Both the position numbers and the translations under genes were made by a program. Under the pieces are notes generated by a model that made no database searches, had not been told where the DNA came from, and saw nothing but the letters and a program-made list of their open reading frames with translations. Shown here in pieces: positions 1 through 64,000 of a stretch of 64,000 bases of DNA (positions are counted from its first letter, which is position 1; each line of letters opens with the position of its first letter). Source of the stretch: Micromonospora inositola (GTDB lineage: Bacteria; Actinomycetota; Actinomycetes; Mycobacteriales; Micromonosporaceae). The stretch is taken from contig NZ_LT607754.1 in assembly GCF_900090285.1 (NCBI RefSeq), positions 124,001 through 188,000 of the forward strand, given 5' to 3'.

Positions 1-65
1 CCGGGCATGGGCCGGCGGCCGGGCGTGATCGCCCTCCGCCGGAGGGCGGCCCGCGAGGGACCGCC

Positions 66-71
66 TACCAT
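66..71 (+). promoter_or_regulatory. -10 box of a leaderless promoter
   Basis: TACCAT fits the actinobacterial TANNNT -10 pattern and ends 6 nt before the ATG at 78. Transcription would begin at or next to the start codon. No ribosome binding site is present. The -35 region was not clearly recognisable. Confidence 0.55.
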
Positions 72-77
72 CGCGGG

Positions 78-524
78 ATGCCGTCGCAGCCTGTCGAGGT
101 CCGGGTCGCCACCTTCGCCGACCTGGACGCCCGCACCTTCCACGACCTGCTCCGGCTGCGCATCGACGTGTTCGTGGTGGAGCAGGCGTGCCCGTACCCG
201 GAGCTGGACGGCCGGGACGTCGAGCCGGGCACCCGGCACCTCTGGCTGACCCGGGACGGCGACGTCGTGGCGTACCTGCGGATCCTGGCCGACCCGGGCG
301 GCGTGGCGCGGATCGGCCGGGTCGTGGTGGCGCCGACGGCGCGCGGCGGTGGCCTGGCCGGACGGCTGATGACCGAGGCGCTCGCCCAGGTGGGCGAGCG
401 GCCGTGCGTGCTGGAGGCGCAGACCCACCTGGTCGACTTCTACGCCGGACACGGCTTCACGGTCAGCGGCGCCGACTACGTCGAGGACGGCATCCCGCAC
501 ACCCCGATGCGCCGCCACGCCTGA
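78..524 (+). CDS. GNAT family N-acetyltransferase, ElaA-like
   Basis: A 148-residue single-domain acetyltransferase of the GNAT fold that would transfer an acetyl group from acetyl-CoA to an unknown amine. The N-terminal part (LLRLRIDVFVVEQ, then PYPELDGRD) matches the ElaA subgroup. The acetyl-CoA loop is seen around residues 88-97 (VVVAPTARGGGLAG), followed by the YAGHGF signature near the C-terminus. The length is typical for ElaA. The start is chosen because a -10 box ends 6 nt before this ATG, so the mRNA is probably leaderless. It stands alone, with the amidase gene 99 nt downstream under its own promoter. The substrate cannot be read from the sequence. Confidence 0.85.
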   Translation: MPSQPVEVRVATFADLDARTFHDLLRLRIDVFVVEQACPYPELDGRDVEPGTRHLWLTRDGDVVAYLRILADPGGVARIGRVVVAPTARGGGLAGRLMTEALAQVGERPCVLEAQTHLVDFYAGHGFTVSGADYVEDGIPHTPMRRHA

Positions 525-623
525 CCCGCCCCGCCGTCGTGGCGCGCGTCGACCCGGCGGGGTAACGCCCGGGACATTGATTACGCTGAGCCCTCCAGTG
601 AGATCATTCGGAGGGACTCAGCT

Positions 624-2927
624 GTGAGATTTACGGGGATCCGCTGGAACCGCCGGACCGCCGGCATCGGCGCCGCGATAGTCGCGACCGCCGTGGCCGG
701 CACGGCGAGCCTGGCCGCTGCCGGCTTCGGCGAGGACCTCGCCGGGTGGAGCGCCGGGGACGAGCCGGTCAGCACGGCGCTGCACACCGTGGCCTTCCCG
801 GCCGCGAACGGCCGCGAGGTGACGATCCCGAGGCGGGACACCGACCGGTTCGCCATGGTCGGTGTCACCTGGGCGAACCCCAAGGTCGACTTCAAGGGCA
901 CGATCGACGTCCGCACGCACGCGGTGGACGGCAAGTGGTCCGGCTGGCGGCCGCTGGAGCTCGACAACCACTTCGGTCCGGAGCCGGGTGCCGAGGCGAC
1001 CGCCGGCAAGGCGCGCGGCGGCACGGACCCGCTCTGGGTCGGCCCGTCCGACGGAGTCGAGGTGCGGGCCAGCGCTGCCGGCGGCACCAGCGACCAGCTC
1101 CCCGCCGGGCTGCGCCTGGAGCTGGTCGACCCGGGCCAGACGAAGCGCCGCAAAGCCGGCGCCGCCGGCGCCGGACACGTCCGGCCGGAGCGCCTCCAGC
1201 CGGTCGCCGAGGTGCGGGCGCTCGAGCCCACCGCGACCGACCCGGCGCCCACCGACACCGCGCCAACCGACCCGACGCCGGCCGATCCGCCGACCACGAC
1301 CGCGCCGGCCGAGACCACCGCCCCGGCGCCGACCGACACCACCGCGCCACCGGCGGCGACCACCGCGCCCGCGCCGACCACCACCGCGGCCCCGGCGCCC
1401 ACCACCACCGCGCCCCCCACCACCGCGCCCGCGAACCCGGTCCCCACGCCGAAGGTGGTCACCCGGGCGGAGTGGAAGGCCGACGAGTCGATCGTCACCG
1501 ACCAGCCGACGTACGGAACGACGGTCAAGGCGTTCTTCGTGCACCACACCGCCGGCACCAACAGTTACAGCTGCGCCGACTCGGCCGCCATCGTCCGGGG
1601 CATCGAGGTCTACCACGTCAAGAGCAACGGCTGGAACGACATCGGCTACAACTTCCTCGTCGACAAGTGCGGAGTCGTCTTCGAGGGCCGCAAGGGCGGC
1701 ATCGACAAGCCGGTGACCGGGGCGCACACCTACGGCTTCAACACCGACAACGCCGCGATCGCCGTGCTCGGCACCTACATCAGCACCGGCATCCCCACCG
1801 TGGTGCAGGACGCCGTCGCGCACGTCGCCGCGTACAAGCTCGGCCAGTACGGCAACGACCCGCTCGGCAAGGTCACCCTGACCTCGGGGGTGGAGGGCAA
1901 ATACCACCTGGGCCAGCAGGTGGTCTTCAACCGGATCTCCGGGCACCGCGACGCGGTGGCCACCGAGTGTCCAGGTGACGCCCTCTACGGCCAGCTGGCG
2001 GTCCTCCGCAGCAAGGCCGCCAGTGTGTACGGCCTGGCCCTGACCGGCCTGACCGGCACGAAGAACGGCACCACGTACTACACGAAGAACACGTTCACCG
2101 CGTCCTGGTCGGTGAGCACGCCGAGCACCCTGATCTCGCGCTTCGAGGTCCTGCTGGACGGCGCGGTGGTGGCGACGACCGCCGGCACGGCCCGGTCGGC
2201 GGCCCTCACCGTGGCCCCCGGCTCGCACACCGTCCAGGTCCGCGGCGTGCACGTCCTCGGCCGTACCGCGGCGACCCCCACCCAGTCGGTGATCGCCGAC
2301 AGCACCGCGCCGACCTTCCCGCAGGGGCCCACCCTCTCCCTGCGCACCGGCGGGGTGAGCAGCTCGGTCGTGCCGGTCACCCTGAACTGGCGCTCGGCGG
2401 ACAACGTCGCCGTCCGGTCGGTCTCGTTGACCGCCCCGACGACCGGCACGTTCGCCGCCAGCGGCGCCTACGGCACCACCACCAAGCCGGGCGTCACCAC
2501 CACCTGGTCGATGAAGGCCGCGGACTGGTCGGGGAACACCGCCGCCTCCTCGGCGGCCTGGACCCCGGTCTTCATCCCGGAGACCAAGGCCACCCGGACC
2601 GGCACCTGGTCGACGTACACCAGCAGCAACTACCTGGGCGGGTCGGCGCTGACCGCGACCGCCGCCAGGGCGTCGCTCTCCTGGGTCTTCACCGGCCGCT
2701 CGGTCGCCTTCGTCGCCACGAGGACCTCGACCTCGGGCCAGGCGGAGATCTGGGTCGACGGCGTCAAGGCCACCACGGTGGACCTGAGGTCCAGCAGCAC
2801 CCAGTACCGCCGGATCGTCTGGGCGAAGAGCTGGACCGGCAGCGCCCGGCACACCATCAAGATCGTGGCGGTGGGCACCTCGGGTCGCCCCCGGGTGATC
2901 GTCGACAGTCCGGTCTACGTGCGCTGA
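624..2927 (+). CDS. Secreted PGRP-type N-acetylmuramoyl-L-alanine amidase
   Basis: A 767-residue exported protein predicted to cut the bond between MurNAc and L-Ala in peptidoglycan. Residues 1-35 are a signal peptide with an Arg-Arg pair and an Ala-rich core. An N-terminal beta-rich region follows, then a long Pro/Thr/Ala linker (about residues 198-275). The PGRP/amidase_2 domain covers roughly 278-460. Zinc ligands visible there are the HHTAG pair (H307/H308), H441 in GHRDA and C449 in ECPG. The C-terminal 300 residues look like Ig-like or fibronectin-like repeats, perhaps for wall binding. GTG start, with GGAGGGA 7 nt upstream and a -10-like TACGCT at 582-587. A strong terminator follows. 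The amidase call is firm; the roles of the N- and C-terminal regions are inferred. Confidence 0.88.
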   Translation: MRFTGIRWNRRTAGIGAAIVATAVAGTASLAAAGFGEDLAGWSAGDEPVSTALHTVAFPAANGREVTIPRRDTDRFAMVGVTWANPKVDFKGTIDVRTHAVDGKWSGWRPLELDNHFGPEPGAEATAGKARGGTDPLWVGPSDGVEVRASAAGGTSDQLPAGLRLELVDPGQTKRRKAGAAGAGHVRPERLQPVAEVRALEPTATDPAPTDTAPTDPTPADPPTTTAPAETTAPAPTDTTAPPAATTAPAPTTTAAPAPTTTAPPTTAPANPVPTPKVVTRAEWKADESIVTDQPTYGTTVKAFFVHHTAGTNSYSCADSAAIVRGIEVYHVKSNGWNDIGYNFLVDKCGVVFEGRKGGIDKPVTGAHTYGFNTDNAAIAVLGTYISTGIPTVVQDAVAHVAAYKLGQYGNDPLGKVTLTSGVEGKYHLGQQVVFNRISGHRDAVATECPGDALYGQLAVLRSKAASVYGLALTGLTGTKNGTTYYTKNTFTASWSVSTPSTLISRFEVLLDGAVVATTAGTARSAALTVAPGSHTVQVRGVHVLGRTAATPTQSVIADSTAPTFPQGPTLSLRTGGVSSSVVPVTLNWRSADNVAVRSVSLTAPTTGTFAASGAYGTTTKPGVTTTWSMKAADWSGNTAASSAAWTPVFIPETKATRTGTWSTYTSSNYLGGSALTATAARASLSWVFTGRSVAFVATRTSTSGQAEIWVDGVKATTVDLRSSSTQYRRIVWAKSWTGSARHTIKIVAVGTSGRPRVIVDSPVYVR

Positions 2928-2940
2928 CGCGCCAACGGCG

Positions 2941-2972
2941 ACGGGCCCCGGAGAGCATTCTCCGGGGCCCGT
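2941..2972. terminator. Hairpin terminator between convergent genes
   Basis: A perfect 14-bp GC-rich stem (2941-2954 with 2959-2972) has a GCAT loop. It lies between the convergent amidase and hemQ genes, so it can serve both strands. There is no T-run, which is usual in this kind of genome. Confidence 0.75.
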
Positions 2973-2985
2973 TCCACGTCGCCGG

Positions 2986-3687
2986 TCAGACCAGGCAGGT
3001 GACGATGTCGGCGATCGGCCGCCGCCGGCCGGTGTAGAAGGGGATCTCCTCCCGGACGTGCCGCCGCGCGCCGGAGGCCCGCAGGTCGCGCATCAGGTCG
3101 ACCATCCGGTGCAGCTCGTCGGCCTCGAAGGCGAGCATCCACTCGTAGTCACCCAGGGCGAACGAGGCGACGGTGTTCGCCCGCACGTCCGGGTAGCCGC
3201 GGGCCAGCCCGCCGTGCTCGGCGAGCATCTCCCGCCGCTCGGCGTCCGGCAGCAGGTACCACTCGTAGGAGCGGACGAACGGGTAGACGCAGAGGTACGC
3301 CCGGGGCTCCTCGTTGGCGAGGAACGCCGGGATGTGGCTCTTGTTGAACTCCGCCGGCCGGTGCAGCGCCATCTGCGACCAGACCGGGGTGAGCGCCCGG
3401 CCCAGCGTGGTCCGCCGGAACCGCAGGTACGCGTCCTGCAGCGCGTCGCTGGACGAGGAGTGCCACCAGATCAGCAGGTCGGCGTCGGCGCGCAGGCCGG
3501 CGACGTCGTACGTGCCGCGGATCGTCACGTCCTTGCCGGCCAGCTCCTCGAAGAGGGCCTCGACCTCGTCGATGACGTTCTCCCGCAACGACGGGAGCGG
3601 GCTGGTGGCCCGGTACACCGACCACATGGTGTAACGGACGGTGGCGTTCAGCTCCTTGAGCCGGGCCGCGTTGGTCTGCTCGGTCAT
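2986..3687 (-). CDS. hemQ: Coproheme decarboxylase HemQ (chlorite dismutase-like)
   Basis: A 233-residue protein of the chlorite dismutase-like HemQ family. In Actinobacteria and Firmicutes this enzyme does the last step of the coproporphyrin-dependent heme pathway, oxidative decarboxylation of coproheme to heme b in the cytoplasm. Recognisable parts are the N-terminal [18 protein letters not shown] in the first half, and [11 protein letters not shown] with MLAEHG in the second. The ATG is fixed by a 4-nt ATGA overlap with the stop of hemY, so hemE-hemY-hemQ form a tightly coupled operon read leftward. Length and motifs fit the family well. Confidence 0.93.
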
Positions 3688-5099
3688 GAACCCGATCCTC
3701 TCAGGGCAGTGATGATCTCCTCGGCCGCGGTTTCGCCGGAGCGGACGCAGACCGGGATGCCGACGCCGTCGTAGCCGGCGCCGGCCAGGACCAGCGTGGG
3801 GTGGGCGGCGCGCAGCGCCGTCCGGGCCGCGGCCACCCGGTCGAGATGGCCGGGGGCGTACTGCGGCAGGGCCCCGCCCCACCGCTGCACGTGGCCGGCG
3901 ACCGGGGCGGGCAGCGGGGTGCCCAGCACCTTGGACAGCTCCCGGTGCACGGTGACGACCAGGTCGTCGTCGGTGAGCTGCAGCGACGTCTCGTCGCCGT
4001 ACCGGCCGACCGAGGCGCGGACCAGGGCGAGCCCGTCGGCCCGGCGCAGATGACCCCACTTGGTGGTGAAGAAGGTGGATGCCTTGATCAGCAGCCCCTC
4101 GGTGGCCGGTACCAGGAACCCGGAGAGTTCGGGCAGCTGGGGCTCGGGCAGGGCAATGGTGACCAGTGCGACGCTGGCGTAGTCGAGCCCGCCGACGGCC
4201 GTGGCCACCTCGGGCGCCGGGCCACCGAGCAGCCGGGCGGCCCGCCGGGCCGGCACCGCGAGCACCACCGCATCGGCCTCGACCAGCTCCGGGGCGCGGG
4301 TGGGGCCGACCACCAGCCGCCAGCCGGTCGCCGTCGGGTGCAGTTCGCGCACCGCCGCGTCCCGGCGGATCGTCGCGCCACTCTGTCGCGCCGCCGCCTC
4401 GACCAGGGTGCTCAGCCCGCCGGCCAGGGTGCCGAAGACCGGCGCGCCGGGGGCGCGTGGCGCGGCGGCCTGGGCCGCCCGGACCGCGCCGACCAGGGTG
4501 TGCTCGACCCGGGCCGCCCGGGCCAGCGCCGGCATGGTGGTGACCAGGGACAGGTCGTCGGCCCGGCCGGCGTACACGCCGCCGAGCATCGGGTCGACCA
4601 GCCGGTCCACCACCTGGTCACCGAGGCGTTCGCGGACCAGCGCGCCGACCGCCACGTCCTCGTCCGGCCCGAGCAGCGGCCGGCCGCCGTCGCGGTCGGC
4701 GTCCGCGGCCGGCGTCGCCACCGGCGCCACCTTCGCCAGGTCCCCCGGTACGCCGACCAGGGTCCCGCCCGGGACGGGGCGCAGCCCGCCGTCCACGGCG
4801 AGCGCGGCCTGCCCCACGGTGGGGTGGACGACGGCGTCGGCCAGCCCGAGCCGGCGGATCAGGCTGACGGCGGCGGACTCCGCGCCGGTCGGGTCGCGCA
4901 TCAGGAACGACTCCGCGCCGAACTCGACGGCCTGCCCGGCCAGCTCGCCGGTGCGCAGCTTGCCGCCGAGGGCGCCGGACTGCTCGTACACGGTGATCTC
5001 GGTGCCGGCGGGGGCGTGGTCGCGCAACCGGACGGCGGCGGCCAGCCCGGTGATCCCGCCACCGACGACCGCCACCCGCCACGGTTGCCGCACGGTCAT
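3684..5099 (-). CDS. hemY: Coproporphyrinogen/protoporphyrinogen oxidase HemY
   Basis: A 471-residue FAD-dependent oxidase that converts coproporphyrinogen III to coproporphyrin III in the coproporphyrin-dependent pathway (also named HemG or CgoX). The N-terminal FAD-binding motif is clear: [17 protein letters not shown], with the acidic end of the Rossmann strand at [11 protein letters not shown]. The C-terminal FAD motif [15 protein letters not shown] is also intact. The ATG overlaps the hemE stop by 4 nt, and the gene's own stop overlaps the hemQ start. Having hemQ as neighbour supports the coproporphyrin branch rather than classic protoporphyrinogen oxidation. Confidence 0.93.
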
Positions 5100-6196
5100 C
5101 TCCCCTGCTCGACCGGCCGCGCGGAGAGGTCGTGCACCAGCGCGACCACCCGGGTCAGCACGTCGGGGTCGGTCTCCGGCAGCACGCCGTGGCCGAGGTT
5201 GAACACGTGACCGGGGGCGGCCCGCCCCTGGTCGAGGATCCGCCGCACCTCGGCCTCCACCACCGGCCAGGGGGCGAACAGCACGCACGGGTCGAGGTTG
5301 CCCTGGACGGCCTTGTCCGGGCCGATCCGGCGGGTCGCGGCGTCGAGCGGGGTACGCCAGTCCACGCCGACCACGTCCGCGCCGGCCTCGCCCATCGCGC
5401 CGAGCAGCTCGCCGGTGCCCACCCCGAAGTGGATCCGCGGCACGCCCGCGTCGGCCAGCCCGGAGAGCACGGCGGTGGAGTGCGGCAGCACGTAGCGGCG
5501 GTAGTCGGCCTCCGACAGCGCGCCGGCCCACGAGTCGAAGAGCTGCACCGCGGAGACCCCGGCGTCGACCTGCACCCGGAGGAAGGCGAGGGTCACCTCG
5601 GCCAGCCGGCCACAGAGGGCGTGCCAGAGCTCCGGCTCGCCGTACATCAGGGCCTTGGTCTTGGCGTGGGTCCGCGACGGGCCGCCCTCGACCAGGTAGC
5701 TGGCCAGGGTGAACGGGGCGCCGGCGAAACCGATCAGCGGGGTGTCGCCCAGCTCCGCCACGAGCAGCCGGACGGCCTCGTCCACGTAGGACACGTCGTC
5801 CCGGGTGATCGGGCGGATCCGTTCGACGTCCTCGGCGGTGCGCACCGGCTCGGCCACCACCGGCCCGGTGCCGGCCACGATGTCCAGGTCGACCCCGGCC
5901 GCGGCCACCGGGACCACGATGTCGCTGAACAGGATCGCCGCGTCCACCCCGTGCCGGCGGACCGGCTGGAGGGTGATCTCGGCGACCAGCTCGGGGCGGC
6001 GGCAGGACTCCAGCATCGCCACGCTGGCCCGGATTTCGCGGTACTCCGGCAGCGACCGGCCGGCCTGGCGCATGAACCAGACCGGGGTGTGCGGGCCAGG
6101 TTCCCGGCGGCAGGCCCGGACGAAGGGCGAGTCGGCCGGCCCGCCGCGGCGGGGTTCTCCGTCTCGGGCGGCAGTGCCCGTGGTCTCGGTGGTCAT
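5096..6196 (-). CDS. hemE: Uroporphyrinogen decarboxylase HemE
   Basis: A 366-residue enzyme that decarboxylates the four acetate side chains of uroporphyrinogen III to give coproporphyrinogen III. The substrate-binding signature [17 protein letters not shown] lies near residue 40. ILFSDI and [13 protein letters not shown], both typical of HemE, are also present. The ATG at 6196 was chosen over a longer frame because homologues begin near here and because a CACGAT -10-like box (6204-6209) ends 7 nt before it, suggesting a leaderless transcript. It is the first gene of the hemE-hemY-hemQ operon. Confidence 0.93.
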
Positions 6197-6350
6197 CGCG
6201 GCAATCGTGCCACGGGCCCGGGCGACCCCAGCGGTCACCGTCACCTTTTGTGACCGGGCCCGCGAGGGGCGGCGCCCCGAGCCGCCGGCCGCGGATGATC
6301 GTGACCGCGCCCCTCGGCGCGCCGTCCGGACGACCGGGCGGGCGGCGGAA

Positions 6351-6356
6351 TAGGCT
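6351..6356 (+). promoter_or_regulatory. -10 box of a leaderless promoter
   Basis: TAGGCT ends 6 nt before the ATG at 6363. No ribosome binding site lies between, so the mRNA should start at the start codon. Confidence 0.55.
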
Positions 6357-6362
6357 GCCGGC

Positions 6363-6935
6363 ATGGCCCCCCCGATCGCGCTCCCGGAAACCTTCGCCCG
6401 CGCGGTCGCCGGACTGCGGTCGGTCACCCCCCGGCCGGAGATCGTGCTGGAGGAGGTCGGCGCACCCCAGCGCCTGGCCCCGTACGCGTTCGCGCTCTCC
6501 GCCGCGGTGCTGCGCGACGGCGACGAGGTGGCCACCGGGCGGTTGATCCTGCTGCACGACCCGGCCGGGCACGAGGCGTGGCAGGGCACCCTGCGGCTGG
6601 TCACCTACGTGACCGCCGAGCTGGAGGTGGATCTCGCCGCCGACCCGCTGCTGCCCGGGGTGGGCTGGACGTGGCTGACCGACGCGCTGGACGCGCAGCA
6701 CGCCCGGCACCGGGCGATCGGCGGCACGGTCACCCAGACCCTGTCGACCCGGTTCGGGGAGCTGGCCGGGCCGCCCGCGGCGGGCGACATCGAGATCCGC
6801 GCCTCCTGGACGCCGCTCGGCGTCGACCTGGCCGCGCACCTGCTCGGCTGGTGCGCCCTGCTGGCCTCGACGGCCGGTCTCCCGCCACCCGGCGTGACGG
6901 CCCTGCCGTCCCGCCGCCCCGCCGGCGCCTCCTGA
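6363..6935 (+). CDS. DUF3000 family protein
   Basis: A 190-residue protein of the actinobacterial DUF3000 family, of unknown function. It has no signal peptide. The only hydrophobic stretch is short and near the C-terminus. Family-like features are the N-terminal [13 protein letters not shown], the central [11 protein letters not shown] and the later ASWTPLG. In mycobacteria the homologue also sits beside hemE and rnd, so its neighbourhood is conserved. The ATG is supported by the leaderless -10 box just upstream. Confidence 0.85.
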
Positions 6936-6955
6936 CTCCCCCGAGGTCTCCCCGG

Positions 6956-7030
6956 GTCGATCATGGAGTTGTGGTGCCTGGTTCCTGGCGCTCCGCCCCG
7001 TTCGGCGGTTACCACAACCCCATGATCGAC
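6956..7030. repeat. Intergenic inverted repeat, REP-like
   Basis: Two 20-nt arms (6956-6975 and 7011-7030) are complementary with one mismatch. The arm core reads GATCATGGAGTTGTGG. The 35-nt spacer is GC-rich. It lies between the convergent DUF3000 gene and the next gene, where it could fold into a long hairpin and act as a terminator. A partly similar CACAACCCC-TGAT stretch occurs near 16150-16166. Confidence 0.7.
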
Positions 7031-7044
7031 GCCCGGTCCGCGGT

Positions 7045-7806
7045 TCAGAGGTAGTTCTCGGCCTCGTCGCAGATCTTGTCCAGGCCCTTGCTGGCCTTCT
7101 CGAAGGCGGCCCGGTTGCCGGCCGACGCGGCGGCCATCGCCTGGGTCAGCTTGTCCAGGCAGGTGGCGATGACCTTCTTCTGCCGGGCCTGCTCGTCCCG
7201 GTCGTTCTTGGTGCCGGTCAGGTCCTGCTCGGTGTCGGCCAGCTTGTCCCGCACGGACTGCAGGTCGGTCTTGAGCTTCTCCATCTCCTGCTTGTTCGCC
7301 GCGATGGTGCCGTCCCGCTCGCTGACCTGGGCGGAGAGCTTCTTCTCGGTACGGTTCAGCTCGCTGTTCTTGGTGACGAACAGGCCGGTCATCACGCCGC
7401 CCAGGACGAAGAGCAGCCCCGCGACGACGGCGAGGATCAGCGTGGTGCGACCCTTGCCGGCACCCCCGGCGGGGGCGCCGTAGGGCGGGACCGAGCCGGG
7501 CGGAGCGGACATCGGCTGGCCGAAGCCCGGGCCGGAGACCGGCGGGGCGGACATCGGCGGCGCCGAGAACGGCTGCGGGTACGTCGGGCCCGACACCGGG
7601 GCGGAGCCCGGCGCGTACTGGCCGGGCGCCGGCGGGGCGGACGCGGGCTGGACGGGCTGCGGCAGAGTCGGGTCCGGCTGGGCCGGGCCGTACTGCTGGG
7701 GTGCGGGCTGGCCGGCGCCGTACGGGTTGCCGTAGACGCCGCCGGCCGGCGGCTGGGGCGGGTAGGCCCGCGGGTGGCCCTCCGGGCCGGTAGGTGGCTG
7801 GGACAT
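7045..7806 (-). CDS. Pro-rich single-span membrane protein with coiled coil
   Basis: A 253-residue protein of unknown function. Residues 1-118 are low complexity, rich in Pro, Gly, Ala and Gln, with repeats such as MSAPPVSG and QPMSAPPG, and probably cytoplasmic. A single transmembrane helix follows (TTLILAVVAGLLFVLGGVM), preceded by GKGR as positive-inside charge. Residues 147-205 have the heptad pattern of a coiled coil (ELNRTEKKLSAQVSERDG onward). The last 45 residues contain two Cys (ATCLDK and KICDEA) that could pair outside the cell. It shares the phrase PVSGPTYP with the protease encoded upstream on the same strand, so the two may be linked. Start ATG is preceded by GGAGGAAG. Confidence 0.75.
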   Translation of the reverse strand: MSQPPTGPEGHPRAYPPQPPAGGVYGNPYGAGQPAPQQYGPAQPDPTLPQPVQPASAPPAPGQYAPGSAPVSGPTYPQPFSAPPMSAPPVSGPGFGQPMSAPPGSVPPYGAPAGGAGKGRTTLILAVVAGLLFVLGGVMTGLFVTKNSELNRTEKKLSAQVSERDGTIAANKQEMEKLKTDLQSVRDKLADTEQDLTGTKNDRDEQARQKKVIATCLDKLTQAMAAASAGNRAAFEKASKGLDKICDEAENYL

Positions 7807-7968
7807 GTTTTCTTCCTCCGGATTGCTGTTCCCCCGTGGGGTGGCCCCGAAGGGCCGGGGTCTGCGGGTCGAGGGCCGACGTCGTCGGCCGCCACAGGTT
7901 CGACGGTGCGGGGTGCGGTCAAGGCCGCCCGGCCGGCCGGCGAGGCCGATCGCTCGGCCGGTCTTCGG

Positions 7969-9408
7969 TCAGCAGAGCTTGAAGGTGTCGCAGGCGGTCC
8001 TGATCGGCACCGCGAGGCCGATTCCCTCGGCGTCCCGGGCCTTCGCGGTGGCGATGCCGACGACCTCCTTCGAGCCGTTGATCACCGGGCCGCCCGAGTT
8101 GCCGGGGTTGATCGGCGCGTCGAACTGGATGACCGGACCGGAACCGTCCTCGTCCTTGCGGAAGGCGCTCACCACGCCGGTGGTCACGCTGTCCTGCAGG
8201 CCCAGCGGGGCGCCGACCACGACGATCTGCTGCCCGGCCTTGACCGGCGTGCCGGCGGCGACCAGGCCGGTGAACTTGGCGGTGGTCCGCAGCTGGGCGA
8301 TGTCCTTGGCCTTGTCGACCTTGACGATGGTGGCCTCGAAGCGCTGATCGGTCCGCTCCAGGAAGACCTTCCGGCCGCCGCCGTCGAACACCGCCTCCAC
8401 CACGTGGAAGTTGGTGAGCAGCGTGGTGGCGCCGCCGGCGGCCGGCTTGCCGATCGCGAACGCCGTACCGGTGAACTGGCCGGCCCGGACCCGGAACACG
8501 CTGGGCAGCACGGCGCTGGCCACGGCCTCCGGGTTGAACGCCGCGCCGGCCTGCTTCTCCAGCACCTCCGCGCGCTTGTCGAGGCCGTCCAGCCGGGTGC
8601 CGTCGGCGCGCTGCGCCTCGGCCAACCGGCGGTCGGTGGCGGCGAGCCGGCCGTCCAGCCGGTGCAGCTGGTACGCCTGCACGCCGGCGACGAGGGCCAG
8701 CACCACCGCTAGCGCGAGCGCCACCAAGGGCAGCCGGCGCCGCCGGTCGGGCCCGGCCGCGGGGACCGGCCACCCGGCCGGCCCACCCGGATACGCGGGC
8801 CCGGACACGAGCTGCCCACCCGGATACGCGGGCCCGGACACGAGCTGCCCACTCGGGTACGCCGGCCCTGGGACGGCCGGCCCGTCCGGGTACGTCGGTC
8901 CGGAGACCGGCTGCCCCACGGCATGGCCGAGTCCGACGGTCGGCTGCCCGGTGGACGCGCCCGGAAACGCCGGCTGAGCGCGGGACGGCTGCTCCGGCGC
9001 GGGCTCGGTGGGGCTCCACCCGCCCGGCCCGCGCACGGCCCCCGGCACGGTGGAGCCGGAACCGGTCGGACTGCCCCACTGGCCGCCGTTCGGCGGCGGG
9101 GACCAACTGGCCCGGGGCCCGGGCACGGTCGACTGCCCCGGACCCGCCAGGCCGGTGTCCGACGCGGGCACGGCCGGCCCGAACCCGGCGGCCGGTGGGA
9201 CGGTGGGCGCGGGAGGAAAGGCGGCGGCCGGGGTCGGCGGACCGGGTACGGCCGCCGGGTAGCCGGGAACGGCCGGTCGGTGCGGCTCGAAGCGCGGCGG
9301 CAGCGGGCCCGGCCGGCCCGCCTCGGGACGCTCCGCGCGGTCGCCCTCGGCGGCCTCGTCGGCGCCGTGTCCCGGCGTCCCGTCGCCTGACCCGTACCCA
9401 GCCGTCAT
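7969..9408 (-). CDS. Membrane-anchored trypsin-like serine protease (S1C/HtrA-like, no PDZ)
   Basis: A 479-residue protein with three parts. Residues 1 to about 225 are a Pro/Gly-rich cytoplasmic tail containing a tandem repeat (YPGGQLVSGPA, encoded by 33-nt units near 8784-8910). One transmembrane helix follows (PLVALALAVVLALVAGVQ). A short coiled coil leads into a trypsin-like domain outside the membrane. The catalytic triad is visible as His in NFHVVEAVF, Asp in KAKDIAQL and Ser in PGNSGGPV. No PDZ domain follows; the chain ends just after the catalytic domain with a Cys pair (RTACDTFKLC). ATG at 9408 was preferred to a longer frame whose extra N-terminus is Arg-rich and unlike this protein. 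The substrate is unknown. Confidence 0.8.
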   Translation of the reverse strand: MTAGYGSGDGTPGHGADEAAEGDRAERPEAGRPGPLPPRFEPHRPAVPGYPAAVPGPPTPAAAFPPAPTVPPAAGFGPAVPASDTGLAGPGQSTVPGPRASWSPPPNGGQWGSPTGSGSTVPGAVRGPGGWSPTEPAPEQPSRAQPAFPGASTGQPTVGLGHAVGQPVSGPTYPDGPAVPGPAYPSGQLVSGPAYPGGQLVSGPAYPGGPAGWPVPAAGPDRRRRLPLVALALAVVLALVAGVQAYQLHRLDGRLAATDRRLAEAQRADGTRLDGLDKRAEVLEKQAGAAFNPEAVASAVLPSVFRVRAGQFTGTAFAIGKPAAGGATTLLTNFHVVEAVFDGGGRKVFLERTDQRFEATIVKVDKAKDIAQLRTTAKFTGLVAAGTPVKAGQQIVVVGAPLGLQDSVTTGVVSAFRKDEDGSGPVIQFDAPINPGNSGGPVINGSKEVVGIATAKARDAEGIGLAVPIRTACDTFKLC

Positions 9409-9622
9409 GATCGCCACGTCCTCCCCGTAGACGCCGTGCCGCGAGGCGGCCCAGGCCCTCGGTCCCTCGGCGGCTCGATGGACCGTACCTGCGCGAACGC
9501 GGTTTGTCTCCCCCGATGTCCGACCCTGCCACGTCGGCGCCACCCGACCCCGCCACGACACCCGACGGCCAGCTCGTCGACACGCACCCGACCGGCTGCG
9601 CACACCGGATCCGGTAGCGCAC

Positions 9623-9628
9623 TAGGGT
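9623..9628 (+). promoter_or_regulatory. -10 box of a leaderless promoter
   Basis: TAGGGT ends 6 nt before the GTG at 9635, which therefore seems to be at or near the transcription start. Confidence 0.55.
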
Positions 9629-9634
9629 TGTCAG

Positions 9635-10963
9635 GTGACCGACGAACCACCCCTGCGCCGTCGGCCCGCCGAAAGCCGTACGGGAGAGGCAGCCCAGCAC
9701 CCGTCACCGGCCGCGCCGGAGCCGGCGGACTCGGGGGCCGAACCCACCAACGGCGGGCCCGTACCGCTGATCGCGCCACGCGAGGGCACGCCCGCGCCGG
9801 TGGCCACCCCGAGCGAGCTCGACGAGGTCGTGGCGCGCTTCGCGGCGGGCAACGGACCGGTGGCCCTGGACGCCGAACGCGCCTCGGGCTACCGGTACAG
9901 CCAGCGTGCCTACCTGGTGCAGCTGCGCCGGGCCGGCTCCGGCACGGCGCTGATCGACCCGCTGCCGCTGCCCGATCTGGCCGCCCTGGACGCGGTGATC
10001 GGCGAGGCCGAGTGGGTGCTGCACGCCGCCAGCCAGGACCTGGCCTGCCTGGCCGAGGTGGGCCTGCGTCCCCGGCGGCTCTTCGACACCGAGCTGGCCG
10101 CCCGGCTGGCCGGCTTCGAGCGGGTCGGCCTGGCCGCGCTGACCGAGCAGCTGCTCGGCTACACCCTGGAGAAGCACCACTCGGCGGCGGACTGGTCCAG
10201 CCGGCCGTTGCCGGAGTCCTGGCTGACGTACGCGGCGCTGGACGTGGAGATGCTGGTCGACCTGCGGGACACCCTCGACGAGGAGCTGCGCCGGCAGGGC
10301 AAGTCGGCCTGGGCGGCGGAGGAGTTCGCGGCGCTGGTCCGCACCGGCGCCCGTCCGCCGCGGGTCCGCGCCGAGCCCTGGCGGCGTACCTCCGGCATCC
10401 ACCGGGTCCGGGGCGCGCGGGCGCAGGCCCGGGTCCGCTCCCTCTGGTACGCCCGGGACCAGATCGCCGCCCGGCGGGACGCCGCCCCGGGCCGGGTGCT
10501 GCCCGACTCGGCCATCGTGGCCGCCGCCGAGCTGGACCCGAAGGACGAGAAGACCCTTCTCACCCTCCCCGGCTTCGGCGGCCGCTCGGTGCGCCGGCTG
10601 GCCCGTACCTGGCTGGCGGCCCTGGACGACGCCCGCCAGCTGCCAGAGGACGCGCTGCCGGTGGCCCCGACGGTGGAGGGTCCGCCACCGCCGCACCGCT
10701 GGGCCGAGCGTGACCCGGTGGCCGCCGGTCGGCTGGCCCGCAGCCGGGAGGTGGTGGTCCGGATCGCCGGCGAGCACAACCTGCCCGCGGAGAACCTGAT
10801 CGCCCCCGACTCGATCCGCCGCCTCGCCTGGCAGCCCCCGGAGGAGATCACCGACGACACGGTCGCGGAGACCCTCCGCGGCTTCAACGCCCGCGAATGG
10901 CAGATCACCCTCCTCCTCCCAGCCCTCACCGAGGCCCTCTCAGGCCCCACCCCCGCCTCCTGA
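9635..10963 (+). CDS. rnd: Ribonuclease D family 3'-5' exonuclease
   Basis: A 442-residue RNase D-like protein that would trim RNA 3' ends. The DEDD exonuclease core starts at VALDAERASG (D79, E81). Later acidic motifs are in ASQDLACL and YAALDVEMLVDL, the last being the DEDDy Tyr/Asp region. HRDC-type helical domains follow, near residues 240-330 and in the C-terminus. The first 50 residues are a Pro/Ala-rich tail of no clear role. GTG start follows a leaderless -10 box. Homologues sit beside DUF3000 and dxs in mycobacteria; here about 18 kb separates rnd from dxs. Confidence 0.88.
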   Translation: MTDEPPLRRRPAESRTGEAAQHPSPAAPEPADSGAEPTNGGPVPLIAPREGTPAPVATPSELDEVVARFAAGNGPVALDAERASGYRYSQRAYLVQLRRAGSGTALIDPLPLPDLAALDAVIGEAEWVLHAASQDLACLAEVGLRPRRLFDTELAARLAGFERVGLAALTEQLLGYTLEKHHSAADWSSRPLPESWLTYAALDVEMLVDLRDTLDEELRRQGKSAWAAEEFAALVRTGARPPRVRAEPWRRTSGIHRVRGARAQARVRSLWYARDQIAARRDAAPGRVLPDSAIVAAAELDPKDEKTLLTLPGFGGRSVRRLARTWLAALDDARQLPEDALPVAPTVEGPPPPHRWAERDPVAAGRLARSREVVVRIAGEHNLPAENLIAPDSIRRLAWQPPEEITDDTVAETLRGFNAREWQITLLLPALTEALSGPTPAS

Positions 10964-11025
10964 CCCCTCGCGGCGTGGGCGCGCGGCGTGTGGGGTGGGC
11001 CACACGGGGGGCGCTGTCGGGGTTG

Positions 11026-11043
11026 GTTACTGACGAGTAGCAT
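11026..11043 (+). promoter_or_regulatory. Promoter with overlapping inverted repeat (candidate operator)
   Basis: TACT-GACG-AGTA (11028-11039) is a perfect inverted repeat that extends imperfectly to GTTACT-N4-AGTAGC. It overlaps a -10-like TAGCAT (11038-11043) upstream of the thiolase gene. Position and symmetry suggest a repressor site of TetR type. The regulator is not in the window. Confidence 0.4.
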
Positions 11044-11078
11044 CCGAGGGAAATGCCAGTGCCGGCTAGGAGGCTCAA

Positions 11079-12275
11079 GTGCCCCGTGAAGTTCGAGATG
11101 TCGTCTTCGTCGACGGCGTCCGTACCCCGTTCGGCAAGGCGGGTGGCATGTACGCCAACACCCGCGCCGACGACCTGGTGATCCGCTGCATCCGTGAGCT
11201 GCTGCGGCGCAACCCGCAGCTGCCGCCGGAGCGGGTCGAGGAGGTCGCCATCGCCGCCACCACCCAGATCGGCGACCAGGGCCTGACCATCGGCCGCACC
11301 GCCGCCCTGCTGGCCGGCCTGCCCAAGACGGTCCCCGGCTTCGCGATCGACCGGATGTGCGCCGGCGCGATGACCGCCGTCACCACCGTCGCCAGCGGCA
11401 TCGCCATGGGCGCGTACGACATCGCCATCGCCGGCGGCGTCGAGCACATGGGCCGCCACCCGATGGGTGAGGGCGTCGACCCCAACCCGCGGATCATCGC
11501 GGAGAAGCTGGTGGACCCGTCCGCCCTGGTCATGGGCGCCACCGCGGAGAACCTGCACGACCGGGTCCCGCACATCACCAAGGAGCGCACCGACGCGTTC
11601 GCGCTCGCCTCGCAGCAGAAGACCGCCAAGGCGTACGCCAACGGCAAGCTCCAGGACGACCTGGTGCCGGTCGCCATCCGCGACGAGGAGAACGGCTGGG
11701 GCCTGGCCACCGTGGACGAGGCTCCCCGGGACACCTCCCTGGAGAAGCTGGCCAGCCTGAAGACCCCGTTCCGCCCGCACGGCAAGGTCACCGCGGGCAA
11801 CGCGGCCGGCCTGAACGACGGCGCCACGGCCAGCCTGCTCGCCTCCGAGGACGTCGCCCGCGAGCTGGGCCTCCCGGTCGCCATGCGGCTGGTGTCGTTC
11901 GGCTTCGTCGGCGTCGAGCCCGAGGTGATGGGCGTCGGCCCGATCCCGTCGACCGAGAAGGCGCTGCGCATCGCCGGCCTGACCATCGACGACATCGGCC
12001 TGTTCGAGCTGAACGAGGCGTTCGCCGTGCAGGTGCTCGCCTTCCTCGACCACTTCGGCATCGCCGACGACGACCCGCGGGTCAACCCGTGGGGTGGCGC
12101 GATCGCCATCGGTCACCCGCTCGCGTCCTCCGGTGTGCGGCTGATGACCCAGCTCGCCCGGCAGTTCGCCGAGCACCCCGAGGTCCGCTACGGCCTCACC
12201 GCCATGTGCATCGGCATCGGCATGGGCGGCACCGTGATCTGGGAGAACCCGCACTGGGAGGGTGGCAACAAGTGA
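11079..12275 (+). CDS. Acetyl-CoA C-acyltransferase (thiolase, FadA type)
   Basis: A 398-residue thiolase that would cleave 3-ketoacyl-CoA with CoA in fatty acid beta-oxidation. Seen motifs are the nucleophilic Cys in IDRMCAGAM (about residue 92), NEAFAVQV with GGAIAIGHPLASSG for the catalytic His, and the second active-site Cys in AMCIGIGMGG near the end. The GTG start has a strong AGGAGG at 11068-11073. Its stop overlaps the GTG of the next gene by 4 nt, giving a translationally coupled alpha/beta beta-oxidation pair. Confidence 0.92.
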   Translation: MPREVRDVVFVDGVRTPFGKAGGMYANTRADDLVIRCIRELLRRNPQLPPERVEEVAIAATTQIGDQGLTIGRTAALLAGLPKTVPGFAIDRMCAGAMTAVTTVASGIAMGAYDIAIAGGVEHMGRHPMGEGVDPNPRIIAEKLVDPSALVMGATAENLHDRVPHITKERTDAFALASQQKTAKAYANGKLQDDLVPVAIRDEENGWGLATVDEAPRDTSLEKLASLKTPFRPHGKVTAGNAAGLNDGATASLLASEDVARELGLPVAMRLVSFGFVGVEPEVMGVGPIPSTEKALRIAGLTIDDIGLFELNEAFAVQVLAFLDHFGIADDDPRVNPWGGAIAIGHPLASSGVRLMTQLARQFAEHPEVRYGLTAMCIGIGMGGTVIWENPHWEGGNK

Positions 12276-14341
12276 GCGCGCTCGCCGCACCGAACGAGGT
12301 CGTCACCAAGGCGCTGCTGCGCCAGGTGAACGTGCCGGGCCTGGACCGGCCGGCCGCCCTGATCACGCTGGACAACGGCTTCGACCACACCAAGCCGAAC
12401 ACCTTCGGCCCGGCCGGCCTGACCAGCCTGGACGAGGCGATCACCGCCGCCCTGGCGGCGAACCCGGCGTTCATCGCGGTCACCGGCAAGCCGTACATCT
12501 TCTGCGTGGGCGCGGACATCGTCGGCCTGCCGGCGCTCGCCGACCGCACGCAGGCGCTGGAGATCGGCCGGCTCGGCCACCGGGTCTTCGCCCGGCTCAA
12601 GGACAGCGAGATCCCCACCTTCGCCTTCGTCAACGGCGCGGCGATGGGCGGCGGCCTGGAGCTGGCCCTGCACTGCCACTACCGGACGCTCTCCGGTGGC
12701 GCGGCGGCCCTGGCCCTGCCCGAGGTCTCCCTCGGCCTGGTCCCCGGCTGGGGCGGCACCCAGCTGCTGCCGAACCTGATCGGCATCCCGGCCGCCACCC
12801 AGGTGATCATCCAGAACCCGCTGATGCAGAACAAGATGCTCAAGCCGAAGCAGGCCGCCGAGATGGGCATCGCGGACGTGCTGCTGGAGCCGGCGGACTT
12901 CCTGGAGCGGTCCCTGGAGTGGGCCGCCGGCGTGGTCCGCGGCGAGGTCACCGTGACCCGGCCCGAGGTCGACAAGGACATGTGGGCGGGCGTGCTCTAC
13001 TTCGCCCGGCAGACCCTCGACCAGCGGCTGCACGGCGCGGTTCCGGCCGCGTACAAGGCGCTGGACCTGCTGGAGACCGCCAAGGACGCCGACTTCGCCA
13101 CCGGCACGGCCGCCGAGGACGAGGCCCTGGCGGACCTGGTCTTCTCCGAGGAGCTGCGCAGCGGCCTGTACGCCTTCGACCTGGTGCAGCGGCGGGCCAA
13201 GCGGCCGGCCGGCGCGCCGGACAAGGGCCTGGCCCGCCCGGTCACCAAGGCGGGCATCGTCGGCGCCGGCCTGATGGCCAGCCAGCTCGCGCTGCTTCTC
13301 GCCCGCCGCCTCCAGGTGCCGGTCGTGATGACCGACCTGGACCAGTCGCGGGTGGACAAGGGCGTCGGCTACGTGCACACCCAGATCGAGAAGGCCGTGA
13401 GCAAGGGCCGGATGGACAAGGGCACCGCCGCCAAGCTGTACGGCCTGGTCAGCGGCTCGGTCGACAAGTCCGTCTTCGCCGACGCCGACTTCGTCATCGA
13501 GGCGGTCTTCGAGGACCTGAACGTCAAGAAGCAGGTCTGGGCCGAGCTGGAGAAGATCGTCAAGCCGGAGGCCGTGCTGGCGACGAACACCTCGTCGCTG
13601 TCGATCACCGCGATGGCCGAGGAGCTGGAGCACCCGGAACGGGTGGTCGGCTTCCACTTCTTCAATCCGGTCGCCGTGCTGCCGCTGCTGGAGATCGTCC
13701 GCGGCGAGCGGACCGACGACGTCACGCTCGCGACCGCCTTCGCGGTCGGCAAGCAGCTGAGGAAGTCCTCGGTGCTGGTGAAGGACGCCCCGGCGTTCGT
13801 CGTCAACCGGCTGCTCACCCGGTTCCTCGGCACCGTCTTCGCCGCCGTCGACCAGGGCACCCCGCTGGACGTGGCGAACAGCGCCCTGGACCCGCTGGGC
13901 CTGCCGATGCGTCCGCTCGCCCTGCTCCAGCTGGTCGGCCCGGCCGTGGCGTACCACGTGGGCGGCACCCTGCACGCCGCGTTCCCGGACCGCTTCAAGG
14001 TCAGCGAGAACCTCAAGCGGATCGCCGACTCCGGCCAGCCGATCGTGGTCGACGACCAGGTCAACGAGGACGTCGCCAAGCTGCTCGTGGTCGGCGACCA
14101 GCCGCTGACCGCCGAGCAGGTACGCCAGAACGCGCTGGACGCGCTGGCGCAGGAGATCCGGCTGATGCTCGACGAGGGCGTCGTCGCCGAGGCGCAGGAC
14201 ATCGACCTGTGCATGATCCTCGGCGCCGGCTGGCCGTTCCACCTGGGCGGCGTCACGCCGTACCTGGACCGGACCGGCACCTCCGAGCGGGTCACCGGCC
14301 GGCGGTTCCTGCCGCGCGGGGTCGCCAGCCTCCGCGCCTGA
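12272..14341 (+). CDS. Bifunctional enoyl-CoA hydratase / 3-hydroxyacyl-CoA dehydrogenase (FadB-like)
   Basis: A 689-residue multifunctional enzyme for the two middle steps of beta-oxidation. Residues 1 to about 200 form a crotonase domain with the oxyanion-hole sequences KPYIFCVGADI and NGAAMGGGLELAL. The NAD-binding Rossmann domain starts near residue 330 (KAGIVGAGLMASQLALLLAR), where MAS replaces the MGA/MGS common in FadB. The dehydrogenase catalytic region is FHFFNPVAVLPLLE, and two C-terminal dehydrogenase domains complete the chain. The GTG start overlaps the thiolase stop (GTGA), so the two subunits are coupled. Confidence 0.9.
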   Translation: MSALAAPNEVVTKALLRQVNVPGLDRPAALITLDNGFDHTKPNTFGPAGLTSLDEAITAALAANPAFIAVTGKPYIFCVGADIVGLPALADRTQALEIGRLGHRVFARLKDSEIPTFAFVNGAAMGGGLELALHCHYRTLSGGAAALALPEVSLGLVPGWGGTQLLPNLIGIPAATQVIIQNPLMQNKMLKPKQAAEMGIADVLLEPADFLERSLEWAAGVVRGEVTVTRPEVDKDMWAGVLYFARQTLDQRLHGAVPAAYKALDLLETAKDADFATGTAAEDEALADLVFSEELRSGLYAFDLVQRRAKRPAGAPDKGLARPVTKAGIVGAGLMASQLALLLARRLQVPVVMTDLDQSRVDKGVGYVHTQIEKAVSKGRMDKGTAAKLYGLVSGSVDKSVFADADFVIEAVFEDLNVKKQVWAELEKIVKPEAVLATNTSSLSITAMAEELEHPERVVGFHFFNPVAVLPLLEIVRGERTDDVTLATAFAVGKQLRKSSVLVKDAPAFVVNRLLTRFLGTVFAAVDQGTPLDVANSALDPLGLPMRPLALLQLVGPAVAYHVGGTLHAAFPDRFKVSENLKRIADSGQPIVVDDQVNEDVAKLLVVGDQPLTAEQVRQNALDALAQEIRLMLDEGVVAEAQDIDLCMILGAGWPFHLGGVTPYLDRTGTSERVTGRRFLPRGVASLRA

Positions 14342-14649
14342 CCCACCCCCGCTCCCCCGCGATCGCGGTGGCCGACCTTCCCTCCCGGGCGGGCCGGCCA
14401 CCGCGATCGTCATTTCCGGCAGGGCCCTTCCGGCCCGACGGCGCGCCGACCTCGGGCCGACCTCACGGGCCGGGGTGCGGCGGCCGGACCTTCCAGGGTG
14501 ACGGCGTGCCGACCCGGGCCTGGTATGGCCCGCCGGCCGGCCCGGTCACGACCCGGCGGCGGTTTCGTCACGTCGACGCGGGGCGGACAGCGGCATGTCG
14601 GTCGGGCTGGCTACGATCACGCGGCCCGAACTTCACCTGGAGCTGACCG
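14342..14649. other. 308-nt intergenic region
   Basis: It holds a strong hairpin just after the fadB-like stop (14360-14409) and, close to the next gene, a -10-like TACGAT at 14612-14617. No coding potential or RNA gene is recognisable in the middle part. Confidence 0.5.
14360..14409. terminator. Long-stem hairpin after the fadAB-like operon
   Basis: Two 15-nt arms (14360-14374 and 14395-14409) pair perfectly around a 20-nt spacer. The outer core CGATCGCGGTGGCC is itself partly palindromic (CGATCG). No T-run follows. It may terminate the operon or be a REP-like element. Confidence 0.5.
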
Positions 14650-15540
14650 ATGTCGCAGCCGCCGTCCAATCCGTATCCCGGTTCCTACCCGCCGCCGCAG
14701 CAGCCCGGCGGCTACCCGTCGCAGCAGCCCGGCCCGCAGTACGGCGGCGACTACCCGCCGCAGCAGCCCGGCCCCCAGTACGGCGGCGACTACCCGCCGC
14801 AGCAGCCCGGCCCCCAGTACGGCGGTGGCTATCCGCCGCAGCAGCAGCCCGGCCCCCAGTACGGCGGCGACTACCCGCCGCAGCAGCCCGGCCCTCAGTA
14901 CGGCTCCTACCTGGAGAGCGGCCAACCGGCCTACGGTGCTCCGGCCGGCCCGCCGCCGAAGAAGTCGAACGTGGGCCGGATCCTGCTCATCACCCTGGCC
15001 GTCGTGGTGGTGCTCTGCCTGGGCGGCGGCGCGGTCCTCTTCTTCGCCGCCAAGGACAAGGTCGGCGACGTGGTGGACGCCACCAAGACCCGTGTGGTCG
15101 CGCCCACGACGCTGGCCGGCCGGCCCAAGGTGACCGAGCCGCAGCTGCAGGCCGCCGCCGAGGAGATGACCTCGGAGATGAAGAAGGACGTCCCGGACGC
15201 CACCAGCACTGTCGGCGGGTACTACGGCAACCCGGCAAAGAAGGACCTGGTCATGATCGCCGGCGCCTCGGGTGTGATGGCCGACCCGAAGAAGGAGCTG
15301 GACAACGCCACCAAGGACCTCTCCACCGAGCTCGGGGTGGCCACCTTCAGCACGGTGGACGCCGGCCCGCTGGGCGGCGAGGCCAAGTGCGGCGACGGCA
15401 AGGCCGACGACGTCCCGGTGGGGGTCTGCGTCTGGGCGGACCGCGGCAGCCTCGGCATGATCATCCTCTACTTCAAGTCCGCCGACGACCTGAAGTCGCA
15501 GTTCGTCACCATGCGCGGGCAGATCGAGCAGAAGGGCTGA
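14650..15540 (+). CDS. Repeat-rich single-span membrane protein
   Basis: A 296-residue protein of unknown function. Residues 1-105 are a Pro/Gln/Gly/Tyr tail built on a tandem 13-residue unit PGPQYGGDYPPQQ. A basic patch (PKKSN) and one transmembrane helix follow (ILLITLAVVVVLCLGGGAVLFF). The remaining 165 residues should be outside the membrane and form a small folded domain with a Cys pair (GEAKCGDGKADD and GVCVWAD). The architecture resembles the two proteins encoded at 7045-9408, but the external domain differs. It stands as a single gene with its own terminator. Confidence 0.75.
   Translation: MSQPPSNPYPGSYPPPQQPGGYPSQQPGPQYGGDYPPQQPGPQYGGDYPPQQPGPQYGGGYPPQQQPGPQYGGDYPPQQPGPQYGSYLESGQPAYGAPAGPPPKKSNVGRILLITLAVVVVLCLGGGAVLFFAAKDKVGDVVDATKTRVVAPTTLAGRPKVTEPQLQAAAEEMTSEMKKDVPDATSTVGGYYGNPAKKDLVMIAGASGVMADPKKELDNATKDLSTELGVATFSTVDAGPLGGEAKCGDGKADDVPVGVCVWADRGSLGMIILYFKSADDLKSQFVTMRGQIEQKG
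14728..14904 (+). repeat. In-frame tandem repeat of 39-42 nt
   Basis: Four full copies (39, 39, 42 and 39 nt) and one partial copy encode PGPQYGGDYPPQQ. The third copy has an extra Gln codon and Gly in place of Asp. Repeats of this kind can change copy number between strains. Confidence 0.85.
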
Positions 15541-15561
15541 CCGCCCTCGGCACCGCTGGTC

Positions 15562-15593
15562 CGGGCCCCCTCCGCCGTGGCGGAGGGGGCCCG
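15562..15593. terminator. Bidirectional hairpin terminator
   Basis: A 15-nt GC-rich inverted repeat (15562-15576 with 15579-15593) has almost no spacer, so the innermost pairs must open to form the loop. It lies between two convergent genes. Confidence 0.7.
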
Positions 15594-15607
15594 TCCACGT
15601 GCCGGCG

Positions 15608-15994
15608 TTACGCCGAGGCGGACCGTTCCGCCGGGCTGCGGCAGACGCAGAACTCGTTGCCCTCGGGGTCGGCGAGCACCACCCAGCCGGTGCCGTCCGG
15701 CCGACGGCGGTCGGCGACCAGTGCGGCGCCGAACCCGAGCAGCCGCTCGACCTCGGCGTCCCGGGTCCGGTCGGCCGGTTGCAGGTCGACATGGAACGCG
15801 CCCTTGCCGTGCCGCTCCCCGACCTCGACGAAGAGCAGGTCGGGGCCGTGGCCGCCGGGCGCGACCAGGACCGCCTCGGGGTCACCCGGGTGGTCGTCGT
15901 CGTGCAGCCGGCGGTCGAGCACCCCCGCCCACCAGCTGGCCAGGGTGTACGGGTCGTCGGACTCGACGGTGACGCAGTGGATCAGCGCACTCAC
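15608..15994 (-). CDS. VOC (glyoxalase/bleomycin-resistance fold) family protein
   Basis: A 128-residue protein with the vicinal oxygen chelate fold. It shows the paired beta-alpha-beta-beta-beta layout: ALIHCVTVESDD with WWAGVLD in the first half, then KGAFHVDL and the C-terminal VLADPEGNEFCV typical of this superfamily. Metal-ligand positions suggest an enzyme or small-molecule binder, but the substrate is not predictable. A purine-rich SD-like sequence precedes the ATG. It is convergent with the preceding gene and ends at the shared terminator. Confidence 0.8.
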   Translation of the reverse strand: MSALIHCVTVESDDPYTLASWWAGVLDRRLHDDDHPGDPEAVLVAPGGHGPDLLFVEVGERHGKGAFHVDLQPADRTRDAEVERLLGFGAALVADRRRPDGTGWVVLADPEGNEFCVCRSPAERSASA

Positions 15995-16167
15995 GGTGCT
16001 TCCTCCTGGTGTGGAGTGTGCGCCCCGCGGAAGTGGATGCTGTCAGCGGTGACCGGGGCGGGGCGCGGGACTGTTCGTGGTGGACATCGACCGCACCCCC
16101 TTTCCGCGCGTCGGGCTGACGCGGCTGATCATGTCACCGCCCGAGCCCGGGGCACAACCCCGTGATG

Positions 16168-16198
16168 CCGGCCCGGTCCCAGCACGGGACCGGGCCGG
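16168..16198 (-). terminator. Hairpin terminator of the two-component operon
   Basis: A perfect 13-bp stem (16168-16180 with 16186-16198) and an AGCAC loop lie just past the histidine kinase stop. Confidence 0.7.
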
Positions 16199-16225
16199 TC
16201 CCGCTGACGCCGAACGGCGGCCCGG

Positions 16226-17377
16226 TCAGTTCGGGCAGGGGACGTCGGCCGACGGCAGGGTGACGGTGACCTCCAGGCCGCCGCCCGGCTGGGCGACCAC
16301 CGTGACCGCGCCGCCGTGCGCGTCGCACACCGCGCGGACGATGGAGAGCCCGAGGCCGGAGCCGCGCGCCCCGGTCCGCTCCTGGCCGCCGCGCCGGAAC
16401 GGCTCGAACAGCCCCGGCACGTCGGCCTGGGCGACCTCGAAGCCGGTGTTCCCCACCACCAGCCAGGACCGCTGCCCGTCGCTGCCGGTGCGCACCCAGA
16501 TCCGGCCGTGCAGGTGGTTGTACCGGACCGCGTTCTCGATCAGGTTGCCGGCGAGCCGGTCGAGCAGCCCCGGGTCGCCGACCACCGGCGCCGGGCGCAG
16601 CGAGGTCTGCACCCGCAGGCCGATCCGTTCCACCTCGCGGGCGACCGCGGAGAGCGCGTTGGCGGTGCCGACGGCGAGGTCGCACTCGGCCCGGCGGCCC
16701 AGCCGGCGGCCGGTCTGGGCCTCGCTGCGGGCCAGCACCAGCAGGGCGTCGACCAGGCCGTTGGCCCGCTCGGAGGCGTCCCGCACCACGCTGGCCATCC
16801 GGCGGTACTCGGTGGTGTCCGCCTCGTCGTCGCTGAGCGTCACGTCGATCTCGGTCCGCATCACCGCGAGCGGGGTACGCAGCTCGTGCGAGGCGTTGGC
16901 GACGAAGCGCTTCTGCGCCTCGAACGCGGCGGCGATCCGGTCCAGCATCGCGTCGAACGTCTTCGCCAGCTCGGCCACCTCGTCGTCCGCCCCGGACCAG
17001 CCGATCCGCTGGTCGAGGGTGGCCTCGCCGAGGCGCTGGGCGGTCGCGGTGACCTGGTGCAGCGGGCGCAGCGCCCGGCCGGCCACCAACCACGCCCCGG
17101 CGACCCCGACCACGCTGATCGCCAGCAGGGCCACCAGGCCCTTGACCAGCAGCTCCCGCGACGCGGCGTCGACCAGCTCCCGCTGCCACTGCCCGGCGTC
17201 GAGGGTGCGGCCGTCGGCGAGGACCACCGTGGTCCCGGGCAGCAGCTCGTCGGTCGGGCGCAGCGCGTCGCGGACCAGCAGCCAGGCGAGCAGCACCAGG
17301 ATCGCCCCGGCGCCCACCAGCAGCACCCCGTTGAGCAGGGTGAGCCGCAGCCGCAGCGTGGGACGCAGCCGACTCAC
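16226..17377 (-). CDS. Sensor histidine kinase
   Basis: A 383-residue membrane kinase paired with the response regulator upstream. Transmembrane helices are at about residues 13-35 and 78-100, enclosing only about 42 residues outside the membrane. A HAMP linker follows. The phosphoacceptor is H164 in ASHELRTPL. The ATPase domain has the N box NLIENAVRYN (278-287) and the G box GSGLGLSIV (339-347). The GTG start overlaps the regulator stop by 4 nt, so the pair is coupled. The short sensor loop suggests sensing in or near the membrane. The signal is unknown. Confidence 0.9.
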   Translation of the reverse strand: MSRLRPTLRLRLTLLNGVLLVGAGAILVLLAWLLVRDALRPTDELLPGTTVVLADGRTLDAGQWQRELVDAASRELLVKGLVALLAISVVGVAGAWLVAGRALRPLHQVTATAQRLGEATLDQRIGWSGADDEVAELAKTFDAMLDRIAAAFEAQKRFVANASHELRTPLAVMRTEIDVTLSDDEADTTEYRRMASVVRDASERANGLVDALLVLARSEAQTGRRLGRRAECDLAVGTANALSAVAREVERIGLRVQTSLRPAPVVGDPGLLDRLAGNLIENAVRYNHLHGRIWVRTGSDGQRSWLVVGNTGFEVAQADVPGLFEPFRRGGQERTGARGSGLGLSIVRAVCDAHGGAVTVVAQPGGGLEVTVTLPSADVPCPN

Positions 17378-18042
17378 GGCGCAACCTCGGCGGTGCGGTA
17401 GCCGGCGCCCACCACCGTCTCGATCAGCGGCGGGTCGCCGAGCTTCTTGCGCAGCGTCATCACGGTGACCCGGACGATCGTGGTGAACGGGTCGGTGTTC
17501 GCGTCCCAGACCCGTTCCAGCAGCTCCTCGCTGGAGACCACCGCGCCGCGGGCCTTGAGCAGCTCGGCGAGGACGCCGAACTCCTTGTTGGTCAGGTCGA
17601 CCGGCGCCCCACCGCGGGTGACCACCCGGCGGGCCGGGTCGAGCACCAGGTCGGCGACCTCCAGCACCGGCGGGGCGGCCGGGGTGGCCCGCCGGCCGAG
17701 CGCCTGCACCCGGGCCACCAGCTCGTCGAAGGCGAACGGCTTGGGCAGGTAGTCGTCTGCCCCGAGCTGGAGCCCTTCGACCTTGTCGGCGACGGTGCCG
17801 CTGGCGGTGAGCATCAGCACCCGGGTCAGGGTGCCGGAGGCGGCCAGGTCTGCGCAGATCCGGTCGCCGTGCACGCCGGGCAGGTCGCGGTCGAGGATCA
17901 CCACGTCGTACCGGGTGACTAAGGCGGCCTCGTGACCGGTGCTGCCGTCGTAGGCGACGTCCACCGCCATGCCGCGCTTGCGCAGCCCCCGCGCGATCGC
18001 GTCGGCGAGGTTGCGCTCGTCCTCCACCACCAGCACCCGCAT
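17374..18042 (-). CDS. OmpR/PhoB-type response regulator
   Basis: A 222-residue transcription regulator. The receiver domain carries the acidic pocket VVEDE, the phospho-Asp D51 in VVILDRDLPG, Thr in MLTAS and Lys in LPKPF. The C-terminal winged helix (about 125-220) includes LTNKEFGVLAELL and the recognition region VRVTVMTLRKKLG. The start has GAGGAGG about 7 nt upstream, and a -10-like TAGGTT lies at 18073-18078. It is the first gene of the operon, followed by its kinase. Targets are not known; the kinase or the divergent peptidase gene are possible ones. Confidence 0.9.
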   Translation of the reverse strand: MRVLVVEDERNLADAIARGLRKRGMAVDVAYDGSTGHEAALVTRYDVVILDRDLPGVHGDRICADLAASGTLTRVLMLTASGTVADKVEGLQLGADDYLPKPFAFDELVARVQALGRRATPAAPPVLEVADLVLDPARRVVTRGGAPVDLTNKEFGVLAELLKARGAVVSSEELLERVWDANTDPFTTIVRVTVMTLRKKLGDPPLIETVVGAGYRTAEVAP

Positions 18043-18112
18043 CCCGGCCTCCTCGCCTCGTGACCTCCCGACAACCTAGTGCCGGCCACCAAACCAGCGT
18101 CCCTCGCCGTCG

Positions 18113-18141
18113 TTGCAGAAAACCTTCGGGTACGCGATGCT
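18113..18141 (+). promoter_or_regulatory. Candidate promoter of the C39-like peptidase gene
   Basis: TTGCAG (18113-18118) and GATGCT (18136-18141) are separated by 17 nt. The site sits in the divergent region shared with the two-component operon. Confidence 0.4.
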
Positions 18142-18200
18142 TCCCGGCACCTACCGCCACGCTCCGGGCGCGGCGGCCGGCGACGAGCGGAGGAGCTGCC

Positions 18201-19394
18201 ATGACCGGAACAGCTGGGCGGAACGTGGCGTACCGGTGCTTCCGCCTGCCGGCCGACCTCGACCTGGGCACCGCCGAGGGCGTGGTCGCTGTCCCGGGCG
18301 GCCTGGCTGTCGGGGCGCCGATCGGGCAGCTCGACCACACCGACCCGCACACCGGCCGCACCGACCGGTACGACCTGGCGACCTGGACCGCGCCGGTGGT
18401 GTGGGCCGGCTTCGGCGTCGACGAGATCGTCCCGTCCTGGACCGGGGACAGCCCGGAGGGCGGCTGGCTCCAGATCGAGCTGCGCGGCTGGGACGCGGGC
18501 TCGCCGTCCACCGACTGGTACGTGCTGGGCCGCTGGGCCGCCGACGACACGACGATCCACCGCACCTCGGTGCCGGGCCAGACCCAGGACGAGGCCTGGG
18601 CGAAGGTCGACACGATGGGCGCCCTGCGCTCGGCGATCACCGGCTGGCAGGCGCGGGTCACCCTGTTCCGCCGGACCGACGTCGCGGCCGGCCCGGTGCT
18701 GCGTACCCTCGGGGCGGTGGCCTCGGCCGAGGAGTGGAACGCGCCCGACCAGCCGGCGGCCTCCGCGGCCGTCGGCGCGGCCCGGGGGCGGGTGCTCGAC
18801 GTGCCCCGGTACGCGCAGCGGCTGCACGCCGGCGGGGAGACCCGCTGGGGCGGCGGTGGGGACTCCTGGTGCAGCCCCACCAGCGTGTCGATGGTGCTGG
18901 ACTTCTGGGGCGCCGGCCCGACCCCGGACCGGTACGCCTGGGTGACCCCGCCCGGCCCCCGGCCGGTCGTGGTGCACGCCGCCCGGGGCTGCTACGACCA
19001 CGCCTACGCGGGCGCGGGGAACTGGCCGTTCAACACGGCGTATGCGGGGCTGCACGGGGTGGACGCGTTCGTCACCCGGTTGCGCTCCCTCGCCGAGGCC
19101 GAGCTCTTCGTCGCGGCCGGGGTGCCGCTGGTCGTCTCGGCGCGGTTCCGGCGCGGGGAGATCCCCGGGCTCGACTACGACACCAACGGCCACCTGATGG
19201 TGCTGGTCGGCTTCACGGAGACCGGTGACCCGGTGCTCAACGACCCGTATGCCGCCACCGACGACGGGGTGCGCAGGACCGTGGACCGGGACCGGTTCCA
19301 GGCCGCCTGGCTGGGCGGCAGCGGCGGCGTGGCGTACGTGATCCGGCCGGCGTCGGTGCCGCTGCCGCCCACCCCCGCGCAGGCCAACTGGTGA
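18201..19394 (+). CDS. C39-like (peptidase_C39_2) cysteine peptidase family protein
   Basis: A 397-residue protein. The C-terminal half has the papain-like C39 layout: active-site Cys in DSWCSPTSVSMVL, His in NGHLMVLVGF and an Asp/Asn in VLNDPYA. The N-terminal 180 residues look like a beta-sandwich carrying WTAPVVWAGFGVDEIVPSW and GGWLQIELRGWD. No signal peptide is evident, so the site of action is unclear. ATG with GAGGAG about 6 nt upstream. It faces away from the two-component system and converges on the beta-propeller genes. It could be a bacteriocin- or peptide-processing enzyme or a peptidoglycan-related hydrolase; the sequence does not decide. Confidence 0.78.
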   Translation: MTGTAGRNVAYRCFRLPADLDLGTAEGVVAVPGGLAVGAPIGQLDHTDPHTGRTDRYDLATWTAPVVWAGFGVDEIVPSWTGDSPEGGWLQIELRGWDAGSPSTDWYVLGRWAADDTTIHRTSVPGQTQDEAWAKVDTMGALRSAITGWQARVTLFRRTDVAAGPVLRTLGAVASAEEWNAPDQPAASAAVGAARGRVLDVPRYAQRLHAGGETRWGGGGDSWCSPTSVSMVLDFWGAGPTPDRYAWVTPPGPRPVVVHAARGCYDHAYAGAGNWPFNTAYAGLHGVDAFVTRLRSLAEAELFVAAGVPLVVSARFRRGEIPGLDYDTNGHLMVLVGFTETGDPVLNDPYAATDDGVRRTVDRDRFQAAWLGGSGGVAYVIRPASVPLPPTPAQANW

Positions 19395-19402
19395 ACCGCT
19401 GA

Positions 19403-20689
19403 TCAGCGGCCGTCCGGCCAGACGACCAGGCCGCCGGAGGGCCGCAGGCAGACCAGGGCGGCGGCCGCGGCCGCGCAGTCGTCCCACGAGCCCGGCAGCA
19501 CGGCCCGGATCCGGGCCTGTCCGGCCGGGACGTCCAGCTCGGCGACCAGGGTGCGGTCCTCGCCGAGCCGGCGGAGCCCGAGCAGCGCGGGCTCGTACCG
19601 GGCCCCGCCGCTCAGCCGCCAGCGGCCCAGCCGGGCGAGGGTGCCGCCGGTGCGTGGGTCGACCACCGACAGGTCCATCTCCAGGCCGACGGCCGGGGCG
19701 CTGGCGAGGAGCCGACCGTCGACCGGATCGATCCCCAGCCAGCGGTCGTCGGTCCAGAGCAGACGCCCGGTGGCCGGGTCGACGGCCCGCACTCCGAGGC
19801 CCCGGTCGCGCAGGCAGATCGACCCGGCACAGTCGGCGAACCAGGTCTCGGCCGACGGGCCGACCGGCATGCTCCAGCGCCGGTCCAGCCGGTCCAGGCC
19901 GTACGCGGTGACCGTGCCCGGCGCCCCGTCGAGCAGCAGCAGGTCACCGACGACCTGGGTGACCCGGTACGACACCCCGTCGGCGGCCGGCGGCACCCGC
20001 CCGGCACGCAGCAGCGCCCCCGAGCCGGCGTCGTGGACCTCCACCCGGCCGGCGGCGGTGACCAGCACCACCCGCGTCACACCCCGGTCGCCGACCTCGT
20101 ACGCGAGCCCGTTGCCGGGCAGCGGCAACGACCACCGGGACCGGCCCGACACCGGGTCGACCGCCCGCACGGTGCCCGTCCCGTCCGCCCGGGGCGTCTC
20201 GAAGAGCACGCCGCCGGACTCCGTCCGGACCGGGTAGCCGGGCTGCCGCCAGCGCACCGCCCCGGTGTCCGGGTCCAGCAAGGTGGAGGCGGGGTCGCCG
20301 GCCCCGGCGGGGCTGCTGATCACCAGCACCGCGCCGGCCACCGTGGTGAGGCCGAGCGCGTGGTCGCCGGTGGGGAGGACGAACCGCCACAGCGGCTCCC
20401 CGCCGGGCAGCCGGTGCCCGGTCACCAGCCGACCCGCCCGGCCCACCGTGCCCGGCCCGTCGGCGACCACCAGCCGGTCGGCGAGCACCAGGAAGCCGGC
20501 GCCCTGCGGGGCGGGCACCGCCACGGACGGCCGCCGGCCCGGGGCGGGGGCCGAGCCGGCCAGCACGAGCAGCGCGGCGCAGAGCAGCGCCGCGACGCGT
20601 GCCGACCGGGAGGGGGGACGGCGCGGGTCGGGCGGCGGCTCGGTCTCGTCGCCGTGCCGCAGCTCGCCCAGCTCGATGACCGGGCTCAC
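19403..20689 (-). CDS. PQQ-type beta-propeller membrane protein (paralogue A)
   Basis: A 428-residue protein with one N-terminal transmembrane helix (VAALLCAALLVLAGSAPA) after a short cytoplasmic tail beginning SPVIELGE. The rest is a beta-propeller of the PQQ-binding-like class, outside the membrane. Blades are marked by repeats such as DPDTGAVRWRQPGYP, DPVSGRSRWSLPLPG and DPATGRLLWTDDRWL. Cys pairs (FADCAGSICL, and DDCAAAAAALVCLRP at the C-terminus) may form disulfides. The GTG at 20689 is chosen because it overlaps the stop of the upstream paralogue (GTGA). No enzymatic residues are evident; a structural or ligand-binding role is likely. Confidence 0.78.
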   Translation of the reverse strand: MSPVIELGELRHGDETEPPPDPRRPPSRSARVAALLCAALLVLAGSAPAPGRRPSVAVPAPQGAGFLVLADRLVVADGPGTVGRAGRLVTGHRLPGGEPLWRFVLPTGDHALGLTTVAGAVLVISSPAGAGDPASTLLDPDTGAVRWRQPGYPVRTESGGVLFETPRADGTGTVRAVDPVSGRSRWSLPLPGNGLAYEVGDRGVTRVVLVTAAGRVEVHDAGSGALLRAGRVPPAADGVSYRVTQVVGDLLLLDGAPGTVTAYGLDRLDRRWSMPVGPSAETWFADCAGSICLRDRGLGVRAVDPATGRLLWTDDRWLGIDPVDGRLLASAPAVGLEMDLSVVDPRTGGTLARLGRWRLSGGARYEPALLGLRRLGEDRTLVAELDVPAGQARIRAVLPGSWDDCAAAAAALVCLRPSGGLVVWPDGR

Positions 20690-21972
20690 GGCAACCGCCA
20701 CAGCCCGAACCCGCCGTCGGCCCGCCGGCAGGCGAGCACGCCCGCGCCGACCCGGCAGTCGCCGAGCAGGCCGGGCAGCGCGCCGATCACCCGGGCCCGG
20801 GCGGCGACCAGGTCCAGCTCGGCCACGACCAGCCGCCCGTCCGGGCCCCGCCGGCTGCCGATCAGCGGGACGTCCGGGTCGGCCCAGTTCGCCAGCTCCC
20901 AGCTGCCCAGGTCGGCCAGCCGGTGACCGGTCGCCGCCTCGACCACCGCGTACCGGGAGGCCCCAGCGGGGTCGGCCGTGGTCACCAGGAACCGGCCGGC
21001 GTTCACCCGCAGCACCGCCCGCGAATGCTCGTCACGCCATCGGATGGCGCCGGTCGCCGGGTCGAGCGCCCACATCCCGCCGATCTGCTGGTACGCACAG
21101 AGCAGAGCGCCGCAGGGGCTCAGGTAGCCGACCAGGGAGAGCCGGGTGGTCCAGCGCCGGTCCAGGCGGTCCAGGCCGTAACCGGTGACCGTGGCGCCGT
21201 TGTCCCGGATCACCAGCAGCAGGTCGTCGACCACCGCCGTCCGCTGCCAGTTGGGCAGCTCACCGGGACGGATGTTGCGGGTGACCAGCCGGGCACCGGA
21301 GACCGCGTCGCGCACCTCGACCTCGCCGGAGGCCGGCGCCAGCACGACCCGGTCAGCCCCGGCCGGGCCGTAGCGCAGGTCGGCGCCGCCCGGCGGCGTC
21401 GGCACCCACCACAGTGCCCGCCCGGACGGCACGTCGACCCGGCGGATCGTGCCCTGCCCCACCGCGTCGACGGTCTGGATGAGCACCCCGTCTCCCGCCT
21501 CGACCGCCACGCCGGGCTGCTGCCAGCCGGGCGCGCCGGTCCGGGCGTCCACGGTGAACGTCCGGTAGGTGCCGTCGGTGCCGCCCACCGGGCCGGTGAG
21601 CAGCACCGACCCGGCCCGGTTCAGCAGCCCGACGATGTCGCCACTGCCCACCGGAAGCGAGCTGCGCCACAGCCGGGTGGGCGGACCGTGCGCCGGGATC
21701 CGGTATGCGACGAGCTGCCGCCCCTCGTTCCGGTCCAGGTCGGGCGGCTCGACCAGGTAGAGGCGGTCGCCGACGAGGAAGGCCTCGGCGCCGGGGCGGG
21801 CCGGCACGGCGGCGGCCGGACGGCCGGCCGCCGGAACGCCGCCGGCGAGCGTGAGCAGGGCGACCGCCAGCACCGCCAGGATCCGGTACGGCCGCGCGGC
21901 GGGCCGGGGCGGTCGGGTCGACGGCGCCGGCGCCGGGTCGTCGCGACGCTCACCCAGATCGATGACGGTCAC
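20686..21972 (-). CDS. PQQ-type beta-propeller membrane protein (paralogue B)
   Basis: A 428-residue paralogue of the next gene, with the same length when both start at matching GTG codons. The N-terminus TVIDLGERRDD parallels SPVIELGELRHG. One transmembrane helix follows (ILAVLAVALLTLAGGVPA), then the propeller with blades such as DARTGAPGWQQPGV and DPATGAIRWRDEHS. The C-terminal DCRVGAGVLACRRADGGFGLW keeps the Cys pair. The start at 21972 is preceded by a GGAGGGG sequence; ATG at 21993 is possible but breaks the match with its paralogue. The two genes are coupled by a 4-nt overlap and arose by tandem duplication. Confidence 0.75.
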   Translation of the reverse strand: MTVIDLGERRDDPAPAPSTRPPRPAARPYRILAVLAVALLTLAGGVPAAGRPAAAVPARPGAEAFLVGDRLYLVEPPDLDRNEGRQLVAYRIPAHGPPTRLWRSSLPVGSGDIVGLLNRAGSVLLTGPVGGTDGTYRTFTVDARTGAPGWQQPGVAVEAGDGVLIQTVDAVGQGTIRRVDVPSGRALWWVPTPPGGADLRYGPAGADRVVLAPASGEVEVRDAVSGARLVTRNIRPGELPNWQRTAVVDDLLLVIRDNGATVTGYGLDRLDRRWTTRLSLVGYLSPCGALLCAYQQIGGMWALDPATGAIRWRDEHSRAVLRVNAGRFLVTTADPAGASRYAVVEAATGHRLADLGSWELANWADPDVPLIGSRRGPDGRLVVAELDLVAARARVIGALPGLLGDCRVGAGVLACRRADGGFGLWRLP

Positions 21973-22053
21973 GGCCACCCCTCCCCCGCCCACCCCCCCG
22001 GACGGCGCCCGCCGGGACGCACCGGCCCGGCCGGGGCGACGCCGCGCCGCCTG

Positions 22054-22059
22054 TACGAT
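22054..22059 (+). promoter_or_regulatory. -10 box of a leaderless promoter
   Basis: TACGAT ends 8 nt before the GTG at 22068. An ATG overlapping the box is in another frame and is not the start. Confidence 0.5.
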
Positions 22060-22067
22060 GGCCCGTC

Positions 22068-23939
22068 GTGGCCGTGCCGGTGGTAGACCCCTCGTTGAAC
22101 TCCGCGTCCGTCGCGGTCGAGCCCGTCGTGGCCGACCCGCCGCGCCGGCCCCGACGCCGGCCGGCCCGCGCCGACGTGCTGGCCATCGGAGCCTATGCGT
22201 TGCTCGGCGTTTTCGTCTGCCTCAACTACTGGGTGGACGTCCAGCACCGGGTGTCGTCGCACCTGCCGACCGACCACAGCTGGTTCGAGTGGCTCTTCGC
22301 GCACGGCGCCTACTCGGTGCGGCACCTGGAGAACCCGCTCTTCACCGCCCGGCAGAACGCGCCCGACGGCGTGAACATGATGGCGAACACCTCGCTGCTC
22401 GGGGTCACCCTGCCGCTGGCGCCGCTCACCCTGCTCCTCGGCCCCCAGGTGATGTACGCGCTCTACCTGGGCGGGGCGCTCGCCGCGACGGCCGGCACGT
22501 CGTACTGGATGCTGTCGCGGCACCTGGTCCGCTCCCGGGGCGCGGCCTTCGTCGGCGGCGCGTTCCTCGGTTTCGCGCCCGGCATCGTGCACCACGCCAA
22601 CGGGCAGCCGAACTTCGTCTCCAACTTCCTGCTCCCGCTGATCGTGGTGCGGGTGCTGCGCCTCGGCGAGCCGGGCCGGTGGTGGCGCAACGGGATCGCG
22701 CTCGGCGTGCTGGTCGCGTACCAGATCTTCATCAACGAGGAGATGCTGCTGCTCACCGCGCTGGCCTGCCTCGTGGTGGTGGCCGCGTACGTGGCGCAGC
22801 GACCGCGGGCGGCGTGGGCGCGGGCCGGCGCGTTCCTCGCCGCCGGCGGCGTCGGCGCCGGGCTCGCCCTGCTGCTGGCCGCGTACCCGATCTGGTTCCA
22901 GTTCAACGGGCCGCAGTCCTACCGGGGCCTGCAGGGCGGCGTCTTCCACAGCTGGGGCGAGGACCTTGCCGCGTTCGTCACCTTCGCCCGGGACACCGTC
23001 GCCGGCGACGAGGCGGTGGAGCGGACCATCGGGCTGACCGAGCAGAACACCTGGTTCGGCTGGCCGCTGGTGCTGGTCGCGCTGGTCGCCCTGGCGCTGC
23101 TGGTCCGCCGCTCGCTCGCCGCCCGGATCCTCGCCGTGCTGGTGGTGGTCTTCAGCGTCGCGGCGATCGGCCCGAAGGTGCGGTTCGACGGGGTGGAGAC
23201 CGCGATCGACGGGCCCTGGGCGTACGTCCCGGACGACCTGCCGCTGGTCGAGATGATGATGCCGACCCGGCTCTCCCTGGTGGTGGCCGCCGCGGTCGGG
23301 GTGCTGCTGGCGCTGGCCTGGAACGCCCTCGCCGGCGACGGCCGCCCGCCGGTGCCGGCCCCGCGCACCGCCGCCGAGTCCGGCGCCGCGCAATCGCCGG
23401 CCGTCGGGCCGCGGCGCCGGTGGCTGCGCCCGATCGGGTACGCCGCGATCACGCTCGCGGTGCTGCCGCTCTTCCCCCGGCCGCTGCCCGCCCAGCACGT
23501 CGACCCGCCGCCGCACTTCATCACGGCCGGCGGCTGGCGCCCGTACGTCCCGGCCGGCCGGACGCTGGTGCCGGTGCCCGTCCCGAGCAACGTGCACGGC
23601 CTGCCCACGCTGCGCTGGAGCGCCCTGACCGGGCAGCAGTTCCCGATCCCCGGTGGCTACTTCATCGGCCCGAACGAGCAGGGCGAGGGCGTCTTCGGGG
23701 CGCCGAACCGGCCGACCAGCACCCTGATCTACGCCACCATGGACGCCGGCAGGGTGCCGCCGCTCACCGCGGAGAACCGTCGCCAGGCGGTCGAGGACCT
23801 GCGCTTCTGGAAGGCCTCGGTGGTGGTGCTCGGCGCGAACCCGCGCGAGCCCGTCCTGCGCGAGCTGATGACCGCCCTGCTCGGCCCGCCGCAGCGGGTC
23901 GACGACGTCTGGCTCTGGGACGTCCGCGGCCTGGTGTGA
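22068..23939 (+). CDS. Polytopic membrane protein, GT-C glycosyltransferase-like (paralogue 1)
   Basis: A 623-residue integral membrane protein with about ten helices over residues 37-475 and a soluble C-terminal part of about 140 residues. The first external loop has a conserved acidic residue (PTDHSWFEW, D69) followed by NAPDGVNMMANTS, shared with two neighbouring paralogues. Other shared motifs are NEEMLLLTAL, TEQNTWFGW, MPTRLSL and, in the tail, GGYFIGPNE and RRQAVEDLRFWK. A catalytic Asp in the first external loop followed by many helices resembles GT-C enzymes that use lipid-linked sugars, but no family was confirmed. GTG start is leaderless. It converges on paralogue 2. Confidence 0.7.
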   Translation: MAVPVVDPSLNSASVAVEPVVADPPRRPRRRPARADVLAIGAYALLGVFVCLNYWVDVQHRVSSHLPTDHSWFEWLFAHGAYSVRHLENPLFTARQNAPDGVNMMANTSLLGVTLPLAPLTLLLGPQVMYALYLGGALAATAGTSYWMLSRHLVRSRGAAFVGGAFLGFAPGIVHHANGQPNFVSNFLLPLIVVRVLRLGEPGRWWRNGIALGVLVAYQIFINEEMLLLTALACLVVVAAYVAQRPRAAWARAGAFLAAGGVGAGLALLLAAYPIWFQFNGPQSYRGLQGGVFHSWGEDLAAFVTFARDTVAGDEAVERTIGLTEQNTWFGWPLVLVALVALALLVRRSLAARILAVLVVVFSVAAIGPKVRFDGVETAIDGPWAYVPDDLPLVEMMMPTRLSLVVAAAVGVLLALAWNALAGDGRPPVPAPRTAAESGAAQSPAVGPRRRWLRPIGYAAITLAVLPLFPRPLPAQHVDPPPHFITAGGWRPYVPAGRTLVPVPVPSNVHGLPTLRWSALTGQQFPIPGGYFIGPNEQGEGVFGAPNRPTSTLIYATMDAGRVPPLTAENRRQAVEDLRFWKASVVVLGANPREPVLRELMTALLGPPQRVDDVWLWDVRGLV

Positions 23940-23981
23940 CGGCCACCGGCCGCGGCGGCCCGGGGCAGCCGGCGGCCCGGG

Positions 23982-25790
23982 TCAGCCGACCAGGGGGCGG
24001 ACGTCCCAGATGTGGGCGCCGGGCACGTCGCGGCCGGGGCCGACGAGGCCGTCCAGCGTCGCGCGGACCGGATCGGTCGGCGACGAGCCGGCCTGCACCA
24101 GGACGGCGGCCCGCCAGTGGCGCAGGTCCTCTACCGCCTGGCGCCGGTCCGCGTCGCCGACCGGCGGCGCCTGGCCGCTCTCCGCGGCCCGGCGCAGCAG
24201 CACCGAGGTCGGGTTGTCCGGCGCGCCCCAGTGCGCGGTCGGGTCGGCCGCGCTCGCCGGGCCGATGAAGTAGCCGCCCGGCGCGGTGAAGGCCAGCCCG
24301 GTCCGGGCCGACCAGAACATGGCCGGGCTGACCCCCGCCCCGGTCACCGGCGGCACCGGCACCAGCGTCCGCCCCGGCGGCACGTACGCCCGCCAGCCGC
24401 CGTCGGCCACGAACGCCGGCACCAGCCCGGCGGGCACGGTACGGATCGGCGTCGGGGCGAGCGGCAGCAGCGCGGCGGCCACCGCCCCGGTGCAGAGCAG
24501 CCGCCACGCCCGCCCGACACGGTGTTCGGACGCCCGGTCCAGGGCGAGGGCGAGCAGCACCCCCAGCACCGGCACGCAGACCAGCGCGAACCGGGCGGGC
24601 ACCACCAGGTCGAGCAGCGGCACCCCGCTGACCAGCCGGTACGGCCCGGGCAGCCCGGTCTCGTGGTGGTCGACCCGGATGCCGGTGCCGAGGGAGAGCA
24701 GGGCGAAGAGCAGGCCGCAACCGGCCAGCGCGCGGACCAGGGGCCGCCGCCACAGCCGGACCACCACCAGCACGGCCAGCAGCGGCAGGACCGGCCCGAA
24801 GAAGGAGTTCTCCTCGGTCGGGTTCGGCGACAGCAGCCCCGCCGAGTGGTCGTCCCCGGCGACGGTCTGCCGGGCGGCGGCGGTGAACGAGGCCGCGTCG
24901 AGGCGGAAGCCCTGCGCGAAGAAGGGCATCCCGGCATAGTGGCCGGGACCGTGGAACTGGAACCACAGCGGGTACGCCAGCAGCACCCCCGCCACCAGCG
25001 CGCCGATGCCGAGCCGGCCGAGCAGCGCGGGCGCCCGCCGCCGCGCGCCCCCCGGATCGGCCAGCGCGTACGCCGCGGCGAGGACCCCGGCGGCGAGGGC
25101 GAGGAAGACCAGCACCTCCTCGCCGAGGAAGACCTGGTACGCCACCGCCAGCCCGAGCAGCACCCCGTCCCGTCGCACCCGGTCGGCGGCGGGCCGGAAG
25201 ACCAGCCCGAGGATCACCGGGACCAGGAACTGGGCGGCCATGTGCAGGTGCGCCCCGGCCTGCGAGACCATCCCGGGGGCGAAGCCGCAGAACAGCCCGC
25301 CCACCGCCGCCGCGACCCGGGAGCGGACCAGCCGGCGGGCCAGCAGGGCGTACCAGGCGGTGGCGGTGCCGGCCAGGCAGCAGACCACGGCCACCAGGAA
25401 GGCCGCCTGGGAGCCGAACAGCAGGGTCACCGGGGTCAGCGGCACGCCCAGCCCGAGCACCGAGGTGTTGGCCATCAGGTTGACCCCGTCCGGGGCGTTC
25501 AGGGCCGTGCTGTACAGCGGGTTCTCCGCGCCGGTCACCGCCCGCGCGGCCCGGGCCAGCATCCACTCGAAGAGCATCTGGTCGCCGGCCTGGTGGAAGA
25601 GCCGTTCCGGGCGGCCCCACTGCCCGCCGGTGAGCAGCACGGCCAGCCCGAGGTAGCCGGCGAGCACCAGCACGTCGACGCCGCGCGGCGCGCGGCGGCG
25701 GGGCCGGCCCGCCGGGGCGGCGTCGGGCGGGACGGCGGCCGGCGGGGCGGTGGTCAGGCCGACGGGGCGGTCAGTGTCCGGACGTCCCAC
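23982..25790 (-). CDS. Polytopic membrane protein, GT-C-like (paralogue 2)
   Basis: About 602 residues with the same layout as the flanking paralogues. Shared motifs: first-loop Asp in QAGDQMLFEW, NAPDGVNLMANTS, LGEEVLVFLAL, TEENSFFG, VPARFALV, then the soluble tail with GGYFIGPAS, RRQAVEDLRHWRAAV and the closing WDVRPLVG. The start is uncertain. The GTG at 25790 gives a 37-nt overlap with paralogue 3; GTG at 25796 is equally possible. The frame stays open further upstream through paralogue 3, but that part is a shadow. It is likely in one transcript with paralogue 3. Confidence 0.68.
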   Translation of the reverse strand: MGRPDTDRPVGLTTAPPAAVPPDAAPAGRPRRRAPRGVDVLVLAGYLGLAVLLTGGQWGRPERLFHQAGDQMLFEWMLARAARAVTGAENPLYSTALNAPDGVNLMANTSVLGLGVPLTPVTLLFGSQAAFLVAVVCCLAGTATAWYALLARRLVRSRVAAAVGGLFCGFAPGMVSQAGAHLHMAAQFLVPVILGLVFRPAADRVRRDGVLLGLAVAYQVFLGEEVLVFLALAAGVLAAAYALADPGGARRRAPALLGRLGIGALVAGVLLAYPLWFQFHGPGHYAGMPFFAQGFRLDAASFTAAARQTVAGDDHSAGLLSPNPTEENSFFGPVLPLLAVLVVVRLWRRPLVRALAGCGLLFALLSLGTGIRVDHHETGLPGPYRLVSGVPLLDLVVPARFALVCVPVLGVLLALALDRASEHRVGRAWRLLCTGAVAAALLPLAPTPIRTVPAGLVPAFVADGGWRAYVPPGRTLVPVPPVTGAGVSPAMFWSARTGLAFTAPGGYFIGPASAADPTAHWGAPDNPTSVLLRRAAESGQAPPVGDADRRQAVEDLRHWRAAVLVQAGSSPTDPVRATLDGLVGPGRDVPGAHIWDVRPLVG

Positions 25791-27634
25791 AACCACACGT
25801 CCAACTCCTGCCGGCCGGGGCCGACCAGCTGCTCGACGGTACGCCGCAGCGGCTCGGCGTTCTGCTGGTCCAGCGGCAGCACCACGACGGCGGCCCGCCA
25901 GTGCCGCAGCTCGTCCAGGCAGCGACGGCGCTGCCGGTCGTCCAGCTTCGGCGTACGGCCGGTGGTGGCCACCTCCTCGAGCAGGTCGCCGATGCCGCTC
26001 GGCCGCCCACCGAATCGGCCCGGGTCGCCGGTCACGCCGTTGCGTGGGGCGAGGAAGTAGCCACCGGGGATCTTGAAGTCCAGGTTGGTGCTGGCGGCCC
26101 AGCGCATCGCGTGGGTGTTGCCCATGCTCGGCACCGGCACCGGCACCAGGGTCTGGTCCGGGCCGACGTAGTCGCGCCAGCGGTCGGCGGTGATGAACCG
26201 GGGCACCGCCGGGCGGGTGGTGACCTGCAACGGCATCGGCGCGATCGGCAGCAGGGCGAGGACCAGGCCGGCGACGGTCAGCGTGCGCACGGTCCGCCGG
26301 TCGGCCGTCCGCAGCGACCAGGCCCGCTCGACCGCCAGGGCCAGCAGCACCCCGATCACCACGGTGGTGATCAGGCCGAACCGGGTGGGCACCACCGCGT
26401 CGAGCAGCGGCAGCCGGACGAGCAGCTCCCACGGGCCGGTGGCCAGGTCCCGGTCCCACCAGGACACCCGCTCGCCGAGGGAGAGCACCGCGAAGAACAG
26501 CCCGGTCACCGCGAGCGCCCGGACCACCACCTCGCGCCGCAGCCAGGCCACGATGCCGACGGCCAGCAGCGACAGGCTCCAGCCGAAGAAGGCGTTCTCC
26601 TCCGAGTAGTTCGGCGCGAGGTTGACGTTGGCCCGCTCGTTGCCGCCCAGGGAGGGCGAGCCGGGGGCGAAGAACGCGGCGATGTCGTTGCCGTAGTCGC
26701 GGACCGTGTCGCTGAGCCCGTGGTACGCCATCGGCCCGGCGAACTGCACCCACAGCGGGTACGCCAGCAGCGCCCCGGCCAGCACCGCACAGACCGCCAG
26801 CCCGGTGGCGAGCGGGCGCCACGCGGCCGACCAGCGGCCGTGCCGCTGGGCGAGCACGGCGAGCAGGAAGACGCCGCAGGCCAGCGCGGTGAAGAGCAGG
26901 ATCTCCTCGTTGATGAACGCCTGCACGGTGACCAGCAGGGCGAGCAGCGCGCCGTCGCGGACCGGGCGGGTGGCGCGGGTCAGCACCAGCACCCGCCAGA
27001 CGATGAACGGCAGCAGGAACTGGGAGATGATGTTGGGGTGCCAGTTGGCGTGCGCGAGCATCGCCGGCGAGAACCCGCAGAACCAGCCGCCCACCGCCGC
27101 GGCCAGCCGGGTCCGCACGATGTGCCGGGAGAGCACGTGGTACCAGGCGGCGGCGGTGCCGGCGAGACCGAGTGTCACCAGCGTCACGAAGGAGACGGCC
27201 GGTCCGAAGAGGAGGGTCACCGGCACCATCGGGATGCCGAGCGCCAGGATGGCGGTGTTCGCCATCAGGTTGACCCCGTCGGGATAGTTGAACTGGTCGG
27301 TGTAGAACGGGAACTCGCCGTGCAGCACCACCCGCACCGAGTGGGCGAGGAAGAACTGCACCTGCGCCGGGTCGCTGCTGTAGAGCGAGGCGACCCGACC
27401 GGCCGGATCCGCCCAGATCCGGCTGGTCACCCAGACCGCGGCGAGCAGGAAGACGCCGTGCACCGCGAGGTCCTGCCGGCGGGGCGTCCACCGCCAGCGC
27501 CGCCGGGCGGCCGGGCGGCCGGGCTCGCGGGCACGGTCGGCGTCGGTGACCTGGCCGGCGTCCGTGACGCGCGGTGAGCCGGTCGGGGCGTCGGCGTCCG
27601 GTGGGGAGTCGACACGGGTCTCGGCAGACGTCAC
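25754..27634 (-). CDS. Polytopic membrane protein, GT-C-like (paralogue 3)
   Basis: A 626-residue membrane protein with a 50-residue charged cytoplasmic N-terminus, about ten helices and a soluble C-terminal tail. The first-loop Asp is D88 in YSSDPAQVQFF. The hallmark NYPDGVNLMANTA, then INEEILLFTAL, SEENAFFGW, VPTRFGL, GGYFLAPRN and RRRCLDELRHWRAAVVV, matches the other two copies. GTG start with TAGACT (27644-27649) ending 9 nt upstream, so it is probably leaderless. It heads a two-gene unit with paralogue 2. All three may act on one envelope polysaccharide or glycolipid, which is inference. Confidence 0.7.
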   Translation of the reverse strand: MTSAETRVDSPPDADAPTGSPRVTDAGQVTDADRAREPGRPAARRRWRWTPRRQDLAVHGVFLLAAVWVTSRIWADPAGRVASLYSSDPAQVQFFLAHSVRVVLHGEFPFYTDQFNYPDGVNLMANTAILALGIPMVPVTLLFGPAVSFVTLVTLGLAGTAAAWYHVLSRHIVRTRLAAAVGGWFCGFSPAMLAHANWHPNIISQFLLPFIVWRVLVLTRATRPVRDGALLALLVTVQAFINEEILLFTALACGVFLLAVLAQRHGRWSAAWRPLATGLAVCAVLAGALLAYPLWVQFAGPMAYHGLSDTVRDYGNDIAAFFAPGSPSLGGNERANVNLAPNYSEENAFFGWSLSLLAVGIVAWLRREVVVRALAVTGLFFAVLSLGERVSWWDRDLATGPWELLVRLPLLDAVVPTRFGLITTVVIGVLLALAVERAWSLRTADRRTVRTLTVAGLVLALLPIAPMPLQVTTRPAVPRFITADRWRDYVGPDQTLVPVPVPSMGNTHAMRWAASTNLDFKIPGGYFLAPRNGVTGDPGRFGGRPSGIGDLLEEVATTGRTPKLDDRQRRRCLDELRHWRAAVVVLPLDQQNAEPLRRTVEQLVGPGRQELDVWLWDVRTLTAPSA

Positions 27635-27792
27635 AGTCGGCGGAGTCTACCCGAGCGGGAAACCGGTACGAAATGAACGGCACTGTCCGCAGTGGTGCCC
27701 GGACCGGGGTGAGGCGGGCGCGGTACACCGACCGGACATCTCGTACCATGTGGCTTCGAAAACACGACGGCGACGCGATCGGGGGCGTACAG

Positions 27793-28989
27793 GTGGCTTC
27801 AGTCCGCCGGCGCGGCACGAAGGCCACCGCACTGCTGACCCTGCTGCTCGTGACCGTGACCGGCTGCGGTCCGGTCGCCGACCGGGGGCCGACGACGCTG
27901 CCGGTCGGCTACGACACCCTCGACGGGTCGCTGGCGGTCTGGCCGCCGCGCGGCAGCCTGGCCGGCGACGCCGGCACGACGGCGGCGGTCACCGCGGCGG
28001 TACGCGACTGGCGTTCGCCGGTCGACGACCGGGTGCACCTGCCCTCGTCGGGCATCCTCTTCTCCGGCCAGGTGGACGGGACGCCGCTGGCCCTGGTCGC
28101 CGCGGACGTGCCCGGCGAGAGCGCGTCCTGGTTGCTGCAGCTCACCCGGGACGGCGACCGGTGGACGGTCCGCCACGCCACCGAGTACACCGACCCGGGC
28201 TACCTGGTCTACTCGGATGTGCTGCCGGTCCAGCTCGCCGACGGGCGGCGCTACCTGACTTCGGCCCGGGTCGAGCGGCTGCTCGGCCCGGCCGGGCGGG
28301 CGCTGCCCACCGCCGACGGCCTCACCGGGCCGGTCGCCGTGCCGGCCTGCCGGGCGGTGGAGCTGACCGCGACCCTGCGGCCCACCCGGTCGCTGCCGCG
28401 CGGCCGGGCCGCGGACCGCGTGCTCGACCTCGGTACGGCCACCGCCGACCCCCGGTACCCGCTGGTCCGGGACGAGACCGGCGCCGGCCGGCGGGCCGTG
28501 ACCGGGCTGGACACCTGCGCGCTCGCCGGCGAGCGGGGCCCGTTCGGCAGCATCCCCCGCCGGATCGGCGACCGGGACGCCCCACGCTCCGTACCGGAGT
28601 CGTGGCCGATGGCGAAGCTCGCCGTCCGCTCCCTGGGCGAGGTCGCCCTCGGTGGCGGCGAGCCGGCGGACCTGGAGCAGCTGAGCTGGGAGAGCGCCAC
28701 CGGCACGATGACCGCGGTGGTCTACCGCCCGGCCGACGGCGGGACGCCGGTGGTCTCCCCCGCCGACCGCGCCAGCACGCTCCAGGCGTACCTGCTGCCG
28801 ATGCCGGGGCAGCCGCTGGCGGTGCTGAGCTGGCGGGCGACCCGGGACGCCTCGTTCGCGGCGCCGCCTGGCACGGCACGCCTGGTGGACCGGCCGGGCC
28901 TGATGGTGGCGCCGCAGCCGGCGACGAAGCAGACGTTCAGCCTGGCCGGCACCGAGAAGACCTGGTACCGGTCCGTGGGCGGGCGCTGA
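27793..28989 (+). CDS. Putative lipoprotein
   Basis: A 398-residue exported lipoprotein of unknown function. The signal peptide has RRRGTK, a hydrophobic core (ALLTLLLVTV) and the lipobox VTGC, after which residue 27 or so becomes the lipid-modified Cys. The mature part has no family signature that I recognise; it contains CALAGERGPFGS and an acidic, beta-rich composition. The GTG at 27793 is preferred because the signal peptide then starts correctly, a G-rich SD-like sequence lies upstream, and a -10-like TACCAT at 27744-27749 gives a leader of about 40 nt. The ATG at 27748 overlaps that -10 box and is rejected. A strong terminator follows. Confidence 0.75.
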   Translation: MASVRRRGTKATALLTLLLVTVTGCGPVADRGPTTLPVGYDTLDGSLAVWPPRGSLAGDAGTTAAVTAAVRDWRSPVDDRVHLPSSGILFSGQVDGTPLALVAADVPGESASWLLQLTRDGDRWTVRHATEYTDPGYLVYSDVLPVQLADGRRYLTSARVERLLGPAGRALPTADGLTGPVAVPACRAVELTATLRPTRSLPRGRAADRVLDLGTATADPRYPLVRDETGAGRRAVTGLDTCALAGERGPFGSIPRRIGDRDAPRSVPESWPMAKLAVRSLGEVALGGGEPADLEQLSWESATGTMTAVVYRPADGGTPVVSPADRASTLQAYLLPMPGQPLAVLSWRATRDASFAAPPGTARLVDRPGLMVAPQPATKQTFSLAGTEKTWYRSVGGR

Positions 28990-28994
28990 CCGGA

Positions 28995-29040
28995 ACGACG
29001 AACGGGCGGCCCGAGTGTGCTCGGGCCGCCCGTTCGTCGT
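28995..29040. terminator. Strong bidirectional hairpin terminator
   Basis: A perfect 21-bp stem (28995-29015 with 29020-29040) and a TGTG loop sit between the convergent lipoprotein and dxs genes. It is the longest perfect hairpin I found in the window. Confidence 0.85.
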
Positions 29041-29046
29041 GCGGCG

Positions 29047-30993
29047 TCAGTTCTTGGCGGCCGCCTCGTCGGGCTGGACCGTCTCCCCGGGCTGGGCGTC
29101 GAGGCCGGAGATCCAGCCGGTGACGTCCCGGGCCACGTCCTGCGCGGTCAGCCGCAGGTCGGCGAGGATCTGCGCACGGGTGCCGTGCGGGTGCCAGTCG
29201 GCCGGCACGCCCAGGTCGCGCAGCGGCACCCGGACGTCGGCGTCCCGCATCGCCTGGGCGAGGGCGTCGCCGACGCCGCCGACCCGGACGCCGTCCTCGA
29301 CGGTGACCACGAGCCGGTGGCCGGCGGCCAGCTCGACCAGCTCGGCCGGGACCGGGCGGACCCAGCGCGGGTCGACCACGGTCACCCCGTAGCCCTGCTC
29401 GGCGACCCGGACGGCCACCTCCATGCCCAGCTGCGCGAAGGAGCCGACGGCGACCAGCAGCACGTCGGTGCGGGCCGACTCGGCGAGCACGTCGACGGTG
29501 CCGACCCGGCGGACGGCGGGCAGGTCGGCGGCGACGGTGCCGGTCGGGAAGCGGAGGATGGTCGGGCCGTCGTCCACGGCGATCGCCTCGCGCAGCTCCT
29601 CGCGGAGGCTGCCGGCGTCGCGGGGGGCGGCGATCCGCAGGCCGGGCACCACGCCGAAGACGGACATGTCCCAGATGCCGTAGTGGCTCGGCCCGTCCGG
29701 GCCGGTGATGCCGGCGCGGTCCAGCACGAAGGTCACCGGCAGCCTGTGCATCGCCACATCCAGCAGGACCTGGTCGAAGGCCCGGTTGAGGAAGGTGGCG
29801 TAGACCGCCACCACCGGGTGCAGGCCGCCCATGGCCAGGCCGGCCGCCGAGGTGGCGGCGTGCTGCTCGGCGATGCCCACGTCGTAGACCCGGTGCGGGT
29901 GCTTGCGGGCGAGGGTGGCGATGCCGGTCGGCTCAGCCATCGCCGCGGTGATGCCCACCACGTCGGGACGCTCGTCGGCGATCGCGACCAGCTCGTCGGC
30001 GAAGACGTTGGTCCACTTCACCGACGGGACGGCGAGCAGCTTGCCGGTCTCCGCGTCGAACGCGCTCGGGCCGTGCAGGCAGTCGGCCTCGTCCTCCTCG
30101 GCCGGGCGGTAGCCGTAGCCCTTGCGGGTCACCGCGTGCACTATCACCGGGCCGCCGAAGTTCTTCGCGGCGCGCAGCGCCGACTCGACCGCGGCGATGT
30201 CGTGCCCGTCGACCGGGCCGACGTACTTGATGCCGAGGTCCTCGAACATGGCTTGCGGGGCGACCGCGTCCTTGATGCCCTTCTTGACCGCGTGCAGGAC
30301 CTCGTACATCGGCTTGCCGACCAGCGGGGTGGAGCCGAGGGCGTCCTTGACGGTGTCGAGGACCTTCTCATAGCCGGGGTTGAGCCGCAGCGAGGAGAGG
30401 TGGTCGGCGAGGCCGCCGATGGTCGGCGAGTACGACCGGCCGTTGTCGTTGACCACGATGACGAGGGGGTTGCCGGCGGTGGCGATGTTGTTCAGCGCCT
30501 CCCAGCACATGCCGCCGGTCAGCGCGCCGTCGCCGACCAGGGCGACCACGCTGCGCTGCTCGCCCCGCAGCGCGTACGCCTTGGCCAGCCCGTCCGCGTA
30601 CGACAGGGCGGTGGAGGCGTGCGAGTTCTCGATCAGGTCGTGCTCGCTCTCCGCCTGGCTCGGGTAGCCGGAGAGGCCACCGCGCTGGCGGAGCTTGTCG
30701 AAGCCGTCCTGGCGGCCGGTGAGGATCTTGTGCACGTAGGCCTGGTGGCCGGTGTCGAACAGGAGCCGGTCCCGCGGGGAGTCGAAGACCCGGTGCATGG
30801 CCAGGGTCAGCTCCACCACGCCCAGGTTCGGACCGACGTGCCCGCCGGTACGAGAGACCTTGGCGATCAGGAAGTCACGGATCTCGGCGGCGAGGATGTC
30901 CAGCTGCTCGGCGGTCATCCGCTTCACGTCCTGCGGACCGCGGACGGCGCCCAGCAGCCGACCGTGGTTGGCCGTGCCCTCTTCAACACTCAT
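29047..30993 (-). CDS. dxs: 1-deoxy-D-xylulose-5-phosphate synthase
   Basis: A 648-residue thiamine diphosphate enzyme that condenses pyruvate and glyceraldehyde 3-phosphate, the first step of the MEP isoprenoid pathway in the cytoplasm. Motifs seen: [12 protein letters not shown] at the N-terminus, [15 protein letters not shown], the TPP/Mg site [16 protein letters not shown], the transketolase-type [15 protein letters not shown], and [13 protein letters not shown] in the C-terminal domain. The ATG at 30993 matches the family start; TAGACT (31002-31007) ends 8 nt before it and there is no SD, so a leaderless transcript is likely. Confidence 0.95.
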
Positions 30994-31089
30994 GACGGAA
31001 GAGTCTATCGGCCAGCCGACAGCCCGCAGCTCGGCCCGAGATCCCCGCAGGTCGAGGCGGGTATGCCCAGCTCAGGCCGGTGGTCGGCG

Positions 31090-32250
31090 TCAGCCGGTGA
31101 TCAGCAGCCGGCGCGGCGGCTCCGCCGGGACGGCGGCGTACGCCGGCCCGGCCGGGGTCCACGAGCCGAGCACGGCGGCCCGCCGCGCCCCGGTCACCGA
31201 CGGGATCGCGCCGGGCAGGCCGTGCCAGGAGAGCCAGCCGAGCAGGGCGAACGCGTACGCCTCCTTGGCCTGCGCCGGGACGCCCAGCTCGTCGGTGGTG
31301 CGCAGCCGCCAGCGGCCGGCGCCGAGCGCGGCGAGGCGGCCCCGGAGTGTGGGATTGCGCACGCCCCCGCCGGCGGCGAACACCTCGGTGACCTCAAGCC
31401 GGTCGCACTCGGCGGCCACCGTCCGGGCGGTCAGCTCGGTCAGCGTGGCCAGCACGTCGTCGGCGGCCACCGGCGCGCCCAGCGCGGCCAGCTTGCCGTC
31501 CAGGTAGCCGGCGTGGAACAGCTCCTTGCCGGTCGACTTGGGCGGGGCCGCGGCGTAGTAGGGCTCCGCGAGCAGCAGCTCCAGCAGCCCCGGGTGCACC
31601 CGGCCGGCCGCCGCGCGGGCCCCGTCGAGGTCGCAGGGGCGGCCGAGGAGGCGGCGGGCGGCCGCGTCGATCAGCGCGTTGGCCGGGCCCACGTCGTACC
31701 CGAGGACGGGCGCGCCGGGCGCGACCACGGTGAGGTTGGCGATACCGCCGAGGTTGAGCGCGGCCCGCGGCCCGGCCGCCGGGTCGAGCAGCAGCGCGTC
31801 GAAGGCCGGCACCAGCGGCGCGCCCTGCCCGCCCGCCGCGACGTCCGCCGACCGCAGGTCGGACAGGACCGGCACGCCGACCCGCGCGGCCACCCGGGCC
31901 GGCGCGCCGAGCTGGAGCGTGCCCCGGGCCCGGCCCGCCTCGACCCAGTGGAAGACGGTCTGCCCGGGGGAGACCACCGCGTCGGCCGCGCCGCCGGCCA
32001 GCTCCGCGCCGGCCGCCGCCGCCTCGGCGAAGACGTCACCGAGCCGGTTGTCCAGCCGGCAGACCGCCTCGATGGTGGTGCCGCCGGACGGCAGCAGCGC
32101 GCCGATCTCGGCCCGCAGCCCGTCGTCGTAGTCCAGGCTGGCCGTGCCGAGCGGCCGCAGCCGCAGGGTCTCCCCGTCGCGGGTGAACTCGGCCGCGGCC
32201 ACGTCCACCCCGTCGTACGACGTCCCCGACATCAGCCCGACGATCTTCAT
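31090..32250 (-). CDS. anmK: Anhydro-N-acetylmuramic acid kinase
   Basis: A 386-residue kinase that phosphorylates and opens 1,6-anhydro-MurNAc to MurNAc-6-phosphate in peptidoglycan recycling. Seen motifs: IVGLMSGTSYDGVDVA at the N-terminus (phosphate-binding loop), GQTVFHW, the central LNLGGIANLTVV, YDVGPANALIDA, and FAAGGGVRNPTL. TAACCT (32257-32262) ends 6 nt before the ATG, so the mRNA may be leaderless even though the methyltransferase gene lies only 9 nt upstream on the same strand. Confidence 0.92.
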   Translation of the reverse strand: MKIVGLMSGTSYDGVDVAAAEFTRDGETLRLRPLGTASLDYDDGLRAEIGALLPSGGTTIEAVCRLDNRLGDVFAEAAAAGAELAGGAADAVVSPGQTVFHWVEAGRARGTLQLGAPARVAARVGVPVLSDLRSADVAAGGQGAPLVPAFDALLLDPAAGPRAALNLGGIANLTVVAPGAPVLGYDVGPANALIDAAARRLLGRPCDLDGARAAAGRVHPGLLELLLAEPYYAAAPPKSTGKELFHAGYLDGKLAALGAPVAADDVLATLTELTARTVAAECDRLEVTEVFAAGGGVRNPTLRGRLAALGAGRWRLRTTDELGVPAQAKEAYAFALLGWLSWHGLPGAIPSVTGARRAAVLGSWTPAGPAYAAVPAEPPRRLLITG

Positions 32251-32259
32251 CGGGCCAGG

Positions 32260-33558
32260 TTAGCGGGGCGGCGGCAGGAGCAGACCGACCAGCTCGACGT
32301 GCTGGGTCATCGGGAACAGGTCGAAGCCGCGCAGCGCGGCCAGCCGCCAGCCCAGGCCGGTGAAGGTGCGCACGTCCCGGGCGAAGGCGGCCGGGTCGCA
32401 GGCGACGTACGCCACCGCCCGCGGACGACCGGCCACCACGTCCCGCACCACCTGGGCGCCCGCGCCGGAGCGCGGCGGGTCGAGCACCACCACGTCGACC
32501 GGGCCGGTGACCCGGCGGCGGGCCAGCGCGGTCTCCACCCGGGCCGCGACCACCTCCACCCGGGGCAGGTCGGCCAGGTTCTCCCGGGCCGCGGCCACGC
32601 CCTCCGCGGAGGACTCGACCAGGGTGACCCGGGCGTCGCCGACCCGGCCGGCCAGGGCCGCGGCGAAGAGCCCGGCGCCGCCGTACAGGTCCCAGGCGGT
32701 CTCGCCGGGGCGCGGGTCGAGCAGGTCGAGGACCGCCCCGACCAGGGTGTCCGCCGCGGCCGGGTGCACCTGCCAGAAGCCGGACGCCGGCAGCGACCAG
32801 TCCCGCCCGGCGGCCACCTCCCGCACCACGGCCGGTCCGCTGACCGGTGTCGGGACCCCCTCGGCCACCGCCACCACGCTGACGTCGCCGCCGGTGGAGG
32901 CGACCGTCTCGACGGCGTCCGCGTCCGGCCAGCGGGCGCCGCTGGGGGTGAGCACCGGCAGCTCCTGGATCGCCGGGTGGGCGATCAGGCAGCGGTCGAT
33001 CGGCACCACCTCGTGCGACCGGTGCTTGAGCAGCCCGGCCCGGCCGGCGCCGTCGACCGCGTACCGGACCCGGGAGCGCCAGCCCAGCAGCCCGCCGGGC
33101 AGCGCCTCGACCCGGACGGCGAGCCCGTCGACCTCGGCGTCGGTGAGTCCGCCCAGCCGGGTGAGCTGCTCCCGCACCACGGCGGTCTTCCAGTCCAGCT
33201 GCGCGCCGGGCGCCACGTGCTGCAGGTCGCAGCCGCCGCAGCGGCCCGGCTTCGCGTACGGGCAGGGCGGCTCGACGCGGTCCGGGGAGGCGTCGAGGAC
33301 CTCCACCGCGTCGGCCCGGGCGAAGCCCCGGTGCAGCTCGGTCACCTCGGCCACCACCCGCTCGCCGGGCAGCGCGTGCCGCACGAAGACCACCTGGCCG
33401 TCGAACCGGGCCACGCAGTGCCCGCCCGGGGCGACCGCGTCCACGGTCAGCTCGACCCGCTCGGCCTCCTCCAGCCCCCGCCGCCCGCCGACGATCTCGT
33501 CGACGTGCCGGCCGTCGGTGGCGTCCCGGGCGCCGGTCCGGCCGGCCGCCGCCGTCAC
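32260..33558 (-). CDS. TRAM-domain RNA (uracil-5-)-methyltransferase, RumA/TrmA type
   Basis: A 432-residue SAM-dependent enzyme expected to make 5-methyluridine in rRNA or tRNA. An N-terminal TRAM domain (about residues 35-95) precedes Cys residues in PPCPYAKPGRCGGCDLQH that fit a 4Fe-4S cluster. The methyltransferase part has WDLYGGAGLFAAAL for SAM, the DPPRSG motif, and YVACDPAAFARD where family members carry the catalytic Cys. GTG start overlaps the permease stop by 4 nt (GTGA), so the two genes are coupled, an arrangement also found in mycobacteria. Confidence 0.88.
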   Translation of the reverse strand: MTAAAGRTGARDATDGRHVDEIVGGRRGLEEAERVELTVDAVAPGGHCVARFDGQVVFVRHALPGERVVAEVTELHRGFARADAVEVLDASPDRVEPPCPYAKPGRCGGCDLQHVAPGAQLDWKTAVVREQLTRLGGLTDAEVDGLAVRVEALPGGLLGWRSRVRYAVDGAGRAGLLKHRSHEVVPIDRCLIAHPAIQELPVLTPSGARWPDADAVETVASTGGDVSVVAVAEGVPTPVSGPAVVREVAAGRDWSLPASGFWQVHPAAADTLVGAVLDLLDPRPGETAWDLYGGAGLFAAALAGRVGDARVTLVESSAEGVAAARENLADLPRVEVVAARVETALARRRVTGPVDVVVLDPPRSGAGAQVVRDVVAGRPRAVAYVACDPAAFARDVRTFTGLGWRLAALRGFDLFPMTQHVELVGLLLPPPR

Positions 33559-35621
33559 GGGCGCTCCCCGGCCGGGCCGCTCTCGCCGGGCGAGGCGGAG
33601 ACCACCGGCGGGACGCTCGGCGGGAGGGTGCTGCGCGGGACGACCCGCGGCCCGCGCGCCGGCCCGCGGCTGAGCGTGGCGTCCAGCCGGTCCAGGTTCT
33701 TGCTGGCGGTCGAGGCGAGCTGCCACGGCACGCTGGTCACCATCACGCCCGGTTCGAAGAGCAGCCGACCCTTGAGCCGCAGCGCGCTCTGGTTGTGCAG
33801 CAGGTTCTCCCACCAGCGGCCGACCACGTACTCGGGGATGAACACGGTGACCACGTCGCGCGGCGACTCCCGGCGGGTGGAGGCCACGAAGTTGAGGATC
33901 GGCCGGGTGATCTCCCGGTACGGCGAGTCGACCACGGTCAGCGGCACGGGCAGCTCCCGCCGCTCCCACTCCTCCTGGAGTTGGCGGGTGTCCTTCTCGT
34001 CCACGTTCACGGTGACCGCGGTGAGCGTGTCCGGCCGGGTCGCCCGGGCGTACGCGATGGCCCGCAGGGTGGGCTGGTGCAGCTTGCTGACCAGCACGAT
34101 GGCGTGGTTGCGGGCGGGCAGCACCCCCCGCGCCTCGGTCGGCTCCAATTCGGCGGCGACCCGGTCGTAGTGTCGGCGGATGGCCAGCATCAGCAGGTAG
34201 ATCACCGCCATCGCGGCGATCGCGATCCAGGCGCCGAGCAGGAACTTGGTGATCAGCACGATGACCAGCACGGTGCCGGTCATCGCCATGCCGAAGCCGT
34301 TGATGGCCCGGGAGCGGATCATGCGGCGGCGCGCCTCCGGGTCCCGCTCGGTGCGCAGGTACCGGTTCCAGTGCCGGATCATGCCGGCCTGGGAGAGCGT
34401 GAACGAGACGAAGACGCCCACGATGTAGAGCTGGATCAGCCGGGTCACCTCGGCCTGGAATCCGATGATCAGCACGATCGCGAAGAGGGCGAGGAAGACG
34501 ATGCCGTTGGAGAAGGCCAGCCGGTCGCCCCGGGTGTGGAACTGGCGGGGCAGGTAGCGGTCCTGGGCCAGGATCGAGCCGAGCACCGGGAAGCCGTTGA
34601 ACGCGGTGTTCGCGGCCAGGAAGAGGATCAGCGCGGTCATCCCGGCGACGACGAAGAGCAGCGCCGAACCGGAGCCGAAGACCGTCTCGCCCAGCTGGGT
34701 GGTGACAGTCTTCTGCACGTACCCGTCGGGCCCGGAGACGATCTGTGACGGGTCCTCGACGAACTGGAGGCCGGTCAGCCGGGACAGCCAGATGATGCCG
34801 ACCAGCATGCTCACCGCGATGGTGCCGAGCAGCAGCAGGGTGGTGGCCGCGTTGCGGCTCTTCGGCGCCTTGAACGCGGGCACCCCGTTGGAGATGGCCT
34901 CCACACCGGTGAGCGCCGCGCAGCCGGAGGAGAAGGTGCGCAGCAGCAGGAAGACCAGCGCGAAGCCGGCCACGCTGTGCTCCGGACGGATCACCAGGTC
35001 GGCGCTGGGGGCGCGCAGGTCGTCGCCGAGCACGAAGACCCGGATCAGCCCGGTGAGGATCATCCCGACCATCACGATGATGAAGCCGTAGGTGGGGATC
35101 GCGAAGGCGGTCCCCGACTCGCGCAGCCCGCGCAGGTTGATCGCGGTCAGCACCGTCACCGCGAGGACCGCGATCATCACCTTGTGGGCGCCCACGAAGG
35201 GCACCACCGAGCCGAGGTTGGCCACGCCCGAGGAGACCGACACGGCGACGGTGAGCACGTAGTCGACCAGCAGTGCGCTGCCCACCGCCAACCCGGCCCG
35301 GGGCCCGAGGTTGACCGTCGCCACCTCGTAGTCCCCGCCGCCGGAGGGGTAGGCGTGCACGTTCTGCCGGTAGCTGGCCACCACGGTGAGCATCACCACG
35401 ACGACCGCGAGCGCGATCCACGGCGAGAACAGATACGCCGACGCGCCCGCGATGGAGAGCGTCAGCAGGATCTCGTCGGGCGCGTACGCGACGCTGGAGA
35501 GCGCGTCGGAGGCGAAGACCGGCAGCGCGATGCGCTTGGGGAGGAGGGTGTGCTGGAGCCGGTCGGACCGGAACGGTCGACCGACGAGGAGTCGCTTCAG
35601 CAGCGAGGTGGGACTGGCCAC
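33555..35621 (-). CDS. APC-superfamily permease, KimA-like (probable K+ importer)
   Basis: A 688-residue membrane protein with 12 or so helices in the first 480 residues and a soluble C-terminal domain of about 200 residues (HAIVLVSKLHQPTLRAIAYA onward) resembling a universal-stress fold. The opening FASDALSSVAYAPDEIL and AYPSGGGDYEVA are typical of KimA/YdaO-type transporters, which import potassium with protons. A divergent pair of TrkA proteins next door supports a potassium role. The GTG at 35621 was chosen because TACCCT (35630-35635) ends 8 nt upstream; a TTG-started frame from 35642 overlaps that box. No c-di-AMP riboswitch can fit in such a short leader. Confidence 0.82.
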   Translation of the reverse strand: MASPTSLLKRLLVGRPFRSDRLQHTLLPKRIALPVFASDALSSVAYAPDEILLTLSIAGASAYLFSPWIALAVVVVMLTVVASYRQNVHAYPSGGGDYEVATVNLGPRAGLAVGSALLVDYVLTVAVSVSSGVANLGSVVPFVGAHKVMIAVLAVTVLTAINLRGLRESGTAFAIPTYGFIIVMVGMILTGLIRVFVLGDDLRAPSADLVIRPEHSVAGFALVFLLLRTFSSGCAALTGVEAISNGVPAFKAPKSRNAATTLLLLGTIAVSMLVGIIWLSRLTGLQFVEDPSQIVSGPDGYVQKTVTTQLGETVFGSGSALLFVVAGMTALILFLAANTAFNGFPVLGSILAQDRYLPRQFHTRGDRLAFSNGIVFLALFAIVLIIGFQAEVTRLIQLYIVGVFVSFTLSQAGMIRHWNRYLRTERDPEARRRMIRSRAINGFGMAMTGTVLVIVLITKFLLGAWIAIAAMAVIYLLMLAIRRHYDRVAAELEPTEARGVLPARNHAIVLVSKLHQPTLRAIAYARATRPDTLTAVTVNVDEKDTRQLQEEWERRELPVPLTVVDSPYREITRPILNFVASTRRESPRDVVTVFIPEYVVGRWWENLLHNQSALRLKGRLLFEPGVMVTSVPWQLASTASKNLDRLDATLSRGPARGPRVVPRSTLPPSVPPVVSASPGESGPAGERP

Positions 35622-35629
35622 AAGCGCTA

Positions 35630-35635
35630 AGGGTA
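35630..35635 (-). promoter_or_regulatory. -10 box of a leaderless promoter
   Basis: TACCCT on the minus strand ends 8 nt before the GTG at 35621 and decides the start of the permease. Confidence 0.5.
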
Positions 35636-35780
35636 CGACCAACCCGCGTCGGCCGTCGGGGGTGCCTGATCAACCTCTCGCGCGCCGGCGCGGTACGGTC
35701 GGTCCCCCGCTCGCGGCGGGGACGTGGCAGGCTCGCAGACGACGGGCCCGACGGGCGGCACCGTGGGAGGAGCGGACACC

Positions 35781-36446
35781 GTGCATGTCGTGATCATGGG
35801 CTGCGGCCGGGTCGGGTCGACCCTGGCCCACAGCCTGGAGTCCCGGGGGCACTCGGTGGCGGTGATCGACCAGGACGCGGACGCGTTCCGCCGCCTCGGC
35901 CCCGACTTCGGCGGCATCACCGTCACCGGCGCCGGCTTCGACGGCGAGGTGCTGCGCCAGGCCGGCATCGAGCGGGCGGACGCCTTCGCGGCCGTCTCCA
36001 GCGGCGACAACTCCAACATCATCTCGGCCCGGCTGGCGCGGGAGACCTTCGGCGTCTCCCGGGTCGCCGCCCGCATCTACGACCAGCGCCGGGCGCAGGT
36101 GTACGAGCGGCTCGGCATCCCCACCGTGGCCACCGTCCGGTGGACCGCCGACCGGATGCTGCGGCACCTGGTCCCCGAGGGGAACGTCGAGATCTTCCGG
36201 GACCCGACCAGCACCGTGTCGATCGTCGAGGTGCCGGTGCACAAGGAGTGGATCGGCCGGCCGCTGCGGGAGCTGGAGGAGTCCGCCGGAGCCCGGGTGG
36301 CGTACCTGATCCGCTTCGGGATCGGCACGCTGCCCACCGCCTCCACCGTGGTGCAGGAGGGCGACCAGGTCTTCATGCTGGTGACCGACGACATCATGGG
36401 GTCGGTCACGACGGCGGCGGCGACGCCGCCGGAAGGAGGGCACTGA
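35781..36446 (+). CDS. TrkA-type potassium uptake regulator (CeoB-like)
   Basis: A 221-residue cytoplasmic protein with an N-terminal RCK_N Rossmann domain (VVIMGCGRVGSTLAHSLESR, acidic end VIDQD) that binds NAD(H) or nucleotide, and a C-terminal RCK_C domain starting near VSIVEVPVHKEWIG. It would gate a potassium channel or transporter. GTG start with GGAGGAG 8 nt upstream; an ATG further upstream is rejected for lack of a signal. It is followed after 2 nt by a second TrkA gene, as in the mycobacterial ceoB-ceoC pair. Confidence 0.88.
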   Translation: MHVVIMGCGRVGSTLAHSLESRGHSVAVIDQDADAFRRLGPDFGGITVTGAGFDGEVLRQAGIERADAFAAVSSGDNSNIISARLARETFGVSRVAARIYDQRRAQVYERLGIPTVATVRWTADRMLRHLVPEGNVEIFRDPTSTVSIVEVPVHKEWIGRPLRELEESAGARVAYLIRFGIGTLPTASTVVQEGDQVFMLVTDDIMGSVTTAAATPPEGGH

Positions 36447-36448
36447 GC

Positions 36449-37138
36449 ATGCGCATCGCCATCGCCGGCGCCGGCAACGTCGGCCGGTCGATCGCCCAGG
36501 AGCTGATCGAGAACGGCCACCAGGTGATGCTGATCGAGCGGCAGCCCAAGATGCTCCGCCCGGACCGCGTGCCGGCCGCCGAGTGGGTGCTCGCCGACGC
36601 CTGCGAGCTGGCCAGCCTGGAGGAGGCCAACGTCGCCGGCTGCGACGTGGTGGTCGCCGCCACCGGCGACGACAAGGTCAACCTGGTGGTCTCGCTGCTG
36701 GCCAAGACCGAGTTCGCGGTCCCCCGGGTGGTCGCCCGGGTCAACCGCGCCGAGAACGAGTGGCTCTTCACCGACCAGTGGGGCGTCGACGTCGCGGTGA
36801 GCAAGCCGCGGGTGATGGCCGCCCTGGTCGAGGAGGCGGTCACGGTCGGCGACCTGGTCCGGCTGATGACCTTCCGGCAGGGCGAGGCGAACCTGGTCGA
36901 GATCACGCTGCCGCCCACCGCGCCGTACGTCGGCCAGCCGATCCACGCCGTGCCGCTGCCCCGGGACGCCGCCCTGGTGGCGATCCTGCGCGGCAAGCGG
37001 GTGCTGGTGCCGAGCCCGGACGACCCGATCGAGGCCGGCGACGAGTTGATTTTCGTGTGCACCGCCCAGGTGGAGGACGAGGTCCGCGCGGTGATCCTCG
37101 GCGCGGACAGCGTCGAGCGCACCCGCGGCACCGGCTGA
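36449..37138 (+). CDS. TrkA-type potassium uptake regulator (CeoC-like)
   Basis: A 229-residue partner of the preceding TrkA protein. Motifs: MRIAIAGAGNVGRSIAQEL with the acidic end LIERQ, the middle AATGDDKVNLVVSLLAK, VVARVNRAENEWLF, and a C-terminal RCK_C domain (NLVEITLPPTAPYVGQPI to DELIFVCT). The ATG lies 2 nt after the previous stop, with GGAAGGAGGG as its ribosome binding site inside that gene's end. The pair lies divergent from the KimA-like permease gene. Confidence 0.88.
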   Translation: MRIAIAGAGNVGRSIAQELIENGHQVMLIERQPKMLRPDRVPAAEWVLADACELASLEEANVAGCDVVVAATGDDKVNLVVSLLAKTEFAVPRVVARVNRAENEWLFTDQWGVDVAVSKPRVMAALVEEAVTVGDLVRLMTFRQGEANLVEITLPPTAPYVGQPIHAVPLPRDAALVAILRGKRVLVPSPDDPIEAGDELIFVCTAQVEDEVRAVILGADSVERTRGTG

Positions 37139-37151
37139 CCCGACCCGGTCA

Positions 37152-37178
37152 CCGCCGGCCGCCCCGGGCGGCCGGCGG
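37152..37178. terminator. Bidirectional hairpin terminator
   Basis: A 13-nt inverted repeat (37152-37164 with 37166-37178), whose centre must open to form the loop, lies between the convergent trkA and DUF3159 genes. Confidence 0.65.
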
Positions 37179-37181
37179 CGC

Positions 37182-37865
37182 TCAGGCGCCGGGCAGCGGC
37201 TCCGGCGCGGTCTCCCGGGTCACCCGGCGCACCGTCCAGACCGTGATGAGCAGCAGCAGCGCGTACGGCGGGTAGCCCAGCGCCAGCCGGGCCACGCCCA
37301 GCGCGGTGTCCTGATGGGCCAGGTAGAGCCCGGCCTGCACGCCCACCTTGGCCAGCCAGACCACGCCCCAGAGCACGGTGAGCTGGGTGAAGGTGCGCAC
37401 CAGCCGCGGGTCGTCCCGCCATTCGGAGCGCCCCTTGGCGACCAGCACCGACCAGATCCAGCCCACCAGCGGCTGCCGGATCGCCGCCGAGAGCAGCAGG
37501 GCGAGCCCGTAGCCGATGCCGTAGAGGATGCCGGGAAGGTAGAAGTCCCGCTCGTCGCCGGTGCGCCAGGCGATGGCCGCGCCGACCGCGATGCCGAAGA
37601 GCCCGTTGACGGCGTGCCGGACCGGCCGGCGCTGGGCCAGCCGCAGGCCGGCGATGAGCAGCCCCACCGCCACCGAGGCGACGACCGCGGGGCGCAGTTC
37701 GCCCACCACGTTGGCGATCACGAAGACCACCACGGGGATGCTCGACTCGACCAGGCCACGCCAGCCGCCGAGCTGGTCGGCCATCTGCTCGGCGAGGCTG
37801 GGCAGCCGTTCGTCGTCCGGCGGCCCGGTGTCCGGCTCGGTGGTCCGGTGCGGTCCGGTCGTCAC
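37182..37865 (-). CDS. DUF3159 family membrane protein
   Basis: A 227-residue integral membrane protein of unknown function. After a 40-residue polar N-terminus (LAEQMADQLGGWRGLVESSIP) come about six helices, including VVVFVIANVVGEL, AVVASVAVGLLIAGLRL and PYALLLLITVWTVRRV. The family is limited to Actinobacteria. It overlaps the OB-fold gene by 4 nt (GTGA), the same order as in mycobacteria next to the TrkA genes. Confidence 0.87.
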   Translation of the reverse strand: MTTGPHRTTEPDTGPPDDERLPSLAEQMADQLGGWRGLVESSIPVVVFVIANVVGELRPAVVASVAVGLLIAGLRLAQRRPVRHAVNGLFGIAVGAAIAWRTGDERDFYLPGILYGIGYGLALLLSAAIRQPLVGWIWSVLVAKGRSEWRDDPRLVRTFTQLTVLWGVVWLAKVGVQAGLYLAHQDTALGVARLALGYPPYALLLLITVWTVRRVTRETAPEPLPGA

Positions 37866-38242
37866 TTCGGCGACTCCAGCTCGTAGTACGGGTTGTAGAT
37901 CACCTTGCGGTCGTCCCGGACGGCCATCCGGCCGCGGGCGGTCAGATGCCGGCCCGGCTCGATGCCGGCGATGTGCCGGCGGCCCAGCCAAACCAGGGTG
38001 ACCACGTCGCTGCCGTCGTAGAGGTCCGCCTCCAGCGTCGGCAGGTTCGTCCGCGGCGTGTAGACCACCGTCCGGAGCCGTCCGGCGACGGAGACCACCT
38101 GGCCCCGCAGGCACTGCCGGGCCGGCGTGCCGCCCGACTCGGCGCTCTCCCGGCGCAGCTCCTGCGCCTCGATCTCGGCCTCGCTCGCGGTGAGCCGTTG
38201 CAGGATGCGCCGCAGCGACACCCGACCCTCGTCGGTCGTCAT
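37862..38242 (-). CDS. OB-fold nucleic-acid-binding domain protein
   Basis: A 126-residue soluble protein. The N-terminal 50 residues are helical and charged (LRRILQRLTASEAEIEAQEL). The C-terminal part is an OB fold (GQVVSVAGRLRTVVYTPR, then LEADLYDGSDVVTLVWLGRR, ending VIYNPYYEL). Small proteins of this kind are conserved in Actinobacteria beside DUF3159, with no known role; binding of single-stranded nucleic acid is inference. The ATG at 38242 fits homologue length, although the GGAGG is only 2 nt away. Confidence 0.82.
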   Translation of the reverse strand: MTTDEGRVSLRRILQRLTASEAEIEAQELRRESAESGGTPARQCLRGQVVSVAGRLRTVVYTPRTNLPTLEADLYDGSDVVTLVWLGRRHIAGIEPGRHLTARGRMAVRDDRKVIYNPYYELESPK

Positions 38243-38412
38243 GACCTCCGCGTCACCCTCTCCACGCTGGCCGGTCCGCGCCGGCGCTGGCCCGACCCCG
38301 GGATGCCGGAACCGTCCCGCCAGCGTACGCCGATCCGGCGGCGCGGCGGAGCCGGCGTCGGCGTCGGCGGGGCACCTTCCCGGCGTACGGCAGCGGCGGC
38401 CGGCACACACAT

Positions 38413-38454
38413 CGGGCCCGGCGCCGCCGGCGGAAGCCGGCGGGACCGGGCCCG
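38413..38454 (-). terminator. Two-tier hairpin terminator after DUF3710
   Basis: A 9-bp outer stem (38413-38421 with 38446-38454) encloses an 8-bp inner stem (38424-38431 with 38436-38443) with a GGAA tetraloop. It sits immediately past the DUF3710 stop. Confidence 0.7.
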
Positions 38455-38465
38455 GGGTGACTGTC

Positions 38466-39131
38466 TCAGGCCTCGCGCTGGCCGGGTGCGGGGTTCTCCT
38501 GGGTGGCCTGCTCGGCCATTTCGCGGGGCAGCCGCAGCGGCAGCGGCTCGCGGACCGGCTTCGCCTCGTGCCCCCGGTCGACCACCAGGCCGTCGAGGCA
38601 GATCGCCAGCGGGCCGGCCGCGGTCGGATCGGTGGCGGCCGCGCCCTGGTAGACGCCGCGGACCATCCAGCGCGGCCCGTCGATGCCGACGAAGCGCAGG
38701 TCGGTCGGCCCGTCCGGGGTGCGGACCCGGGCGTGCAGCTCGGTGCCGTACTCCCCCTCGACGTCGCGGGCGGCGGCGCCGTCGTTGATCAGCGACTGCC
38801 GGATCTCCTCGCGCACCTCGTCCCAGATACCCTCGGAGCGGGGCGCCGCGAAGACGCCGAGTTGCAGGGCGTTCTCCCCGTGCACGAGCACGACCTGCTG
38901 GATCACGCCCTGGGGGTCGGCCTGCACGCGGACCTCGACCTCGGGCACCGCCGGGATCTGCAGGCTGCCCAGGTCCAGCCGGGGCATGTCGGGCGCCTCG
39001 GAGACGTCGTACGGGCCCCGGGACGGCGCCGCGGGGGTCGACTCCTCGGCGTCGTAGGAGTCGAGGACCTCGGTGGTCCGCTCGTCACGCGCGTGCCGCG
39101 CGCCACCGGCCCGCTTTCGGGAGAAGATCAC
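38466..39131 (-). CDS. DUF3710 family protein
   Basis: A 221-residue soluble protein of the actinobacterial DUF3710 family, function unknown. It begins with a basic stretch (IFSRKRAGGARHARDE), then an acidic linker, then the conserved domain from LDLGSLQIPAVPEVEVRV through GIDGPRWMVRGVY to VREPLPLRLP. GTG at 39131 has GGAGGG 8 nt upstream. A second GTG at 39140 touches that SD and is less likely. It lies 25 nt after dut on the same strand, as in mycobacteria. Confidence 0.87.
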   Translation of the reverse strand: MIFSRKRAGGARHARDERTTEVLDSYDAEESTPAAPSRGPYDVSEAPDMPRLDLGSLQIPAVPEVEVRVQADPQGVIQQVVLVHGENALQLGVFAAPRSEGIWDEVREEIRQSLINDGAAARDVEGEYGTELHARVRTPDGPTDLRFVGIDGPRWMVRGVYQGAAATDPTAAGPLAICLDGLVVDRGHEAKPVREPLPLRLPREMAEQATQENPAPGQREA

Positions 39132-39156
39132 TGCGCCCACCCTCCGCTGTTCGCAC

Positions 39157-39690
39157 TCACCCTGCCACCTCTTCTGTCCGCCCGCCCGCCAGGTTCGGCG
39201 ATTCCCGCCGCCCGTCGGCGCCCGCCGGGGCCGGGACCAGCCCGGCGTGCCCGCCGGTCGACCCGTGCCCGCCGGAACCGCGCCGGGACGCGGGCAGCTC
39301 CGCCACCGGCTGGAACTCGGCCCGCGCCACCCGCTGCACGACGAGCTGCGCGATCCGGTCGCCACGGCTGATCTTCGCCGGCACGTCCCGATCATGATTG
39401 ATCAGGTTGACCATGATCTCACCCCGGTAGCCGGCGTCGACCGTACCGGGCGCGTTCAGCACCGTCACGCCGAGCCTGGCCGCCAGCCCCGACCGGGGAT
39501 GGACCAGCCCGACGTACCCCTCCGGCAGCGCGAGCGCCACCCCGGTCGGGACCAGGGCCCGCCCGCCGGGCGGCAGCTCGACGTCCGCGGCCGCCACCAG
39601 GTCCGCGCCGGCGTCGCCGGGATGGGCGTACGTCGGCAGCGGCAGCTCGGGGTCGAGCTGCCGTACGGGCACGGGTACGACGTCTGTCAC
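39157..39690 (-). CDS. dut: dUTP diphosphatase (dUTPase)
   Basis: A 177-residue trimeric-type dUTPase that hydrolyses dUTP to dUMP, keeping uracil out of DNA and supplying dUMP for thymidylate. The five family motifs are visible: [13 protein letters not shown] (1), [15 protein letters not shown] (2 and 3), [13 protein letters not shown] (3), [12 protein letters not shown] (4) and the Gly-rich C-terminal [11 protein letters not shown] (5). It has about 20 extra residues after motif 5. GTG start with GAGGAAG upstream. It is divergent from the DUF3093 gene. Confidence 0.94.
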
Positions 39691-39760
39691 GGTCTTCCTC
39701 TTCCGTCCGGTCCTCGGGTGACCCTGCCATCCTGCCGGTTGGCGGGCCGGTCGTGCGCCG

Positions 39761-39766
39761 TACCCT
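39761..39766 (+). promoter_or_regulatory. -10 box of a leaderless promoter
   Basis: TACCCT ends 6 nt before the GTG at 39773. Confidence 0.55.
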
Positions 39767-39772
39767 CGGACT

Positions 39773-40273
39773 GTGAGCCTGTCGCCATCCCCGTCGCCCG
39801 CCCCGGCCCCGTCGGCGGCGCCCCCGGCGTACGCCGAGCGGCTCGGCCTGCCCTGGTGGTACTGGCTGGCCGCGCTCGGCCTGGCCGGGCTGCTCGCCAC
39901 CGAGCTGTGGATGGGCGCCGCCGGGCTGCGCGCCTGGCTGCCCTTCGTGCTGCTGCTGCCGGCGACGGTGGCCGCGCTGTGGTGGCTGGGCCGGATCCGG
40001 GTCGCCGTCGGAGACGGCGAGCTGCGGGTGGACGACGCCCGCCTGCCGGTGCGGTTCGTCGCCGACGCCGTCCCGCTGGACGCCGCCGGCCGCCGCGAGG
40101 TGCTCGGCGTGGGGTCCGACCCGCTCGCCTTCGTCGTGCAGCGGCCCTGGGTCGGCGGCGCGGTCCAGGTGGTGCTGGACGACCCGGCCGACCCGACCCC
40201 GTTCTGGGTGGTCAGCTCCCGGCACCCGGTGGAGCTGGCCGCGGCGATCATGGCCGCCCGCGACGCCGCCTGA
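39773..40273 (+). CDS. DUF3093 family membrane protein
   Basis: A 166-residue protein with a Pro/Ser-rich start, two transmembrane helices ([20 protein letters not shown] and [19 protein letters not shown]) and a cytoplasmic beta-rich tail. The tail holds the family phrases [16 protein letters not shown] and [16 protein letters not shown]. Function unknown. The GTG start follows a leaderless -10 box. It stands divergent from dut, the arrangement also found in mycobacteria. Confidence 0.87.
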
Positions 40274-40301
40274 GCCGCGTCGCCCCGCCCGAAACCGTGG
40301 C

Positions 40302-41162
40302 TCAGGGCAGCGCGGGCCGTGAACCGGGCAGCTCCCGCCCCTGCTTGCGCAGGTCCCGGCGGAGCTGTTCGGCCAGGTTCCGGGTGGACCGGCGGTTGAG
40401 GTAGCTGGCGACCGCGGCCCCGGTGAGGAACGGCCCGAGCGTGGTGAGGTTGCGGCCGAAGCGCTTGAGCAGGGTGTCCCGCAGCTCCTTGCGGGCGGCG
40501 GTGCCGAGCGCCGCGCTCACCCCGACCCCCGGCATCATCGGGTTGATCCCCCGCTGGCCGGCCCAGGACTGCACCAGCGCGACGGCGCGCTGGGTGCCGC
40601 CGGTGGGCAGCGGTACGCCGTGGACCTCGTGCAGCTCCCCGATCAGCTTCAGCTCGATCGCCACCACGGTGACCGTCTCGGCGGCGAGCAGCACGGGCGC
40701 GGAGAGCAGGGTCGGGGTGACCGCCCACTCGACCGCGGCGACCCCTCCGCCGGCCGCGCCGACCCCGGCGGTGGCCCGGGCGGCGTTGCGCACCAACCGG
40801 TCGGCCAGTTCCTCGTCGTCCAGGCCGGGGAAGTGCCGGCGCAGGGTGGCCAGGTCACGGATCGGCACGTGCGGGGCGACCTCGGCGACGGTGTCCGCCA
40901 TCCAGCGGACGGCGGCCTTCGGCTTGAACAGGTCGGCGAGCCCGCGGGCGCGCGCCTGACCGACCAGGCGGGTGAGCAGCTGCCGCCGCTTCGCCGGCGC
41001 GAGGTCGTCCGCGGTGAGCGCCGCCACGGTCGCGCCGAGCTGGTCGCCGTCGTCGCTCCCGGGTGCCGGCGTCCCGGCATCCGGCCGGTCGACGTCACCA
41101 CCGGCACGCCCACCCGTGCCGTCGGCGTCGGGTCCGCTGGCCCGTTCGTTGCGCTCGCTCAC
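40302..41162 (-). CDS. Hypothetical protein with hydrophobic segments
   Basis: A 286-residue protein that I cannot place in a family. Residues 1-45 are acidic and low complexity. A helical domain follows ([20 protein letters not shown] and [16 protein letters not shown]). The middle holds hydrophobic stretches ([37 protein letters not shown]) that could be membrane helices, then [10 protein letters not shown] and a C-terminal region with [21 protein letters not shown] distant link to EcsC-like proteins is possible but not shown. The GTG start fits the beginning of low complexity. It interrupts the DUF3093-DUF4193 order I recall from mycobacteria. Confidence 0.65.
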
Positions 41163-41297
41163 CCGTCCGACCTCCCGAGTCCCCCCGGCTGTGGAAACCG
41201 TCCGATCCGAGTCAAGCAGCTTTCCGCCGTCACCGCACGGCGGCTCGAACAGCGGCGGCCCCGTCGAGGAGGCCGCCGCCGGTGACACGCGTCCAGA

Positions 41298-41594
41298 TCA
41301 GACGCACTCGCGGCAGATCAGCTCGCCGTTGCGCTCGACCGCCAGCTGGCTGCGGTGGTGGACCAGGAAGCAGCGGGCGCACCGGAACTCGTCCTGCTGC
41401 ATCGGTAGCACCTTGACCGTGAGCTCCTCGTCGGCCAGATCGGCGCCGGGCAGCTCGAAGCTCTCGGCCACTTCGGCCTCGTCGACGTCCACAGCGCCCG
41501 ACTGTGAGTCGACCCGCCGCGCCTTGAGCTCTTCGAGGCTGTCCTCGCCGAGGTCGACCTCGTCGCGACGCGGGGCGTCGTAGTCGGTGGCCAT
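41298..41594 (-). CDS. DUF4193 family zinc-ribbon protein
   Basis: A 98-residue protein conserved in Actinobacteria, function unknown. The N-terminal half is acidic (DYDAPRRDEVDLGEDSLEEL). The C-terminal half has two CxxC knuckles, RCARC and ICREC, that should bind one zinc ion. The ATG is followed by ATDYDAP, the usual family start. It is divergent from the Cei-like gene across a 417-nt region. Confidence 0.9.
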   Translation of the reverse strand: MATDYDAPRRDEVDLGEDSLEELKARRVDSQSGAVDVDEAEVAESFELPGADLADEELTVKVLPMQQDEFRCARCFLVHHRSQLAVERNGELICRECV

Positions 41595-41607
41595 CGGTTT
41601 CACTCTC

Positions 41608-41621
41608 CCATATCGATATGG
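41608..41621. promoter_or_regulatory. Perfect 14-bp palindrome upstream of DUF4193
   Basis: CCATATCGATATGG is fully self-complementary and lies 14 nt upstream of the DUF4193 start, overlapping where its promoter or leader should be. A dimeric repressor could bind here. Confidence 0.5.
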
Positions 41622-41854
41622 TCGCTTCCGGTTGTAACGCCGGACGACGCTGTTTCGGTTCCACTGGTCGGCCACCATTTGGGTCGGTCACCCGACCCGA
41701 CGACCGGTGGGCCAAGTCCGCCAGAGAAACTCCCCCAGCGAGCGCGGAACCTTACCCCCCCTTTGGGCGAGGCATGTATACCGCCCTCGCGGCAGAGATG
41801 TACGCCCCTGCACCCGAAGTTGTTCCCAATGTGACTCAGGCGACACGAAGATAG

Positions 41855-41868
41855 GGGTAGTACTACCC
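41855..41868. promoter_or_regulatory. Perfect 14-bp palindrome in divergent region
   Basis: GGGTAGTACTACCC is fully self-complementary and lies about 60 nt upstream of the candidate -10 box for the Cei-like gene. Confidence 0.5.
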
Positions 41869-42011
41869 GGTTCCCGGATGGCGCGCCGGTATGTCGGGCT
41901 GTTTCCACGCGACGGCCGGACAACCGTTAACCTCAGCGGCGTACTCGACGGCCGGCGGGGCGGCCCGACCGCCAGCGGCCGCCGCCACCCAACACATCCG
42001 GGAGCGCCCAG

Positions 42012-42542
42012 ATGAGTTTTGCGCGAGTGCGAGCACTCGTTGTCGTCGGTCTGCTGGCGGTCCTCGCCCTGGTCTTCGTCGTCGTCGCCGTGGTACGCGA
42101 CAGCCAGGGCAAGGTGGGCACCGCGGAGGGTTGCCCCGACGGCTGGCCGCTGGCCGACGTCACCCTGCGCGAGCCGAAGGACGTGAAGATCAACGTCTAC
42201 AACGCCACCGACGAGCCGGGGCTGGCCGGCAGCGTGGCGGACGACTTCCGCAACCGCAAGTTCCAGGTCAAGAAGGAGGGCAACGCGCCGAAGGGCGTCG
42301 ACGACGTCGCCGTGCTCCGCTTCGGACCGAAGGGCGTCGGCTCCGCGCACTTGTTGCGGGCCTATTTCCTCGACAACGCCGACCAGAAGTACGACCCGAA
42401 CCGCAAGGACGACACGGTCGACGTGGTCCTGGGCAACGGCTTCCAGCAACTGGCCACCACGACCGAGGTCAACCAGTCCCTCGGCGACCTCGGCTCGCCG
42501 GTGGCGCCCCCCGGCTCCTGCCCGATGCCGGTGGGCAAGTAA
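42012..42542 (+). CDS. LytR_C domain envelope protein (Cei-like)
   Basis: A 176-residue membrane-anchored protein. One N-terminal helix (LVVVGLLAVLALVFVVVAVV) is followed by an external LytR C-terminal domain: INVYNATDEPGLAGSVADDF, VAVLRFGPKGVG and VDVVLGNGFQQL. Its position between DUF4193 and suhB matches mycobacterial Rv2700 (Cei), a protein tied to cell-envelope integrity. ATG with GGGAGCG 5 nt upstream. The anchored location is clear from the sequence; the envelope role is by homology and synteny. Confidence 0.85.
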   Translation: MSFARVRALVVVGLLAVLALVFVVVAVVRDSQGKVGTAEGCPDGWPLADVTLREPKDVKINVYNATDEPGLAGSVADDFRNRKFQVKKEGNAPKGVDDVAVLRFGPKGVGSAHLLRAYFLDNADQKYDPNRKDDTVDVVLGNGFQQLATTTEVNQSLGDLGSPVAPPGSCPMPVGK

Positions 42543-42581
42543 CCCACCCGCGGTCACCGCGGGAGGCGGGGGCCGGCGGGG

Positions 42582-43403
42582 TCAGGGGCCGCCGGACGCG
42601 TCCAGGGCGGCCAGCCGGGTGTGCAGCGGCGCGAAGAGCGCCGGCGGCGCGGCGATGACCAGGTCGGGGCCGGCGGGTCGGCCGTCCAGCCCGGCGACCC
42701 GCAGTCCCGCCTCGGTGGCGACCAGCCCGCCCGCCGCCTGGTCCCAGGCGGCCAGCCCCTTCTCGTAGTAGGCGTCGACGCGACCTTCGGCGGCCAGGCA
42801 GAGGTCCAGCGCCGCCGCCCCCATCCGACGGATGTCCCGGACGTGCGGGATCAGCTCGGCGACCACCCGGGCCTGGTGCGCCCGGCGGCCGGGGTCGTAA
42901 CCGAACCCCGTGGCGACCAGCGCCTGGCCCAGGTCGGTCTCGGTGGAGCAGCGCAGCCGCTCGCCGTCCCGCCAGGCGCCGCCGCCCGTGGTGGCGGTCC
43001 ACTCCTCGCCGGTGGCCACGTTGCGGACCACGCCGGCGACCACCTCGCCGGCCACCTCGGCGGCGAGGGAGACCGCGCAGTAGGGCAGCCCGTACAGGTA
43101 GTTCACGGTGCCGTCGATCGGGTCGACGATCCAGCGCACGCCGGCCGGCTCGACCGGCCCGGTGTCCCCGGCGCCGTACTCCTCGCCGAGCACCGCGTCG
43201 TCCGGGCGGAGTTTGCGCAGGGCGTCGAGCACCTGCCGCTCCACCGCCCGGTCGGCGGCGGTGACCACGTCGGTGACCGTGCTCTTGGTCGCGGCGACCG
43301 AAACCCCCTCGGCCCGCATCCGGTGGGCGGTGGCGGCCGCGTCCCGGGCGACATCGATCGCGATCTCCAGCAGTTCCTGCGTCGGCGGCGCCGAGCGGAT
43401 CAT
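42582..43403 (-). CDS. suhB: Inositol monophosphatase family protein
   Basis: A 273-residue Mg-dependent phosphatase of the inositol monophosphatase family. The metal-binding motifs are [21 protein letters not shown], the signature [15 protein letters not shown], and the C-terminal [16 protein letters not shown]. It could dephosphorylate inositol phosphates or related sugar phosphates. The ATG at 43403 has GGAAGGGGA upstream; a longer frame upstream is rejected. In mycobacteria suhB holds the same place next to sigA. Confidence 0.88.
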
Positions 43404-43456
43404 GGTTCGTCCCCTTCCCGTGCGACCGGGTGTTCCCGGGTCGCGCGCGGGTATCA

Positions 43457-43484
43457 TCCTTACAAAGTCCACAGCTGCGCCCAA
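43457..43484 (-). promoter_or_regulatory. Candidate suhB promoter
   Basis: On the minus strand TTGGGC (43479-43484) and TAAGGA (43457-43462) are 16 nt apart, giving a leader of about 45 nt before suhB. Confidence 0.4.
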
Positions 43485-43543
43485 TTCGGCGGTCCGGATC
43501 GCGGGTACGCCGTGCGGCGCAGGATGATCGCGGCAGACGGCGT

Positions 43544-43549
43544 TACAAT
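43544..43549 (+). promoter_or_regulatory. Candidate -10 box for sigA
   Basis: TACAAT is close to the consensus and would give a leader of about 135 nt before the sigA GTG. A good -35 hexamer is not visible. Confidence 0.4.
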
Positions 43550-43691
43550 TCACCCTGCCCACGCGCCACGGACCGCCAGCGACCGGCCGGCCCGGGACAC
43601 GGGGGTCCCTCAACGACATCGCCCGGCACGGCGTTCCGTGCTGCGCCGGACGACCCGGCCGTGCTCGCTCTTCGCCTCCGGAAGGTCATTC

Positions 43692-45302
<1,611 letters not shown>

Positions 45303-45332
45303 GCCGTACACGTCAACCAGTCGTGTCGCTTT

Positions 45333-45364
45333 GATCACCAGCCGTACAACACTCGATGGTGATC
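45333..45364. promoter_or_regulatory. Inverted repeat after sigA
   Basis: GATCACC (45333-45339) and GGTGATC (45358-45364) are exact complements around an 18-nt spacer. It may be an operator or weak terminator in the 247-nt gap before the next gene. Confidence 0.3.
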
Positions 45365-45549
45365 GGTCGGTTGCCCGTTTGTGATCGTTGACGTGGCACC
45401 CTTGGTGCACGGCACACTGTCTCCACGCCATGTGTGACCTCGGTCCCCCGCGGGCACACAGGGAAGGCAGGGCCCGACAAGGATGTTGCACGATGGGTGA
45501 GCAACGACCGAAGAGAGTGTTCATCGGTGACGACCAGAGGAGGAAGGCG

Positions 45550-45783
45550 ATGACCCCGACCCTCACGCCGCCGCCCGTGACGGCGGCTCCCCCAGCCGCC
45601 GATGAACGGTGCGACCGCTGCAATGCTGCCGGCAAGCTCCGGATCACTCTGGCGGGTGGGAGCGAGCTGGTGTTCTGTGGGCACCACGCGAACAAGTACG
45701 CGGAGGATCTCGTGAAGATCACCGTGCGGTACGCGACGGACCCAGAGTTCAGCTGGCGTGGCGCCGATCTGATGGCGAACTGA
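45550..45783 (+). CDS. DUF7455-type small zinc-binding protein
   Basis: A 77-residue protein, conserved next to sigA in many Actinobacteria, function unknown. ERCDRCNAAGKLRITL and LVFCGHHANKYAEDL provide two Cys, a third Cys and two His that can bind one zinc ion. The ATG at 45550 has GAGGAGGAAGG just upstream and fits family length. ATG at 45493 would add 19 charged residues and has no clear SD. It is followed by the best Rho-independent terminator in the window. Confidence 0.82.
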   Translation: MTPTLTPPPVTAAPPAADERCDRCNAAGKLRITLAGGSELVFCGHHANKYAEDLVKITVRYATDPEFSWRGADLMAN

Positions 45784-45806
45784 AAACCGCAACCGAACCA
45801 CGACAT

Positions 45807-45848
45807 AGCCGGCCGGAGGCCCCCACGGGGAGCCTCCGGCCGGCTTTT
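45807..45848 (+). terminator. Rho-independent terminator with T-run
   Basis: A 14-bp stem (45807-45820 with 45832-45845), with extra C-G pairs inside the loop, is followed directly by TTTT. A T-run is rare in this GC-rich window. Confidence 0.85.
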
Positions 45849-45973
45849 CGTGCACCCCGCTCTTTGACCCCACCGTGGGCGCACACCCCGCCCCTGCGGC
45901 CACGGGAGCCAGCCCTGTGGGGGCGGCGCGGCCGGGAGGCCGCGCGTACCCGGCCGGGTGCCCGCTTAGGCGG

Positions 45974-47773
45974 TCAGAGGGTCTGGACGGTGGCGATGCG
46001 CTCTTCGAGCTGCTCGATGGTCGCCTGGGCGCTGGGCGGGCCGCCGCAGAGCCGGCGCAGCTCCGCGTGGATCTTGCCGTGCGGCTGGCCGGTGCGGTGG
46101 TGGCGGGCGGCCACCAGGGCGTTCAGTTGGCGTCGCAGGGCCACCCGGCGCTGGGCGGCGCTCATCGGCGGCGGCGCCGCCGCGGGGCTCTCAGCGGCCG
46201 GCTCAGCGGTCCGGGTGGCCGTTCGGCGGCGCCGGGCGGCGAGCTGCTCGGCCTGCCGCTTGGTGAGCAGCAGGGAGACCTGGTCCGCGGTGAGCAGCCC
46301 CGGGAGGCCGAGGTACTCCTCCTCCTCGGGGGTGCCGGCCTGGGCCGCCGTGCCGAAGGACGCGCCGTCGAAGATCACCTGGTCCAGCTCGGCGGTGGCG
46401 GAGAGTGCCGCGAAGCGCTTCTCCAGCTCGCCGCTGGCCTGGTCGTCGCGCTGGGCGCGCTCCAGCAGGTCGTCGTCGAAGCCCTCGTTGTCCTTGGGCT
46501 TGCCGAGCACGTGGTCCCGCTCGGCCTCCATCTCGCTGGCCAGCCCGAGCAGGTGCGGCACGCTCGGCAGGAAGACCGAGGCGGTCTCCCCCGGGCGGCG
46601 GGCCCGGACGAACCGGCCGATCGCCTGGGCGAAGTAGAGCGGCGTGCTGGCGCTGGTGGCGTAGACGCCGACGGCCAGCCGGGGGATGTCGACGCCCTCG
46701 GAGACCATCCGGACCGCGACCAACCAGCGCTGCCCGGACGCCGCGAACGTCGCGATCCGCGCGGACGCGCCCTGGTCGTCGGAGAGCACCACCGCGGCCT
46801 TCTCGCCGGTCACCTGCTCGATCAGCTTGGCGTACGAGCGGGCGGTCTGCTGGTCGCTGGCGATGATCAGGCCGCCCGCGTCGGCCATCCCGGCGTTGCG
46901 CAGCACCGTCAGCCGGGCGTCGGCCGCGCGCAGCACCTGCGGCATCCAGTCCCCGGCCGGATCCAGGGCGGTACGCCAGGCCTGCGCGACCAGGTCCTGG
47001 GTCATCGGCTCGCCCAGCCGGGCGGCCAACTCCTCGCCGGCGTTGGTGCGCCACCGGGTCTCCCCGGAGTACGCCAGGAAGAGCACCGGCCGGACCACGC
47101 CCTCGCGCAGCGCGTCGGAGTAGCCGTAGACCGAGTCGGCGCGGGACCGCAGCAGCCCGTCCCCGCCCCGCTCGTAGCTGACGAACGGGATCGGGTTGTC
47201 GTCGGAGCGGAAGGGCGTACCGGTGAGCATCAGCCGGCGTACCGCGGGCTCGAAGGCGGCCTTGACCCCGTCGCCCCAGGACCGGGAGTCGCCCGCGTGA
47301 TGGATCTCGTCGAGGATGACCAGCGTGCGCCGGGTCATGGTGCGCCGACGGTGCACCTGCGGCGCCATGCCGACCTGGGCGTAGGTGACGACCGCGCCGT
47401 GGAAGTCGGCCGAGGAGTGCAGGTCGGCGTTGCGGAACGCGGCGTCGAGCTGGATGCCGACCCGGGCGGCGGAGGTGGCCCACTGGGTCTTCAGGTGCTC
47501 GGTCGGGGCGACCACGGTGACCGCCTCGACGGTGCCGTCGGCGAGCAGCTCGGCGGCGATCCGCAGGGCGAAGGTGGTCTTGCCGGCGCCCGGGGTGGCG
47601 ACCGCGGTGAAGTCCTCGGTCCGGCGGCGCAGGTACTCCACCAGCGCCTTGCGTTGCCAGGCGCGCAGGGGCGGAAACGTATCGAGCGCCGGCGTCCGGG
47701 CTGCCACGCAAGGCTCCTCTCCGACCGCACCAAGGGCGGACCCGGGCCGAGGGCCACGGGTGCCGCAGCCCAT
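45974..47773 (-). CDS. Superfamily 2 DEAD/DEAH-type helicase
   Basis: A 599-residue ATP-dependent nucleic acid translocase. Helicase motifs appear in order: LRAWQRKALVEYL (Q-like), TPGAGKTTFALRIA (I), VVAPTEHLKTQW (Ia), LVILDEIHHAG (II, here DEIH), LMLTGTPFRSD (III), VRMVSEGVDIP (V) and FAQAIGRFVRARR (VI). The C-terminal 150 residues are Ala/Arg-rich and end with a helical REL-like segment. Two in-frame starts have good SDs: ATG at 47773 (GGAGG, 7 nt) and GTG at 47707 (AGGAG, 6 nt). The ATG is reported; the GTG product of 577 residues aligns better with where the helicase fold begins. The biological role is unknown. Confidence 0.85.
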   Translation of the reverse strand: MGCGTRGPRPGSALGAVGEEPCVAARTPALDTFPPLRAWQRKALVEYLRRRTEDFTAVATPGAGKTTFALRIAAELLADGTVEAVTVVAPTEHLKTQWATSAARVGIQLDAAFRNADLHSSADFHGAVVTYAQVGMAPQVHRRRTMTRRTLVILDEIHHAGDSRSWGDGVKAAFEPAVRRLMLTGTPFRSDDNPIPFVSYERGGDGLLRSRADSVYGYSDALREGVVRPVLFLAYSGETRWRTNAGEELAARLGEPMTQDLVAQAWRTALDPAGDWMPQVLRAADARLTVLRNAGMADAGGLIIASDQQTARSYAKLIEQVTGEKAAVVLSDDQGASARIATFAASGQRWLVAVRMVSEGVDIPRLAVGVYATSASTPLYFAQAIGRFVRARRPGETASVFLPSVPHLLGLASEMEAERDHVLGKPKDNEGFDDDLLERAQRDDQASGELEKRFAALSATAELDQVIFDGASFGTAAQAGTPEEEEYLGLPGLLTADQVSLLLTKRQAEQLAARRRRTATRTAEPAAESPAAAPPPMSAAQRRVALRRQLNALVAARHHRTGQPHGKIHAELRRLCGGPPSAQATIEQLEERIATVQTL

Positions 47774-47813
47774 GAAAACGCCTCCGCGCAGAAGATGCCG
47801 CGAAGGCCGACTC

Positions 47814-47842
47814 AGCATAACCAGCGGGGCCGGTTCGCCCCA
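47814..47842 (-). promoter_or_regulatory. Candidate helicase promoter
   Basis: On the minus strand TGGGGC (47837-47842) and TATGCT (47814-47819) are 17 nt apart, about 40 nt before the ATG at 47773. Confidence 0.4.
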
Positions 47843-47894
47843 CTCGACGCCACGCTGGTCACATCCGACCCACGCCACCGCGGCCCCGGCCGGT

Positions 47895-48545
47895 TCAGCC
47901 CTGTGGGCCGCGGGTGCCGGTGCGCGGCGGGCGCGTGGTGGGCACCGGGGCGGACCAGCGCCGGCGCAGCGAGATCAGGCGCAGCGCGAAGACGAAGACG
48001 GCCGCCCCGGTCAACGGCACCGCCGTCGCGTGGCCGTACGTCGACAGCAGGGCAACCACGATCGACCCGGCGAGCGCCGCCACCGCGTAGATCTCCCGAC
48101 GCAGCACCACCGGGATCTCCCCGGTGAGCAGGTCCCGGCCGAGCCCACCGCCGATCGCGGTGAGCATGCCGATCATGCACGCGCCGACCGCCGGCACGTG
48201 GGCGTCCAGGGCCTTGAGCGTGCCGGTGACGGTGAACAAACCGAGGCCGGCGGCGTCGAGCACCAGCACGGTGGTGCGCAGCCGGGCGAGCTGCGGGTGG
48301 AGCCGAAAGACGGCGGCGGCGGTGACCGCCGCGGTGATCGCGTACCGCCAGTCGGCGAAGGCCAGCGGCGGCACCTCGTCGATCACCAGGTCGCGGAAGA
48401 TCCCGCCGCCGAGCGCGGCGACGACCCCGACGAAGGCCACGCCGAAGAGGTCCAACCGCTTGGCCACCGCCGCATACGCGCCCGACGCGGCGAAGACGGC
48501 CACCCCGGTCAGGTCGGCGAAGAGCAGGGCGGTGGAGGTGGTCAC
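47895..48545 (-). CDS. TRIC-family cation channel protein (UPF0126)
   Basis: A 216-residue membrane protein with two repeats of three helices plus one, as in TRIC channels. The paired Gly-rich motifs are GVVAALGGGIFRDLV and GMLTAIGGGLGRDLLTGE, each at the same place in its repeat. It should form a trimeric monovalent-cation channel. The last 20 residues are basic. GTG start; TAACCT (48552-48557) ends 6 nt before it, so the mRNA is probably leaderless. Confidence 0.88.
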   Translation of the reverse strand: MTTSTALLFADLTGVAVFAASGAYAAVAKRLDLFGVAFVGVVAALGGGIFRDLVIDEVPPLAFADWRYAITAAVTAAAVFRLHPQLARLRTTVLVLDAAGLGLFTVTGTLKALDAHVPAVGACMIGMLTAIGGGLGRDLLTGEIPVVLRREIYAVAALAGSIVVALLSTYGHATAVPLTGAAVFVFALRLISLRRRWSAPVPTTRPPRTGTRGPQG

Positions 48546-48585
48546 CGCCGCAGGTTACGTGGGTGGCCGGGCCGACCGCCCGGGA

Positions 48586-48804
48586 TCACTCGCGGTACGA
48601 GTCGTAGATCTCCTTGCACTTCGGGCAGACCGGCGAGCCGGGCTTGGCCGCCTTGGTCACCGGGAACGTCTCGCCGCAGAGCGCCACGACGAAGGTGCCC
48701 ATGACGGCACTCTCGGCGATCTTCTCCTTGCGCACGTAGTGGAACATCTCGGGACCGGTGTCGGCGTCCTTCAGCTCGGGACGCTCGAGAACCTCTGTAC
48801 TCAC
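48586..48804 (-). CDS. DUF3039 family small zinc-finger protein
   Basis: A 72-residue actinobacterial protein, function unknown. It starts [10 protein letters not shown], has a basic middle ([13 protein letters not shown]), and then ALCGETF with [11 protein letters not shown], giving three Cys for metal binding. GTG start has GGAGGT 7 nt upstream; upstream in-frame codons lack a signal. It is divergent from psuG. Confidence 0.88.
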
Positions 48805-48879
48805 GTCTACACCTCCAACTTTTCCAGTTTCGCAGGTCGTCCCGGGCCGGTCCACCGCAGGCCGCCCGGACGGCGGCGG

Positions 48880-48885
48880 TACCGT
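48880..48885 (+). promoter_or_regulatory. -10 box of a leaderless promoter
   Basis: TACCGT ends 7 nt before the GTG at 48893, deciding the start of psuG. Confidence 0.5.
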
Positions 48886-48892
48886 AACGGAA

Positions 48893-49825
48893 GTGACCAG
48901 CTTTCACATCCGTTACGGCACCGAGGTGGCCGACGCCCTGCGCGACGGGCGCCCCGTCGTCGCCCTGGAGAGCACCATCGTCTCGCACGGCCTTCCCCGG
49001 CCCGACAACCTGCTGGTCGCGCGGCAGATCGAGCAGGCGGTCCGGGACGCCGGAGCGATCCCGGCCACCATCGGCATGGTCGGCGGCGAGCTGGTGGTGG
49101 GCCTGGACGACGCGCAGCTGACCCGGCTCGCCACCGTCGACGGGGTGAGCAAGCTCTCCGTACGCGATCTGGCGGTGGCCGCCGCGACCGGCGCGGACGG
49201 CGCCACCACCGTGGCCGCGACCAGCGCGGTGGCCGCGGCCGCCGGGATCGGCGTCTTCGCCACCGGCGGTCTGGGCGGGGTGCACCGGGAGGCCGCGCAG
49301 ACCTTTGACGAGTCGGCCGACCTGGTCACCCTGGCCCGGACGCCGATCGCGGTGGTCTGCGCGGGGGTGAAGTCGATCCTCGACGTGGGCGCGACGCTGG
49401 AGCGGCTGGAGACGCTCGGCGTCGGCGTGGTGGGCTACCGCACCCGCCGCTTCCCCGGCTTCTACCTCAGCGACGCCGGATTCGACCTGGACTGGTCGGT
49501 GGACTCGCCGGAGCAGGTGGCCGACGTGCTGTCCGCCCGGGCGGCGCAGGGCGTGCACCACGGCGGGCTGATCGTGGCCAACCCGCTCCCCGTCGACGAG
49601 CAGCTCGACCCGGAGCTGCACGACCGGACGCTCGCCGAGGGCCTGGCCCTGCTCGCCCGCGACTCGGTGACGGGCAAGGCCGTGACGCCGTTCCTGCTGG
49701 CCCACTTCCATTCCGCCACCCAGGGCGCCAGCCTGGCGGTGAACGTGCGGATCATCCTGCGCAACGCCGACCTGGCCGCCCGGATCGCCGTCGCCGCCGC
49801 CCGTCGTACCGCCGCCACGGCATGA
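48893..49825 (+). CDS. psuG: Pseudouridine-5'-phosphate glycosidase
   Basis: A 310-residue enzyme that splits the C-C glycosidic bond of pseudouridine 5'-phosphate into uracil and ribose 5-phosphate. Characteristic parts are [31 protein letters not shown], the catalytic Lys region [25 protein letters not shown] and [16 protein letters not shown]. The GTG at 48893 follows a leaderless -10 box. It overlaps the next gene, a pfkB-type kinase, by 4 nt, forming a pseudouridine degradation operon. Confidence 0.93.
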
Positions 49826-50721
49826 ATCACCGGTCCCGGATCCTCGTCGTCGGCGACGTGATCACCGACGTGGTGGCGGTGCTCGCCGGGCCGCTGGCGA
49901 CCGGCTCGGACACCGCCGCCGAGATCCGCTTCAGCGGCGGCGGGCAGGCGGCCAACACGGCCGCCTGGATCGCCGCCCAGGGGGTGGACGTGACGCTGGT
50001 CGGCGCGGTCGGCGACGACGAGGCGGGACGCGACCGGGTGGCCGAGCTGACCCGGATCGGCGTCGACTGCGCGGTGGAGCGCCACGAGGGCTACCCGACC
50101 GGCACGGTCGTCGTGCTGGCCGCCGACCGCGAGCGGACCATGGTCAGCCAGCGCGGGGCGAACCTGCGGCTGACCGCCGCGCACGTCGACCGGGCCCTGG
50201 CCGGGGCGCCCGACGCCGGGCATCTGCACCTGTCCGCGTACACCCTGCTGGACGCCGCGTCGCGCGGCGCGGGACTGCGGGCGCTGGCCGCCGCCCGCGA
50301 GCGCGGGCTCACCACCAGCGTCGACGCGGCCTCCGCGGCGCCGCTGCGGCGGGTCGGCGCGGCGGCCTTCCTGACCTGGGTACGCGACGTCGACCTGCTG
50401 CTGGTGAACACGGACGAGGCGACGGTGCTGGCCGGCGGGATGGACCCGGCGGCGCAGGCGCGGGCGCTCTCGGCCGCGGCCCGCCGGGTGGTGGTCAAGC
50501 AGGGCGCGGCCGGCGCGGTCTGGGTGGACCGGGACGCCACGGTCAGCGTGGCGGCGGCCCGTCGGGTGGCGGTGGTGGACGTCACCGGGGCCGGGGACGC
50601 CTTCGCCGCCGGCCTGCTCACGGCCTGGCTCACCGGCGCGGACCCCCGCGCCGCGCTCGACCGCGCGGCGGACCTCGGCGCCACCGCGGTCGCCACGGTC
50701 GGCGCCCGCCCCACCCCCTGA
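49822..50721 (+). CDS. PfkB-family kinase, probable pseudouridine kinase
   Basis: A 299-residue carbohydrate/nucleoside kinase of the PfkB (ribokinase) family. The N-terminal [10 protein letters not shown], the Gly-rich [15 protein letters not shown] and the C-terminal PfkB signature [16 protein letters not shown], with catalytic Asp in GAGD, are intact. Coupling to psuG by an ATGA overlap indicates that it phosphorylates pseudouridine to supply PsuG. That substrate is inferred from the operon, not from specific residues. Confidence 0.85.
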
Positions 50722-50742
50722 CCCACTCGGGTCCGGGGCCGG

Positions 50743-51099
50743 TCAGGGCTCGGCGTCGATGATCTTGTGAGGGCGCTCCTCGGCCGTGAGGCTCATGGGC
50801 GGGGTCTCGTCGCGGTGGCGGGGGTGGAACTTGTTGGCGAGCCGGTGCTCGTCCTTGGGCGGCCGGTCGTTGGCCAGCAGCACCGCCAGCCACGGGATGA
50901 GCACCATCCCGAGGCCGAGCAGCGGCAGCCAGAGCCAGAGCAGGGGTGCCTTCGCGACGACCAGGACGGCACCGACCACCAGGCACGCCACCCGGATGCC
51001 CATCATCAGCACGTAACGCTTCTGCCGGCTGTTGAGCTGGTCGTTCTGGCTGCGCGAGGCGTCGGTGATCAGGATCGGCTGGTATGCCTGACGCTTCAC
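50743..51099 (-). CDS. DUF3099 family membrane protein
   Basis: A 118-residue protein with an N-terminal soluble part (KRQAYQPILITDASRSQ), two transmembrane helices (YVLMMGIRVACLVVGAVLVV and LLWLWLPLLGLGMVLIPWLA) and a charged tail with KDEHRLANKFHPR. The family is actinobacterial with unknown function. GTG at 51099 has AGGAGG at the right distance (6 nt); the GTG just before it is too close to the SD. Confidence 0.87.
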   Translation of the reverse strand: MKRQAYQPILITDASRSQNDQLNSRQKRYVLMMGIRVACLVVGAVLVVAKAPLLWLWLPLLGLGMVLIPWLAVLLANDRPPKDEHRLANKFHPRHRDETPPMSLTAEERPHKIIDAEP

Positions 51100-51193
51100 C
51101 ACGGACCTCCTCGAGGGGATTACGCCCCATCCTGTCACCCACAGCCGTTGATCAGCGAAAATCGGGTCATCGGTTCGCGTGTTACGCGCGTGG

Positions 51194-51199
51194 TACGCT
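51194..51199 (+). promoter_or_regulatory. -10 box of a leaderless promoter
   Basis: TACGCT ends 6 nt before the GTG at 51206 and argues against the longer in-frame start at 51179. Confidence 0.5.
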
Positions 51200-51205
51200 C
51201 CGCTC

Positions 51206-51493
51206 GTGGGCAGCCGGTTCAGCTTCACCGACGAGGCGTTGGCCAACCTCCGGGTCTACGACGTCACGCCCGGGGAAGTCTGGGAGGCCCTGCACAGCAC
51301 GCGCCGGGTCATCCGGCACCTCGGCGACGACGTGATGGTCGTCTACGCGGTGTCCCACCGGGGCCGACGACTCGCCGTGCTGCTCGCCGAGGCCGACGGC
51401 GCCGACCACGACTGGGACGTCCTGTCCGCGCGCGAGCTGAGCGACGTCGAGGCGAAGCGCTACGACGAGGCGGTACGGAGATCTCGCCGATGA
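51206..51493 (+). CDS. BrnT-like toxin candidate
   Basis: A 95-residue basic protein upstream of a ribbon-helix-helix gene. Its pattern resembles BrnT/RelE-fold toxins: FTDEALANLRVYDVTPGEVW, a core beta strand VMVVYAVSHRGRRLAVLLAE, and the C-terminal VLSARELSDVEAKRYDEA, which mirrors the ISARxxTxxExxxYE ending of BrnT. Toxin-first gene order is also that of brnTA. The GTG at 51206 is supported by the leaderless -10 box. The spacing to the partner is 13 nt. The family link is by motif only, so a non-toxin function is possible. Confidence 0.6.
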   Translation: MGSRFSFTDEALANLRVYDVTPGEVWEALHSTRRVIRHLGDDVMVVYAVSHRGRRLAVLLAEADGADHDWDVLSARELSDVEAKRYDEAVRRSRR

Positions 51494-51506
51494 GGAGGCG
51501 GTCACG

Positions 51507-51818
51507 ATGGACCGGAACGAGGCGACCAAGCGTTTCCACGGCGGCGACGACGCGCTGGCCGAACTGATCGATGAGAGCCAGCCGGCGGAGCTGCCCACCC
51601 CCGACACCGACGTGCCCATGGTCAGCCGCTCGGTGCGCCTCCCGCTGGAGACGTACGAGCGGGTCCGGGCCGCCGCCGACGCCCGCGGCATCGGGGTGAC
51701 CACCCTGATGCGACAGTGGATCGAGGCCGGCCTGGCCGAGCTGGACGATTCGACGACCGTCTCCCTCGCCGACGTGCGCCGCGCGCTGGCCGCGCTCTCC
51801 CGCCCGACGGCCGCCTGA
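51507..51818 (+). CDS. Ribbon-helix-helix protein, antitoxin candidate
   Basis: A 103-residue protein. Residues 38-75 form a ribbon-helix-helix DNA-binding motif: VSRSVRLPLETYERVRAAAD followed by GIGVTTLMRQWIEAGL. The N-terminus is acidic and probably flexible, suitable for binding a basic partner. ATG with AGGAGG 7 nt upstream. It follows the BrnT-like gene and is probably the matching antitoxin and autorepressor. It converges on the ltrA gene. Confidence 0.65.
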   Translation: MDRNEATKRFHGGDDALAELIDESQPAELPTPDTDVPMVSRSVRLPLETYERVRAAADARGIGVTTLMRQWIEAGLAELDDSTTVSLADVRRALAALSRPTAA

Positions 51819-51835
51819 CCGGCCGGCTCGCCCGC

Positions 51836-51880
51836 CCGCCGGAACGCCCGTCACAAGGGCGGGGCCGGTCGTTCCGGCGG
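51836..51880. terminator. Candidate convergent terminator
   Basis: An 11-bp stem (51836-51846 with 51870-51880) encloses the stop codon of the ltrA gene, between convergent genes. Confidence 0.35.
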
Positions 51881-53050
51881 CCGGCCCCGGGCCCGCAGCG
51901 CGTCGGTCGCCGCCATGCCGGCCAGCACCGCCGTGGTCGCCGCGCCGACCGCCAGCGGAGGCAGCCGGACGACCAGGGGCACCATCGCCACCAGTACGAC
52001 GAGGCCGACCAGCCGGGACCGGGACACCCGGCCGAACACCTCGTACTCGAAGCGCGTCCGGCCGAGCACGAAGAGCGCGGGACCGCCGACGATCACGGTG
52101 AGCCAGGCCGGGTCGGTGTGCCCGCCGGGGTGGGCGATGACGATTTCATAGCCGACCGCGGCGGCGACGATGCCGGCCACCATGGCCAGATGGGTGTACG
52201 TCGCCGACTCGGCCAGCCGGCCGGGTCGCGCCGAGCCGGCCACCGCCTCCACCAGCACGGTGCCGGCCCGATAGAAGTAGATTCGCCAGAGCAGCACGGT
52301 GCTCGCGAACGTGATGGCGAAGGCCACCCACTGGGCGGCCGCGAACTCGCTCATGCTGAAGCCGAATCCGCTGATCAGGATCATCTCGCCCAGCGCGATG
52401 ATGGTGAACTGCTGGTAGCGCTCGGCCAGATGCTCGCCGGTGACCGGCCAGGAGGAGGTGGGCGCACGGCCCCGTCCCGGCAACGGCCAGCCCAGCCGGG
52501 CCGCGCCGTAGTCGATGATCACCGCGACGGTCCAGAGCACCCCGCGGGCGTCGTTGTGCACGGCCGCTCCGGCGATCCACGGCACCGCCGACACCACCGC
52601 CCAGGCGAGGATCCGGCCGGCGACGTGCCGCTCCGGGTGGTGTCGCATCACCACGGTGAGGAAGAGGGGACGGCCGACCTGGACGGCGACGTAGCCGACC
52701 GCGAAGGAGACGCCCCTGGTGTCGAACGCTTCCGGGAGCGACACCGCCATCACCATGCTGGCGAACATCGAGCCCGCCACGACCAGTTGGAGCGCCGGCT
52801 GCTCGGGGTTGAACCGGCTGGTCGTCCAGGTGGTCAGCGACCAGACCATCCAGAGGGCGAGCAGGAGCAGCAGCGTCTCCCCCGCCTCGGGCAGGAAGAC
52901 CCGCCGCTCCACCGTGAAGTCGTCGACCAGCCGGTTCGACACCCGGGTGAGCGCGAAGACGAAGGCGACGTCGAAGAAGAGCTCCAGGAAGGTCGCCCGC
53001 GGCGAGGTCGCCTTGCCGCGGAGGAACTCCTCCCCCCGTTGATCCGCCAT
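51851..53050 (-). CDS. LtrA (low temperature requirement A) family membrane protein
   Basis: A 399-residue integral membrane protein of the LtrA family. The start ATFLELFFDVAFVFALTRVS is the family hallmark, and EHLAERYQQFTIIALGEMILI in the middle is also typical. About ten helices are expected. The function of LtrA proteins is poorly known; the name comes from a Listeria cold-growth mutant. ATG start follows a GGCGGGG sequence. Confidence 0.88.
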   Translation of the reverse strand: MADQRGEEFLRGKATSPRATFLELFFDVAFVFALTRVSNRLVDDFTVERRVFLPEAGETLLLLLALWMVWSLTTWTTSRFNPEQPALQLVVAGSMFASMVMAVSLPEAFDTRGVSFAVGYVAVQVGRPLFLTVVMRHHPERHVAGRILAWAVVSAVPWIAGAAVHNDARGVLWTVAVIIDYGAARLGWPLPGRGRAPTSSWPVTGEHLAERYQQFTIIALGEMILISGFGFSMSEFAAAQWVAFAITFASTVLLWRIYFYRAGTVLVEAVAGSARPGRLAESATYTHLAMVAGIVAAAVGYEIVIAHPGGHTDPAWLTVIVGGPALFVLGRTRFEYEVFGRVSRSRLVGLVVLVAMVPLVVRLPPLAVGAATTAVLAGMAATDALRARGRPPERPAPPL

Positions 53051-53107
53051 CCCCGCCCGCCGTCGTCGCCTGAGGTGCTCAACGACCGGGGACGGGCGGG
53101 AGTCGCG

Positions 53108-53683
53108 TCAGCCCTTCGCGGCCTTGGCCGCCGCCTTCATCTGCTGCTTGTACTCGCGCACCTGGCGCAGCGACTCGGGGTCGGTCACGTCGGCCACGGA
53201 CCGGCGGGCGTCCGGCTCGCCGTACCCGCCCGCGGCCTCCCGCCAGCCGTCCGGGGTCACCCCGTACCGCTTGCCGAGCAGGGCCACGAAGATCTGCGCC
53301 TTCTGCTTCCCGAAGCCGGGCAGCTCACCGACCCGACGCAGCAGTTCCCGGCCGTCGGCGACGTCCGCCCAGAGCCGGGTCGGGTCGCCGTCGTACCGGT
53401 CGACGAGGACCCGGCAGACCTCCTGCACCCGGGCCGCCATCGCCTTGGGGAACCGGTGCAGGGCCGGCGGCTGGGCGAAGAGTTCGACCAGGGCCTCCGG
53501 GGCGTACCCGGCCAGCTCACGGGCGTCCGGCTCGTGACCGAGCCGCCGGGTCAGCACGTACGGCGAGGAGAACGCCTTCTCCATCGGCACCTGCTGGTCG
53601 AGAACCATGCCGAGGAGCAGCGCCAACGGGCTGCGCTCCAGCAGTCGGTTGGCCTCGGGGTCGATGGGCAGCGACAGCGTCAT
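53108..53683 (-). CDS. HhH-GPD-type DNA glycosylase-like protein
   Basis: A 191-residue protein with a helix-hairpin-helix region (LLRRVGELPGFGKQKAQIFVAL, residues near 110-130) as in base-excision glycosylases. The N-terminal LLERSPLALLLGMVLDQQVPMEKAF matches the family's helical core. The usual catalytic Asp after the hairpin is not obvious, so enzyme activity is uncertain. The C-terminus is Lys/Ala-rich. CAGGAT (53691-53696) ends 7 nt before the ATG and there is no SD, so the transcript looks leaderless. Confidence 0.8.
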   Translation of the reverse strand: MTLSLPIDPEANRLLERSPLALLLGMVLDQQVPMEKAFSSPYVLTRRLGHEPDARELAGYAPEALVELFAQPPALHRFPKAMAARVQEVCRVLVDRYDGDPTRLWADVADGRELLRRVGELPGFGKQKAQIFVALLGKRYGVTPDGWREAAGGYGEPDARRSVADVTDPESLRQVREYKQQMKAAAKAAKG

Positions 53684-53770
53684 GCCCCCCATCCTGCCGG
53701 TCGCCGACGGTGGAGGGCGACACCCGGGGGTGAAATGACGGGCGGTGCCCGCCGCGGAATCGTGGCGGGG

Positions 53771-53776
53771 CAGGAT
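53771..53776 (+). promoter_or_regulatory. -10-like box deciding a GTG start
   Basis: CAGGAT ends 6 nt before the GTG at 53783. The same hexamer serves the divergent glycosylase-like gene at 53691-53696. Confidence 0.4.
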
Positions 53777-53782
53777 GACGAC

Positions 53783-55267
53783 GTGGACGAACACGACAGG
53801 CTGCTCTCCCCCGCGGGCGTCGAGGCGCTGCGGACCGCGCTGAGCAGCGCGGGGTTCACCTCGAACGGCATCGCGGGCCGGCTCGGTTCGCAGGCCACCG
53901 GCGGGGTGGCGCGCAACGACTTCCGGGCCGCGCTGCGCGCCACCGAGGACCGCGACCCGCTCGCCACGCTGATCCGGGTGTTCATCTGCGACCAGACCGA
54001 GTCCGAGGCGGTGGTGGCCGCCGCGCTCGCCCCGCTGACCGTCGAGGAGGCGCTGGCCGGCGGGCTGGTCGAGCGGCACGGGGACGGCCTGCGCGCCGGA
54101 GTGGACCTGGAGCCGTACGGGGACGAGTGGTGGGTGCTCGCCGACGTGCCGGCCAGCGCCCGGCCCGGGAAGCCGCTGCACGCCGAGCACGTGCTGGGCA
54201 TCGGCGGGGCCACCCAGACGCTGATCGGCGCGACCGTACGCCGGCCGGTGGAGACCGCGCTGGACCTGGGCACCGGCTCCGGCGTGCAGGCCCTGCACCT
54301 GGCCACCCACGCCCGGCGGGTCACCGCGACCGACGTCTCCGAGCGGGCGCTCCGCTTCGCCGCCACCACCGCCGCGCTCAACGGCCAGGACTGGGAACTG
54401 CTCCGTGGCGACCTGGTCGCCCCGGTCGCCGGCCGCCGCTTCGACCTGGTGGTGAGCAATCCGCCGTTCGTGGTCGGGCCGGGCACCACCACCCACGTCT
54501 ACCGCGACTCCGGCCGGGTGGGCGACGCCATCGGCGCCGAGCTGGCCGCCGCCGCGCCGCACCTGCTCACCGAGGGCGGCACCATGCAGTACCTGGCCAA
54601 CTGGGTGCACGTCACCGGCGAGGAGTGGGACGAGCGGGTGGCCGGCTGGTTCGCCGGCACCCGGCTGGACGCCTGGGTGATCCAGCGCGAGGTGGCGGAC
54701 CCGATGGCGTACGTCAACCTGTGGCTCACCGACGTCGGCGAGGCGGCCGACCCGCAGCGGATGGCGGCCTGGCTGGACTGGTTCGACGCGCACAAGGTGG
54801 AGGCGATCGGCTTCGGCATCGTCTCGCTGCGCCGCGCCGGCCACGACGAGCCGGTCGTCCGGGTGGAGGACCTGCGCCAGCGGGTGGAGCCGCCGATGGG
54901 CGACCACATCGCCGCCTGGTTCGACCGCCAGGACTGGCTCCGGGTACGCGACAGCGAGACGCTGCTCGCCACGCGCTACCGGGCCGCCGAGGGCCTCCAG
55001 CTCCGCCAGGAGGCCACCATGGGCGACGAGGGCTGGGCGGTGGACCGGCAGGTCCTCGCCATGCCACGCGGGCTGCGCTGGTCGGAGGAGATCGACCCGC
55101 TGGTGCTCGCCCTGGTCGGTGGCGCGGACGGCCGGTTGCCGCTGCGCGACCAGCTGGCGCTGCTCGCCGCCGCGCACGACGTCACCCCCGACGAGCTGAC
55201 CGAGGCGGCCGGCCCGATCGTGGCGCACCTGGTCGAGCGCGGCATCATCGAGCCGGTGGCCGACTGA
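53783..55267 (+). CDS. Class I SAM-dependent methyltransferase with extra N- and C-domains
   Basis: A 494-residue protein. Residues 1-140 form a helical N-terminal domain ([19 protein letters not shown]). The SAM site is [17 protein letters not shown], the acidic strand end is [13 protein letters not shown], and the catalytic NPPF motif ([10 protein letters not shown]) is that of N-methyltransferases acting on Gln or on bases. The last 180 residues are a separate winged-helix-like region. The target is unknown. The start is uncertain: GTG at 53783 fits a leaderless -10 box, GTG 53762 and ATG 53735 are in frame upstream. Confidence 0.8.
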
Positions 55268-55313
55268 TGCGGGCGTTTCCGCCGGCCGGGTCCTGGACGG
55301 AGGTGAGGGCAAG

Positions 55314-55736
55314 ATGCGGGCCGTGGTGCAGACGGTGAGCCGGGCCAGCGTGACCGTCGACGGCGAGGTGGTCGGTGAGATCGCCGACGGCCTGCTGGTG
55401 CTGCTCGGGGTGACCCACGCCGACACCCCGCAGGTCGCCGCCACGATGGCTCGCAAGATCCACGAGCTGCGCATCCTCGACGAGGAGCGCAGCGCCGCCG
55501 ACACCGGCGCCCCCATTCTGGTGGTCAGCCAGTTCACCCTCTACGGCGACGCCCGCAAGGGCAGAAGGCCGAGCTGGACCGCGGCGGCCCCCGCCGAGAC
55601 GGCCGAACCCCTGGTGGACGCGGTGGTCGAGGCGCTCCGCGCCCGCGGCGTCAAGGTCGAGACCGGCCGCTTCCGCACCCACATGCTGGTCGAGAGCGTC
55701 AACGTGGGCCCCCGCACCCTCCTCCTCGACCTCTGA
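55314..55736 (+). CDS. dtd: D-aminoacyl-tRNA deacylase
   Basis: A 140-residue proofreading enzyme that removes D-amino acids and glycine wrongly attached to tRNA. The start [20 protein letters not shown] is typical, [16 protein letters not shown] holds the conserved SQFTLY motif, and the C-terminal [16 protein letters not shown] includes a variant of the Gly-cisPro region (NVGP for the more usual NDGP). ATG with GGAGGTGAGGG upstream. It follows the methyltransferase by 46 nt on the same strand. Confidence 0.93.
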
Positions 55737-55771
55737 TCCACCCCTGCCGGCTCCCGGGGGGCAGGCCGGGG

Positions 55772-56560
55772 TCAGGAGAAGAGGCCGCGGCGCTGGAGGG
55801 ACTGGCGGAGCCAGGCGTCGAGTTGGGCGGCCCAGTCGACCGTCGCGGCGCTCGCGTGGTCGACGGTGAAGCGGCCAAAGGCGTCCCGGCCCTCGGTGAA
55901 GACGCCGCCCCGCTTGTCGATCTCCAGCACCACCTGCACCTGCTGCGGGTCGGTGACGAAGGTGACCTCGAGCTGGTTGATCGCGCGGGCGAACTGCGGC
56001 GCGGAGTGGAACTCGATCTCCTGGTAGAACGGCAGGCTCTGCCGTACGCCGTAGAGGTGCCCGCGCTCCACGTCGGCCCGGGCGAACCGGAAGCCCAGCC
56101 GCAGCAACGCCTCCAGCAGCCGCTCCTGCGCCGGCAGCGGGTGCACGGCCACCGGGTCCAGGTCGCCGGAGTCGACCGCCCGGGCGACCTCCAGCTCGGT
56201 ACGCAGACCCATCGTCATGCCGTGCAGGTGCTGCCCGTACAGGTCGGTCAGCGGCGTCTCCCACGGCACGTCGAAGCGGAACGGGATGTCGTGCCGCTGC
56301 CCCGGCTCCAGCCGGAACGCCCCGGTCACCTGCCGGCGGCCGAACTCCTGGCTGGTGTCGTACTCGTTGTCGCCGCTCTCCACCTCGACCCGGGTGACCA
56401 GGCCCAGCGCCACGTAGGAGATGTCCACGGCGTGATCCCCACCGGCCACCCGGATCCGGCCCTCCAGGTGCCCACCCGGGCGGCAGCTCGGGTTGGCCAG
56501 CACCGCCTCCACCGAGGGACCACCCACACCCATCGCCTGCATGAGCCGCTTGAAGACCAC
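55772..56560 (-). CDS. Sporulation-control protein SpoOM family
   Basis: A 262-residue soluble protein of the SpoOM (Spo0M) family with an arrestin-like beta-sandwich fold. It starts [20 protein letters not shown], continues [20 protein letters not shown], and has [15 protein letters not shown] and [21 protein letters not shown], all typical. The C-terminal part has [20 protein letters not shown]. Named for sporulation control in Bacillus; the role in Actinobacteria is unclear. GTG start with GGAGGA 5 nt upstream. It is divergent from sigB. Confidence 0.9.
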
Positions 56561-56787
56561 CGCGTCCTCCGATCGCCTGTGCTGCCGCGCCCTGGTGGCC
56601 GGCCGCTGGCACGGTAACCGGGTCGGGCAACCGACACCCGAGGTTCCGTCGGTATTGCTGTCGGTTCCCCGATCGCCTCACTCCCGTTTCACGCCCCGAC
56701 CGCCAAGCTGTTCCTCACCGGCACCACCGCGCCGGCACGCGGCACGGAATCCGGTACGCGGCACGAAGGACACGGGGAGAGACAGAG

Positions 56788-57825
<1,038 letters not shown>

Positions 57826-57836
57826 TCCACCCGTAC

Positions 57837-57869
57837 GCGGAGGCCCCGGCGGTTCGCCGGGGCCTCCGC
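57837..57869 (+). terminator. sigB terminator
   Basis: A perfect 14-bp GC stem (57837-57850 with 57856-57869) with a GGTTC loop lies 11 nt after the sigB stop. Confidence 0.8.
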
Positions 57870-57903
57870 CGTGTGGCGCCCTTGACTCCCCGCTCCGGTC
57901 GGG

Positions 57904-57909
57904 CAGGGT
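57904..57909 (+). promoter_or_regulatory. -10-like box of a leaderless promoter
   Basis: CAGGGT ends 8 nt before the ATG at 57918. Confidence 0.35.
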
Positions 57910-57917
57910 GCGTAGGC

Positions 57918-58325
57918 ATGAACTGGACCCTGGAAGTGGTGGTAATTCCGGTCTCCGACGTGGACCGGGCCAAGGAGTTCTACGCCGATCGCCTCGGCTT
58001 CGCCGTCGACCACGACACCCGGATCGGCGACGACGTGCGGATCGTGCAGCTCACTCCCCCGGGCTCGGGCTGTTCGATCGTGATGGGCGCCGGCGCGGTC
58101 CCGGACATGCAGCCGGGCTCGCTCAAGGGGCTCCAGCTGGTCGTGCCGGACCTGGAGAAGGCCCGCGCGGAGCTGGTCGAGCGGGGCGTCGACGTCAGCG
58201 AGATCCAGGTGGTGGGGCGCAATCCGCGCCCGGTGCCGCACCCGCTGGACAACGTCGGCTTCGTCTTCTTCACCGACCCGGACGGCAACGCCTGGGCGGT
58301 GCAGCAGATCTCCAGCCGCGGCTGA
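57918..58325 (+). CDS. VOC family protein
   Basis: A 135-residue single-domain protein of the glyoxalase/dioxygenase superfamily. NWTLEVVVIPVSDVDRAKEFYADRLGF at the start (only part of the motif is needed for recognition) and FVFFTDPDGNAWAVQQI at the end are the paired half-sites, with a Glu/His-type metal site possible. The substrate is unknown. The ATG is preferred because it begins the canonical first strand and follows a -10-like box; the frame extends upstream to 57873. Confidence 0.82.
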   Translation: MNWTLEVVVIPVSDVDRAKEFYADRLGFAVDHDTRIGDDVRIVQLTPPGSGCSIVMGAGAVPDMQPGSLKGLQLVVPDLEKARAELVERGVDVSEIQVVGRNPRPVPHPLDNVGFVFFTDPDGNAWAVQQISSRG

Positions 58326-58334
58326 CGCCGACCG

Positions 58335-60890
58335 TCAGAGGCGGCGCGGGCCGGTGTCGGGGCGCAGGGCCTCGATGCCGGTGCGGACGGTGGCGTGCAG
58401 CACCGAGATGCCGTCCGGGCGGGCCAGCACCGGGTTGAGGGTCAGCGAGCGGACCCGGGGCTGCTCGTCGGCGAGCCGGCCGACCCGCAGCAGCAGGTCG
58501 ACCAGGGCGGCCCGGTCCACCGGCGCGGCGCCCCGGTGCCCGCGCAGCAGCGGCGCGGCCCGGGGCTCGTCGACCAGCTCGGCGGCGTCCCGGTCGGTCA
58601 GCGGCACGGCCCGCCAGGCCCGGTCGCCGAGCAGCTCGGTCGCGACGCCGCCGAGCCCGAAGCCGACCACCGGCCCGAACGCCGGATCCTCCATGAGCTC
58701 CACCACGCAGGCCACCCCGGGCGGGACCATGGGCTGCACGAGGACGTCCGTGCCGAAGGCCGGGGCCAGCTCCGCGTACGCCCGGCGCAGCGCTGCCGGG
58801 TCGGCCAGGTCGAGGCGGACCGCGCCGAGGTCGAGGCGGTGCCGCAGGCCCGGCGCGGCCGCCTTCAACGCCACCGGCCAGCCGAGCCGCCCGGCGGCCT
58901 GGACCGCCTCGTCGGCCGTCCGCGCCGGCGCGGACTCCACAATGTCGATCCCGTACGCGCGCAGCAGCGCCGCCGGATCGGCGCCGTCGACCCGGAACGC
59001 AGCCTGCCCGGCGGCCCGGTCGACCCGGTCCAGGCCGGGCAGCACGCCGGGCGGCCGGCGCAGCCAGTCGGCGTACGTGGTGACCCGGGCCAGGGCCCGG
59101 ACCGCCTCCTCCACGCTCGGGTACGCGGGCACCCCGGCGGGCACCCGGCCGGCCAGGAACGTCGCCACCACCGGCTTGCCGGCGGCGAGCGCGTCGGGCA
59201 GGGCGGCGGTGAAGTCGGCGTCCGGGTCGGCGAGCTGGCCCGGCAGCGGCGGGGCGAACACGGCCACCACCGCGTGCACGCCCTCGTCGGCGGCGGAGGC
59301 GGCGAGGGCGGCGGCGTACTCGGCGGCGTCGGCCCGGGGGCCCACGTCGCGGGGGTAGCCGTCGGCGACGGTGAGGCCCTGGGCGGCGCAGGCGGTGGCC
59401 GCCAGCCCGGTCAGGGCCGAGGAGTTGCCCACCACGGCGACCCGGCGACCGGCTGGCAGCGGTTGGTGGGCCAGGAGCACGCCGACGTCGAGCAGCTCGG
59501 AGACGGTGTCCACCCGGATCACCCCGGACTGCGCGAACAGCGCGCTGACCGCGGCGGCGTCCAGGGCCGGCGCGTCGCCGACGCCGCGCGGGCGGGCCAG
59601 CGAGGCGAGCGCCACCACCGGCTTGCTGCGGCCGATTCGCCGGGCCAGCCGGGCGAACTTGCGCGGGTTGCCGAAGGTCTCCAGGTAGAGGGTGATGACG
59701 TCGGTGCCCGGATCGTCCTGCCAGTACTGGAGCAGGTCGTTGCCGGAGACGTCGGCCCGGTTGCCGGCCGAGACGAAACTGGAGAGGCCCAGCGCGCGCC
59801 GGGACGCCTCGGCGAGCAGCGCCACCCCGAACGCGCCGGACTGGCTGAAGATCCCCACCCGCCCGGGGGCGGGCAGCACCGGGGCGAGGGTGGCGTTGAG
59901 GCGTACCGCGCCGTCGGTGTTGGCGACGCCGAGGCAGTTCGGGCCGACCACCCGCATGCCGGCCAGGTGGGCGGCGCGGACCAGGGCCCGCTGGGCGGCC
60001 GCCCCCTCCGGTCCGGCCTCGGCGAAACCGGCGGAGATGACGACGAGGCCGTGCGCGCCGACCTTCGCGGCGTCGGCCACCACCTCGGTCACCGCCTCCG
60101 GGGCCACCGCGACGACCGCGAGGTCGATGTCGAGCCCGGCGTCGACCGCCGACGGGTACGCGGGCAGCCCGGCCACCGTCGACGCCGTCGGGTGCACCGG
60201 CACGATCGCCCCGGTGAAGCCGCCGTCGCGCAGGTGCCCGAGCACCGCCGCGCCGACGCCCTGCCCGGTGGCGCTCGCCCCGTAAACGGCGATCCCGCGT
60301 GGGGCGAGCAGCCGGGCGATCGAGCGGGATTCGGTGCGGTGCTCCCGGCCGCGCTGCACCTCCAGGGTCGCCTCGGTGGGCGCGATCGGGAAGCTCAGGT
60401 GCACCACGCCGTCGGCGAACTGGCGCTGGACTTGGTAGCCGAAGTCGGAGAAGACCCGCAGCATCGCCCCGTTGGCCGGCAACACCTCGGCGACGAAGTG
60501 CACGATGCCGAACCGGCGGGCCGCGTCGGCCAGGTGCTCCAGCAGCACCGAGCCGATGCCCCGACCCTGGTACTCGTCCTCGACCACGAAGGCCACCTCG
60601 GCCTCCGGGGAGCCGGGGCCGAGCCGCTCGTACCGGCCGACGGCCACGATCCGGCCGCCGGCCAGCACCACGAACGCCTCCCGGTCGCGGTGGTCGACGT
60701 TGACGAAACGCTGCAGGTCCCGCTCCGGGATGCGCGGGTACGGCGAGAAGTAGCGCAGGTAGCGGGTGCGCTCGGAGAAGCGCGCGTGCATCGCCACGAT
60801 CGCCGGCGCGTCCTCGGGACGGATCTGTCGCAGCTGGACGGTCGTACCGTCGCTGAGCAGCACGTCCACCGGTTGTTCGACAGTGGTCAC
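58335..60890 (-). CDS. GNAT plus acyl-CoA synthetase (ADP-forming)-like protein, Pat-type lysine acetyltransferase
   Basis: An 851-residue two-part protein. Residues 1-165 are a GNAT domain (VVEDEYQGRGIGSVLLEHL is the acetyl-CoA loop). The rest resembles an ADP-forming acyl-CoA synthetase: a CoA-binding domain (GIAVYGASATGQGVGAAVL), the VVGPNCLGVANTDGAVRLN region, GIFSQSGAFGVALL, and a C-terminal ATP-grasp portion. Pat proteins with this make-up acetylate lysines, for instance on acetyl-CoA synthetase. The usual SHTG segment with the phospho-His is replaced here by an Ala-rich stretch near RPRGVGDAPALDAAAV, so synthetase activity is probably lost. GTG start with GGGAGGA 6 nt upstream. It lies 24 nt after acuC. 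Confidence 0.85.
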   Translation of the reverse strand: MTTVEQPVDVLLSDGTTVQLRQIRPEDAPAIVAMHARFSERTRYLRYFSPYPRIPERDLQRFVNVDHRDREAFVVLAGGRIVAVGRYERLGPGSPEAEVAFVVEDEYQGRGIGSVLLEHLADAARRFGIVHFVAEVLPANGAMLRVFSDFGYQVQRQFADGVVHLSFPIAPTEATLEVQRGREHRTESRSIARLLAPRGIAVYGASATGQGVGAAVLGHLRDGGFTGAIVPVHPTASTVAGLPAYPSAVDAGLDIDLAVVAVAPEAVTEVVADAAKVGAHGLVVISAGFAEAGPEGAAAQRALVRAAHLAGMRVVGPNCLGVANTDGAVRLNATLAPVLPAPGRVGIFSQSGAFGVALLAEASRRALGLSSFVSAGNRADVSGNDLLQYWQDDPGTDVITLYLETFGNPRKFARLARRIGRSKPVVALASLARPRGVGDAPALDAAAVSALFAQSGVIRVDTVSELLDVGVLLAHQPLPAGRRVAVVGNSSALTGLAATACAAQGLTVADGYPRDVGPRADAAEYAAALAASAADEGVHAVVAVFAPPLPGQLADPDADFTAALPDALAAGKPVVATFLAGRVPAGVPAYPSVEEAVRALARVTTYADWLRRPPGVLPGLDRVDRAAGQAAFRVDGADPAALLRAYGIDIVESAPARTADEAVQAAGRLGWPVALKAAAPGLRHRLDLGAVRLDLADPAALRRAYAELAPAFGTDVLVQPMVPPGVACVVELMEDPAFGPVVGFGLGGVATELLGDRAWRAVPLTDRDAAELVDEPRAAPLLRGHRGAAPVDRAALVDLLLRVGRLADEQPRVRSLTLNPVLARPDGISVLHATVRTGIEALRPDTGPRRL

Positions 60891-60914
60891 CGTCGGTCCT
60901 CCCCCACCACCGGC

Positions 60915-62096
60915 TCAGTCCCGGGGATCGTGCGGGTCCAGCCCGAGCAGCGGGAAGACAGACCTGCGGGTGGCCGCGATTGCCCGGCCCACCGCGTCCG
61001 GCTCAGCGTTCGGCTGCCACGGCTCGTAGGACGGGTCGGCGTCGTCGGTCATCCGCAGCGGCACCTCCCTGCCGGGCCGCCGCGCGGCGGCCAGCTCGCG
61101 CCAGGCCGGCGGGGTGAGCCTCGCCGGGTCGATCGGCTCGCCGCTGGCGATCGCGAGCAGATGGGTCCACGCCCGGGGCACCACCTCGACCAGCGCGTAC
61201 CCGCCGCCGCCGAAGGCCACCCAGCGGCCGTCGCAGAGCTCGTCGGCGAGCGCCCGCAGCGCCAGGTAGGTGGCCCGCTGCCCGTCCACTGACAAATGCA
61301 GGTCGGCGAGTGGGTCGAGTCGGTGCCCGTCCGCCCCGCACTGGGTGACCAGCAGCTGGGGCCGGAACGCCCGCAGCGCCGACGGCACGATCGCGTGGAA
61401 GGCACGCTGCCAGCCGGCGTCGCCCGTGCCCGGCGGCAGCGGCACGTTGACCGCGCTGCCCTCCGCACCCGGCCCGCCGGTCTCGTCGGGGAACCCGGTG
61501 CCGGGGAAGAGGGCGAGCGGGGTCTCGTGCAGGCTGATCGTGAGCACCCGCGGGTCGCGGTAGAAGATCTCCTGCACGCCGTCGCCGTGGTGCACGTCCA
61601 CGTCGACGTACGCGATCCGCTCCGCGCCGAGGTCGAGCAGGCGGGCGATGGCCACCGCCGGGTCGTTGTAGACGCAGAAGCCGGCGGCCCGGGCGGGCAT
61701 CGCGTGGTGCAGGCCACCGGCGACGTTGACCGCCCGGCGGGCGTCGCCGCGCCACACGGCCTCGGCCGCGGCCACGCTGGCCCCGGCGATCAGCGCGCTG
61801 GACTCGTGCATGCCGTCGAAGACCGGGTTGTCCGCCGTGCCCAGTCCGAAACCGGCGAAGAGCGGGTCGCGCGGCGCCGCCCGGACCGCGTCCAGGTAGC
61901 GGGGGTCGTGCACCCGGGTCAGCAGCGCGTCGTCGGCGGGCTCCGGTTTGACCAGGCGGACCCCGGGCCGGTCCAGCACGCCGAGCTCGCGGGCGAGCGC
62001 GACGGTCAGCTCGACCCGGACCGGGTCGAGGGGATGGTCACCCATGTCATAGGCGAGGAGGGCCTCGTCCCACACCACCACCGTGTCGTCCGACAT
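60915..62096 (-). CDS. acuC: Acetoin utilization protein AcuC, HDAC-family deacetylase
   Basis: A 393-residue class I histone-deacetylase-like enzyme that would remove acetyl groups from lysines. Zinc and catalytic residues appear in GGLHHAMPARAAGF (His pair), AYVDVDVHHGDGVQEIFY (Asp/His) and TQCGADGHRLDPLADL (Asp). GGGGYALVEV carries the transition-state region, though the usual Tyr position is part of GGYAL. The ATG at 62096 has GACGAT ending 7 nt upstream; ATG at 62105 is an alternative. Being next to the Pat-like gene indicates a reversible acetylation pair. Confidence 0.88.
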   Translation of the reverse strand: MSDDTVVVWDEALLAYDMGDHPLDPVRVELTVALARELGVLDRPGVRLVKPEPADDALLTRVHDPRYLDAVRAAPRDPLFAGFGLGTADNPVFDGMHESSALIAGASVAAAEAVWRGDARRAVNVAGGLHHAMPARAAGFCVYNDPAVAIARLLDLGAERIAYVDVDVHHGDGVQEIFYRDPRVLTISLHETPLALFPGTGFPDETGGPGAEGSAVNVPLPPGTGDAGWQRAFHAIVPSALRAFRPQLLVTQCGADGHRLDPLADLHLSVDGQRATYLALRALADELCDGRWVAFGGGGYALVEVVPRAWTHLLAIASGEPIDPARLTPPAWRELAAARRPGREVPLRMTDDADPSYEPWQPNAEPDAVGRAIAATRRSVFPLLGLDPHDPRD

Positions 62097-62135
62097 GCGT
62101 GCCATCGTCGCACGCGGTTCCGCCGGTCGCCCTGC

Positions 62136-62993
62136 TCAGCTCCCAGGTGTCCGCCCGGTCGCCACCGGGCGGGCCGGGTCGGCCACCCAGTTGCTCCACG
62201 AGCCGACGTAGAGCGCCGCGTCCGGCCGGCCGGCGAGGTGCAGCGCGAGAACGGCCTGGGCGGCGGTCACCCCGGATCCGCAGTACGCCCCGACCGGCGC
62301 GGCGTCGGTCACGCCCGCCGCGGCGAACCGCCGGCGCAGCGCCTCGGCGGCCGGGAAGCGGCCCTCGCCGACGTACTCGGGGGCGGGGAGGTTCACCGCA
62401 CCCGGCACGTGCCCGGCGACCGGATCGATCGGCTCGGTCTCACCCCGGTAGCGCGGCGCGGCGCGCACGTCGAGCAGCACCCCGGGGTCGGCGGCGGCCA
62501 GCCGGGCGGCCTCCCCGGCGTCGAGGACCGGCAGCGCGCCGGGTGCGACGGTGACGTCGCCCGGGGTCGGGGTGGGCGGCTCGGTGGAGGTGGGCAGGCC
62601 GGCGGCCACCCAGGCCGGGAAGCCGCCGTGCAGCAGGCGTACCGGGCGGTGCCCGGCCCAGCGCAGCGTCCACCAGGCGCGGGCGGCGGACATCCCGTCG
62701 CCGCCGTCGTACACCACGACGGGGTGACCGGCGCGGACGCCGGCGGCCCGCAGCGCGGCCTGGAGCGCGGCGGGGTCGGGCAGCGGGTGCCGGCCGGCGG
62801 CGCCGGGCCGGCCGCAGAGCTCGGTGTCCAGGTCGACGAAGACCGCGCCGGGCAGGTGGCCGGCCGCGTAGTCGTCCCGGCCGGGCGGGCCGACGAGCCG
62901 CCAGCGGACGTCGAGCAGGGTGGGCGGGTCGGCGCGGTCGAGCTCGGCGGCGAGCCGGTCGGCCTCGACCAGCAGCTCCTCGGTTCCGGACAT
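62136..62993 (-). CDS. Two-domain sulfurtransferase (rhodanese / 3-mercaptopyruvate type)
   Basis: A 285-residue tandem rhodanese protein. The N-terminal inactive domain has LLDVRWRLVG and HLPGAVFVDLDTELC with HPLPDPAALQAAL. The C-terminal domain has LLDVRAAPRYRGETEPIDP and the active-site loop GAYCGSGVTAAQ, in which CGSGVT is the form found in mercaptopyruvate sulfurtransferases. It would move sulfane sulfur to cyanide or thiols. ATG start. It is followed by acuC after 39 nt on the same strand and is divergent from ideR. Confidence 0.9.
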   Translation of the reverse strand: MSGTEELLVEADRLAAELDRADPPTLLDVRWRLVGPPGRDDYAAGHLPGAVFVDLDTELCGRPGAAGRHPLPDPAALQAALRAAGVRAGHPVVVYDGGDGMSAARAWWTLRWAGHRPVRLLHGGFPAWVAAGLPTSTEPPTPTPGDVTVAPGALPVLDAGEAARLAAADPGVLLDVRAAPRYRGETEPIDPVAGHVPGAVNLPAPEYVGEGRFPAAEALRRRFAAAGVTDAAPVGAYCGSGVTAAQAVLALHLAGRPDAALYVGSWSNWVADPARPVATGRTPGS

Positions 62994-63063
62994 GCGGTCC
63001 AGTCAACACCATCCGGGCGGCGACCTCGCGGTTCGCCGGCGACCGATCGTCGTGCCTCCGGGG

Positions 63064-63083
63064 TAGCATCGACCACCGGGAGG
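63064..63083 (+). promoter_or_regulatory. Candidate ideR promoter and upstream-ORF ribosome binding site
   Basis: TAGCAT (63064-63069) fits a -10 box. GGGAGG (63078-63083) is a strong Shine-Dalgarno placed 8 nt before the GTG at 63092, so it serves the small upstream ORF and not ideR itself. Confidence 0.5.
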
Positions 63084-63091
63084 CCGCTGAC

Positions 63092-63160
63092 GTGAAGCAT
63101 GACCTGGTCGATACCACCGAGGGTGTAGTTACCTTCGTCGCCAGAAAGGGACGGAAGTGA
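63092..63160 (+). CDS. 22-codon upstream ORF with IdeR-like N-terminus
   Basis: A short ORF beginning GTG and ending TGA encodes VKHDLVDTTE and then GVVTFVARKGRK. Its first ten residues repeat the start of IdeR (VSKHHLVDTTE) and the bases GGTCGATAC-ACCGAG occur in both, 68 nt apart. It has a better ribosome binding site than ideR, and its stop overlaps the ideR GTG by GTGA, so translation of ideR is probably coupled to it. It may be a leader peptide or a relic of a partial duplication. Expression is unproven. Confidence 0.5.
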   Translation: MKHDLVDTTEGVVTFVARKGRK

Positions 63161-63846
63161 GTAAACACCACTTGGTCGATACGACCGAGATGTACCTGCG
63201 CACCATCCTCGAGCTGGAGGAGGAGGGGGTGCCGCCGCTGCGTGCCCGGATCGCGGAGCGGCTGCGGCAGAGCGGTCCCACCGTCAGCCAGACCGTCGCC
63301 CGGATGGAGCGGGACGGCCTGCTCACCGTCGAGGGCGACCGGCACCTGTCGCTCACCGCGCTGGGCCGCGGCAGCGCCGTCTCGGTGATGCGCAAGCACC
63401 GCCTGGCCGAGCTGCTGCTGGTCAACGTGATCGGGATGCCCTACGAGGAGGCCCACGAGGAGGCCTGCCGGTGGGAGCACGTGATGAGCGACGCGGTCGA
63501 GAAGCGGGTCTACGACCTGCTCAACCGGCCGACCCGCTCCCCGTACGGCAACCCGATCCCCGGTCTGGAGGGGCTGGGCAGCCCCGAGCAGCCCGAGACC
63601 GAGGGGTCCGAGGCCGAGCGCAACCTGGCGTTTCCGGGCCTCTCCGGGCCGGTCGTGGTCCGGCGGATCTGCGAGAGCGTGCAGACCGACGCGGACGTGC
63701 TCCGGCAACTGCACGCGGCGGGCGTGGACCCGGGCGCCACGGTGACCGTGGCCCAGGAGCGGGACGGCGTGTCGATCGACCGCTCCGGTGAGCGGATCCG
63801 GCTGCCCCGCGAGGTGGCCTCCCGGGTGTTCGTCGCCGCCCACTGA
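63157..63846 (+). CDS. ideR: Iron-dependent repressor IdeR/DtxR
   Basis: A 229-residue metal-dependent transcription repressor that controls iron uptake and storage genes. The winged helix is in residues 5-60 (LVDTTEMYLRTILELEEEG, then ERLRQSGPTVSQTVARMERD). Metal ligands are visible: M12, C104, E107 and H108 in EACRWEHVMSD, and H81/E85 in RKHRLAELL. A C-terminal SH3-like domain covers 150-229. GTG start with AAAGGG about 6 nt upstream; the upstream ORF overlaps it. The neighbourhood with sigB matches mycobacteria. Confidence 0.94.
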   Translation: MSKHHLVDTTEMYLRTILELEEEGVPPLRARIAERLRQSGPTVSQTVARMERDGLLTVEGDRHLSLTALGRGSAVSVMRKHRLAELLLVNVIGMPYEEAHEEACRWEHVMSDAVEKRVYDLLNRPTRSPYGNPIPGLEGLGSPEQPETEGSEAERNLAFPGLSGPVVVRRICESVQTDADVLRQLHAAGVDPGATVTVAQERDGVSIDRSGERIRLPREVASRVFVAAH

Positions 63847-63860
63847 CTTCCCGGCGCGCC

Positions 63861-64000
63861 TCACATCCGGCGGGTGTCCACCGTCTTCGCCAGGGTGACC
63901 AACTGGCCGGCCACCTTCTCGGCGGCCGCGTTGTCGGCGCCGTGCGGGCAGGTCCAGCTCAGGGTGGCCAGCCGCCCGTCGGTGGCGAGCCAACCCACCT
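63861..64000 (-). CDS. C-terminal fragment of an unidentified protein (runs off the window)
   Basis: The last 46 codons of a leftward gene whose start lies beyond the window. The end reads LSWTCPHGADNAAAEKVAGQ and closes with TVDTRRM. The Cys-Pro-His might be a metal or disulfide site. No family can be named from this fragment. It converges on ideR. Confidence 0.55.
   Translation of the reverse strand, partial: VGWLATDGRLATLSWTCPHGADNAAAEKVAGQLVTLAKTVDTRRM

Follow-up and report, generated by a model that had tools for sequence, protein, structure and literature searches.

Site-specific insertion and probable translational coupling of ideR to its own severed start in Micromonospora

Analysis of the ideR locus of Micromonospora inositola, within a 64-kb stretch of DNA (hereafter the window, meaning the whole stretch analysed), points to a gene whose translation is probably coupled to that of its own severed start: the short leader ORF found upstream of ideR is the original start of the gene, parted from the remainder by a site-specific insertion. 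Comparison with related genomes shows that a foreign insert occupies one site, that it is repeatedly present in some genomes and absent from others, and that the frame of the leader and the contact between its stop and the new start are retained. Such a recurrent site-specific replacement of the ideR start, the old one surviving as a probably coupled leader ORF, is real, and we have not found it in print.

The ideR locus of the window and its ancestral start

The gene downstream of the leader (63157–63846, on the forward strand as all features below unless stated otherwise) codes for an actinobacterial protein of the DtxR/IdeR family (NCBIfam NF053665, 321 bits for a cutoff of 290), and its present start is the GTG at 63157. 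The leader ORF (63092–63160) is read directly from a GTG at 63092 to a TGA at 63158–63160, comprising 22 codons with the product VKHDLVDTTEGVVTFVARKGRK; it is preceded by GGGAGG (63078–63083) with a spacer of 8 nt, and its TGA shares four nucleotides (GTGA) with the start of ideR. Two copies of a core, TGGTCGATACCACCGAG at the left junction (63105–63121) and TGGTCGATACGACCGAG at the right junction (63173–63189), are identical at 16 of 17 nt and offset by 68 nt. The 22-codon ORF, the ribosome binding site at 8 nt, the 68-nt repeat offset and the GTGA overlap had all been described in a previous sequence-only reading of this DNA, and direct reading confirms each of them. Repeat pairs equally good and spaced by 20–200 nt occur 306 times per 11.56 million placements in the 64-kb window: by itself the core repeat is only moderately unusual, and its significance comes from the comparison with relatives. 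To the left, a divergent sseA-like sulfurtransferase gene (62136–62993, reverse strand; NF008557, 3-mercaptopyruvate sulfurtransferase, 153 bits, under the curated cutoff of 250) provides a fixed reference point, and the gap from its start to the core is the measure compared among related loci. Upstream of GGGAGG, TAGCAT (63064–63069) is the probable −10 element of the native ideR promoter, a presumed role, GGTANCATCG being conserved in native as well as in leader loci.

An IdeR family search retrieved ideR from 350 of the 354 family genomes, with no match in G240, G260, G101 and G352. Among the first 30 relatives, and likewise among the named Micromonospora loci, the majority start ideR itself after this −10-like motif and this ribosome site, with either GTGAAGCATGACCTGGTCGAT or ATGAAGTCTCACGACCTGGTC. 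Since native relatives start the gene at the GTG of the leader, behind the same motif and ribosome site, the comparison identifies the upstream start, and not the downstream one, as the ancestral ideR start, the present start being the newcomer. GGGAGG, which stands immediately before ideR in native relatives, is then the ancestral ideR ribosome binding site now placed before the leader ORF, and the leader ORF corresponds to the ancestral start and first codons, severed by the insert and ending in GTGA over the new start.

The insert and its hosts

In the window the insert amounts to 68 nt after codon 6 (63110–63177, its exact placement being uncertain within the length of the common core), and is missing from a close native relative (L003 in G193) with both flanks near-identical. 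The same is observed in 13 aligned leader/native pairs: both flanks align, and the insert alone is without counterpart. The left flank, which differs between hosts, matches the host up to the core, and the right flank is conserved genus-wide, so that host identity on the right is weakly informative and it is the left flank that carries the argument for a foreign insertion. From core to core, the 16 inserts measured range from 62 to 74 nt. The one in the window supplies AAAGGG (63145–63150), the probable ribosome binding site of the present ideR (SD2).

Insert identity does not track host distance (r −0.13 in pairs of 23 loci), and very similar inserts are found in distant hosts with different flanks. 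Indeed, the inserts of L026 and L207 are 93% identical at a tree distance of 0.44, with promoters 75% identical, and those of L007 and L030 are 91% identical at a distance of 0.40, with promoters 79% identical; by comparison, L026 and its nearest leader-bearing host L122 (distance 0.16) have inserts sharing 77%, with 16 gap positions. These resemblances across distant hosts argue that the insert moves, and vertical descent with losses, taken alone, does not yield such an exchange. In these two pairs of unrelated hosts (L007/L030, L026/L207) an identical internal insert junction recurs: together with the narrow length class this means that independent random deletions of prophages do not explain the inserts, and it argues that the short unit itself travels.

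We have also searched the genomes with a model of the insert (R1), built without L236, L175 and L174, which was the sole means by which the window strain's own genome was searched for the insert. Under strict filters, 21 places in the family genomes have E<1e-14 among the matches listed, all of them at ideR; the window is matched at G000:C1:187101-187189 (window 63101–63189, insert plus both cores) with E 5e-16, its insert being among R1's own sequences. A further 12 partial or weaker places that were examined are either at ideR or in unrelated coding DNA, and the weak matches (E≤0.01) seen in 202 of 354 genomes are partial, mostly native ideR starts, and were excluded from the leader counts.

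The core repeat could also suggest that the promoter/start region of ideR was duplicated in tandem and later diverged, and the L122 insert does resemble its own upstream region when compared by eye. We consider this very improbable, as it is contradicted by the similar inserts of different hosts, the 91% (L007/L030) and 93% (L026/L207) identities being found in hosts with different upstream regions, and by the fact that at the junctions the insert alone has no counterpart. A frozen partial duplication had been among the proposals of the sequence-only reading, which in this respect had the mechanism wrong: the leaderless relatives reveal one foreign insert at one site.

Distribution of the leader

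We have read ideR and its upstream region at 160 loci, covering 158 of the 160 Micromonospora-type genomes (the two others, G240 and G260, being those without IdeR match), with G279 read twice and with the addition of G343, a native locus from another genus. Each locus was classed by its distance from the divergent sseA-like gene, apart from L171, whose contig ends before sseA and which was classed by sequence. The 158 genus genomes with ideR divide into 25 with a leader (26 loci), 120 native and 13 with an integrase-type flank. The distance from sseA is 112–123 nt in the 121 native loci, with two exceptions at 93 and 133 nt, and 174–193 nt in the 26 leader loci (measured in the 25 with sseA in view); the 13 remaining loci have a different right flank, GTGAGACACT..., which accompanies a serine integrase. 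The two near-identical ideR loci of G279 (L236 and L204, at C1:7121 and C1:6011373) lie near opposite ends of a 6.04-Mb contig and possibly represent an assembly overlap; L236, the second copy, was excluded from the opening-cost, frame/stop, insert-identity, spacing and fold counts.

On an sseA tree of 145 of the 160 loci (15 without enough sseA were dropped; the tree is of one gene, by a quick method), the leader state needs at least 19 changes, 13 of them forced by starred branches, for a mean of 22.6 after shuffling, with a value as low in 6 of 500 shuffles. The leader is thus widely scattered over the tree and only slightly clustered. Gain and loss at a single tip are indistinguishable on the tree, because the native form would reappear if the DNA from one core to the other were deleted.

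Outside this genus, leader or native state was judged by eye. Records of Actinoplanes, Paractinoplanes and Symbioplanes fall in the genus g4, as judged from their matching upstream sequence. Of its 67 genomes 60 were searched, 59 gave a match and 57 were read, and 15 leaders were found among these 57. The 30 loci read in 50 genomes of other genera gave no leader. A leader of the same design was seen at L050 (Dactylosporangium siamense): it contains an inverted repeat, ACCACC/GGTGGT, and its stop overlaps what may be an ATT start. At three g4 loci (L401, L405 and L406) ideR has another upstream region, which lacks the native promoter and adds codons at the N-terminus, and no integrase was recognised in the roughly 800 nt read.

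Conservation of the frame and of the stop-start contact

The position of the leader end relative to the new start, in the 26 Micromonospora loci, is +4 in nine, −2 in seven (two of which are the two copies in G279), −4 in two, and +1 and 0 in one each. In 20 of the 26 loci the stop therefore lies no more than 4 nt to either side of the new start (−4 to +4), and the other six leaders end at +16 (two), +25 (two) or −15, or are fused in frame. The fused one (L186, in G271) has no stop, and its IdeR may also gain an N-terminal extension of around 22 residues from the old start. All 15 g4 leaders have their end at +4, where the overlap is ATGA except for one TTGA, and their two starts are 59, 62, 65 or 83 nt apart. 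A GTGA or ATGA contact is in itself cheap, as any start with an A after it gives one automatically in one of three frames, and loci that are related do not count as independent.

We have considered 40 loci of both genera together, leaving out L050, because of its doubtful non-standard start, and L049, which has the same leader as L310. With lengths varying from 59 to 83 nt, the start-to-start spacing is 3n+2 in 35 of the 40. Internal stops in the leader region number 1 in the leader frame and 8 and 35 in the other two, and a stop within −9 to +6 of the new start occurs in 34 of 40 loci in the leader frame, for 7 and 4 in the others. A test by clusters of loci gave 5 of 5 (p 0.004), but it is crude, since 21 of the Micromonospora leaders were put together in one cluster by single linkage. 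The upstream frame is therefore open across relatives and in most loci its stop overlaps the new start or lies a few nucleotides from it, which are two of the three features of a translationally coupled pair; the third, a dependence of downstream translation on that of the upstream frame, is here a prediction. The sequence-only reading would have taken the leader for a neutral relic had relatives kept this DNA with a broken frame; the check was carried out, and the frame is mostly kept.

A distinct scenario results from the analysis of the encoded peptide. Every one of 14 related g4 leaders retains GGAGG and GTG, and the stretch with ribosome site and start is 80% identical, but codons 3–11 are only 55% identical; these drifted first codons suggest that the g4 leaders may be older than the others. 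In 13 comparable leader pairs (of 15 listed, two being of unequal length, and with three of the 13 among L325, L342 and L394 and so not independent), the differing codons comprise 36 that alter the amino acid and 22 silent ones, with 26/16/28 differences at the three codon positions, which amounts to no excess of silent changes in these pairs. It is the frame that is guarded, and not the peptide.

These results bear on two other explanations. One is that the leader acts as a decoy, which the sequence-only reading had proposed; its peptide would mimic the N-terminus of IdeR and disturb its dimer or its DNA binding. In the window and in several other leaders the first ten residues are indeed those of the native IdeR N-terminus. 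However, descent from the same start explains this likeness, and IdeR-like residues are gone in many g4 leaders that retain the frame; considering also the 36 replacements for 22 silent codons, we find this proposal hardly credible.

The other explanation is that the insert is a neutral scar which gives ideR an independent and sufficient start, the leader ORF being untranslated debris and its frame accidental. The poor conservation of the peptide and the lack of an excess of silent changes agree with it, as does the fact that many Micromonospora leaders have native loci as their sisters and are perhaps young. At two g4 loci, L340 (G045) and L391 (G013), an N-terminus of the leader type (KASLHNHDL and KTSLHNHDL) directly follows the old ribosome site: they look leader-deleted, a deletion being probable, and from them the leader seems dispensable. 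Nevertheless, an accidental frame fits poorly with a 3n+2 spacing maintained at such different lengths, with leader-frame stops near the new start being so much more frequent than those of the other frames, and with g4 leaders holding ribosome site and GTG as their codons drift. We thus regard the neutral scar as a possible but rather unlikely account, and retain translational coupling to the severed start as the probable one.

Folding over the new ribosome binding site

Between the two cores of the window an inverted repeat (left arm 63122–63142; right arm 63148–63169, which holds part of SD2 and the ideR start) is predicted to bury the ribosome site and start of ideR, with −24 kcal/mol and a z of −4.2, none of 200 shuffles being as stable. 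The cost of opening SD2 and the start is here 14.7 kcal/mol, against 9.8 when the leader part is shuffled (0 of 200 shuffles). Across 25 Micromonospora leaders the mean fold z is −1.7 with 10 of 25 below −2, for a mean of +0.8 and 0 of 60 below −2 in native control loci (the first 60 of the 121 native loci), and for −0.6 and 2 of 15 in g4 leaders. In the same 25 loci, the opening of SD2 and the start costs on average 13.0 kcal/mol versus 10.9 with the leader part shuffled, exceeding the shuffled mean in 22 of 25. The old ribosome site takes 8.8 kcal/mol to open in these loci and 10.3 in the 121 native ones: the native-site cost is thus not far below that of SD2. No consensus pairing inside the insert was found with RNAalifold over the 25 loci, on a MAFFT alignment which is possibly misaligned, and there is no Rfam match at E≤1.

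A strong hairpin in the window, a mean z of −1.7 set against +0.8 in native loci and an SD2 cost above the shuffled mean at 22 of 25 loci could all be taken as signs of an attenuator, in which the hairpin hides the ribosome site and translation of the leader sets the ideR output under control of a ligand, of iron or of ribosome stalling. In fact, the fold is below z −2 in a minority of leaders in both Micromonospora (10/25) and g4 (2/15), leader peptides have no recurrent run of codons (by eye, the Micromonospora peptides being read from DNA), an Rfam match is absent at that threshold, and two adjacent attachment-site arms predict an inverted repeat equally well. Control of this kind is therefore improbable in our judgement. 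The sequence-only reading had proposed a translational control device: that part of the claim which concerns coupling is sustained, as frame and stop-start contact are kept in many genomes as coupling expects, but nothing indicates a control that depends on iron or on another signal. The hairpin reads as a birthmark of the insert, able to make coupling useful, and not as a conserved sensor.

Taken with the probable coupling of ideR to its cut-off start, these features would fit the following course of events. A short DNA unit, probably what remains of an element whose integrase has its attachment site at the 5′ end of ideR, would enter the gene site-specifically at around codon 6–7, at the core GGTCGAYAC, so that the native promoter, together with the ribosome site and the opening codons, comes to lie apart from the remaining gene. 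It would bring with it a ribosome site and a start codon of its own, followed by 5–8 codons up to the core, by which an IdeR-like N-terminus is restored. The transcript would still be driven by the native promoter; ribosomes would begin at the old start, translate about 22 codons into the insert, terminate on the new start and re-initiate there, and in doing so would open the hairpin in which the new ribosome site is buried. Of this course we infer that the promoter is used, that the leader is translated, that ribosomes re-initiate, and which agent inserted the unit.

Integrase genes and the inserting agent

In three Micromonospora genomes (G237, G261 and G203) a large serine integrase gene stands beside ideR, at around 110 nt from it and with 1.8–2.1 kb between sseA and ideR; the integrase of L004 (G237) has Resolvase and Recombinase domains, and a zinc-ribbon match just under the curated cutoff. 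In the g4 genome G059 the N-terminal part of an integrase, 67% identical over 138 aa, lies around 370 nt from the core in the 951 nt read. In total ideR adjoins an integrase in four genomes of two genera, not at short-insert loci. All four integrase genes (L004 3–1409, L156 in G261, L178 in G203, and L388 506–949 in G059) are divergent from ideR, and the native ideR promoter is lost there. The GTGAGACACT flank occurs without integrase at 130–162 nt in G244 and G270, and it is retained by 8 genomes (5.1–5.9 Mb) without an integrase at E≤1e-100, the gap from sseA to ideR being 2.2–3.8 kb in 6 of the 7 checked among these 8, namely the 6 with a whole sseA match. At one locus with an integrase-type flank (L259 1–3600, in G297), a LysR-like regulator and two beta-lactamase-like ORFs are seen between sseA and ideR, as judged by eye from the translations.

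The presence of a serine integrase beside ideR in four genomes of two genera makes an integration scar the likeliest origin of the insert, and indicates that elements of the serine-integrase kind use this spot at the ideR 5′ end. Many inserts form inverted repeats, the right arm carrying the ribosome site, the start and the codons that rebuild an IdeR-like N-terminus, which suggests that the short inserts fit left and right attachment-site arms standing side by side. The empty site and both junctions are observed in relatives, with no element body between the junctions. A complete element at the short-insert loci is ruled out, as the 174–193 nt between sseA and ideR in 25 leader loci leave no room for one.

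Neither an intact element nor a free attP bearing the arms of the short inserts was found in viral contigs, phages and family genomes: three patterns for a free attP were unmatched in the viral contigs, and in phages neither of two insert types gave a match that covered 80% of the query. The viral contigs were also searched for proteins related to the L004 integrase, where 5 stretches matched and none was confirmed, and in three Streptomyces phages with integrases 36.7–38.6% identical the ideR-like core was not found by pattern in about 4.4 kb. These negative searches weigh against an integration scar, which is still the likeliest origin of the unit of 62–74 bp. As a more speculative and rather doubtful extension, the insert might be a mobile gene-less "start cassette", made of ribosome site, start codon, a few codons and attachment-site arms, which integrases targeting the ideR 5′ end move whole in trans; IdeR start regions would in that event be exchanged horizontally, with the expelled start surviving as a translationally coupled leader.

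Relation to known systems and implications

Rickettsia palindromic elements are short palindromic units inside coding sequences, dispersed over many genes. The ideR insert is likewise a short palindromic unit within a coding sequence, but unlike them it is confined to one site, one gene and one orientation. A second parallel is the SPbeta prophage, which is of the large-serine-recombinase kind. SPbeta sits inside spsM (PMC4191935); as in that case, an integrase with Resolvase and Recombinase domains adjoins the split gene in some genomes and the junction falls within the coding region, but the ideR insert has 62–74 nt, is geneless at most sites, and attP and excision are not seen here. Termination-reinitiation at ATGA/TGATG overlaps is established (Huber et al. 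2019, PMC6728339). The arrangement at ideR is like the pairs treated there in that the upstream stop overlaps the downstream start (GTGA, ATGA, TGATG) and the ribosome site lies inside the upstream ORF; it differs in that the upstream partner of ideR is the severed front part of ideR itself, produced by insertion, and not a functional gene, and in that coupling is here proposed from sequence. In the open-access literature, which leaves most subscription papers outside its coverage, we found no report of an upstream ORF of ideR with translational coupling; nor did we find there one of the ideR 5′ end as attB of a serine integrase, Micromonospora included.

If true, the present reading shows how a gene may survive the replacement of its start and how upstream ORFs may be born. 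Natural presence/absence pairs, such as L001 of the window and L003, allow the effect of the leader on ideR output to be measured, and the 5′ end of ideR is marked as a likely integrase target. The insert would also account for some of the variety among IdeR N-termini in Micromonosporaceae, a point relevant to the annotation of start codons in this family.
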